NCBI GenBank assembly: GCA_947626535.1
Contig: CANQSO010000005.1
Location: 1-43,193 of the forward strand
Source of the DNA: an uncultured Bacilli bacterium
GTDB taxonomy: Bacteria; Bacillota_I; Bacilli_A; RF39; UBA660
Reading direction: 5' to 3'
Length of the DNA stretch: 43,193 bases
This document shows, piece after piece, positions 1 to 43,193 of this stretch. The translations under genes were made by a program, and so were the position numbers. How positions within the stretch are numbered: the first letter of the stretch is position 1; every line of letters begins with the position of its first letter. Under the pieces are notes generated by a model. That model searched no databases, was not told where the DNA came from, and worked only from the letters and a program-made list of their open reading frames with translations.

Positions 1-155
1 CCTATCATATAGCTGCCTATAACAAAAAGCCTTTTGAAATAAATTAACTAATATAATTGAATAGGACATTTTAACTTGTAAATCACAAAAAAGTAAAGAA
101 ATAGTACTTTTTTCTTTTAGATTATGGTAAAATATTTATTACGGAGGTAAGAAAC

Positions 156-2645
156 ATGGGAATATTTAGAAAATTAATTGATTCCGAATATAAAGAATTA
201 AAAAGATTTGAAAAGATTGCTGATGAAATTGTGGCTTTAGAGCCTGAAATGGCAAAATTAAGCGATGAAGAATTAAAGAATAAAACGGTGGAATTTAGAG
301 AAAGATTAGATAAAGGAGAAAGTTTAGAAGATCTTAAAGTCGAAGCTTTTGCAGTTGTAAGAGAAGCTGCTTATCGTGTTATTGGTGAAAAAGCTTATTA
401 TGTCCAAATATTAGGTGGACTAGCTATTCATTATGGTAATATTGCGGAGATGAAAACTGGTGAAGGTAAAACCTTAACTGAAACAATGCCTACATACTTA
501 AATGCTTTAACTGGCGAAGGTGTTCATATTGTAACCGTTAATGAATTCTTAGCAAAACGTGACTCTGAATGGATGGGTAGTGTCTTTAGATTTTTAGGAT
601 TAACTGTTGGATTAAATTTAAGAGAAATGAATCCAATGGAAAAACAAGCTGCTTATAATTGTGATATTACTTATTCTACTAATAATGAAATAGGTTTTGA
701 TTACTTAAGAGATAATATGGTTGTTAGAAAAGAAGATCGTGTTCAAAGAGGATTAAACTTCTGTATAGTCGATGAAGTTGACTCAATCTTAATTGATGAA
801 GCAAGAACACCATTAATTATTTCTGGTGGAAAGCAAAATGCGAGAAATTTATATCAAGAAGCTAATGATGCAGTTAAAGGTTTTAAAGAAGATGAAGATT
901 ATACTTTAGATGCTAAGACTAAAAATGTTAGTATTACGGAAGTTGGAGCTGAAAAGTTAGAAAAACATTTTCATTTAGAAAATTTATATGAATTTGGTAA
1001 TTCTGTTTTAGTCCATCATATTAATAATGCTTTAAAAGCTAATTTTGGGTTTAAAAAAGATGTTGATTATGTTGTAACTAATGGTGAAGTTATAATTGTT
1101 GATCCATTTACAGGACGTTTAATGCATGGTAGACAATATAGTGAAGGATTACATCAAGCTATTGAAGCTAAAGAAAGAGTTAAGATTAATGAGGAAACTC
1201 AAACAATGGCAACAATTACTTTCCAAAATTTATTTAGAATGTATAATAAACTAGCTGGTATGACAGGTACTGCTAAGACTGAAGAAGAAGAATTTAGAAA
1301 TATTTATAATATGTATGTTATTTGTATTCCAACTAATAAACCGGTTATTAGACAAGATTTACCTGATTTAATTTATAGTGGAGAAAAGGGTAAATATCAA
1401 GCTGTTGTAAATGTAATTAAAGAAATACATGCAACTGGACAACCTATTCTTGTTGGTACAATTTCTGTTGAAAATAATGAAAGATTAAGTGCAATGCTTA
1501 AAAAAGAAGGCTTAAAGCATGAAGTATTAAATGCTACTAATCAAGCTCGTGAAGCTGAAATTATTGCTAAAGCTGGAGAAAAAGGAGCTATTACAATTGC
1601 TACTAATATGGCTGGACGTGGTACCGATATTAAACTTGGTGAAGGTGTTAAAGAATTAGGGGGACTATATGTAATTGGTACTGAACGTCATGAATCTCGT
1701 CGTATTGATAATCAGCTTCGTGGACGTTCTGGTCGTCAAGGAGATCCTGGAACTAGTCAATTCTTTGTATCTTTTGAAGATGATTTAATGAGAAGGTTTG
1801 GAACTGACCGAGTTAAAACAATGATTGAAGCTTTAGGAATGACTGGTACGCAAAGTATTCGTTCTAAAAGATTAACTAAATCTATTGAACAAGCTCAGAA
1901 AAAAGTTGAAGGTAATAACTTTGATATGCGTAAGAATTTACTTGATTATGATAATGTTGTTAATGAACAAAGAAGAATTATATATGAACAACGTAATGAA
2001 ATAATTAATAATGAAAGTATTCATGATAGTATTAAAGAAACATTTAGAAATATTATTGAAGATTTAGTTACAGCGCATATTGAACCTGAAGGATATTTAA
2101 CAGAAGATGATTTAAAAGAAATTGTTGAATATATGAATACTAATTTTATGAAGAATTCTAAGTTAGAGGTTGCGGATATTAAAGATTTAGATGAAGGTAA
2201 AGTTATTGAATTTTTAACGGAAAAATTAAATAATGATTATGAAGATAAGATTAAAGATGCTCCTAATTTTGAAGAATTTGAAAGAGCTATATCTTTAAGA
2301 ATTATTGATTCATTATGGGTAGAACATTTAAATGCAATGGAAGCTTTAAAAGAAGGTATTTTCTTAAGACAATATGCTCAAGCTAATCCATTACAAGCTT
2401 ATACAATGGAAGGTTATGATACTTTTGAACAATTATTAAATAAGATTGATGAAAGTATTGCACAGTTTTTGTTAAAAGCAAATATTGAACAAAATACCGA
2501 AAGAAAGCAAACTATTAAAGGCAACACTAATGAACATAAAGAAAAGGAAAGTAGAAAGCCAATAAGAAAAGAACAAAAAATTGGTAGAAATGATCCTTGT
2601 CCATGTGGCAGTGGTAAAAAGTATAAAAATTGTTGTGGAAAGTAG
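156..2645 (+). CDS. secA: Preprotein translocase ATPase SecA, with C-terminal SEC-C zinc motif
   Basis: MKTGEGKTLT, VDEVDSILIDEARTPLIISG, TNMAGRGTDIKLG, QLRGRSGRQGDPG; ends CPCGSGKKYKNCCGK. Confidence 0.98.
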   Translation: MGIFRKLIDSEYKELKRFEKIADEIVALEPEMAKLSDEELKNKTVEFRERLDKGESLEDLKVEAFAVVREAAYRVIGEKAYYVQILGGLAIHYGNIAEMKTGEGKTLTETMPTYLNALTGEGVHIVTVNEFLAKRDSEWMGSVFRFLGLTVGLNLREMNPMEKQAAYNCDITYSTNNEIGFDYLRDNMVVRKEDRVQRGLNFCIVDEVDSILIDEARTPLIISGGKQNARNLYQEANDAVKGFKEDEDYTLDAKTKNVSITEVGAEKLEKHFHLENLYEFGNSVLVHHINNALKANFGFKKDVDYVVTNGEVIIVDPFTGRLMHGRQYSEGLHQAIEAKERVKINEETQTMATITFQNLFRMYNKLAGMTGTAKTEEEEFRNIYNMYVICIPTNKPVIRQDLPDLIYSGEKGKYQAVVNVIKEIHATGQPILVGTISVENNERLSAMLKKEGLKHEVLNATNQAREAEIIAKAGEKGAITIATNMAGRGTDIKLGEGVKELGGLYVIGTERHESRRIDNQLRGRSGRQGDPGTSQFFVSFEDDLMRRFGTDRVKTMIEALGMTGTQSIRSKRLTKSIEQAQKKVEGNNFDMRKNLLDYDNVVNEQRRIIYEQRNEIINNESIHDSIKETFRNIIEDLVTAHIEPEGYLTEDDLKEIVEYMNTNFMKNSKLEVADIKDLDEGKVIEFLTEKLNNDYEDKIKDAPNFEEFERAISLRIIDSLWVEHLNAMEALKEGIFLRQYAQANPLQAYTMEGYDTFEQLLNKIDESIAQFLLKANIEQNTERKQTIKGNTNEHKEKESRKPIRKEQKIGRNDPCPCGSGKKYKNCCGK

Positions 2646-2740
2646 TAGATTTTATAAGGTTTTGTGAAGCATAGGTTTTGAAAAAATTATAAAAAAACCC
2701 AAAAAATTGAAAAATGTGCTCAAAATGTGCACAAATAATT

Positions 2741-2805
2741 AAAATGTTCCCAAAAATTTGAAAAATTTAAATGAAACAAAGGAATTTTCAATGGGAACAT
2801 TTTTT
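2741..2805. terminator. Long imperfect inverted repeat downstream of secA, terminator-like
   Basis: AAAATGTTCCC (2741-2751) pairs with GGGAACATTTT (2793-2803); inner TTGAAAAATT / AATTTTCAA; followed by T run. Confidence 0.5.
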
Positions 2806-2834
2806 GTAAAATTAAATCAGTTTTATACTGATTT

Positions 2835-3599
2835 TTAATTTTTTTCTAATATTAATTTTTTACCTTCTTTAGCAACTTCAACATTTTTAAAATTTTGTTT
2901 AGCTTCCTCTAAATATAATCTTTTATCTTCTTCCGGCCAAAAATGTGTTAACAATAATTTTTGCACATTAGATTTACTTGCTAAAATACTAGCGTCATAA
3001 GCTGTCATATGCGTTTTACTATTAGAATTATGTGCTTTTAGGAAAGAACTTTCACAAATTATTAAGTCAGCATTTTTGCAAAAATCTACTAATTTATTTA
3101 AATTTGTGGTACCTATATCAGAAGTATAAACAATCTTAAAATCTTTGTTTTGTAATTTAACCATATATGATTCAATAGTATGAGATTTATTATCTTCAAA
3201 GCTAATTCTTAAATCATCTATAAGAAATGAATATGAATTATTTATATAATAATAATCTGAATAGCTTTCATTATTAGATATGATTGATTCTTTATTAAAT
3301 GAAATATCATTTTTAGGTAAATATATTTTTACTTTGTTATCAAGTAATTGCAAGTTATGGTAAACAAAAGAAGCATATTGTAAAGCACCTAAATCTCCAA
3401 AATGATCTTTGTGATAATGCGTTATAATTATACTTAAATCTTTCAAATCATTTGGAAAATTTAATAATCTTGTTATACCATTACCACAATCTAATAATAT
3501 TTTTTTGTTATTATATTCAACTAAAAATCCAGGGCAATTCATATTTCCTTTTGTATAAGGGGATATTGTCCCAAGTGGCGTAATTATTATTTTACTCAT
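2835..3599 (-). CDS. MBL-fold metal-dependent hydrolase, ribonuclease Z-like
   Basis: ITHYHKDHFGD metal motif, LLDCGNG, YTSDIG, LLTHFWPEED. Confidence 0.85.
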   Translation of the reverse strand: MSKIIITPLGTISPYTKGNMNCPGFLVEYNNKKILLDCGNGITRLLNFPNDLKDLSIIITHYHKDHFGDLGALQYASFVYHNLQLLDNKVKIYLPKNDISFNKESIISNNESYSDYYYINNSYSFLIDDLRISFEDNKSHTIESYMVKLQNKDFKIVYTSDIGTTNLNKLVDFCKNADLIICESSFLKAHNSNSKTHMTAYDASILASKSNVQKLLLTHFWPEEDKRLYLEEAKQNFKNVEVAKEGKKLILEKN

Positions 3600-4090
3600 C
3601 TTATCAAACTCCTTTGCTTTACAATCATTTTTTCTTCTACAATCGGGTCTACATATCTTGAAACATTTTTATTAAGATTAAAAACTTCTTTAACCATACT
3701 TGATGATACAAATTGATATTCTTTATCTGCAAATAAGCAAATTGTGTTTACTTTATTATTTGATATTTCCTTATTCATTTGTTGTAATTGAACTTCATAG
3801 TCATAATCACTTAAACTTCTAAGTCCTCTAATAATTGCCTTACATTCATGAAGTAGAGCAACATCAACTGCAGCACCACTAGCAGAAATAACTCTTACAT
3901 TATTTATTCTTTGATATAATTCTTTAATTATTTCCATTCTTTCTTCTAAAGTGAACAATCCGGATTTTTTTAAGGGATTTTGCATAACTGCTATTATTAC
4001 TTCATCAAATAAATTACTAGCTTGCTCAACAATATTCATATGCCCTTTTGTTATTGGATCAAAGCTTCCAGGATATAAAACCTTTGTCAT
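3596..4090 (-). CDS. coaD: Pantetheine-phosphate adenylyltransferase
   Basis: YPGSFDPITKGHMNIVEQA, IIRGLRSLSDYDYEVQLQQMNKEI, FVSSSMVKEV. Confidence 0.97.
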   Translation of the reverse strand: MTKVLYPGSFDPITKGHMNIVEQASNLFDEVIIAVMQNPLKKSGLFTLEERMEIIKELYQRINNVRVISASGAAVDVALLHECKAIIRGLRSLSDYDYEVQLQQMNKEISNNKVNTICLFADKEYQFVSSSMVKEVFNLNKNVSRYVDPIVEEKMIVKQRSLIR

Positions 4091-4644
4091 AATGATTTCA
4101 CCAACCTTTTAACCATTTCTTTATCATTTGCTTTTAAAACATAATCAAATGCACTTTCGTCATAACTGATACTTGCTTTTTCCCTTAAATCAAATGCTTC
4201 TTCTGTTATGTTATCTCTTTTAATTGCTCTTTGCTTTCTAATTTCATATGGGATATCTAAAAGTATTTTTATATCACACATATCAAAGTATTTTGAAATT
4301 GAAAGTAATAACCAATCTAGAATTATAATTTTATCTTTATGAAGATTCAAAAAGTAATCAATTTCTAGTTGCATATATTGCCATGTAATATCGGATAGTT
4401 TATTCATTTCATTTCGTGAATTAAAAACAATTTCACCAAGTTTTTTTCTATCAACTATGTTTTCTTTTATGATAGATTCTCCAAATGAATTTATTAATTC
4501 TTCTTTAACCTCTGGTAGTAATAATACGCTGTGGCCAACTTTATCAATGTCTAAGTGTATTGCTTTATTATTTGTTAATTCAATTATTTGATTTGCTAGG
4601 GTACTTTTACCACTGCCTGATTTACCACAAATCCCTATAATCAT
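4087..4644 (-). CDS. coaE: Dephospho-CoA kinase-like P-loop kinase
   Basis: GICGKSGSGKST P-loop, DKVGH, overlaps coaD by 4 nt. Confidence 0.8.
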   Translation of the reverse strand: MIIGICGKSGSGKSTLANQIIELTNNKAIHLDIDKVGHSVLLLPEVKEELINSFGESIIKENIVDRKKLGEIVFNSRNEMNKLSDITWQYMQLEIDYFLNLHKDKIIILDWLLLSISKYFDMCDIKILLDIPYEIRKQRAIKRDNITEEAFDLREKASISYDESAFDYVLKANDKEMVKRLVKSL

Positions 4645-4735
4645 ACTTTTTTTCTCCTTTCTGTTTGTATTGTATTACATTATTTAGTATAATTAAAATA
4701 TATATTTATTATGTCTGTCATAACAGGAGGTTATT

Positions 4736-5635
4736 ATGAATATTGATTTTGAATTATATAGAATCTTTTATGTAGTAGCAAATCACTCTAATATTACTAA
4801 GGCTAGTGAAGAATTAAATATATCTCAACCTGCAATAAGTAAATCAATTAAAAATCTAGAGGAACAATTAGGTGGTCAATTATTTGTTAGAACTAAACGA
4901 GGTGTGATTCTTACTGAAGAAGGAAAAGAGTTTTATAACTATATAAAACAAGCAATTGAATATATTAATAATGCTGAAAATAAGTTTACTGATCTTATTA
5001 ATCTTGAAACAGGGTGTATAAAAATTGGTATTAGCACAACATTAACAAAAGAATTTTTACTTCCGTATTTAGAAAAATTTCATTCTTTATATCCTAAAAT
5101 AGATGTAAAAATTATAACTAATATCACATCAGAGTTAATATCGAATTTAAAAAATGGATTAATTGATATAGTAATATTAAATTTAAATGATAAAAGTTAT
5201 GTCAATGATTTAGAAATTATTAAATGTAAAAAAATTAGAGATTGTTTCGTAGTAAGTAATAAATATAAGGATTTAATTGGACAAGAAATTTCTTTAAAAG
5301 ATTTAAACAATTATCCTTTAATTTTACAAGCAAAAGGATCTAACACTAGAGATTTTTTAGATAAGTTTTCAAGAGAAAACAAGGTCATTCTTAAACCTAA
5401 TTTTGAATTAACAAGTTATTCATTAGTTGCCGAGTTTTCTAAAATTGGCTTTGGAATTGGATATGTAACTAAGGAATATATTAAAAGTTCAATTGATAAT
5501 AAAGAATTATTTGAGCTAAATATAAAAGAAAAAATTCCTTGTAGATATATTGGCATCGCATTATCAAAAAATCATTTGCCTAATTTTAGTACGAAAAAGT
5601 TAATTGAAATTATTAGAAAGGAAAATGTTAATTAA
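4736..5635 (+). CDS. LysR-family transcriptional regulator
   Basis: N-terminal wHTH FYVVANHSNITKASEELNISQPAISKSIKNLEEQLGGQLFVRTKRG plus substrate-binding domain. Confidence 0.93.
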   Translation: MNIDFELYRIFYVVANHSNITKASEELNISQPAISKSIKNLEEQLGGQLFVRTKRGVILTEEGKEFYNYIKQAIEYINNAENKFTDLINLETGCIKIGISTTLTKEFLLPYLEKFHSLYPKIDVKIITNITSELISNLKNGLIDIVILNLNDKSYVNDLEIIKCKKIRDCFVVSNKYKDLIGQEISLKDLNNYPLILQAKGSNTRDFLDKFSRENKVILKPNFELTSYSLVAEFSKIGFGIGYVTKEYIKSSIDNKELFELNIKEKIPCRYIGIALSKNHLPNFSTKKLIEIIRKENVN

Positions 5636-5740
5636 CTATAAATAATGTTATTTGGCTAATTGATTATTATTAATAATTTCGATATAATATCTTTATCAAA
5701 ACTTATTAGAAAGTTTGATATAATTATTTAAAATATAATT

Positions 5741-5945
5741 GTAAGCGAATGATAACAATGTTCTCAATTTGTTCCCATCTTATGAAATATTTATAGTAAA
5801 CATAGTACTATAAATACCATAAATACTATTTGTTCTCAGACCTAAAATTCCTTGAAATACCGATAATAACGGTAATACTATATATACTCAAAAGTAGGGA
5901 GCATGTGGTAGCGGCAAAAAGTACAAGAACTGTTGCGGAAAATGA
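5741..5945 (+). repeat. Putative attachment-site repeat, copy 1, ending in a secA-like SEC-C 3' fragment
   Basis: 5901-5945 reads ACGSGKKYKNCCGK*; preceded by TACTATAAATACCATAAATA and CGATAATAACGGTAATACTATATATACT elements shared with copies 2 and 3. Confidence 0.75.
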
Positions 5946-6030
5946 TTATGAAATAAGGGAAAAATTGATTTGTTAAGAAATAAAATGTGGTAGCGAAAAT
6001 AAATTTTGTCCACAAAACATAAAAAATAAT

Positions 6031-6099
6031 AGCTAAAACACTTATAAATAAAGGAGTGTTAACATAAATTACATGTTGACATTCCTTTTTGTTTTAGCT
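6031..6099. promoter_or_regulatory. Nested inverted repeat upstream of the integrase
   Basis: AGCTAAAACA (6031-6040) / TGTTTTAGCT (6090-6099); inner AAGGAGTGTTAACAT / ATGTTGACATTCCTT. Confidence 0.55.
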
Positions 6100-6174
6100 A
6101 AGAAAGGTATGGTGAAAAATAAATTAATCTTTAAATTGTAGTAAAAATATTGATTTTAGAAAGGAGACAAAAAT

Positions 6175-7461
6175 ATGAGTAGAATCAATATAAAAAAACG
6201 TGGTAAAGTATACCAATATTGCTTTGAAGCAGCAAAGGTAAATGGAAAAAGAAAGCAAATTACAAAATCAGGATTTAAAACAAAAAATGCAGCTTATGTT
6301 GCAGGAGAAAAAGCATATGAGGAATATATAAATGGTGGATGTGTTACGCAAGCATATATGTCATATGGTGATTATTTAGATTACTGGCTAGAACACTATT
6401 GTAAAGAATTTTTAGCTCATCGAACGGTTGAAGAATACTCTGTTATAGCCAATAAATATTTAAAACCAGGATTAGGGCATTTTAGATTAAATGCAATCAC
6501 AGGTCATCAATTAAATATGTATTTGATTGAAATATGTAAAAGATATAACTATTCTTATGGTTATTTTAGAAATTTTGTAAAAACTATAAAATGTTCTTTT
6601 AGGGTGGCAACAGATATTTTTGGATTCATTCGATATAATCCTTCTCTTACAATACAATTACCACCATTAAATAATGTAAAAAAAAAATTAATTAAACATG
6701 TATACACACAAGAAGAAATAGATCTTATTTTAAATCGCTTTAAAAATAATTCCACTTTTACATGCTTGTTTATAACAGCTTGCTATACTGGAATGAGACC
6801 TAGTGAGATTTGTGCATTAACTTGGAATGATATTGATTTTGAAAAAAGACTTATTAAGGTAAGACACAATGTATATAGCAAGATAAAAGACAACAAAGGA
6901 AGATGGTTTTTAGGTTCGACTAAAACAGTAAATGGAATTAGAGATATTTATATATCTGATACACTTTATATAGCATTAAAGAATTTTAAAAATAGGCAAG
7001 ATAAATTAAAAAAAGAGTTTGGAAAAAATTATCATTATTATCATTTAGAAGAAGTAAAAAATAGATATGGAAAAATTAATGAATATAGAATTGTTGAAAT
7101 TACTAGAAAAAATAAATTATTAAAAACTTTTGATTTAGTATTTACTAAAGATAATGGTATTTATAATGGTACGGATATTACAAGATATCCATATAAAGTT
7201 GTTCATGGTGAATTAGGTATAAATAATTGTAGATTTTATGATTTAAGGGGAAGTTTTGCAACAAGAACTTTACGAAGTGGTGTTGAAATTAGAGATGTGG
7301 CTGATATATTAGGCCATAGTAAAATAGAAACTACTGAGAATTATTACATATCAAGTTCTAAAGAAACAATGAAAAATGCTAGTAAAATGTTTGAACAAAC
7401 AGTGAAGTCAGAAACTATAGATGAAATAATTAAATATTTGCCTATAGTTTATAAACAATGA
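6175..7461 (+). CDS. Tyrosine recombinase/site-specific integrase, intact
   Basis: AP2-like N-terminus, TACYTGMRPSEICALTWNDID, FYDLRGSFATRTLRSGVEIRDVADILGHSKIETTENYY catalytic motifs. Confidence 0.95.
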   Translation: MSRINIKKRGKVYQYCFEAAKVNGKRKQITKSGFKTKNAAYVAGEKAYEEYINGGCVTQAYMSYGDYLDYWLEHYCKEFLAHRTVEEYSVIANKYLKPGLGHFRLNAITGHQLNMYLIEICKRYNYSYGYFRNFVKTIKCSFRVATDIFGFIRYNPSLTIQLPPLNNVKKKLIKHVYTQEEIDLILNRFKNNSTFTCLFITACYTGMRPSEICALTWNDIDFEKRLIKVRHNVYSKIKDNKGRWFLGSTKTVNGIRDIYISDTLYIALKNFKNRQDKLKKEFGKNYHYYHLEEVKNRYGKINEYRIVEITRKNKLLKTFDLVFTKDNGIYNGTDITRYPYKVVHGELGINNCRFYDLRGSFATRTLRSGVEIRDVADILGHSKIETTENYYISSSKETMKNASKMFEQTVKSETIDEIIKYLPIVYKQ

Positions 7462-7473
7462 GGAATATCTTTA

Positions 7474-7671
7474 ATGAATGAGGTTATCGTGGCTACCGAT
7501 TTAACTAATTCCAAAATAGATAGACAGAATATATTAAATAATAATTTTGCTGTAAGTGAAATAGAAAAAGCTTGTAGTATAAAAGTTATTTTACAAATAT
7601 GTTTGAAGTATTTACTTTTAACGATAACAGTGCTAATATATAACTTAAGTTTTACAAGGGGATGGAGATGA
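7474..7671 (+). pseudogene. Short ORF, possibly the truncated N-terminus of a phage/MGE-type DNA-binding protein
   Basis: MNEVIVATDLTNSKIDRQNILNNNFAVSEIEKACSIKVI resembles the start of such proteins; C-terminal part looks out of frame. Confidence 0.3.
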
Positions 7672-7678
7672 CATTTAT

Positions 7679-8962
7679 ATGGTTAATTATTCTAAAGTAT
7701 CGGCCGAAGGTTGTGAACAATTAGAATGTTTAGCAGAAGCATATAATTTATTTGCTCTTTTTGGCACTCCAGCTAATGTTATTTTTGCTGACTAATTTAT
7801 TATTAATGTTAACAAATTTAAAGATATTTTTACGCAATATTTTTCGCGTGAAAATATCTTTTTTTCATGTAAATGTAACAAAAGTTTTGCTCTTTTGAAG
7901 TATGCTTCAGAGCAAAATTGTGGTATAGAAGTAGCAAGTAATTATGAATTAAGTGATGCACTTAAGTTTACAAAAAAAATAATAGCTTCTGGTCCTGCAA
8001 AGGATTATGCTTATTTGAATAATTCAATAGATAACGATGTACTGATATCTGTTGATGATGTTGAAGAATTAAAACAAATTAAGGAAATTAACAAGCCAGC
8101 TCGGATTCTTTTAAGAATTTCCGATTTATTAGGAAAAGTTAGCAGATTTGGAATAAACTTAAATCAAATTGATTTTTGTTTAGACATTATTTCTAATAGT
8201 TTAATACAACTTGAAGGATTTTCATTTCATATAAATAACTACTCTTTAGATGATAGAATTAATGCAATTAATGAAGTAGTAGAATTAACTGAATCTAAAA
8301 AAATAAATATTAGTTTTATTGATATAGGCGGAGGAATTCCTACAAATTATTGTACTAAATATGATTACTATAATTTTTTAAAACAAAATAATAAAGAAAT
8401 GTATTTTAAGGAACACTTTATTACCGATTATTATCCTTATTATAGTGAAATTGCTGATGAAAAAGCATTAGATTATATTTTGAAAAACGTTTATAAAAAA
8501 TTAAACGAAAAAGGAATTGAGATTATTATAGAACCAGGTAGGAGCCTACTTAAGAATGTTGGAGTTAGTATATATGAAGTTCAATATATGAAGAGATTAT
8601 TTAATGGTGAAAAAATTATTGTTACAAATGGAAATATCAATTGTTTATCAGAACAATGGTTTAATAGCGATTATTTAATAGAGCCTAAATTAATTTCTAA
8701 AAATAATAATTCTAATAATAGTATTTTAGCAAGTGTTGCAGGTAATTTATGTTTAGAACAAGACATGATTACATGGAGAAAGATTAAATTTGATACAATT
8801 CCAGAAAAGGGCGATTTATTAATTTATTATAATACAGCTGGTTATCAAATGGATTCAAATGAAAGTGAATTTCATAAAATTCCGTTAGTCAAAAAGTATA
8901 TTGTTAAAAAAAATGACAATGGATATGTTATAGAGGAGGATAAGAAGTTTGATTGTAAATAA
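7679..8962 (+). pseudogene. PLP-dependent (fold type III) DAP/ornithine-decarboxylase-like enzyme interrupted by in-frame TAA at 7793-7795
   Basis: Same frame before and after TAA: AYNLFALFGTPANVIFAD*FIINVNKFKDIFTQYFSRENIFFSCKCNKSFALLKYASEQ; IDIGGGIP, EPGRSL, AGNLCLEQD. The called ATG at 7895 would omit the PLP-lysine segment (CKCNK). Confidence 0.75.
7820..7865 (+). terminator. Intrinsic-terminator-like hairpin inside the decarboxylase reading frame
   Basis: AAAGATATTTTTACGC (7820-7835) / GCGTGAAAATATCTTT (7846-7861), 16-bp stem with one G-U pair, 10-nt loop, T7 tract. Confidence 0.6.
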
Positions 8963-9938
8963 AGTCACAGATTTAATTGGGAATACACCATTGTTTGAAA
9001 TTAAGATGAAAAACAACGATTGGAAAATTTTTCTTAAACTTGAAAAATTTAATCCAGGTGGAAGTATGAAAGACCGAATGGCATTAAATATGATTGAACA
9101 AGCAGAAAAAGATGGAAGATTAAAACCGGGAGGAACAATAATAGAGTCATCAAGTGGGAACACTGCTATCGGATTAGCAATTGCATCAGCAATAAAAGGA
9201 TATAAATTTATAGCAGTTGTAGATCATCACGCCTCAAAAGAAAAAATTGATATGATTAAAGCATATGGTGGAGAAATTGTAGTTGTTGGTGATGAATATA
9301 AAGCAAATGAAGTTGCAGTAGTTGAAAGGGAAAGAACAGCCAAGAGAATGTCTGAGGAAATTGAAAATTCTTTTTTCCCTAATCAAGCAGATAATTTTGA
9401 TAATCGTTCAGCATATACTAATACCCTTGCAAAAGAATTAATTAAAGAATTAGGGACTATTGATTCTTTTTATGCTGCAATTGGAACAGGTGGTTCATCT
9501 TGTGGTACAGCAATTGGATTAAAAGAAAATAATAAAAATACAATTATTAATGTTGTTGAGCCGGTGGGTTCTATATTATTTGGTGGTAAAGGACAACCTT
9601 ACTTTCAATCAGGAACTGGTAATCCTATAGATGCGTCAATACCAAAAATAATTGATTATGAAATTATAGATAATAATTTTTATGCTAAGGATGATGAGGC
9701 ATTTAATACTTGTAGATATTTTGCAAAAAAATATGGTTTATTAATTGGTGGTTCAGCAGGAGGAGTTATTTATAAAGCACTAGAAGATATAAATAGTAAA
9801 ACAGGTTCTGGTAATGCAGTTATCTTATTATGTGATGGTGGAGAAAAATACTTAAATAATGTCTTTAATGATGAATGGATGATAAATAATAACTTAATTA
9901 ATGATGAAGTTGCTGAAAAATTGGAACAATGGATTTAG
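8949..9938 (+). CDS. Cysteine-synthase/SbnA-like PLP-dependent beta-substitution enzyme
   Basis: KFNPGGSMKDRMALNMIE, ESSSGNTAIGLAIA, GTGGSSCGTAIGLKE, IGGSAGG. Confidence 0.9.
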   Translation: MIVNKVTDLIGNTPLFEIKMKNNDWKIFLKLEKFNPGGSMKDRMALNMIEQAEKDGRLKPGGTIIESSSGNTAIGLAIASAIKGYKFIAVVDHHASKEKIDMIKAYGGEIVVVGDEYKANEVAVVERERTAKRMSEEIENSFFPNQADNFDNRSAYTNTLAKELIKELGTIDSFYAAIGTGGSSCGTAIGLKENNKNTIINVVEPVGSILFGGKGQPYFQSGTGNPIDASIPKIIDYEIIDNNFYAKDDEAFNTCRYFAKKYGLLIGGSAGGVIYKALEDINSKTGSGNAVILLCDGGEKYLNNVFNDEWMINNNLINDEVAEKLEQWI

Positions 9939-11083
9939 GAGAGATAACTATGAGATTTGAAAAATGGGAAGAGGAAGCATTTAATTATCTTACATCTTTA
10001 TATGAAAACTTTTTTAAAGAGTTGTCAGAAAAATGTATGGACTGTTTTAGAATAGATTCTAGAGAACTATTCTCTGAAAATGTTAAAGAATTAACTGACG
10101 AGCAGGAAAAAAAGATAAAAGATTATTGGGAAAAATATACAAAAGATTTTGATATTGCATATCACAAATATTATATAGATAGAACTGGAAAATTTGATGA
10201 AAGATTTATTCCAGATGATTTATTTGTTGGATATATTGATGGCTATTTAAATAATAGAGCAATTGAACCAGGGGTTGCAGATAAAAACTATTTTGATTTA
10301 TATTTAAAAGGTTTTAATTTGCCCAAGACATATGTTCATTTGATAAATGGTGTTTTTGAAGATAAAGACTATAACATTATAACCAAAGAAAAAGTGATTG
10401 ATATTTTATTATTAGCTAGTAATATTACGATAAAACCAAGTATGGCATCATATGGTGGGAAAGGTGTTATATTTCTTAATAATCCAACAAAAAGAGATTT
10501 AATAGATTTTTTGGATAATCTAGAAGATGAAAACTTGATTTTTCAAGAAACAGTGAATCAATCTAAAGAAACTGCTAAATTACATCCAGATTCACTTAAT
10601 ACAATCAGGATTATGACATTAATTCTAGATGGAGAGGTAAAAGTCTTACCTTGGTGTGCATTCAGAATGGGAATTGGAAAATCTAAAGTTGATAATGCGA
10701 GTTTTGGTGGGATTTACTGTAAAGTTAACGAAGATGGAACACTTTCAAATTTTGCATATGATGCACTTGGTAAAAGATTTGACAAACATCCAGATGGTGG
10801 AAATTTTGAAAATGTAAAATTTGAATTTATAGATAAGGTTAGAGACTTAGTAAAAGAAGCAGCGCAAAGATTTCCACATTTTAGATTAATTGGATGGGAC
10901 ATTGCAATTACAAAAGATAATGAACCAATTATTATTGAAGCAAATTTAACAATGAGTGGAATGGATGTTATTGAAACGATATGTGGTCCATTGTTTGGTG
11001 AGTATACTGAAAAGGTGTTAGAGGAAGTATTCTTAAAAAAGCATAAAAAGAAAACATCGATGGATATATCACAATATGTATAG
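9929..11083 (+). CDS. Sugar-transfer-associated-type ATP-grasp enzyme
   Basis: IKPSMASYGGKGVIFL, LIFQETVNQ, LHPDSLNTIRIMT, LIGWDIAITKDNEPIIIEANL. Confidence 0.75.
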   Translation: MDLGEITMRFEKWEEEAFNYLTSLYENFFKELSEKCMDCFRIDSRELFSENVKELTDEQEKKIKDYWEKYTKDFDIAYHKYYIDRTGKFDERFIPDDLFVGYIDGYLNNRAIEPGVADKNYFDLYLKGFNLPKTYVHLINGVFEDKDYNIITKEKVIDILLLASNITIKPSMASYGGKGVIFLNNPTKRDLIDFLDNLEDENLIFQETVNQSKETAKLHPDSLNTIRIMTLILDGEVKVLPWCAFRMGIGKSKVDNASFGGIYCKVNEDGTLSNFAYDALGKRFDKHPDGGNFENVKFEFIDKVRDLVKEAAQRFPHFRLIGWDIAITKDNEPIIIEANLTMSGMDVIETICGPLFGEYTEKVLEEVFLKKHKKKTSMDISQYV

Positions 11084-11098
11084 TTAGGAGAAATAGAT

Positions 11099-12079
11099 AT
11101 GAAAAAAGTAAGAGAAGAAGAATATATATATGCTGGTATTCCTACTTATATGGGTGGGGAATTCATTAGAGAAAAAGAAATAAAAAACTATGATGTAGTA
11201 TTTTTGGGTGTTCCTTGTGATTATGGTGCATCGTATAGGTTAGGTGCAAAATATGCTCCAAGACAATTAAGAGAGTATTCATTTTGGGATAGAATCTATG
11301 GAGAAGAATTATATGATTTAGATCATAATGAATATTTAAAAACTAATGAACTGAAAATAGCAGATTTAGGAGATGTGTACGTTAATCCGACTAATACAGA
11401 AGAAAATCAAAATGCAATAACCGAAAAAGTATATTCTATTACAAAAAATAGTTTTCCTCTTGTATGTGGTGGAGACCATTCTATTACATATGGCAGTTTT
11501 AGAGGCTTTTATAAAGTCATAAAAGAAAAATATCCTGATTATGAAATTGGATTAATACATTTTGATGCACATATGGATGTAGAAGATAAGTATTTAAATA
11601 TGCCGGATATTTGGCATGGTAATGTATTTAGAAAACTGATTGAAGATGGATATTTAAATGGTGAAAATATGTATACAATAGGTCCACGAGGTGTTGTTGG
11701 AAAAGATTGGTTTGATTATGTAAAAGAAAAACATATTAATTTATTTACATCTAACTATACAAAAAAGAATGGAATTTTGAACATTATTAATGAGATAAAA
11801 GAAAGAAATAAAAATAAGAAAATAAAGTTTTATATAACATTTGATATTGATTGTTTAGATGTATCATATATTTTTGGAACAGGTACTCCACAATGTAATG
11901 GCTTAACACCTTATGAATGTGATGAGGCATTAAGAAACTTGCATGATTTAGATATAGCTGGATTTGATATTGTAGAACTTAATCCAAAACTTGATGATTC
12001 TCATACATCATTTGTTATTGCTGAAGAATTACTATATCACTTTTTAGCATTTGGTCTAAATAAGGAGAAGTTAAAATGA
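11099..12079 (+). CDS. Ureohydrolase (arginase/agmatinase/formiminoglutamase family)
   Basis: VCGGDHSITYG, IHFDAHMDV, TFDIDCLD, GTGTPQCNGLTPYE; metal-ligand motifs intact. Confidence 0.9.
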   Translation: MKKVREEEYIYAGIPTYMGGEFIREKEIKNYDVVFLGVPCDYGASYRLGAKYAPRQLREYSFWDRIYGEELYDLDHNEYLKTNELKIADLGDVYVNPTNTEENQNAITEKVYSITKNSFPLVCGGDHSITYGSFRGFYKVIKEKYPDYEIGLIHFDAHMDVEDKYLNMPDIWHGNVFRKLIEDGYLNGENMYTIGPRGVVGKDWFDYVKEKHINLFTSNYTKKNGILNIINEIKERNKNKKIKFYITFDIDCLDVSYIFGTGTPQCNGLTPYECDEALRNLHDLDIAGFDIVELNPKLDDSHTSFVIAEELLYHFLAFGLNKEKLK

Positions 12080-13048
12080 AAAAAATAGCAATGTTATTTA
12101 ATTTAAATAGACATCAATATGAATATGAAACAGAATTTGATTCTGAATTAACTATTGAAAGTATATATAATGTTTTATCTAAAAAATATGAAGTAAAAAA
12201 AAATTGAAGCCGATAAAGAATTTAAATGGATAGATAAGTTAAATCAATATCAGCCTAATCTGGTCTTTAATATTTGTGAAGGATATAATGGTCCTGCTAG
12301 AGAATCTGTATATGGAGCAATATTAGAACAATTTAAATATAATTATTCAGGTCCAGACAGCACGAATTTGTTGATGTGCCATAATAAATTTTTAGTAAAA
12401 AATCTTTTAAAAGATTGTATAGATTGTCCAAAAGGGTATAGTGTTTGTGAAAAAAATGATATTGATTTATTGAATGATATTCAATTTCCAGTAATTGTCA
12501 AATTAAATTCTGAAGGTTCAAGTATGGGAATGGATGAAAAATCAATAGTAAATTCATATGATGAATTAAAAAAACAAATATTATCTTTACTTGAGAAATA
12601 TGATAGAAATGTTTTAGTAGAAGAATATATAGAAGGCCAAGATTTTAGCATGATTTATGTTGAGGGGATTGGTGCATTAGGACCATGTATAGTTAATTGT
12701 GATTCTGAATTTTATGATTATGAAATGAAAACTATTAAGGATGATACAGTTGATATACAAACAGCAAATGGCGAATTTAAATCTTTAAAAAATATTGTTT
12801 TGACTATTGCAAAAAAATTAGATATTAAAGGATATGCAAAAATAGACTTTAGAGAAAAAGATGATAAGTATTATTTGATAGAAGTTAATTCTCAAGTAAG
12901 TTTTCATCCTACTGGCGAATTTATTACATGTGCAAAGACAGGTGGATATTCGTTTGATGATATCATCAATTATATTGTGGAAAAAGCATTGGAAACTAGT
13001 GCCAAAAAAAATTCAATAGGATATAAGGTGATTGATAATGATAGATGA
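12076..13048 (+). pseudogene. D-Ala-D-Ala-ligase-like ATP-grasp, frameshifted at an A9 tract (12195-12203)
   Basis: Frame 0: MKKIAMLFNLNRHQYEYETEFDSELTIESIYNVLSKKYEVKKN*. Removing one A gives KYEVKKIEADKEFKWIDKLNQYQPNLVFNICEGYNGPARESVYGAILEQFKYNYSGPDSTNLLMCHNK, joining ORF 12368-13048. Confidence 0.85.
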
Positions 13049-14114
13049 AAAAATAATTGACAAAGAATTGCAAGAAAAATATCGACAATTAGTTGAAATG
13101 GATAATTTGCTACCAATTAAAATATCTGACTTTTATATGAAAAAAATAATTGAAGAAATAGATACAATTGGTATGGGTGGACCATTATATAGATCAGTAA
13201 TTCCTATAAAAGATAAAATAGATTTAAAAACCAGTGTTGAAACTAGAGATTATGTTGAAGAAGATAAACATAATCCAGTTGAAAATTGCGATTACATAAT
13301 TCAAAAATATGAAAATCGTTTAGTTTTTATTATAACGGATGTTTGTTTTGCACATTGCCAATATTGTTTTAGAACTTATAATTTGTCTAAATTTCAACAA
13401 AGTAATTTGAAAGAAACAATAAAAAATAAAATATTGGTTTTGAAAAAGTATCTACAATCGCATTCAAATATAAAGGAAGTAATATTTTCTGGTGGAGATC
13501 CGTTAAGTATAGGCTATGAAAATATGAAATTTGCGTTAGATGAATTACAACAATGGAATATTAGAATACATACAAGAGCAATTGTATATGAACCATCTAT
13601 TTTTACAGAAAAAATGATAAATTTATTCAATAAACATAATATTAGACTTGTATTTCATATTAATCATCCTTATGAAATAGATGAAGTAGTTGAAGAAAAG
13701 ATAAATGAAATTAGAAAAGCTGGAATAAGAATGTATTCTCAATTTCCACTATTAAGAGGTATTAATGATAATTCAAAAGTTTTAATAAAATTATTAATAA
13801 AAATGGACGAATTAAATATTAGACCATTATCTATTTTTATTCCTGATCCAATATCATATGGTGCTGTAAATAGAATTTCAGTAAGTAGAATAGAAAAAAT
13901 AATGGATGAAGTAAATTGGAATGCTCCTTCTTGGGTTAATTCAGTTAGGTTTGTAATGGATACTACAATTGGAAAAGTGAGAAGAGAGAATATAATAAAA
14001 AGAGAAGGCAAATGTATTACATTTTCTAGAGATGGCAAAACTGTAGAATACTATGATTTAGATGATGGAATTGATGTTCCTTCACCAATTGATAAATTAT
14101 TGTGGAAAAACTAA
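13032..14114 (+). CDS. Radical SAM lysine-2,3-aminomutase-like enzyme
   Basis: CFAHCQYCFR (CX3CX2C), VIFSGGDPLS, LVFHINHPYEIDE, LLRGINDNSKVL; C-terminal FVMDTTIGK can carry the PLP lysine. Confidence 0.9.
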   Translation: MIMIDEKIIDKELQEKYRQLVEMDNLLPIKISDFYMKKIIEEIDTIGMGGPLYRSVIPIKDKIDLKTSVETRDYVEEDKHNPVENCDYIIQKYENRLVFIITDVCFAHCQYCFRTYNLSKFQQSNLKETIKNKILVLKKYLQSHSNIKEVIFSGGDPLSIGYENMKFALDELQQWNIRIHTRAIVYEPSIFTEKMINLFNKHNIRLVFHINHPYEIDEVVEEKINEIRKAGIRMYSQFPLLRGINDNSKVLIKLLIKMDELNIRPLSIFIPDPISYGAVNRISVSRIEKIMDEVNWNAPSWVNSVRFVMDTTIGKVRRENIIKREGKCITFSRDGKTVEYYDLDDGIDVPSPIDKLLWKN

Positions 14115-14175
14115 TGAATTGAATATATATATTTTTTTAAAAGTGATACAATATAATTAAGTAATTTCATTTTAC

Positions 14176-15297
14176 ATGAAAGGAATGATTAAAATGCCAC
14201 ATTATAATGCGTATGATAGTTTTAAAACTAAAAAAAGTATAGAAAAAAAACAAAGAGCTAAAGAAAGAGCTTTTGGAAAGAAAACTGAAGCAGTAGATAA
14301 CTTTATTATTGATTCTTGTGATGAATATGGAGTTGTTATTGAAGTTAGATATGATGATGCATATATACTTTATAATGGAGAAGTAGTATTAGCAAAACTA
14401 AGAAATGATATAAACTTAGTTTGTAATCAAGTTGTTTTTCCTGGAGATAAAGTAGATATAGAAAAAGCAAATGATACATATATTATCAATCACTTATTAA
14501 ATAGAACTTCAATATTATCAAGAACTAAAAAAGATAGTACGAGATTAAATGATGTTGGATCAACAAAGAATATTGCTTCAAATGTTGATTTGGCTGTAAT
14601 TGTGGTTGCTGCTAAAGAACCACCATTACATCCAAAATTTATTGATAGATATCTAATGATTCTTCAAAACAGTAATATTCCAGCTATAATTTGTTTAAAC
14701 AAGTGTGATTTAAAGACTGATGAAGATGAAGAAATCCTTTCAACGTATAGAGATTTAGGAATAGATGTAATTGAAACATCCACTTATAGTAATATTGGCA
14801 TTAATGAATTAAAGGCACGATTAATTAATAAACAAGCTATATTTGTTGGAAATAGTGGTGTTGGAAAGTCTTCACTTACAAATGCTATTATGGGAGATGA
14901 TGAAATAAAAACAAGCCATGTTAGTGATAAAAGTAAACGTGGAAGACATACAACAACAACTTCAAAATACTATGTATGGGAAGATAATTCTTCCATCATT
15001 GATACACCTGGTATAAGAAGTTTAGATGTTTCAACTTTTAATCCAATTGAAATACAAGATTACTTTCCTGAATTTGAAAATTGGAGAGATAAATGTAAGT
15101 ATAATGATTGTCTTCACTTTAACGAGCCTTATGATTCTTGTATAATTAAACAAGGAGTGGCTAGCGGATTTATTAGTCCAGAACGCTATGAAAGTTATTT
15201 AAGAATTATGGGAGATGTACTTGGTGAAAAAAATTATGAAAGTATATTGAATGAAGTTGCTCCAGATTTCAAAAAAAAAATTAATTTTAAAAAATAA
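14176..15297 (+). CDS. rsgA: RsgA-family circularly permuted ribosome-associated GTPase
   Basis: LNKCDL before GNSGVGKSSL before DTPGIRSL; Cys/His zinc motif CKYNDCLHFNEPYDSC; start probably at internal ATG 14194. Confidence 0.92.
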   Translation: MKGMIKMPHYNAYDSFKTKKSIEKKQRAKERAFGKKTEAVDNFIIDSCDEYGVVIEVRYDDAYILYNGEVVLAKLRNDINLVCNQVVFPGDKVDIEKANDTYIINHLLNRTSILSRTKKDSTRLNDVGSTKNIASNVDLAVIVVAAKEPPLHPKFIDRYLMILQNSNIPAIICLNKCDLKTDEDEEILSTYRDLGIDVIETSTYSNIGINELKARLINKQAIFVGNSGVGKSSLTNAIMGDDEIKTSHVSDKSKRGRHTTTTSKYYVWEDNSSIIDTPGIRSLDVSTFNPIEIQDYFPEFENWRDKCKYNDCLHFNEPYDSCIIKQGVASGFISPERYESYLRIMGDVLGEKNYESILNEVAPDFKKKINFKK

Positions 15298-15370
15298 GTA
15301 ATAATTATATTTATTTTATATGACAATAACTAAGTATTTAAAATTTAGATTAAAAATAATGTAATGTACT

Positions 15371-15574
15371 AGTAAACGAATGTTGTAAATTTCCTCATTA
15401 TTTCCTCATTTTGTAAATAACGATAATACGGATAATACTATATATACTGATGTTACATTGACTGTATTTTCAAGAAATAACAATAATACTATAAATACCA
15501 TAAATAAGGATAATATGAGATTGCACTGAGCATGTGGAAGTGGTAAAAAGTATAAAAATTGTTGTGGAAAATGA
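15371..15574 (+). repeat. Putative attachment-site repeat, copy 2, with secA-like SEC-C fragment (15530-15574)
   Basis: AGTAAACGAATGTTGTAAATTTCCTCA...GAGATTGCACTGAGCATG nearly matches 18064-18225; ACGSGKKYKNCCGK*. Confidence 0.85.
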
Positions 15575-15639
15575 TTATGAAATAAGGGATGTCGCAATAT
15601 GATAAATGGGTGACATCTTTTAAATTTAAAGAGGTATGA

Positions 15640-15990
15640 ATGACTAATAATGATAATTCTAATATAATTATTTATCAATCTGATGATAGAGAAACAAAAC
15701 TGTTTGATTATCTCAACAACAAATGGCAATGCTTTTTAAAACTTCAAGAACGAATATTATTGAACACATAAACAATATATATTTAGAAGGAGAATTGGAT
15801 AAAATTTCAACATGTCAGAATTTCCGACAAGTTTAAAAAGAAGAAATAGAGAGGTATGACGAGAAATTCCATTTTATAATTTAGATATGATAATATCTTT
15901 AGGATATTTTATTAAATCTAAAATAGCTACTAATTTTAGAAATTGGGCTACTTAAAGTTTGAAAGAATATATTCCAAAAAAGCATTGAAA
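15640..15990 (+). pseudogene. RhuM-family protein remnant with several stops/frameshifts
   Basis: MTNNDNSNIIIYQSDDRETKLFDYL / MAMLFKTSRTNIIEHINNIYLEGELDK / YDEKFHF-YNLDMIISLGYFIKSKIATNFRNWAT*SLKEYI. Confidence 0.8.
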
Positions 15991-16041
15991 AATGCAAAAT
16001 AATTACTTTTGACATTATGCATGTTGTAATTTTTTTACATT

Positions 16042-17226
16042 TTGTATATAATAATGTTGGAGAGTGATATTATGTTAAAAAAAATAAAATTGGATAATTA
16101 TACAACATTTATTAAACCTACTGAGATAGATTTTTCTGCTACTAACTATAAGTTTTTAGAAAATGAGAATGTTGGAAGTAACAAAATACTTAAAGGTTGT
16201 CTATTTGTTGGCGAAAATGCTTCTGGTAAAACAAAAATATTAAAAAGCATAACTTTATTGCTTGATTTATTATTTGGAAATAATGAAATGTATTTTATGT
16301 CTAATAAAAGTTTTTATACAACTAAACCAACATATAAACTTGAATATACATTTATAGAAGATAATAAAGAAATAGTATACTCAATTGAACTAGACAATAA
16401 TAAAATTATTTCAGAAAAGTTATTTTTTGAGCATCAAATGATTTTAGAAAGATTAGGGAATACCGCAAAATTTAATTTAAATGAAGAAAAAACATTTAGT
16501 GATATTTCTGATAAACTATTGTTTTTGCGTAGAATATATTTTGATACTAATTTTTATGACAACAAAATATTAAATAAGTGGTTTTTATATATGAAAAAAT
16601 CAGTATATATTAATTGCTATTATAGAACAGTTATTAATTATTTAGGAAGTAGTTTATTGGTTCATGAATATTTAAATAATAATACAGTAGATGATATAAA
16701 TAAATTTTTAGAAAAAATTGATTATAAGCAAAAAATAGAATATGGTACAGAAATAATTGATTCAAATAAAAAAAACTTTGTTAAGTTAAATGACAATAAA
16801 AAATTTATTTCATTTAATAAGAAAGGTACAGATATTTATATCCCTGAAATGTTTGAATCAACAGGTAATATAACTTTTATGGAATTACTACCATCATTTT
16901 TACATGCTATTAATAATGAATGTATGATAATTATTGATGAGTTTAGTAGTGGTTTTCATAATGAATTAGAAGAATGCATAATAAAATATTTTTTTCATTA
17001 TTCAAAAAATTCACAACTATTTTTTACTTCACATTCTACGAATATTTTAAATAATACATTGATTAGACCAGATCAAATATATTCAGTTTCTTTTGATTCA
17101 AAAAAAGGTTCAGTTTTAAAAAGATTTTCTGAAGAAATGCCAAGAGAATCCCAAAATACAGAAAAAATGTATTTAAATGGAGTGTTTAATGGAATGCCTA
17201 GATACAACAAAATCTTTAAAGATTAA
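16042..17226 (+). CDS. AAA family ATPase (RloA/AbiLi/OLD-like), likely defence component
   Basis: GCLFVGENASGKTKILKSI Walker A, CMIIIDEFSSGFHNELEE Walker B, FFTSHSTNIL; start probably at 16072. Confidence 0.8.
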   Translation: MYIIMLESDIMLKKIKLDNYTTFIKPTEIDFSATNYKFLENENVGSNKILKGCLFVGENASGKTKILKSITLLLDLLFGNNEMYFMSNKSFYTTKPTYKLEYTFIEDNKEIVYSIELDNNKIISEKLFFEHQMILERLGNTAKFNLNEEKTFSDISDKLLFLRRIYFDTNFYDNKILNKWFLYMKKSVYINCYYRTVINYLGSSLLVHEYLNNNTVDDINKFLEKIDYKQKIEYGTEIIDSNKKNFVKLNDNKKFISFNKKGTDIYIPEMFESTGNITFMELLPSFLHAINNECMIIIDEFSSGFHNELEECIIKYFFHYSKNSQLFFTSHSTNILNNTLIRPDQIYSVSFDSKKGSVLKRFSEEMPRESQNTEKMYLNGVFNGMPRYNKIFKD

Positions 17227-17974
17227 TTTTAAAAGAAATATTGGTTCAGTATTAATTGTTGTAGAAGGTGCTTCATATGAATTTGATTTATTAAAGCAAA
17301 TTTTTAGAAAAATTCTTCATTACAATTATATTGAAAAAAGCAGAAATCAACAAAATTTTAAAAACTATGATGAATTTGTAATGAAAGGGAACGAAAACTC
17401 TCATGTGATAGTAATAAATTCAAAAAATTCTAATTTATCTTCTATAAAAAAAGATGAAAATTATCTTAATGAAATTTATAAACAATTATATTTAGAATAT
17501 GGAATAGATGTAAAAAATATTAATATATATTTTATTTGGGATAGAGATAATGAATCTAATCCATCAGATGTAACAGAAGACTTATTAAGTCGATTAGGAA
17601 ATTCAGTTGAGAATAAAAATGGGGAAATGAATGGATTATTATTGCTAAGTTATCCATGTATAGAAGCTTTTACTATTTCTAATTTTGATAAACAGACAAC
17701 AAGTTTAAAAGAAAAAGATTTAAAAAAGTATGTTAAAGATAACGATTATAATATAAATAAAATAAATAGATATACACTATTGAATGCTACAGTTATGATG
17801 AACAAAAGTTTATTAGAATGTGGAATTACAGAATATGATTTAGATGATTTTTCAAAAACATCTTTAAAAGTTTTTAGTAAACAAGAATTATTTTTGCGTA
17901 GCAAAAAATATTATAATTTATTGTCATTAATTTCAATAATGCTTTTAGATTTAAATATTATAACAATAAGATAA
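17177..17974 (+). CDS. TOPRIM/RloB-like partner protein of the AAA ATPase
   Basis: SVLIVVEGASYEFDLL (E motif), YFIWDRDNE (DxD-like), overlaps upstream ATPase ORF; start may be ATG 17189. Confidence 0.6.
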   Translation: MECLMECLDTTKSLKINFKRNIGSVLIVVEGASYEFDLLKQIFRKILHYNYIEKSRNQQNFKNYDEFVMKGNENSHVIVINSKNSNLSSIKKDENYLNEIYKQLYLEYGIDVKNINIYFIWDRDNESNPSDVTEDLLSRLGNSVENKNGEMNGLLLLSYPCIEAFTISNFDKQTTSLKEKDLKKYVKDNDYNINKINRYTLLNATVMMNKSLLECGITEYDLDDFSKTSLKVFSKQELFLRSKKYYNLLSLISIMLLDLNIITIR

Positions 17975-18063
17975 ATATTTTATAGTATAAAAATAATAAG
18001 CATTGTAGTAGCAATTATATTTTTGCCAATGGTAAAAATATAAAATATATAGTATAATAAACA

Positions 18064-18268
18064 AGTAAACGAATGTTGTAAATTTCCTCATTTTGTAAAT
18101 AACGATAATACAGATAATACTCATAATACTATATATATTGATGTTTTGTTGACCGTATTTTCAAGAAATAACAATAATACTATAAATACCATAAATAAGG
18201 ATAATATGAGATTGCACTGAGCATGCGGTTCGGGCAAGAAGTATAAGAACTGTTGCGGGAGAGGCTAG
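18064..18268 (+). repeat. Putative attachment-site repeat, copy 3, with secA-like SEC-C fragment (18221-18268)
   Basis: Near match to copy 2 arm; ends ACGSGKKYKNCCGRG*. Confidence 0.85.
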
Positions 18269-18354
18269 TAAATAAAGGGTTTTTATTAATTTTATAAAAA
18301 ATTACATTGGTAGCGAAATTTGATTTTGTTTGCATAAGTTTAAAAAAATAGCTA

Positions 18355-19398
18355 ATGTATCAGTATCCTTTTGAGGCAGCAAGAGTTAATGGTAAAAGAA
18401 AACAAATTACAAAATCAGGATTTAGGACCAAAAATGCTGCTTTTATTGCAGGGTAAAAAGCTTATGAAGATTATCAAAATGGTGGTTGTAAAGTGGAAGG
18501 CTGTATGTCTTATGGATATTTTAGAAATTTTGTAAAAGTTATAAAATGTTCATTTAGAGTTGCAACAGATATTTTTGGATTTATAAATTATAATCCTTCA
18601 CTTACTATCAAACTCCCTTATATCGAATTATTAAAAAAACAAAGAAGGCACGTTTACACAAATGAGGAAATAGATCTTATATTAACTAGATTTATGAATA
18701 ATGAACCTTTTACTTGCCTATTTATTACTGTTTGTTACACAGGTATGCGACCAAGTGAAGCATGTGCATTAACGTGGAATGATGTCAATTTAGAAAAAAG
18801 GATAATTACTATAAAGCATAATGTATATCCAAAAGTGAAAGATGAAAAAGGAAAATGGTTTATTGGTACACCCAAAACAGATACGAGTAATAGAGAAATT
18901 TATATATGTGATACGCTTTTTCAAGCTTTACATAACTTTAAGTCAAATCAAGAAAAACATAAAAAGTATTATAATAGTAAATATCATTATTATCATTTAG
19001 AAGAAGTTAAAAATAAATTTGGAAAGGTAGTTGAACATAGATTAATTGAATCAAAAAGAAAAAATCGAAATCAAGAAATATTTGACTTGGTATTTGTTAA
19101 TAAAGATGGAAGTTATTCTGGTACAGATATAACGAAATATCCTTATAAAGTAATTCGCAATGAATTAGGAATTATTAATTGCCGTTTCTATGATTTAAGA
19201 GGCAGTTATGCTACTAAAAGTTTAAGAAATGGAGCAGATCTTAGAGATGTAGCTGATACATTAGGTCATAACAATATTGAAACGACCGAAAATTATTATG
19301 TCACAAGTTCTTTTGCTTCAAGGAAAGAAGTAAGCGAAAAATTTGAACAAACAATTTCTTCAAAAGTTATTGAACAAATTATAAATAAAAAGGGCTAA
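18355..19398 (+). pseudogene. Tyrosine recombinase pseudogene, homologous to the integrase at 6175-7461
   Basis: MYQYPFEAARVNGKRKQITKSGFRTKNAAFIAG*KAYEDYQNGGC...MSYGYFRNFVK; in-frame TAA at 18454 and loss of the core-binding segment; catalytic C-terminus retained. Confidence 0.9.
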
Positions 19399-19404
19399 AA
19401 TTTA

Positions 19405-19433
19405 TTGATTAAATATACCACTTGCGGTATAAT
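19405..19433 (+). promoter_or_regulatory. Sigma70-type promoter of fic with overlapping inverted-repeat operator candidate
   Basis: TTGATT (19405-19410), 17-nt spacer, TATAAT (19428-19433); ATACC(19415-19419)...GGTAT(19426-19430). Confidence 0.55.
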
Positions 19434-19452
19434 TGCTTTGAGAGGTGAAATC

Positions 19453-20379
19453 ATGGAATTTATGACTACAAAAGAAGCTGTTCTAAAATGGAATATTAGT
19501 GAAAGAAGAATAAGAAAATTATTAAAAGAGGGAAGAATAGAAGGCGCAGTCAAAAATGGAAATAGTTGGAATATCCCAATTGATGCACTAAAACCAGTTG
19601 ATAAAAGGGTTATAAAACCTGATCATAATGATTTTATTATTAATTTACCAAATAACTTTTTTGATGAAGTAGACAATTTGAAAAAAGAACTTGATAATAA
19701 AAGACCTATACCAAAAGATACACTTAGAACTCTACAAGAAAAAATTAATTTGGAATGGACTTATAATAGTAATGGTATAGAAGGAAATACTTTGACGCTT
19801 AGAGAAACTCAAGTAGTTTTAGAAGGAATTACTGTTGGTGGAAAATCAATAAAAGAACACTTAGAAGCTATAAATCACGAACGCGCAATTTTGTTTTTAC
19901 AGACTATAGTAAAGGATGATGACCCGATTACTGAGTGGAACATTAAAAATATACACACTCTTATATTAAAGAAAATTGATGATGAAAATGCTGGAAGATA
20001 TAGAAGTGAAAATGTAACTATAAAAGGAGCAACTCATATTCTACCAGACTTTGTAAAAGTTCCCGAGTTAATGGAAAAATTAATTTTAAATTATAAAATT
20101 TGGAATAAATATCATCCAATAATTCGAGCCACATTATTGCATGGTGAACTTGTTAAAATTCATCCTTTTGTTGATGGAAATGGAAGAACATCAAGATTAA
20201 TTATGAATTTAGATTTAATGAAACATGGATTTAATCCTGTAATTATAAAAAAAGAAAATAGACTACAATACTATGAAGCCTTAGATAAAGCCCATACAAT
20301 GCAAGATTATACTGATTTTATTAAATTGATTACTAAATTAGAAATTGAAATGTTAAAATATTATTTAAAATTGATTTAG
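19453..20379 (+). CDS. Fic family protein with N-terminal HTH and internal inhibitory motif
   Basis: HPFVDGNGRTSRLI Fic motif; TYNSNGIEGNTLTLRE inhibitory-helix motif; MTTKEAVLKWNISERRIRKLLKEGRIEGAVKNGNSWNIP HTH; called ORF start 19405 is the -35 box. Confidence 0.92.
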   Translation: MEFMTTKEAVLKWNISERRIRKLLKEGRIEGAVKNGNSWNIPIDALKPVDKRVIKPDHNDFIINLPNNFFDEVDNLKKELDNKRPIPKDTLRTLQEKINLEWTYNSNGIEGNTLTLRETQVVLEGITVGGKSIKEHLEAINHERAILFLQTIVKDDDPITEWNIKNIHTLILKKIDDENAGRYRSENVTIKGATHILPDFVKVPELMEKLILNYKIWNKYHPIIRATLLHGELVKIHPFVDGNGRTSRLIMNLDLMKHGFNPVIIKKENRLQYYEALDKAHTMQDYTDFIKLITKLEIEMLKYYLKLI

Positions 20380-20647
20380 CAAACAAATAGGAGGTTGATA
20401 ATATGGTACAATTTAATTATTAAACTTAGTTTAAAATATAAAAATATTTTTTTGAAAAAACTAATATCATAATAGTTTTAGATTATAATGAAAGTTTGAA
20501 AAAATTAAAAAATTGAAACTACATTTGTAAATTAAAAGTTATAAAAATAAATCAAAATAATTTTTTAACTTTTGCTCTTTTCTTAAAGACAAAGTTAGTT
20601 CTTTATGTTAAAATAAATTAGTACAGATTTATAAAAGGTGTGGTATT

Positions 20648-21433
20648 ATGGCAAAGATTATTTCATTAGTTAATCAAAAAGGTGGAGTAGGAAAAACAAC
20701 AACAAGTATTAATCTTGCTGCCGCTTTAGGTAAAGAAGGCAAAAAAACGCTTTTAATTGATTTAGATCCTCAAGGTAATTCTTCAAACGGTTTAGGTTTA
20801 AATAATAATGATTTTGAATATGATGCTTATGATGTTATAACTAATGCTTGTAATGTTAAAGATGCAATTGTTAAAACAAAATTTAAAAACTTATCAATTC
20901 TTCCAGCCACTATTAATTTAGCTGGTATTGATGTTGAATTTGTTAAAAAAATGTTAGAGGATAATTCTTTTAAACAAAATGAACAATTAAAGAATGCTAT
21001 TAAAGAGATTGAACCTTTATATGATTATATAATTATAGATTGTCAACCATCTTTGGGTATTTCAACTATGAATGCCTTGGTTGCAAGTAATTCTGTTATT
21101 ATTCCCGTTCAATGTGAATATTATGCTTTAGAAGGAATAACTCAATTGCTTAATTCCATTATTTTAGTGCAAAATAATATGAATCCTAATTTAAGAATTG
21201 AAGGAGTTTTACTTACGATGCTTGATGGAAGAACTAATATTGGTTTAGAAATAATTGAAGAAGTTCGCAAATGTTTTAAGACTTTAGTTTTTAATACTAT
21301 TATTCCCCGTTTAGTTCGTTTAGTAGAAGCACCATCTCATGGTAAACCAATTAGTGATTATGATCCAACTTCAAGAGCTACGTTAGCCTATGAAAATTTA
21401 GCAAAGGAAGTGATTAGTAGAAATGGAAACTAA
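20648..21433 (+). CDS. parA: Chromosome partitioning ATPase ParA/Soj
   Basis: IISLVNQKGGVGKTTTSINLAAAL, LIDLDPQGNSSNGLG. Confidence 0.96.
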   Translation: MAKIISLVNQKGGVGKTTTSINLAAALGKEGKKTLLIDLDPQGNSSNGLGLNNNDFEYDAYDVITNACNVKDAIVKTKFKNLSILPATINLAGIDVEFVKKMLEDNSFKQNEQLKNAIKEIEPLYDYIIIDCQPSLGISTMNALVASNSVIIPVQCEYYALEGITQLLNSIILVQNNMNPNLRIEGVLLTMLDGRTNIGLEIIEEVRKCFKTLVFNTIIPRLVRLVEAPSHGKPISDYDPTSRATLAYENLAKEVISRNGN

Positions 21434-22310
21434 AAGAAAAGCCTTAGGAAAAGGGCTTGAGCAATTATTTTCAAATGAAGTAATTAACTTTCAAAATTAT
21501 ACTAAAGAAATAGTTGATAATGCTAGTTCTTCTGATATTTTAGAAATTCCTTTAAGTGAAATAAGAAGTAATCCTTATCAACCAAGAAAAACTTTTGATG
21601 AAGAAACGATTAAAGAATTAGCCGAATCAATTAAAGAACATGGCATTATTGAACCTGTAATAGTCAAAAAAAGTATTAAAGGTTATGAACTTGTGGCAGG
21701 TGAAAGAAGATGTAAAGCTGCTAAAGAAGCAGGTTTAGAAAAAATTCCAGCTGTTATTAAAGATTTTAGTGATCAAGAAATGATGGAAGTTGCTTTAATT
21801 GAAAATATTCAAAGAGAAGATTTAAATCCGATTGAAGAAGCTACTGCCTATCAAAATATAATTAAATTAAGTAATTTATCGCAAGAAGAATTTGCCAAGA
21901 AATTTGGTAAAAGTCGTAGTTATGTGACTAATTTATTAGGCTTACTTAATTTACCAGAAGAAACAAGAAAATTAGTGATATCTAAAGAACTTAGTATGTC
22001 TCACGCAAGATGCTTAAGTAAATTAAGTGATGATTATCTAATAAATACTTTAGCAAATAAAGTTGTTAAAGAAGGAATGAGTGTTAGAACTTTAGAAAAT
22101 TTAATTAATGCTCAAGAACTTCCTAAAAAACAAAAACAAGAAAGAGATAATACTAAAAATATTCGTAATTCCATTTATGAAAAATTATTAAGAGAAAAAG
22201 TTGGTACTAAAGTTAAAATATCTCCTAAAAAGATTGAAATACCTTATAGTGATGAAGAAGATTTAGCCCAAATACTAGAATCTTTAGGAATTAGAATTGA
22301 GGAAATTTAA
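21423..22310 (+). CDS. parB: ParB/Spo0J partition protein
   Basis: RSNPYQPRKTFDEETIKELAESIKEHGIIEPVIV, GERRCKAAKEAG, ENIQREDLNPIEEA. Confidence 0.96.
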   Translation: METKRKALGKGLEQLFSNEVINFQNYTKEIVDNASSSDILEIPLSEIRSNPYQPRKTFDEETIKELAESIKEHGIIEPVIVKKSIKGYELVAGERRCKAAKEAGLEKIPAVIKDFSDQEMMEVALIENIQREDLNPIEEATAYQNIIKLSNLSQEEFAKKFGKSRSYVTNLLGLLNLPEETRKLVISKELSMSHARCLSKLSDDYLINTLANKVVKEGMSVRTLENLINAQELPKKQKQERDNTKNIRNSIYEKLLREKVGTKVKISPKKIEIPYSDEEDLAQILESLGIRIEEI

Positions 22311-23119
22311 TGAATAAGTTTTTTGAAGGTTTATTTAGAAAAGAAATTATTGGACCAGTAATTATTGTTGCAGTAGGATTTTTGCTACATAAAATAATTA
22401 AAGTTATTGTTGAAAAAATTTTTATTCATGGGAAAAATACTTATGAACAAAAGAAACGCAAAACGATTGTTAATTTAACTAATAATGTTATTAAATTTTT
22501 CTTATATGCAATCATGCTAATAATGATTTTAGATATTTATGGCATTGATACTAGAAGCTTTATTGCCTCTTTAGGAATTGCAGGAGTTGTAATTGGCTTA
22601 GCCTTACAAGAAACCGCTCAAGATTTTATTAGTGGTATAGCTATTATTACTGATAACTACTATGTTGTAGGAGATTTAGTAACAATTAATAACTTTACTG
22701 GTGAAGTAATTGAACTAAGTTTAAAAAGTACAAAAATTAAAAGTATTAGTGGGGAAGTATTAGTTATTGCAAATCATAATGTCACAACAGTTATAAACCT
22801 TAGTCAAGAACGAGCTGGTATTAAAGTTGATGTTCCAACTGCTTATGAAGAAAATTCTGATAAGGTTGAAAAAGTTTTAAAACAAGTTGTTGAACAAGCT
22901 AAAAAAATTCCTAATGTTTATCCTGATAGTAAATATTTAGGTATGGAAGAGTTTAAAGATTCAGCTATAACTTATTCATTTGTTGTCTTTTGTAAACAAA
23001 GTGAACGTTTTGATATTAAAAGAAGAATTTTAAAATTAGTTAAAGAATTTTATGAACAAGAAAATTTAAAAATCCCTTATAATCAAATTGAGGTGCATAA
23101 TGGAAAAGATATTGTATAA
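22310..23119 (+). CDS. MscS-family mechanosensitive channel
   Basis: ASLGIAGVVIGLALQETAQDFISGIAIITDNYYVVGDLV. Confidence 0.92.
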   Translation: MNKFFEGLFRKEIIGPVIIVAVGFLLHKIIKVIVEKIFIHGKNTYEQKKRKTIVNLTNNVIKFFLYAIMLIMILDIYGIDTRSFIASLGIAGVVIGLALQETAQDFISGIAIITDNYYVVGDLVTINNFTGEVIELSLKSTKIKSISGEVLVIANHNVTTVINLSQERAGIKVDVPTAYEENSDKVEKVLKQVVEQAKKIPNVYPDSKYLGMEEFKDSAITYSFVVFCKQSERFDIKRRILKLVKEFYEQENLKIPYNQIEVHNGKDIV

Positions 23120-23312
23120 TTTAAATGATCATGTTATTATGAAAAAGCCTCATGCTTGTAAAACTAATGAATGGGTTATTACCAGAGTGGGGGTAGATAT
23201 TAAATTAAAATGTTTTTATTGTGGACATGAAATTATGATGGATCGTTTAGAATTTGAACGTAAATTAAAAAAGGTAATTGGTGATATAAATGAAACAAAA
23301 ATTGAAAAATAA
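23100..23312 (+). CDS. DUF951 family small protein
   Basis: NDHVIMKKPHACKTNEWVITRVGVDIKLKCFYCGHEIMMDRLEFERKLKK; start taken as the ATG of MEKILYNL. Confidence 0.85.
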   Translation: MEKILYNLNDHVIMKKPHACKTNEWVITRVGVDIKLKCFYCGHEIMMDRLEFERKLKKVIGDINETKIEK

Positions 23313-24828
23313 ATTAACTCTTCATCCGATTATGACTTACTTAATATTTGTAGGTATAATCATTGTAATAAGTGGGATATTATCTTTTATTGGTATTGCA
23401 TCAACTACATATAAGATTAATGTTAATACTCTAGAATATAATCAAAGTCTTTTAAGTGTTAAATCTTTATTTAACTTGACTGGTATTAGATATATTTTTA
23501 GTTCAACGGTATCTAACTTTATGAACTTTGCTCCTTTAAGTAGTTTTATAATCATTTTAATTGGTTTTGGGGTAATGGAAAAAAGTGGTTTTTTAAAAAC
23601 TGCTGTTGCCGTTATAACTAAGAAAATGAAGAAAAATACCGTAACTTTTTTAATAGTTTTCTTAAGCGTTGCCTTAAGTATTATGGGGGACTTATCCTAT
23701 ATTGTTATGCTTCCTTTAAGTGCTTGTATATTTAAATATGGAAGACGTAATCCTAAAATCGGTTTAATTGCTTCTTTTGCAGGGCTTTCTTGTGGCCAAG
23801 GTTTGTCAGCTATTTTTACAAGTGTAGACTCATCCCTTTTAACGGAAACCTCACTTGCGGCCAGAATTATTGATCCATCATATCGCCTTGCAACAATTAG
23901 TTCAATCTTTATTATGACCGTAGCCGTAGTGTTAGTTTCTTTAGCAATCACTTGGATTACTGAAAAAAAAGTTGCTAATAAAATTGGAAAATATCAAATA
24001 CCTGAAGAAGATAAAGAAGATATTTTAGTAACGAGAAAAGAAATTAAAGGATTTATTTTTTCAGTTGGGGCAGCAATTTTATATATCTTAGTATTCTTAT
24101 ATAATATTATACCAGGTCTTCCTTTTTCTGGAGCTTTATTAGATAATACCCAAGGATTTTTTATCGACAAACTATTTAGTTATAATTCTTTCTTCTCTAA
24201 TGGTTTTGTCTTTGTTGTAACTATTTTCTTTGTTATCTTAGGTTTATTTTATGGAATTGGTTCGAGAACTATTAAAAATCATCAAGACTTTATTGATACT
24301 TTAGGACATTCTTTGGATGGAACCGGAAAAACTTTAGTGTTGATTTTCTTTGCATCTTTATTTATAAGTTTATTTAAAGAAACTAATATTGGCTCTGTTA
24401 TTGTCGCGTCTTTAGCTAATTTATTTAGTAGTTTAAATTTCTCAGGGCTACCTTTAGTAATCTTGTTATTCCTAATTAGTGCTGTTGCCACATTCTTTGT
24501 GCCAACTTCAATTACTAAGTGGTCTATTTTAGCTCCTGTTGTAGTGCCTGTTATGATGAATGCTGGAATATCTCCTGAATTTTCGCAAGTAATATTCCGT
24601 TTTGGGGAATCATCTGTAATGGGTCTAACCCCATTAATGGCTTACTTTGTTATTTACCTAGCTATGTTAAATAAATATCATGATAAAGATAATTCTATCC
24701 CTTTAATGGAAGCCTTACGTTATCAAATACCATATTGTATTGTAACCTTCTTTGTTTTACTAACCTTAATTATCTTATGGTATGTTATTGGTCTTCCTCT
24801 TGGAATTAATGGAGCTATAGTGCTATAA
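23290..24828 (+). CDS. AbgT-family transporter
   Basis: Multi-TM; N-terminal LTLHPIMTYLIFVGIIIVISGILS; ESSVMGLTPLMAYFVIYLAML. Confidence 0.8.
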   Translation: MKQKLKNKLTLHPIMTYLIFVGIIIVISGILSFIGIASTTYKINVNTLEYNQSLLSVKSLFNLTGIRYIFSSTVSNFMNFAPLSSFIIILIGFGVMEKSGFLKTAVAVITKKMKKNTVTFLIVFLSVALSIMGDLSYIVMLPLSACIFKYGRRNPKIGLIASFAGLSCGQGLSAIFTSVDSSLLTETSLAARIIDPSYRLATISSIFIMTVAVVLVSLAITWITEKKVANKIGKYQIPEEDKEDILVTRKEIKGFIFSVGAAILYILVFLYNIIPGLPFSGALLDNTQGFFIDKLFSYNSFFSNGFVFVVTIFFVILGLFYGIGSRTIKNHQDFIDTLGHSLDGTGKTLVLIFFASLFISLFKETNIGSVIVASLANLFSSLNFSGLPLVILLFLISAVATFFVPTSITKWSILAPVVVPVMMNAGISPEFSQVIFRFGESSVMGLTPLMAYFVIYLAMLNKYHDKDNSIPLMEALRYQIPYCIVTFFVLLTLIILWYVIGLPLGINGAIVL

Positions 24829-24850
24829 TTTAAAAGAAAGGTGTGGTCAT

Positions 24851-25954
24851 ATGTCTTTAAAAGCGGGGATTATTGGTTTACCAAATGTGGGAAAGTCGAC
24901 TTTATTTAATGCAATCACTAAAAAGCATATCTTAGCAGCTAATTATCCTTTTGCTACCATTGAACCAAATGTTGGGGTGGTAACGGTTCCGGATAGTCGT
25001 CTAGAATTCTTAGAAAATTTATATGTTCCTAAAAATACCGTTCCAACTTCATTTGAATTTACCGATATTGCAGGTTTAGTAAAAGGAGCTAGTCAAGGTG
25101 AAGGTTTAGGTAATAAATTTTTATCACATATTAGAGAAGTTGATGCCATTGTTGAAGTAGTAAGATGTTTTCAAGATGAAAATATTATTCATGTTGCCGG
25201 GGGAGTAGATCCGATTAGAGATATTGAAATTATTAACGTTGAATTAATACTAGCAGATTTAGAAATCATTTTAAATCGTATTAGTAAAATCGAAAAAAAA
25301 GCAACAACAACGAAAGATAAAGAATCATTATTAGAATTAGGAGCTTTACAAAAATGTCAAAAGTCTTTAGAACAAAATATTCCAATCAGATTAATTAAAG
25401 ATTTGAATGATGATGAACAACTGGCAATTAAAAGTTTTAATTTTATAACTGCTAAACCGATAATTTATGTAGCTAATGTTAATGAAGATACGGCTGTTCT
25501 AGGTGAAAATGAATATGTTAGTAAAGTTAAAAGTTATGCTAGTAATGAAGGTTCTAGTGTAATTGTGATGTGTGCTAAAATGGAAAGTGAATTAGCTGAG
25601 TTAGAAGAAAGTGAAAAGAAAAACTTCTTAAAAGAATTAGGTATTAATTATAGTGGTTTAGATAAATTGATTTTTGCGACTTATGATTTACTAGGACTTG
25701 AAACATTTTTTACCGTTGGTAAAGATGAATGTCGAGCTTGGACTTTTAAAAAGGGAATGGTTGCTAAGAAATGTGCTGGTTTAATTCATTCTGATATTGA
25801 AAGAGGTTTTATTAAAGCCGAAATTATGAAATATAATGATTTAGAAGAATTAAAAGATGATAAAAAAGTTCAAGAAGCTGGTAAGCTTTATTTAGAAGGT
25901 AAAGATTATGTAATGCAAGATGGGGATATTGTATATTTTCGTTTTAATGTTTAA
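24851..25954 (+). CDS. ychF: Redox-regulated ATPase/GTPase YchF
   Basis: KAGIIGLPNVGKSTLFNAIT, DIAGLVKGASQGEGLGNKFLSHIREVDAI, C-terminal TGS-like domain. Confidence 0.97.
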   Translation: MSLKAGIIGLPNVGKSTLFNAITKKHILAANYPFATIEPNVGVVTVPDSRLEFLENLYVPKNTVPTSFEFTDIAGLVKGASQGEGLGNKFLSHIREVDAIVEVVRCFQDENIIHVAGGVDPIRDIEIINVELILADLEIILNRISKIEKKATTTKDKESLLELGALQKCQKSLEQNIPIRLIKDLNDDEQLAIKSFNFITAKPIIYVANVNEDTAVLGENEYVSKVKSYASNEGSSVIVMCAKMESELAELEESEKKNFLKELGINYSGLDKLIFATYDLLGLETFFTVGKDECRAWTFKKGMVAKKCAGLIHSDIERGFIKAEIMKYNDLEELKDDKKVQEAGKLYLEGKDYVMQDGDIVYFRFNV

Positions 25955-25970
25955 AAAATAGAGGTGTGGG

Positions 25971-26690
25971 ATGTTTTGGATTAGTTTATTAGTGGCAGTT
26001 TTTTTAGGACTTGAGTGTTATAGTTTATTTCAAAAAAAATTAAAGAAGACAAGTATAAGATTTGCTTTGTTAACTTTAGTATATCTTGTTATTAACTTTT
26101 TAATGCTTTATAAATCTTTAAAAGTAGAATATTCATCTATAATCTATTTAATGAATTCTTTAGCTAATAATCCAATTGTAACTATTTTATGGATACTAAT
26201 AAATATTGCTTTATATTTGTATCTTGCTAAAGAAATGTTTAAACTTCGTAAAAAACATAAACAAAATAAAAAAATATTATTAGGAATATTAATTTCATAT
26301 TTAATTTATGATATCTTGTTAATCTTTGTTTTGTTCCATAATATTATGGTTTATATTTTATTAATTCTATTAATTAGTTTAATTGTCTTAACCGTTAAAA
26401 GTTATTTAAAATCTCATAAAAATTATTTAATTATTATTTTTCTAATTTTAAGTTTATTTACTTTCTATTCATACTTTACTTATGGAGGTTCTGCTAGACT
26501 TCAAATTGCCATGATGGGTTACCCTTTTAGTGCCTATCAAACGGGTTTAGAAGAATTAACTCATTTAAAAGAAAAAAATGTTAGACAATTTTATCCCATT
26601 AAAAATATTCCCGTTGAAAGTGGAGATATGGGTATTATTTTAATTAAAAATCATGTTATTATTAAAATTGGTAAATATATTGGCTTTTAA
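25971..26690 (+). CDS. Uncharacterised multi-TM membrane protein
   Basis: Several hydrophobic helices; good ORF with RBS. Confidence 0.6.
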   Translation: MFWISLLVAVFLGLECYSLFQKKLKKTSIRFALLTLVYLVINFLMLYKSLKVEYSSIIYLMNSLANNPIVTILWILINIALYLYLAKEMFKLRKKHKQNKKILLGILISYLIYDILLIFVLFHNIMVYILLILLISLIVLTVKSYLKSHKNYLIIIFLILSLFTFYSYFTYGGSARLQIAMMGYPFSAYQTGLEELTHLKEKNVRQFYPIKNIPVESGDMGIILIKNHVIIKIGKYIGF

Positions 26691-26700
26691 TAAGCCTTTT
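26682..26700 (+). terminator. Rho-independent terminator
   Basis: GGCTT...AAGCC followed by TTTTTATTTTT. Confidence 0.6.
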
Positions 26701-26865
26701 TATTTTTATAAAAAATGTAGAATTATTATTAAAAAAATAGTTAAAAATTTACGGTTTGTTTTCTAAAAATGTGATTTTTAAAGCAAAAAAGCCTTCTAAA
26801 AATGTGATTTTAGGTGTTGATTTTCTTTCTGAAAATGTGATAATATTATTTAGGAGAGTGATATT

Positions 26866-28212
26866 ATGGCTGAGTTAAAGCGAAAAATAGATAAATTTTT
26901 AGTTGATTGGAAAAATTCAAAAGATAAAAAACCATTAATAATTAAAGGAGCAAGACAAATTGGTAAGACGACATCGATAGAAAAATTTGGTAAAGAAAAT
27001 TACACATCTTTTATTGAAATTAATTATGTTTCTATGCCTCAATTTACTCAGATATTTCAAAATGGCTATTCAACAGATAAAATTATTAAAAATATTAGTT
27101 TGCTAAATAGTGATTTTAAATTTATACCAGGAGATACTTTAATATTTTTTGATGAAATGCAAGAATATCCTGATACGGCAACATCTTTAAAATTTTTTCA
27201 TGAAGATGGTAGATTTGATGTTATTTGTTCTGGTTCATTAATGGGAATAAATTATAATCAAATCCATTCTAATAGTGTAGGTAATAAAGAAGATTACATA
27301 ATGATGTCATTAGATTTTGAAGAATATTTATGGGCTAAAGGATATAGTAATGAACAAATTGAAGATTTGTATAAATGTATGAAAGAAGTTAAGCCATTAA
27401 CAAATATAGAGTATGATGTTATGATGAGTAATTTTAAAGATTACATTATAACTGGGGGAATGCCTGAAATTGTAAGTACATTTATTGATAACAAAAATTT
27501 TAGTGGGATTTTATCATTAGAGCAAAAATTATTAGCTGATTATGAAGAAGATATTACTAAATATGCTGGTGGTTTAGATAAATCAAAAATATTAGATGCT
27601 TATAAAAAAATTAAAATATTTCTTGGAAATGATAATAAGAAATTTCAAATTACTAAACTCAGAAATGGAGCTAGAAATAGAGAGTACATTGGTGTTATAG
27701 ATTGGCTAGATAGAGCTGGAATTGTTAACATAAGTTATTCATTAGAACACTTAGAAATGCCTTTGAAAGCAAATTATAATCCAGATAATTATCGTCTTTA
27801 CTTTAGTGATACCGGACTATTAATAGGCTCGCTTGATGAAGAATCACAAAAAGATTTAAGAAATAATCAAAACTTTGGAACGTATAAAGGAGCTCTATAT
27901 GAAAATATAGTGGCAGAAATGCTTACTAAAGCTGGATTTGATTTATTCTTTTATAGAGACGAACAAAATAAAATCGAAATGGATTTTATAATAAGGGATG
28001 AAAAAAGTATAATTCCTGTAGAAGTAAAAGCAAGTGATAACGCAACTTATTCATTAAATAAATTAATAGAAGAAAAACAATATAAAAATGTGAAATATGG
28101 TATAAAACTATGTAATAAAAATATAGGATTTAATGGTAAATTTTATACATTTCCGTACTTTATGACTTTTTTTCTTAAACGCTTTTTAAATGAAAAAAAG
28201 TTGGAAAAATAG
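26866..28212 (+). CDS. AAA ATPase with DUF4143-type C-terminal domain
   Basis: IIKGARQIGKTTSIEKFG, TLIFFDEMQEYPD, CSGSLMG, YITGGMPEIV, FYRDEQNKIEMDFIIRDEKSIIPVEVKAS. Confidence 0.92.
   Translation: MAELKRKIDKFLVDWKNSKDKKPLIIKGARQIGKTTSIEKFGKENYTSFIEINYVSMPQFTQIFQNGYSTDKIIKNISLLNSDFKFIPGDTLIFFDEMQEYPDTATSLKFFHEDGRFDVICSGSLMGINYNQIHSNSVGNKEDYIMMSLDFEEYLWAKGYSNEQIEDLYKCMKEVKPLTNIEYDVMMSNFKDYIITGGMPEIVSTFIDNKNFSGILSLEQKLLADYEEDITKYAGGLDKSKILDAYKKIKIFLGNDNKKFQITKLRNGARNREYIGVIDWLDRAGIVNISYSLEHLEMPLKANYNPDNYRLYFSDTGLLIGSLDEESQKDLRNNQNFGTYKGALYENIVAEMLTKAGFDLFFYRDEQNKIEMDFIIRDEKSIIPVEVKASDNATYSLNKLIEEKQYKNVKYGIKLCNKNIGFNGKFYTFPYFMTFFLKRFLNEKKLEK
28150..28199 (+). repeat. Direct repeat A, in the 3' end of the DUF4143-type ATPase gene
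   Basis: Encodes TFPYFMTFFLKRFLNEKK; matched by 28929-28985 (TFSYFINFFLKRFLNEKK*). Confidence 0.8.
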
Positions 28213-28278
28213 ATAAAATATAATGGAATAAGTTTCAAAAATATGCATACAATATATATATAATATATGTATATTAAG

Positions 28279-28307
28279 TTGACAAAACTAAACAAATATG
28301 TTAATAT
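28279..28307 (+). promoter_or_regulatory. Sigma70-type promoter of the toxin-antitoxin operon
   Basis: TTGACA (28279-28284), 17-nt spacer, TAATAT (28302-28307). Confidence 0.6.
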
Positions 28308-28332
28308 ACTATCGAAAAGGAGGGTTGATGTT

Positions 28333-28626
28333 ATGGCTAATTTAACTAGCATTGTTAATGTCAACGTGGATAAAAACTTAAAAAATCAAGCAAATGAAAT
28401 CCTTAATGATTTAGGACTAAATATGAGCACTGCTATTAATATGTTTTTAAAACAAATAGTTAAACGAGATGGACTTCCATTTGAAGTAACAAATCCTAAG
28501 CCAAGTAACGAAATGTTGCATGCTTTAGAAGAGAGTGAAAAAATAATAAAAGAGATAAGAGAAGGAAGAAGAACAGGTTATAATAATATGAGTGACCTTA
28601 TATCTTCTTTAGAAGAGGAATATTAA
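28333..28626 (+). CDS. RelB/DinJ-family antitoxin
   Basis: NLTSIVNVNVDKNLKNQANEILNDLGLNMSTAINMFLKQIVKRDGLPFEV; RBS AAGGAGG; upstream part of the called ORF overlaps the promoter. Confidence 0.92.
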   Translation: MANLTSIVNVNVDKNLKNQANEILNDLGLNMSTAINMFLKQIVKRDGLPFEVTNPKPSNEMLHALEESEKIIKEIREGRRTGYNNMSDLISSLEEEY

Positions 28627-28913
28627 TGAAATTCATTGTAGATTATACTAGTGATTTTAAAAAACAATTTAAAAAAATTAAAAAACAGGGAAAAGATTTA
28701 AAAAAGTTATATGAAGTAATAGAACTTTTAGCAAATGGACAACAGCTAGATTCAAAATGTAGAAATCATAAACTAATTAATGATAAATACTATAAAAAGT
28801 GTTATGAATGTCATATTGCACCAGATTGGTTATTGATTTATAGATATGAAGAAAAAGAATTAATTTTACCATTAATGAATACTGGCAGTCATAGTGAATT
28901 ATTTGATAAATAA
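28626..28913 (+). CDS. YafQ/RelE-family mRNA interferase toxin
   Basis: SDFKKQFKKIKKQGKDLKKLYEVI, CRNHKL, KCYECHIAPDWLLIYRYEE, NTGSHSELF. Confidence 0.92.
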   Translation: MKFIVDYTSDFKKQFKKIKKQGKDLKKLYEVIELLANGQQLDSKCRNHKLINDKYYKKCYECHIAPDWLLIYRYEEKELILPLMNTGSHSELFDK

Positions 28914-28928
28914 GATATCTTTTCTGAA

Positions 28929-28985
28929 AACATTTTCATATTTCATAAACTTTTTTCTTAAACGCTTTTTAAATGAAAAAAAATG
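28929..28985 (+). repeat. Direct repeat B, stand-alone ATPase C-terminal fragment after the toxin gene
   Basis: ACATTTTCATATTTCATAAACTTTTTTCTTAAACGCTTTTTAAATGAAAAAAAATGA translates TFSYFINFFLKRFLNEKK*. Confidence 0.8.
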
Positions 28986-29205
28986 AGTTTTCCAAAATAT
29001 TTTTCTAAAAATGTGATTTTTGTTATTGATTTTCTTTCTAAAAATGTGAAAATTCAGGAAAAAATAGTCGGAATTTTGTGTAAAAATAGCTTAAAAAAGT
29101 CGGAATTTTGTGTTAAACATCTAGAAATAAAGTATTTGTTCATATTTAATTTATAAGGCAATACCTAATAATTATGGTGTACTTTAGTTCAAATAAATAA
29201 ATATA

Positions 29206-29234
29206 ACACCTAGTAAAATTAGGTGTATTTTTTT
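29206..29234 (+). terminator. Rho-independent terminator-like hairpin
   Basis: ACACCTA (29206-29212) / TAGGTGT (29220-29226) followed by T7. Confidence 0.6.
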
Positions 29235-29292
29235 GAAAAGATGTAAGTGACAAACAATCGTTTTTTTTGTATAATTTAATTGGGTGGGTTCT

Positions 29293-30180
29293 ATGGAAAA
29301 AGTTAAAACTAAAACTATTATGACTAAATCAGACCAAGGTAATAAATGGTTTGGGATTGATTATCATATGAATTTATATAAAGGTTGTTCTTTTGGATGT
29401 ATTTATTGTAATTCAAGATGTGAATCTTATCATATTAAAAATTTTGATCAAATTAGATGTAAAGAAAATGCTTTAGAAATTTTAGAAGAAGAATTAAAAA
29501 GTAAAGGATATAAAGGTGTTATATCTTTTGGAACATTATCTGACCCTTATAATTTAGAAGAAGAAAATTTAAAATTAACTAGAGGTGCTTTAGAATTAAT
29601 TTTAAAGTATGGTTTTGGGGTATCTATTGATACGAAAAGTGATTTAATCTTAAGGGATATTGATTTACTTAAAGCTATATCTGAACGTAATAGTGTTATT
29701 ATTAAAATATCGATTACTACTCATGATGATGCTCTAGCTAAAAAAATTGAACCTAAAGTTATATCTTCTAGTAGACGTTTTGAACTTGTTAAAACTTTAA
29801 ATGAAAATGGTATATATACTGGTATTTTATTACATCCCGTTTTACCTTTTCTAACTGATAATGAAGAAACAATTACTAGTATTATCGAAAAAGGGTATTC
29901 TGCTCACACTAAATTTATTTATACTAAAATGGGCATGACTTTAAGAACTAATCAAAGAGATTATTATTATGCCGCTTTAGATCAATTATATCCAGGTTTA
30001 AAAGAAGATTATATGAGTGTTTATAATAATCGTCATATTTGTAATACCTTGCAATATCGTTATTTAATGGAATTATTTTTAAATAAGTGTAGTGAGTATC
30101 ATATCTTAACTGATATGGATGCCATAATAAGTGATTATAAAAAAGTAATACCTAAAAATGAACAGATAAGTTTATTTTAA
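29293..30180 (+). CDS. SPL-family-like radical SAM protein
   Basis: MNLYKGCSFGCIYCNSRCESY cluster motif, GVISFGTLSDPYNLEE. Confidence 0.85.
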   Translation: MEKVKTKTIMTKSDQGNKWFGIDYHMNLYKGCSFGCIYCNSRCESYHIKNFDQIRCKENALEILEEELKSKGYKGVISFGTLSDPYNLEEENLKLTRGALELILKYGFGVSIDTKSDLILRDIDLLKAISERNSVIIKISITTHDDALAKKIEPKVISSSRRFELVKTLNENGIYTGILLHPVLPFLTDNEETITSIIEKGYSAHTKFIYTKMGMTLRTNQRDYYYAALDQLYPGLKEDYMSVYNNRHICNTLQYRYLMELFLNKCSEYHILTDMDAIISDYKKVIPKNEQISLF

Positions 30181-30249
30181 AAAGTTAGGATATATATTAT
30201 ATTCCAACTTTTTTTTATGGCATAAAATAATTTGAAAGAAGGCGTCTTT

Positions 30250-30606
30250 ATGGAAAGTATTTCTTTAGGCCAAATAGCAGGTATTTTAACTTTTTTAACT
30301 GTCTTAATAGGTGGGATTACAACTATTGTTGCTGTTCTTAAAAAATTTATTTCAAAAATCCTTAAACCAATTGAAAAAAAGATCGATGAGCTACAAGAAA
30401 CTTCTTCTAAAAGTAGAAATAATATTGAATTAGAATTAATTAAAATAATATTAGTTAATTTTGTTAATGATATTGATCAAGGTATAAATAAAACCCAAAT
30501 TCAAAAACAAAATGCTTATGAACTTTATGATCGATATCAAACTTTAGGTGGAAATAGTTATGTTCATGATCGTTGGAAAAAGTTAAAAGATGAAGGTAAA
30601 TTATAA
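30250..30606 (+). CDS. Small membrane-anchored coiled-coil protein, phage/holin-like
   Basis: One TM followed by helical region; YDRYQTLGGNSYVHDRWKKLKDEGKL. Confidence 0.5.
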   Translation: MESISLGQIAGILTFLTVLIGGITTIVAVLKKFISKILKPIEKKIDELQETSSKSRNNIELELIKIILVNFVNDIDQGINKTQIQKQNAYELYDRYQTLGGNSYVHDRWKKLKDEGKL

Positions 30607-30620
30607 ATTATGTCATAAAA

Positions 30621-30647
30621 AAAGCCTCAATTTTGAGGTTATTTTTT
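30621..30647. terminator. Bidirectional terminator between convergent genes
   Basis: AAAGCCTCAATTTTGAGGTTATTTTTT. Confidence 0.65.
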
Positions 30648-31202
30648 ATTTTTTAAAGAATTTATTATGTCATATATTGAAGTAATTATTAAAACTATAC
30701 CAATAATAATTAAGATAGCATTAGCAAATAATATTGTATAAATGCCTAATAAAATTAAAACAATTGCCAAAACTAAATCAACTAAATTAGTTTTAAATTG
30801 TAAGTAAATTATTAACTTATTTAATCCAACAAGTAATAACCAAATACCTGATATTATTTGAATAGCATTACTTAAAATACTAGCAAGTAAAATGGTTAAT
30901 AAACCAATTGCAATTCCAAGAATTCCACTAACTAGAGTTTCATTATTATCTAGATTAAATTGCTTTTTATCTTTAAAATATGTTCCTAATCTAATAATTC
31001 CAAAAGCTGTTACAATTACTCCTAAAATAATAAATATTGTCGTGATAAGTTGATTAGCATTTAAGGTTAAAATAATACCCAATACTAACATAATAATACT
31101 AGAAATTAAATTTAAATTTTTATCTTCTTGTTTTTTTACAACAGTTACTTTCATGACTACCTTCTTTCTAATAATAATATAACACTTAATAATTAAATTC
31201 AC
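30639..31202 (-). CDS. HdeD/DUF308-like multi-TM protein
   Basis: Repeated hydrophobic helices with ISGIWLLLVGLNKLI, LGIYTILFANAILIIIGIVLIITSIYDII. Confidence 0.6.
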   Translation of the reverse strand: MNLIIKCYIIIRKKVVMKVTVVKKQEDKNLNLISSIIMLVLGIILTLNANQLITTIFIILGVIVTAFGIIRLGTYFKDKKQFNLDNNETLVSGILGIAIGLLTILLASILSNAIQIISGIWLLLVGLNKLIIYLQFKTNLVDLVLAIVLILLGIYTILFANAILIIIGIVLIITSIYDIINSLKNKK

Positions 31203-31251
31203 AATATTAAAAAAATTTGTTATAATAGTTCTTAGAATAAGGGTTGAAAAA

Positions 31252-32883
31252 ATGAATAAAAAAGATATATTAAAATTATTTAAAAAATATGGTTTTGATA
31301 GTTCTTCAAAAGAACCTTTTTTATATGAAGAAAAAGATAAGTTAGGAATATACTATACTTTTAAAGATGAAATATATGGTTCTTTAAATCGCATATTTCT
31401 TCCTTTTGATATAGAAAATTGTGAATGGTTTTTAAAAAATTATTATGCTTATCAAAATTCTCATTGTAATCTTATTAAATTAGCTAGTTATAATGATCCT
31501 TATGCTAAACCAGAATTTATTGATAATATAGAACTTTTAGATGAAAATACCGTTATTAACTTCTTTGATGATGAACCTTTTTATCGTAGTGCAAATTTAT
31601 TAATAAAAATTATTAAAGAAAAAATGGATTTATCATTACTAACATATGAAAATGTCAAAAAATTAACTGAAAAATATACAAGAATCAAACAAGAATTAGC
31701 TAATAAAAGAAAATCACCAGAAGAATTAATAAGTGTTTATAATCCTAAACAATTAGAAAACATTAAAATTAAACAAGATAACATAGTTAATGAATTAAAT
31801 AATAAATTAAAAAATTGCCAAACTAAAGAAGAATTAAAAAACATTATTGATGAATTAATTAATTATTTAAAATCTTTAGAATTAGAAGATAGTTTAATTA
31901 ATAATAAATATTTTATGTTAAAAATACCAATTGAAATAGAACAATTTAAAGAAGAAATTAAATTATATGATGAATATAATATTGCTAAATTAAAAAAGAA
32001 AAAGAAATTAGAATTAGAAGAAAAAATAAAAGCTTTAGAATTAAAACATGCTAAAAATAAAGTTATTTCTTTAGCGTCTTTTATGAAAAAAGAAATTCAA
32101 AATATTAATGAAAAATATAATTTAATTAGTGAAATTGATTATAATACCGTAGCGGATTATTTAATTGAATTTGATAATTTAAATTTAAAAAATAGTATTG
32201 ATATAAAAGAAAAACAAGGAATAAAAATTCTTAGAGATTCTTTTAATAAATTAGATGATCAAGATAAAAATAATTTATATTTAATAACTTTTTTTAGTAA
32301 TATTATTGATAGTTATAATCCCTATATAATTAAAGAATATTATAAAACAATTATGAATCCAAATAATGTATTAGCTAAAATAAAGTTATTTAAAGATATA
32401 GATATAAGTTCTTATAAAAATTTTGAATTATCTATAAAAGAATTAATTAATAAAAATAATAATATTATAAAACTAAAAATGCCATGTGATATGTTAATGT
32501 TTTTTGAAGGCAATAAAGTCTTAACTACTAACTTATTAATCGCATCAAGTAAAAAAGCTTGTATGCCAAAATTAGATAGTAATAATCCTTGTATATATAT
32601 TGTTAATTTAAAGAAAAATTCTTTAATTAATTATGTGCCTTCTAAATTAACTATTGATATTACTAATGAAGATAAAATAGTTTTAAAAGAAGGAAATCCA
32701 TTATTTATAATTGATATTAAAAAAAATAATATTTTAAAGACAAATAATGATATAATTAAAGTAGCAAGAATAAAAATATTAGAAAAGAAAACAACTGATA
32801 TTATAACTGTAAGTAAAATAAAAACAGAAAGCATTACTTGTTATAAAAAAATAGAAATAGAAGGGAATGAATATAATGGATAA
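31252..32883 (+). CDS. Uncharacterised large coiled-coil protein
   Basis: Long ORF, lysine/asparagine-rich, no recognised domain. Confidence 0.55.
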   Translation: MNKKDILKLFKKYGFDSSSKEPFLYEEKDKLGIYYTFKDEIYGSLNRIFLPFDIENCEWFLKNYYAYQNSHCNLIKLASYNDPYAKPEFIDNIELLDENTVINFFDDEPFYRSANLLIKIIKEKMDLSLLTYENVKKLTEKYTRIKQELANKRKSPEELISVYNPKQLENIKIKQDNIVNELNNKLKNCQTKEELKNIIDELINYLKSLELEDSLINNKYFMLKIPIEIEQFKEEIKLYDEYNIAKLKKKKKLELEEKIKALELKHAKNKVISLASFMKKEIQNINEKYNLISEIDYNTVADYLIEFDNLNLKNSIDIKEKQGIKILRDSFNKLDDQDKNNLYLITFFSNIIDSYNPYIIKEYYKTIMNPNNVLAKIKLFKDIDISSYKNFELSIKELINKNNNIIKLKMPCDMLMFFEGNKVLTTNLLIASSKKACMPKLDSNNPCIYIVNLKKNSLINYVPSKLTIDITNEDKIVLKEGNPLFIIDIKKNNILKTNNDIIKVARIKILEKKTTDIITVSKIKTESITCYKKIEIEGNEYNG

Positions 32884-33499
32884 ATATTTAAATGAAATTA
32901 GAAGTTATTTAACCGTACTTGATCAAGAAACTGTTAATAAAGAATTAGAAAATATTAAAAATGTTATTAGTGAAAGATTAAATAATGGTGAAAGTTTTGA
33001 AAAATTAAATTTAATAAACGCTAAAGAACAAGCAATTTTAATATTGAAAAGTTATAATATTAATCCTGATGTAGTAGTTAAAAAGAAAAAGGGTTTAAAA
33101 AATAAATTTAATGAAATAATAGAAGCTTTTAATGGTTTATTAAATATAATGGGTAATAATGATTTAAAAGCTAATTTAAAAATAATTTTTGATATTATTT
33201 TATTATTAATATTTGTAAGTTTAGTAAAAATACCTTTTATAGCTATTAGAAATGTTGGAGAATCATTATTACAAAATATTAATTTTCCATTGGGATATGA
33301 TATATGGGGTTTTGCCATTGAAGCAGTATATATAATTATAGCAATTATGATTATTATTAATGTTTTTCCAAAATGGTTTAAAAATTTAAAACCTAGTCCA
33401 AAAAAACAAATTGTTAAAAAAGAAGTTCCAATAGAAACTAAAAAAATGGGTAATGATTTAGAATCTATTTCTTTAACTGATAATAAAGATAATAAATAG
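32867..33499 (+). CDS. HAAS/DUF1700-like membrane protein
   Basis: N-terminal MDKYLNEIRSYLTVLDQETVNKELENIKNVISERLNNGESFE plus two TMs. Confidence 0.5.
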   Translation: MNIMDKYLNEIRSYLTVLDQETVNKELENIKNVISERLNNGESFEKLNLINAKEQAILILKSYNINPDVVVKKKKGLKNKFNEIIEAFNGLLNIMGNNDLKANLKIIFDIILLLIFVSLVKIPFIAIRNVGESLLQNINFPLGYDIWGFAIEAVYIIIAIMIIINVFPKWFKNLKPSPKKQIVKKEVPIETKKMGNDLESISLTDNKDNK

Positions 33500-33504
33500 A
33501 ACTT

Positions 33505-34923
33505 GTGGGAAGGAGAAAAAGATTGCATAATATTTATAAAATAGGTGATAGTATGAAATTAGGAAAGTATGAAGATAAAGATAAGAAAAAGAGAAAAATA
33601 ATTTTAATAAGTATAAGCATCATAGTAATAATTGGTATATCATTCTTATTAATTAAAACCTTTGCTATTTTTACCGAGAGTGTAGAATTTCCCCTAATGA
33701 ACGGTAAAGTAGATTACTATGGTAATAGTGACTTTTATTTTGTCTTTTATAAGGGAGATAAAGAACTAGATGAAATGCCAAAGAAAGATAATAAAGAAAA
33801 TTTAGTATTTGAACATGGCGAATGTGATAATGGAGCAAGTATTGAATGGGATTATGATAATTGGGAGCCTTTTATAGGGAATTTAGATGTTGGCAAAACT
33901 AGATGTGAATTATTTTTTGATGAAAACTTTGCTACTAAGTTTATAAAATGTGGAAATAGTGAAAAAGATGCTGTAACATGTTTTAAAGAAAATGCTTCAG
34001 TTGATAGTATAAATTTAGCAAGTGATAATACTGATGATAATAATATAAGATATATTGGAGCTAACCCAAATAATTATATAGATATAGGTGATAGAGATAG
34101 TGATGGGAAACCAATATTATGGCGAATAATTGGGGTTATGAATAATGTAGTAAATTTAGATAACGATGAACAACAAGAAAGTTTAATAAAAATAATCAGA
34201 GCAGATAGCATAGGTTCATATAGTTGGGATAGTAGTGATTCTAAATCAAATGGTGGTTATGGAATAAATGAGTGGAGCCAAGCTGATGCTATGAAATTGA
34301 TAAACAAAAAAGATACCTATTTAGATGAACCGGAAATAGGAGGAAGTTTGTATTGGAATAGAGAAGCTGGAAAATGTTATTCTGGACCAACAAATAGCAA
34401 TAGTGATTGTAGTTTTACAACAAATGGTTTAAGTGAAAATGTAAAAGATAAATTGGTTAAAGTAAGATGGAATACTGGAGCAGCTAAATATGATGAGATT
34501 AGAAATATGTATAATATGGAACGAGGAAGCGCTACAGGAAGAGAATGCCCTGGTGGGAATTATTGTACAGATACCGTTGAAAGAACCACAACTTGGGATG
34601 GTTATTTAACTTTAATGTATCCATCCGATTATGGTTATGCTGTAGGTGGTGATAAAAGAGAAACATGCTTAACCGATAATTATTCTGTTAAAGGTTGTTT
34701 TGATAATGACTGGCTTTTTGATAGTACTTCTGCTCAATGGACATTAACGCCAGAAAACAATGCTTCATCAGCTGGAAAAGCATTTAAAATAACTAATCAA
34801 GGAGGTAGGGATACATCTTTTACTAACAGTCTTGGTGCCATTCGCCCAGTTGGTTATTTGAAATCAAATTTTAAAATTACTGATGGGGATGGAACATCAG
34901 ATAATCCCTATAAATTATCATAA
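33505..34923 (+). CDS. Membrane-anchored surface protein, C-type-lectin/DUF6273-like C-terminal region (paralog 1)
   Basis: N-terminal TM; LWRIIGVMNN, GGSLYWNREAGKCY, VRWNTG, TLMYPSDYGYAVGG, WTLTPENN...GAIRPVGYLKSN. Confidence 0.6.
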   Translation: MGRRKRLHNIYKIGDSMKLGKYEDKDKKKRKIILISISIIVIIGISFLLIKTFAIFTESVEFPLMNGKVDYYGNSDFYFVFYKGDKELDEMPKKDNKENLVFEHGECDNGASIEWDYDNWEPFIGNLDVGKTRCELFFDENFATKFIKCGNSEKDAVTCFKENASVDSINLASDNTDDNNIRYIGANPNNYIDIGDRDSDGKPILWRIIGVMNNVVNLDNDEQQESLIKIIRADSIGSYSWDSSDSKSNGGYGINEWSQADAMKLINKKDTYLDEPEIGGSLYWNREAGKCYSGPTNSNSDCSFTTNGLSENVKDKLVKVRWNTGAAKYDEIRNMYNMERGSATGRECPGGNYCTDTVERTTTWDGYLTLMYPSDYGYAVGGDKRETCLTDNYSVKGCFDNDWLFDSTSAQWTLTPENNASSAGKAFKITNQGGRDTSFTNSLGAIRPVGYLKSNFKITDGDGTSDNPYKLS

Positions 34924-34939
34924 GAAAGTGTGGTAAATA

Positions 34940-36694
34940 ATGAGAAAAATAAAAATAATATTAATTAGTTCAATACTGTTAACAATTAGTTTAATGTATA
35001 TAACTATTACAAATCAAAATCAACAAGAAGGAAGTTACCAAATTTCTTATTACATGGGTAATCAAAAGCTAAATAATATGCCGAAGAAAGATGGAATTGC
35101 AAAATTTGACCATGGGGAATGTGATAATGATGCAAGTATTGAATGGGATATTAATAGATGGGGACCAATTGTTAAAAACTTAAGTAAAAATAGGACAAAA
35201 TGTAGTATATATTTTATCAGTAATTTCTCAGATGAATTAGTAAAATGTTCTAATAATGGAACAGATTTGACAACATGTATGAAAGATAATGCTAAATTAG
35301 ACGAAATTAACTTAGCTTTAGATGATACTAACAATCAAAATTTAAGATACATTGGAGCAACTCCAAATAATTATATTGATATTGGTGATAAATATAATGA
35401 AGACATAAATGAATATACATTTAAATATAATAATTCAACTCAAATAGTGCATACAACACTTGAAAATTGTGAAAATGATTTAAGTTATAATGTTGAAAAC
35501 GCAGTAGAAAATGCCAAATGTCAAGAAATTAGAAGCGGTGACTATTGCTTTGATTATACTGAAGTATCTACGGGTTTAAAAAAGAGTTTTTGTGTTTATA
35601 ATGAAAGTATATGTATTCAACAAAAACAAAGCTATAGTTTAAATAGTTTATATAGTGATATAAGCGAATGTTCAAAGAAAAGTCAAGAATATGTATATAG
35701 AGTTTATAATTCTGAAGTTTTGTCAATGACCTTTAATACAGAAGAAGCATGCAATAGTGCTTTATCAAATACATCATTCCAAACTAATTATTATAAAGTT
35801 TTATCTGGATGTGAAACAGAAAACATTCATTCAAAAGGAGAACCAATACTATGGCGAATAATAGGAGTAATGAATAACATAGCTAATTTAGATAATGGCG
35901 GGCAACAAGAAAGTTTAGTAAAAATAATAAGAGCAGATAGTATAGGAAAATATAGTTGGGATAGTAGTGCATCAGGAATAAACTATGGCAATGGAGTAAA
36001 CGAATGGAGCGAGGCAGACTTAATGAAACTATTAAATCCAAATACAGTATATAGTGGAACCCCAACAATCGGAGGAAGTTTGTATTGGAATAGAGAAAGC
36101 GGTAGTTGTTATGATGATGAATATGATGTAAACACAACATGTAACTTTACAAGTATTGGATTAAGTGAAGAAGCAAAGAACAAGATAGCCAAAGTAAGAT
36201 GGAATACAGGGACGTTTGCAACTTATAATGAAAGTGACTGGACAGCAAAAGCAACATATGAAGCAGAAAGAGGAAGTCATAATGGCAAAGAGCAATGTAC
36301 AAGTAATGGTGGAGGAGATTATTGTAATGACAACGTACCAAGAACAACAACATGGGAAGGATATATAGGATTAATGTATCCAAGTGATTATGGATATGCA
36401 GTAGGAGGAAGTGTTAGAGAGACATGTTTAGGAAAAAGTATGCATAATTATAATAGTGATAGTTGTAACACAAATGATTGGTTAAACCCAAGTAGTAACA
36501 TGTGGACAATGACACCATCGCCGGATTCTTCTTATGCTAACTTTGTGTTCCGTGTGCGTTCGTATGGCTATGTCTACAACTACGATGCGTTCTCTGCGAA
36601 TGGGGTTCAGCCAGTCGCTTATCTAAAACCATCTGTTAAAATTACTAGTGGAACAGGTTTAATTGGTTCACCATTTCTTGCCACTTTAGATTAA
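34940..36694 (+). CDS. Surface protein paralog 2, C-type-lectin/DUF6273-like, with a variable-looking C-terminal patch
   Basis: Same core as paralog 1; WTMTPSPDSSYANFVFRVRSYGYVYNYDAFSANGVQPVAYLKPSVKI. Confidence 0.6.
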   Translation: MRKIKIILISSILLTISLMYITITNQNQQEGSYQISYYMGNQKLNNMPKKDGIAKFDHGECDNDASIEWDINRWGPIVKNLSKNRTKCSIYFISNFSDELVKCSNNGTDLTTCMKDNAKLDEINLALDDTNNQNLRYIGATPNNYIDIGDKYNEDINEYTFKYNNSTQIVHTTLENCENDLSYNVENAVENAKCQEIRSGDYCFDYTEVSTGLKKSFCVYNESICIQQKQSYSLNSLYSDISECSKKSQEYVYRVYNSEVLSMTFNTEEACNSALSNTSFQTNYYKVLSGCETENIHSKGEPILWRIIGVMNNIANLDNGGQQESLVKIIRADSIGKYSWDSSASGINYGNGVNEWSEADLMKLLNPNTVYSGTPTIGGSLYWNRESGSCYDDEYDVNTTCNFTSIGLSEEAKNKIAKVRWNTGTFATYNESDWTAKATYEAERGSHNGKEQCTSNGGGDYCNDNVPRTTTWEGYIGLMYPSDYGYAVGGSVRETCLGKSMHNYNSDSCNTNDWLNPSSNMWTMTPSPDSSYANFVFRVRSYGYVYNYDAFSANGVQPVAYLKPSVKITSGTGLIGSPFLATLD

Positions 36695-36727
36695 CTGGAA
36701 TTTTTAGACAAAACTTTCCAGTTTTTG
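36693..36727 (+). terminator. Rho-independent terminator
   Basis: AACTGGAA (36693-36700) / TTCCAGTT (36716-36723) followed by TTT run. Confidence 0.65.
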
Positions 36728-36787
36728 TTGCAAAATTAGTAAAATTGTTGTAATATCTTGAGAGTATTCTTAAGGGGATGTTTTATT

Positions 36788-38590
36788 ATGGAAAAAATTA
36801 TTAATATTGCTGTTGTTGCCCATGTTGATGCTGGTAAATCAACTTTAGTTGATGCTTTACTTAATCAAAATGGAGCATTTTCGGCTCATGAAGAAGTAGT
36901 TGATTGTGTAATGGATAGTGATGCTATTGAAAAAGAAAGAGGTATTACTATTTATTCTAAAAATTGTTCAATTAAATACAAAGATTATAAAATAAATATT
37001 GTTGATACTCCCGGTCATGCTGATTTTTCAAGTGAAGTAGAAAGAGTTATTAGAACTGTTGATACAGTTGTTTTAATTGTTGACTCTGCTGAAGGTCCAA
37101 TGCCTCAAACAAGATTTGTTTTAAAGAAAGCTTTAGAACAAAATTTAAAACCAATTTTATTTATTAATAAAATTGATAAAAAAGATGCTAGACCTACTGA
37201 AGTAGTTGATATGACTTTTAATTTATTTATGGAACTAAATGCTAGTGATGAACAACTTGATTTTCCAATTATTTATGGAATTGCCAAAGAAGGTAAATGT
37301 TCTTTAGATCCAGAACATTTAGAAGACAATATTACTCCTTTATTAGAGACTATACTAAGTCAAGTAGAACCGTATAAGGGTGATGAAACCGAACCCTTGC
37401 AAATGCAGGTAAGTAATCTTGATTATGATAATTTTTTAGGTAGATTAGGGATTGGTCGTGTAAGTAAAGGAACTATTAAAAATGGGGAAACTGTTAGTGT
37501 TATAGATAATGAAGGTAAAATATCTAGTTTTAAAATTAGTAAATTATTTGTTACTGAAGGTATTAAGCGTGTTGAAAAACCTATTGCGTATTTTGGCGAC
37601 ATTGTTACTTTTGCTGGATGTCCTACCATATCTATTGGTGATACGGTTTGTGAAAAGGACCATGTTGAAGCAATGCCTCCTATTATGATTGAACGTCCAA
37701 CTTTATCAATGAATTTTTTAGTTAATAATAGTCCTTTTGCTGGTAAGAGTGGTAAGTTTTTAACTACTAGACATTTAAAAGAAAGATTAGAAAGAGAACT
37801 TGAAACTAATGTTGGTTTACTTGTTGAGCCTTTACCTGATGCTGATGGTTATAAGGTAAGTGGTCGAGGCGAACTTCATTTATCTATTTTACTTGAGAAT
37901 ATGCGTCGGGAAGGTTATGAACTTTCTGTTTCTAAGCCTGAGGTTTTATATGAAGAAATTGATGGAGTTAAGTGTGAACCTTTTGAAAGAGTTATTATTA
38001 ATTGTCCTAGTGAATATCAAGGAACCGTTATTAATGATTTACAAGAACGTAAAGCTAGTTTAGAAGTTGTAAGTACTACTGATGAAGGCTATTCTCATTT
38101 AGAGTTTTTAGCTCCGACTCGTGGTTTAATTGGTTATCGCTCATCTTTTATAACTAATACTAAGGGTGAAGGAATAATGGTTCGAAGTTTTGATTCTTAT
38201 AAACCTTATGTTGGTTTTATTGAAAGAAGAAAAAATGGGGTTTTAGTTTCTATGGAAACTGGTAAAGCTTTAGGCTACTCATTATTTAATTTACAAGAAC
38301 GCGGGACTTTAATTATTGAACCGGCTACTGATGTATATGTTGGTATGATTATTGGTATTCATAATCGCGATAATGATTTAGATGTTAATCCATGTAAAAA
38401 TAAAAATCTTACTAATACCAGAGCTAGTGGTAGTGATGAAGCTATTAACTTAACTAAACCTCGTAAATTTACTTTAGAAGAAGCTTTAGAATTTATTGAA
38501 GATGATGAATATGTTGAAGTAACTCCTAGTGATATTCGCCTTCGTAAAGCTATATTAGATCCAAAAGAAAGATTTAGAAGTAACCGCTAA
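36788..38590 (+). CDS. typA: Translational GTPase TypA/BipA
   Basis: AVVAHVDAGKSTLVDALL, ERGITIYSKN, IVDTPGHADFSSEVERV, APTRGLIGYRSSF. Confidence 0.96.
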   Translation: MEKIINIAVVAHVDAGKSTLVDALLNQNGAFSAHEEVVDCVMDSDAIEKERGITIYSKNCSIKYKDYKINIVDTPGHADFSSEVERVIRTVDTVVLIVDSAEGPMPQTRFVLKKALEQNLKPILFINKIDKKDARPTEVVDMTFNLFMELNASDEQLDFPIIYGIAKEGKCSLDPEHLEDNITPLLETILSQVEPYKGDETEPLQMQVSNLDYDNFLGRLGIGRVSKGTIKNGETVSVIDNEGKISSFKISKLFVTEGIKRVEKPIAYFGDIVTFAGCPTISIGDTVCEKDHVEAMPPIMIERPTLSMNFLVNNSPFAGKSGKFLTTRHLKERLERELETNVGLLVEPLPDADGYKVSGRGELHLSILLENMRREGYELSVSKPEVLYEEIDGVKCEPFERVIINCPSEYQGTVINDLQERKASLEVVSTTDEGYSHLEFLAPTRGLIGYRSSFITNTKGEGIMVRSFDSYKPYVGFIERRKNGVLVSMETGKALGYSLFNLQERGTLIIEPATDVYVGMIIGIHNRDNDLDVNPCKNKNLTNTRASGSDEAINLTKPRKFTLEEALEFIEDDEYVEVTPSDIRLRKAILDPKERFRSNR

Positions 38591-38667
38591 ATCTTTTTAT
38601 TTTAATATTTTCCAAAAGCTGATATATTTCTTAAAGTATTCTCATTTAAATCTTTTTGATCTCTTTA

Positions 38668-39732
38668 TTATTTGCCAATATTACATGTTGATAAGTCATA
38701 TAATCCAAATAAGTGAAATAATAAATCTAACAATAATGGTAAGAAAACAATTATAGTTGCAATTGCAATTCGAATAACAGTTCTTTTATTAGCTTTTTTA
38801 GTATCACCGTTCCCTGTTAAAACTTTATAATAATCTAAGATTGTTAAAACAATTGCCATTAATGGAGCTGCTATTTGAATTAAATTAAAAATTCCATCTA
38901 ATATTTTTTTAAATTCTGTTGGTTCTCCATATTGATTAATTAAAATTGTTTGACAAGTAAAATCATTACTACTTTCTGGTTTATCTATAAAATTATCACC
39001 ATAATCATCATATATTGATCCTCCCGATAATTCATTTGATTCATTAAAAGTTACTAGAGAAAAATAATGATCAGCAGTTCCTTTATAAACATAACAATTA
39101 TTTACTAATTCTGAAATTGTTCTTTTTTTGGCATTTTTAGAATATCCTGAACTATCTATAAAAATGGCATTATTATCATCATCAACTCCTAATAATAATA
39201 AAGCATGATTAGTATTAGCTAAATCCGAACATCTTCTATTTACAAATAATATAGCTGGTTGATTATTTTCAAAAGCTTGAAAAATTAAAGAAATAATTTT
39301 ACTATTATTAATATCACTATGATAAGCATGAGCCTTAACATCAAAAAATTCAAAAGCATTATCAATATTACTTGCCATTAAACGCCCATCATATGGCGAA
39401 TATTTTTTTAGTAAATTTTGTAGATCTAATGTCGAATATTTAGAATCTTTTAAAGCATTACAAGCACTTATTAAAGCATGTGAACGACAAGAACCTTCTA
39501 TTATTAGACCTTCAGCATCATATTGTTTAGGCATATAAAAGACTTTTTCTTCATTATTATCATAAGTTACTTTTGCAATAGCCATACAATTATTCTTTTT
39601 AGGATTACCACATCTACCTTCTGGATCATTAGCGTTGTAAGTTATTTTTATACTTTCTGGTTTAGCATATACATTTGGTATTAAAAATAAACAAATAAAT
39701 AATAGAAAAAATAATATTTTTACTTTTTTCAT
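38668..39732 (-). CDS. Signal-peptide papain-like/C39-like cysteine protease domain fused to a VirB2/TrbC-like two-TM domain
   Basis: GSCRSHALISACNAL (Cys), NHALLLLGVDDDNNAIFIDSSGY (His/Asp); C-terminal LIQIAAPLMAIVLTILDYYKVLTG...IRIAIATIIVFLPLLLDLLFHLFGL. Confidence 0.55.
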   Translation of the reverse strand: MKKVKILFFLLFICLFLIPNVYAKPESIKITYNANDPEGRCGNPKKNNCMAIAKVTYDNNEEKVFYMPKQYDAEGLIIEGSCRSHALISACNALKDSKYSTLDLQNLLKKYSPYDGRLMASNIDNAFEFFDVKAHAYHSDINNSKIISLIFQAFENNQPAILFVNRRCSDLANTNHALLLLGVDDDNNAIFIDSSGYSKNAKKRTISELVNNCYVYKGTADHYFSLVTFNESNELSGGSIYDDYGDNFIDKPESSNDFTCQTILINQYGEPTEFKKILDGIFNLIQIAAPLMAIVLTILDYYKVLTGNGDTKKANKRTVIRIAIATIIVFLPLLLDLLFHLFGLYDLSTCNIGK

Positions 39733-39840
39733 TTAATATCACTCTCTAATTCATATTAGCATAATTTAATAATTTTATAAATACCACTTTAAAAAAAATA
39801 TTAAATACGTTATAATAATATATACTATAAGAGGTGTGAA

Positions 39841-40329
39841 ATGAAAAAAATTAAAGATATATGGAATCGTAATCGAGTATTAATAGTATTAATTATTATT
39901 GTTTTAGTTTGTTTTTGTATTATGGGAGTAGTTATGGTAAAATACTTTTTCGGAGGGAATACATCTAGTTATGGAGATCGTTTAGATGATATTAAAGATT
40001 TACCATTTAAAGAAGAAGATCAATTATCATTAATTAATACAATTAAAGAAAATGATATTGTAAGTGATGTTACTGTTAATGTTAAAGGTAAAATTATTTA
40101 TATTAGAATATTATTCAATGATAAAGCTACATTAGATACTGCTAAAGGTGTAGCTAGTAAATCAATTGAATCCATAAATGCTGATTATCAAAGTAAATAT
40201 GATTTAGAATATACTATCGTTCAAAATTCAAATGAAGCCGTAGCGGGTTTTACTTTGATGGGTGCTAAAAATATTAATCGTAGTGTTTTAATTTGGAATA
40301 ATAATACCCCTCTAAAAGATAAGGAGTAA
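39841..40329 (+). CDS. Small single-TM protein, uncharacterised
   Basis: N-terminal TM; immediately upstream of the PBP-GGDEF gene. Confidence 0.55.
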   Translation: MKKIKDIWNRNRVLIVLIIIVLVCFCIMGVVMVKYFFGGNTSSYGDRLDDIKDLPFKEEDQLSLINTIKENDIVSDVTVNVKGKIIYIRILFNDKATLDTAKGVASKSIESINADYQSKYDLEYTIVQNSNEAVAGFTLMGAKNINRSVLIWNNNTPLKDKE

Positions 40330-40332
40330 TTT

Positions 40333-42342
40333 ATGAAAAAGAAAATTTTAATTATTAGTATTATTTTAATTTGTGGTTTAGGAATTGGGAGCTATTTTAT
40401 TTTTAGAAATAATAATAGTTTAAATCAATATGAAAAAGAATGGATAACTGATTCAACAAATAAAGTTATTAATATTCATGTTGTAAATGATGAAAATATT
40501 TTTGGAAATAATGGTAAAGGGTTATTCTATACTTTTATTAAAGATTTTCAAGAAAAATATAATCTATCATTAAATAATATAACATATAAAAGCAGTGAAG
40601 TAGCGTCAGGAGCTTTATTTGGGGTTTCAAATAATTTACCAGAAGGTTCTTTAGAATTCTATAAAGATCATTATGTTTATCTTAGTAAAGAAAAAGAAAT
40701 AATACCTTCATATAATAATTTAAATAATAAAACCGTAGGAATTTTAAATACTAATGTTACTTATTTAAATAAATATTTTAAAAATCTTAATATTATGAAT
40801 AAAGATTATAGTAATAAAGAAGATTTGATTAAAGCTTTAGATAGTAATGAAGTTTCTGCTATCGTAGTGCCTAGAATAGAATATTTAGATTTAATTTTAC
40901 AAAAAAATTATTATATTAATTATCATTTTAGTGATATACCATATTATTACTATATGAATGATGTTGAAGATTCAAGACTTAAAAGTGTTATGAAAAAATA
41001 TTTTGTAAAATGGCAAAAAGAAAATATGCAAGAATATATGTCTCAAGAAGAACGAAATGAATTTCTTAAAGATTTAAAAATTGAAGATAAAGATTTAGTA
41101 GATATGCAAAGTAGAGATATTAATTATGGATTAGTAAATAATAGTCCCTATGAAACATTATTAAGTGGTAATGTTGGAGGAATAGTAACAGATTACTTAA
41201 AAGCATTTAGTGATTTTTCTGGTATTGATATAGCTTATTCTAAATATAAAAACTATAAAAAATTAAATAAAAAAATTAATAGTAATGATGTAAGTTTATT
41301 TATGAATTATTATTATAGTAATAATATTAATTATATTCCATTAAATATTAATTTAGGATATCAAGTATTTGTATATGAAAATAGTGATATTGTTATAAGT
41401 TCATTAGATAGTTTAAAAAATAAAACTGTTTATGTAGAAGAAAATACTTTATTATATAATGAATTAAGTAAAAATAATATTTTAAATATTAAAACTTATA
41501 ATAAAGAAAAAGATTGGAAGAAAATTATTAAAAAGAAAGATAGTATTATAATTATAGATGCAAATTTAGGTAATTATCATAGTAAAGGGGATTTAAGAAA
41601 ATTCAAAAAAATATATGAAAATAATACTAATATTAATTATTCTTTAGGATCTTTAAATAGTGATAATTTTAATAAATTATTAACTAAATATATAAATTAT
41701 TTAGATAATAATGTTATAAAAGAAACAGGTTTTTATCATAATAAAGAAACTGAAAAAGAAGGAAATGTAATAAGTACGTTAGCAGAATATTCTTTCTATT
41801 TAATATTAGTTATAGGATTAATATTAATATTAATCTATCATAATAGTAAAAAAGTAAGAATTGCTAAGAAGATTAAGAAAGATGATAAATTAAAGTATAT
41901 AGATCAATTAACTTCTTTAAAAAATCGTAATTATTTAAACGAAAATATTGATTCTTGGAATAAGAATACTATTTATCCTCAATGTGTTATTATGTTAGAT
42001 TTAAATCGATTACAAGAAATTAATGATACATTAGGATATGAAGAAGGAGATAAACAAATACAAGGTGTTGCTAATATATTAATAAGAAATCAATTAGATA
42101 ATACTGATATTATTAGAACTGATGGTACTGAATTTATGATATATACTGTAGGTTATAATCAAAAACAAATTACAAGTTATATTCATAAATTAAATAAAGA
42201 ATTTAAAAATTTACCATATGAATATGGAATATTTATTGGTTATAGTATGATATTAGATGATTTAAAAGATATTAGTGATGCTATAAATGAATGTGTAGAA
42301 GACATTAAAAGTCAAAAAAATGAACAGAAAGAAGAAAAATAA
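40333..42342 (+). CDS. Periplasmic-binding-protein sensor fused to a degenerate GGDEF domain
   Basis: Tandem SBP_bac_3-like regions, TM, YIDQLTSLKNRNYLNENI, MLDLNRLQEINDTLGYEEGDKQI; GGDEF position reads DGTEF. Confidence 0.75.
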   Translation: MKKKILIISIILICGLGIGSYFIFRNNNSLNQYEKEWITDSTNKVINIHVVNDENIFGNNGKGLFYTFIKDFQEKYNLSLNNITYKSSEVASGALFGVSNNLPEGSLEFYKDHYVYLSKEKEIIPSYNNLNNKTVGILNTNVTYLNKYFKNLNIMNKDYSNKEDLIKALDSNEVSAIVVPRIEYLDLILQKNYYINYHFSDIPYYYYMNDVEDSRLKSVMKKYFVKWQKENMQEYMSQEERNEFLKDLKIEDKDLVDMQSRDINYGLVNNSPYETLLSGNVGGIVTDYLKAFSDFSGIDIAYSKYKNYKKLNKKINSNDVSLFMNYYYSNNINYIPLNINLGYQVFVYENSDIVISSLDSLKNKTVYVEENTLLYNELSKNNILNIKTYNKEKDWKKIIKKKDSIIIIDANLGNYHSKGDLRKFKKIYENNTNINYSLGSLNSDNFNKLLTKYINYLDNNVIKETGFYHNKETEKEGNVISTLAEYSFYLILVIGLILILIYHNSKKVRIAKKIKKDDKLKYIDQLTSLKNRNYLNENIDSWNKNTIYPQCVIMLDLNRLQEINDTLGYEEGDKQIQGVANILIRNQLDNTDIIRTDGTEFMIYTVGYNQKQITSYIHKLNKEFKNLPYEYGIFIGYSMILDDLKDISDAINECVEDIKSQKNEQKEEK

Positions 42343-43175
42343 TGAAGATAATAAAGAAAGTAAAAAATGTTGTTAAAAGATTATGGAGAATTATGAGTAA
42401 ACCAGATATGCTTGTATTACCAGGACAACTTGCTTTCTTTTTTTTACTTGCTATAGTGCCTACTATTTCATTAATAGCCTATGGGGCTTCCTTATTTCAT
42501 GTTTCATATGATTTTATAAGTAATTTTGTTAGTAAAGCTTTTGGAGGAGAAATAGCTAATTTAATTGTTCCTATAGTGCAAGAAATAAGTATGACACCAG
42601 CTTTCTTTATAACATTATTAATTTCTTTTTATACAGCATCTACTGGAGCTAGTTCAATTATTATAACTAGTAATGAATTATATCATGTTAAAAATACTAG
42701 TTTTATTAAAAGAAAAGTTAAAAGTATATTTATGATTTTAATATTAGTTATCTTGTTAATATTTTTATTATTAATACCAGCTTTTGGTAATAAATTTATT
42801 GAATTAATTAAATATGTTAATATGAATAGTAATGTTACAAATATTATAATTACTTTTATTAAAGTTGCCCAAGGGCCAATATCTTGGTTTTTTACCTTTT
42901 TCCTAATAAAAATAATTTATTCAATGGCACCTGATCAATATATACCATCTTCTTATACAACTAAAGGAGCTTTATTTACAACAGTTGGATTTGGACTTGC
43001 TACTTGGTTATATAGTTTCTTTGTTAATAATTTTGCTCATTATGATATTTTATATGGAGGACTTGCACATTTTGTGGTTTTAATGATATGGCTTTATTTA
43101 CTTGCTAATATTGTAACGGTTAGTTTAGCAATTAATTGTGAAGAATTAGAACGTTACCAAAAAAAGGAACAATAA
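42342..43175 (+). CDS. YihY/BrkB-family inner membrane protein
   Basis: PGQLAFFFLLAIVPTISLIAYGASLF, YTASTGASSIIITSNELY, LYGGLAHFVVLMIWLYLLANIV. Confidence 0.88.
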   Translation: MKIIKKVKNVVKRLWRIMSKPDMLVLPGQLAFFFLLAIVPTISLIAYGASLFHVSYDFISNFVSKAFGGEIANLIVPIVQEISMTPAFFITLLISFYTASTGASSIIITSNELYHVKNTSFIKRKVKSIFMILILVILLIFLLLIPAFGNKFIELIKYVNMNSNVTNIIITFIKVAQGPISWFFTFFLIKIIYSMAPDQYIPSSYTTKGALFTTVGFGLATWLYSFFVNNFAHYDILYGGLAHFVVLMIWLYLLANIVTVSLAINCEELERYQKKEQ

Positions 43176-43193
43176 AAATCTAATAATTAAATA

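Follow-up and report, generated by a model that had tools for sequence, protein, structure and literature searches.

A short GC-rich patch near the 3′ end of a predicted surface-protein gene is almost certainly a remote variable repeat (VR) of a trans-acting diversity-generating retroelement (DGR), whose template repeat (TR) lies on another contig, C74, of the same draft genome, G000 (Table 1). This reading builds on the TR, a reverse transcriptase (RT), an accessory gene, ten VRs, changes restricted to adenines, and conservation throughout the genus. The patch lies on contig C5, and "the window" denotes the whole 43,193-nt stretch of DNA analysed here. An earlier sequence-only reading had suspected a DGR variable region at this place, saw neither an RT nor a TR in the window, and named a trans-acting DGR or cassette gene conversion as possible sources. 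The list of open reading frames (ORFs) and an ungapped repeat scan of the window agree that both elements are absent from it. The genome search which that reading had called for found both on C74, and these, together with a bAvd-like gene, nine further VRs, and the same system in congeners, bear out the trans-acting DGR.

The patch in the window and its gene

The product of the target gene has a hydrophobic segment at its N-terminus, from which a surface location is predicted, and its variable domain at the C-terminus. The VR lies at the 3′ end of the gene, with 78 nt from its own end to the end of the gene, and about 40 places in G000 carry the target domain. In a DNA search with the template, the VR and the TR share 83% identity (E = 7.6e-24) in a gapless alignment, and both identity edges coincide with the edges of the GC patch. 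GC content is 49.0% within these bounds, compared to 29.7% in the remainder of the gene and 25.6% in the whole window, and GC3 is 0.545 in the patch versus 0.165 upstream of it. All 101-nt windows of the 43-kb contig with GC this high overlap the patch, except two near position 1658. The patch is thus real, in frame, and sharp-edged, as had been proposed, but the bounds first given (36525-36625) have to be moved 8–9 nt to the left; the proposed GC content of about 49% holds for the corrected bounds, while the original ones give 45.5%.

The difference between VR and TR follows the template adenines: 15 of 30 adenines differ, compared to 2 of the 70 other bases (Fisher p = 5.8e-8). Thirteen AAY codons of the template appear in the window VR as GAT, TAT, AAC, TTT, CGT, CGT, TAC, AAC, TAC, GAT, TTC, TCT, and AAT. 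Hence, the earlier interpretation of these codons as AAY altered at adenines was right in substance, except that the TTC at 36548, perhaps included in its count, is constant in the template. The two non-adenine differences (S to Y at 36563 and a silent one at 36599) show that the window VR falls short of a perfectly fresh copy of today's template. As had also been observed, a GC-rich stretch, GGGGTTCAGCCAGTC, closes the patch; in keeping with the usual layout of DGR targets, it is a candidate IMH-like segment at the 3′ boundary of the VR. The hairpin reported at 36693 exists as well, but it follows the stop codon and looks like an ordinary terminator. It is probably an intrinsic terminator without a specific link to the VR; folding supports the hairpin, which the terminator scan missed. 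Rfam yielded no match at the gathering threshold in the window or in C74.

Table 1 Coordinates of the main features (window positions unless a contig is named)
Feature	Position	Strand	Basis or remark
DGR target gene, predicted membrane-anchored surface protein, 584 aa	34940..36694	+	ORF list
VR of trans-acting DGR	36517..36616	+	template G000:C74:1545-1644
GC-rich 3′ end of VR, GGGGTTCAGCCAGTC, candidate IMH-like segment	36602..36616	+	
Hairpin then T run, past stop codon	36693..36726	+	RNA fold −9.0 kcal/mol, z −2.76
Upstream tandem paralogue of target, without TR-like patch	33553..34923	+	45% identity in domain
TR	G000:C74:1545-1644		non-coding repeat
RT	C74:2476-3543		RVT_1, E 2.6e-22

The tandem paralogue, for which we picked an ATG start inside the listed ORF 33505-34923, shares 57% identity with the target across the last 285 aa. 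When the TR was used as a DNA query, this gene gave no match, and on its sequence it appears not to be diversified by the C74 TR. At G000:C26:7985-9637, too, a paralogue without a TR-like patch directly precedes another paralogue, as in the window, and the first genes of the two pairs resemble each other in the VR-equivalent region. This suggests duplication of the whole pair. At the syntenic site of the congener G002, only a 212-aa fragment is found beside typA, with no full counterpart of the target gene. Elsewhere in the window, two small adjoining ORFs (28267-28913) look by eye like a toxin-antitoxin pair of the RelB/DinJ-YafQ type.

A C-type-lectin (or Ig) fold, as expected of the variable proteins of DGRs, is conjectural for the window protein. 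AlphaFold, run with two sequences only (both window paralogues), gave a pLDDT of 30, and a PDB profile search with the alignment profile returned no meaningful match (best E 1.1). The VR-bearing region of a congeneric target (L116, residues 555-614) has a sub-threshold match to DUF6273 (PF19789; E 0.008). The window protein has no match to this family, and the best relative scores 16.5 bits, below the gathering threshold of 23.5.

The template locus and the adenine rule across ten repeats

We searched G000 (140 contigs, 1.53 Mb, 68% complete) for RTs and found two ORFs, one intact on C74 and the other, on C62, interrupted; since the draft is incomplete and fragmented, it is binning and the sequence match that place C74 and the window contig in one cell. 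The order on C74 is target paralogue, strong hairpin, TR, 125-aa ORF, bAvd-like ORF, and RT, so that the TR has its cognate VR gene on one side and the accessory genes on the other. DGR RTs are marked by (I/V/L)GxxxSQ and YxDD motifs, and the translation of the C74 RT contains GLPIGNLTSQ and YMDD. Avd-type accessory proteins are common in DGRs, although not universal. The putative Avd-like gene of C74 has clear similarity to this group, though both matches fall below the curated cut-offs (bAvd: E 2.5e-9, 38.0 bits, cut-off 40; DivGenRetAVD: E 1.3e-13, 51.2 bits, cut-off 80). The 125-aa ORF has a weak match to MutS domain I (E 0.022); an ORF of about this length sits between template and Avd gene in two species (L004 1802-2179 and L126 601-975) and is possibly a DGR accessory protein.

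The interrupted RT belongs to a second DGR-type locus with another target family (L005; C62, 4921-6600). Besides an RT ORF broken by a stop or frameshift, it has an intact bAvd gene, and C45, C8, and C73 contain VR-like copies. No template was found beside this RT.

Searching G000 with the template yielded nine further VRs, on C111, C18, C57, C41, C11, C51, C40, C74, and C82 (all VR counts are lower bounds); nine of the ten lie on contigs other than that of the RT. Pooled over the ten VRs, 151 of 300 adenines are changed, compared to 17 of 700 non-adenines (p = 3.8e-73), with G (68), T (54), and C (29) as replacement bases. Neither adenine of the GC-rich 3′ end (VR positions 93 and 97) is changed in any of the ten. 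The VRs of C57 and C74 contain one additional codon, placed near the AAC run. In the C82 VR (G000:C82:5605-5702), the five non-adenine changes lie in the second half except for one at the 5′ edge, and part of this VR is repeated at a contig end (G000:C112:3813-3837).

The targets on C18 and C111 match exactly over the 449 nt that precede the VR and the 58 nt that follow it, yet inside the VR they differ at 11 positions, 11 of 11 at template adenines. As the two loci diverge farther out, they look like paralogues and not like one gene assembled twice. Gene conversion or ordinary mutation can hardly account for this pattern, which is an indirect sign of past DGR activity.

Conservation in the genus and alternative explanations

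Among the 59 genomes searched, the target domain was present in 35 of the 36 from the genus and in none of the 23 outside it, with 0 to 63 copies per genome in the genus. Homologues of the RT query occurred in 29 of the 59, all within the window's genus, and again in 0 of 23 outside. The 0.9-Mb draft of the congener G005 contains one TR and 16 VRs, all of them A-biased (p < 0.01 each). In G002, an RT fragment is 94% identical to the G000 RT, and the candidate TR of this genome (L104, G002:C90:2054-2153) was rejected: its 5′ half is template and its 3′ half a mutated VR, and the repeat continues into a coding, VR-type 3′ flank, so that it is either an assembly chimera or a product of recombination between template and target. 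We therefore compared the VRs of G002 with the G000 TR, from which eight of them differ at 116 of 239 adenines and at 27 of 560 other bases. The TRs at five congeneric loci differ from the G000 TR at 8 adenines versus 101 non-adenines. This reverses the VR pattern: templates conserve their adenines, and VRs alter them. Viral contigs contained no relatives of the RT and none of the target domain, and phage and plasmid records gave no match to the target protein; the system therefore appears chromosomal and cellular.

Two explanations would dispense with a retroelement. Horizontal acquisition of a GC-rich fragment, or a chance bias in composition, could be suspected from 49% GC within a contig of 25.6% GC. 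The patch, however, aligns codon for codon with a template elsewhere in the genome, with changes confined to adenines, and we regard this origin as refuted by the template match. Cassette gene conversion, the source that the sequence-only reading had offered beside a trans-acting DGR, would copy the patch among the roughly 40 paralogues. It could draw on this large family and on the identical flanks of some copies (C18/C111), and it may have helped to spread the target domain. Conversion, however, moves existing haplotypes, whereas up to four bases occur at the template adenines across the ten VRs and the other 70 positions are mostly constant, and C18 and C111 differ solely at template adenines between their identical flanks. 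As the origin of the patch, it is thus highly improbable and has to be given up in favor of the DGR.

A further question arises within the DGR reading, namely whether the window copy is a relic, perhaps a recent one, that was once diversified by the C74 DGR and has since ceased to be rewritten. Its two non-adenine differences, compared to none among the 70 positions in C111 and C18, are in line with this, as is its 3′ flank, which reads GCTTATCTAAAACC where the other nine VRs have GTATATCTATCATC. Yet the seven remaining VRs (C11, C57, C74, C41, C40, C51, and C82) likewise show 1–5 non-adenine changes each, and the window VR has kept its GC-rich 3′ end unimpaired. On balance, we consider a relic rather unlikely.

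Proposed mechanism and relation to known DGRs

Judged by known DGRs, copying from the C74 template is the most likely mechanism. A non-coding RNA with the template repeat would be transcribed and then reverse-transcribed by the adjoining RT with its Avd-like partner, adenines would be misread in this step, and the mutated cDNA would replace the VR in no fewer than ten scattered genes of the genome, the window gene included. In the C-terminal domain of the predicted surface protein, 13 fixed sites would then be encoded by NNY codons. Since every template codon at these sites is AAY, all outcomes are NNY and no stop codon can arise. Each NNY codon has 15 possible residues, which amounts to 15^13, or about 2e15, combinations. 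Each target gene could therefore alter its putative binding face without the introduction of stop codons; surface exposure and ligand binding of the variable domain are predicted.

DGRs acting in trans on multiple targets are already known. In Treponema denticola, one template serves seven targets in ATCC35405, and DGR-bearing isolates have 2–7 targets (PMC4891356). The present system resembles it in its single TR/RT core with remote targets and A-biased VRs, and several T. denticola targets are predicted lipoproteins (PMC4891356); it differs in phylum, in target family, and in its numbers of VRs, ten in the 1.53-Mb draft and 16 in the congener of 0.9 Mb. In cyanobacteria, remote variable proteins have been assigned to TRs at other genomic locations (PMC7517822), and Trichodesmium erythraeum contains 18 TR/VR loci with two DGR RTs (PMC8867640). 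Dispersed paralogues with a C-terminal variable domain are common to both settings (PMC7517822), but the cyanobacterial variable proteins are mostly predicted to be cytosolic, whereas those described here are predicted to be membrane-anchored. Thiohalocapsa PB-PSB1 likewise has many targets in one genome, where nine DGR loci serve 15 of them and trans action is the best explanation for some (PMC10907252); the DGRs there are linked to conflict systems, and here one TR serves ten VRs. What distinguishes the present system is how many targets there are per template in very small genomes and how large the surrounding paralogue family is, and the number of targets is unusually large for so small a genome.

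Surveys of fragmented metagenomes that require a VR beside the RT miss remote targets, a limit that Roux et al. 2021 themselves state for their contig-based survey (PMC8144416); the nine of ten VRs off the RT contig indicate the possible scale of such misses. With ten VRs in different flanks, this one genome also offers a natural test of how a single template keeps many targets in register. Tentatively, and as a possibility for which we claim somewhat less than even confidence, one DGR template could act as the common writer for an expanded surface-protein family (up to 63 copies), of which 10–16 would be kept diversified at the same time, while copies that no longer match the template would be fixed or archived variants; the result would be genome-wide variation of surface antigens or receptors. 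The findings point to an uncultured gut lineage in which surface diversity is strongly selected for, and the common-writer reading, if true, would mean a genome-wide system of surface variation in a genus of small-genome Bacilli.
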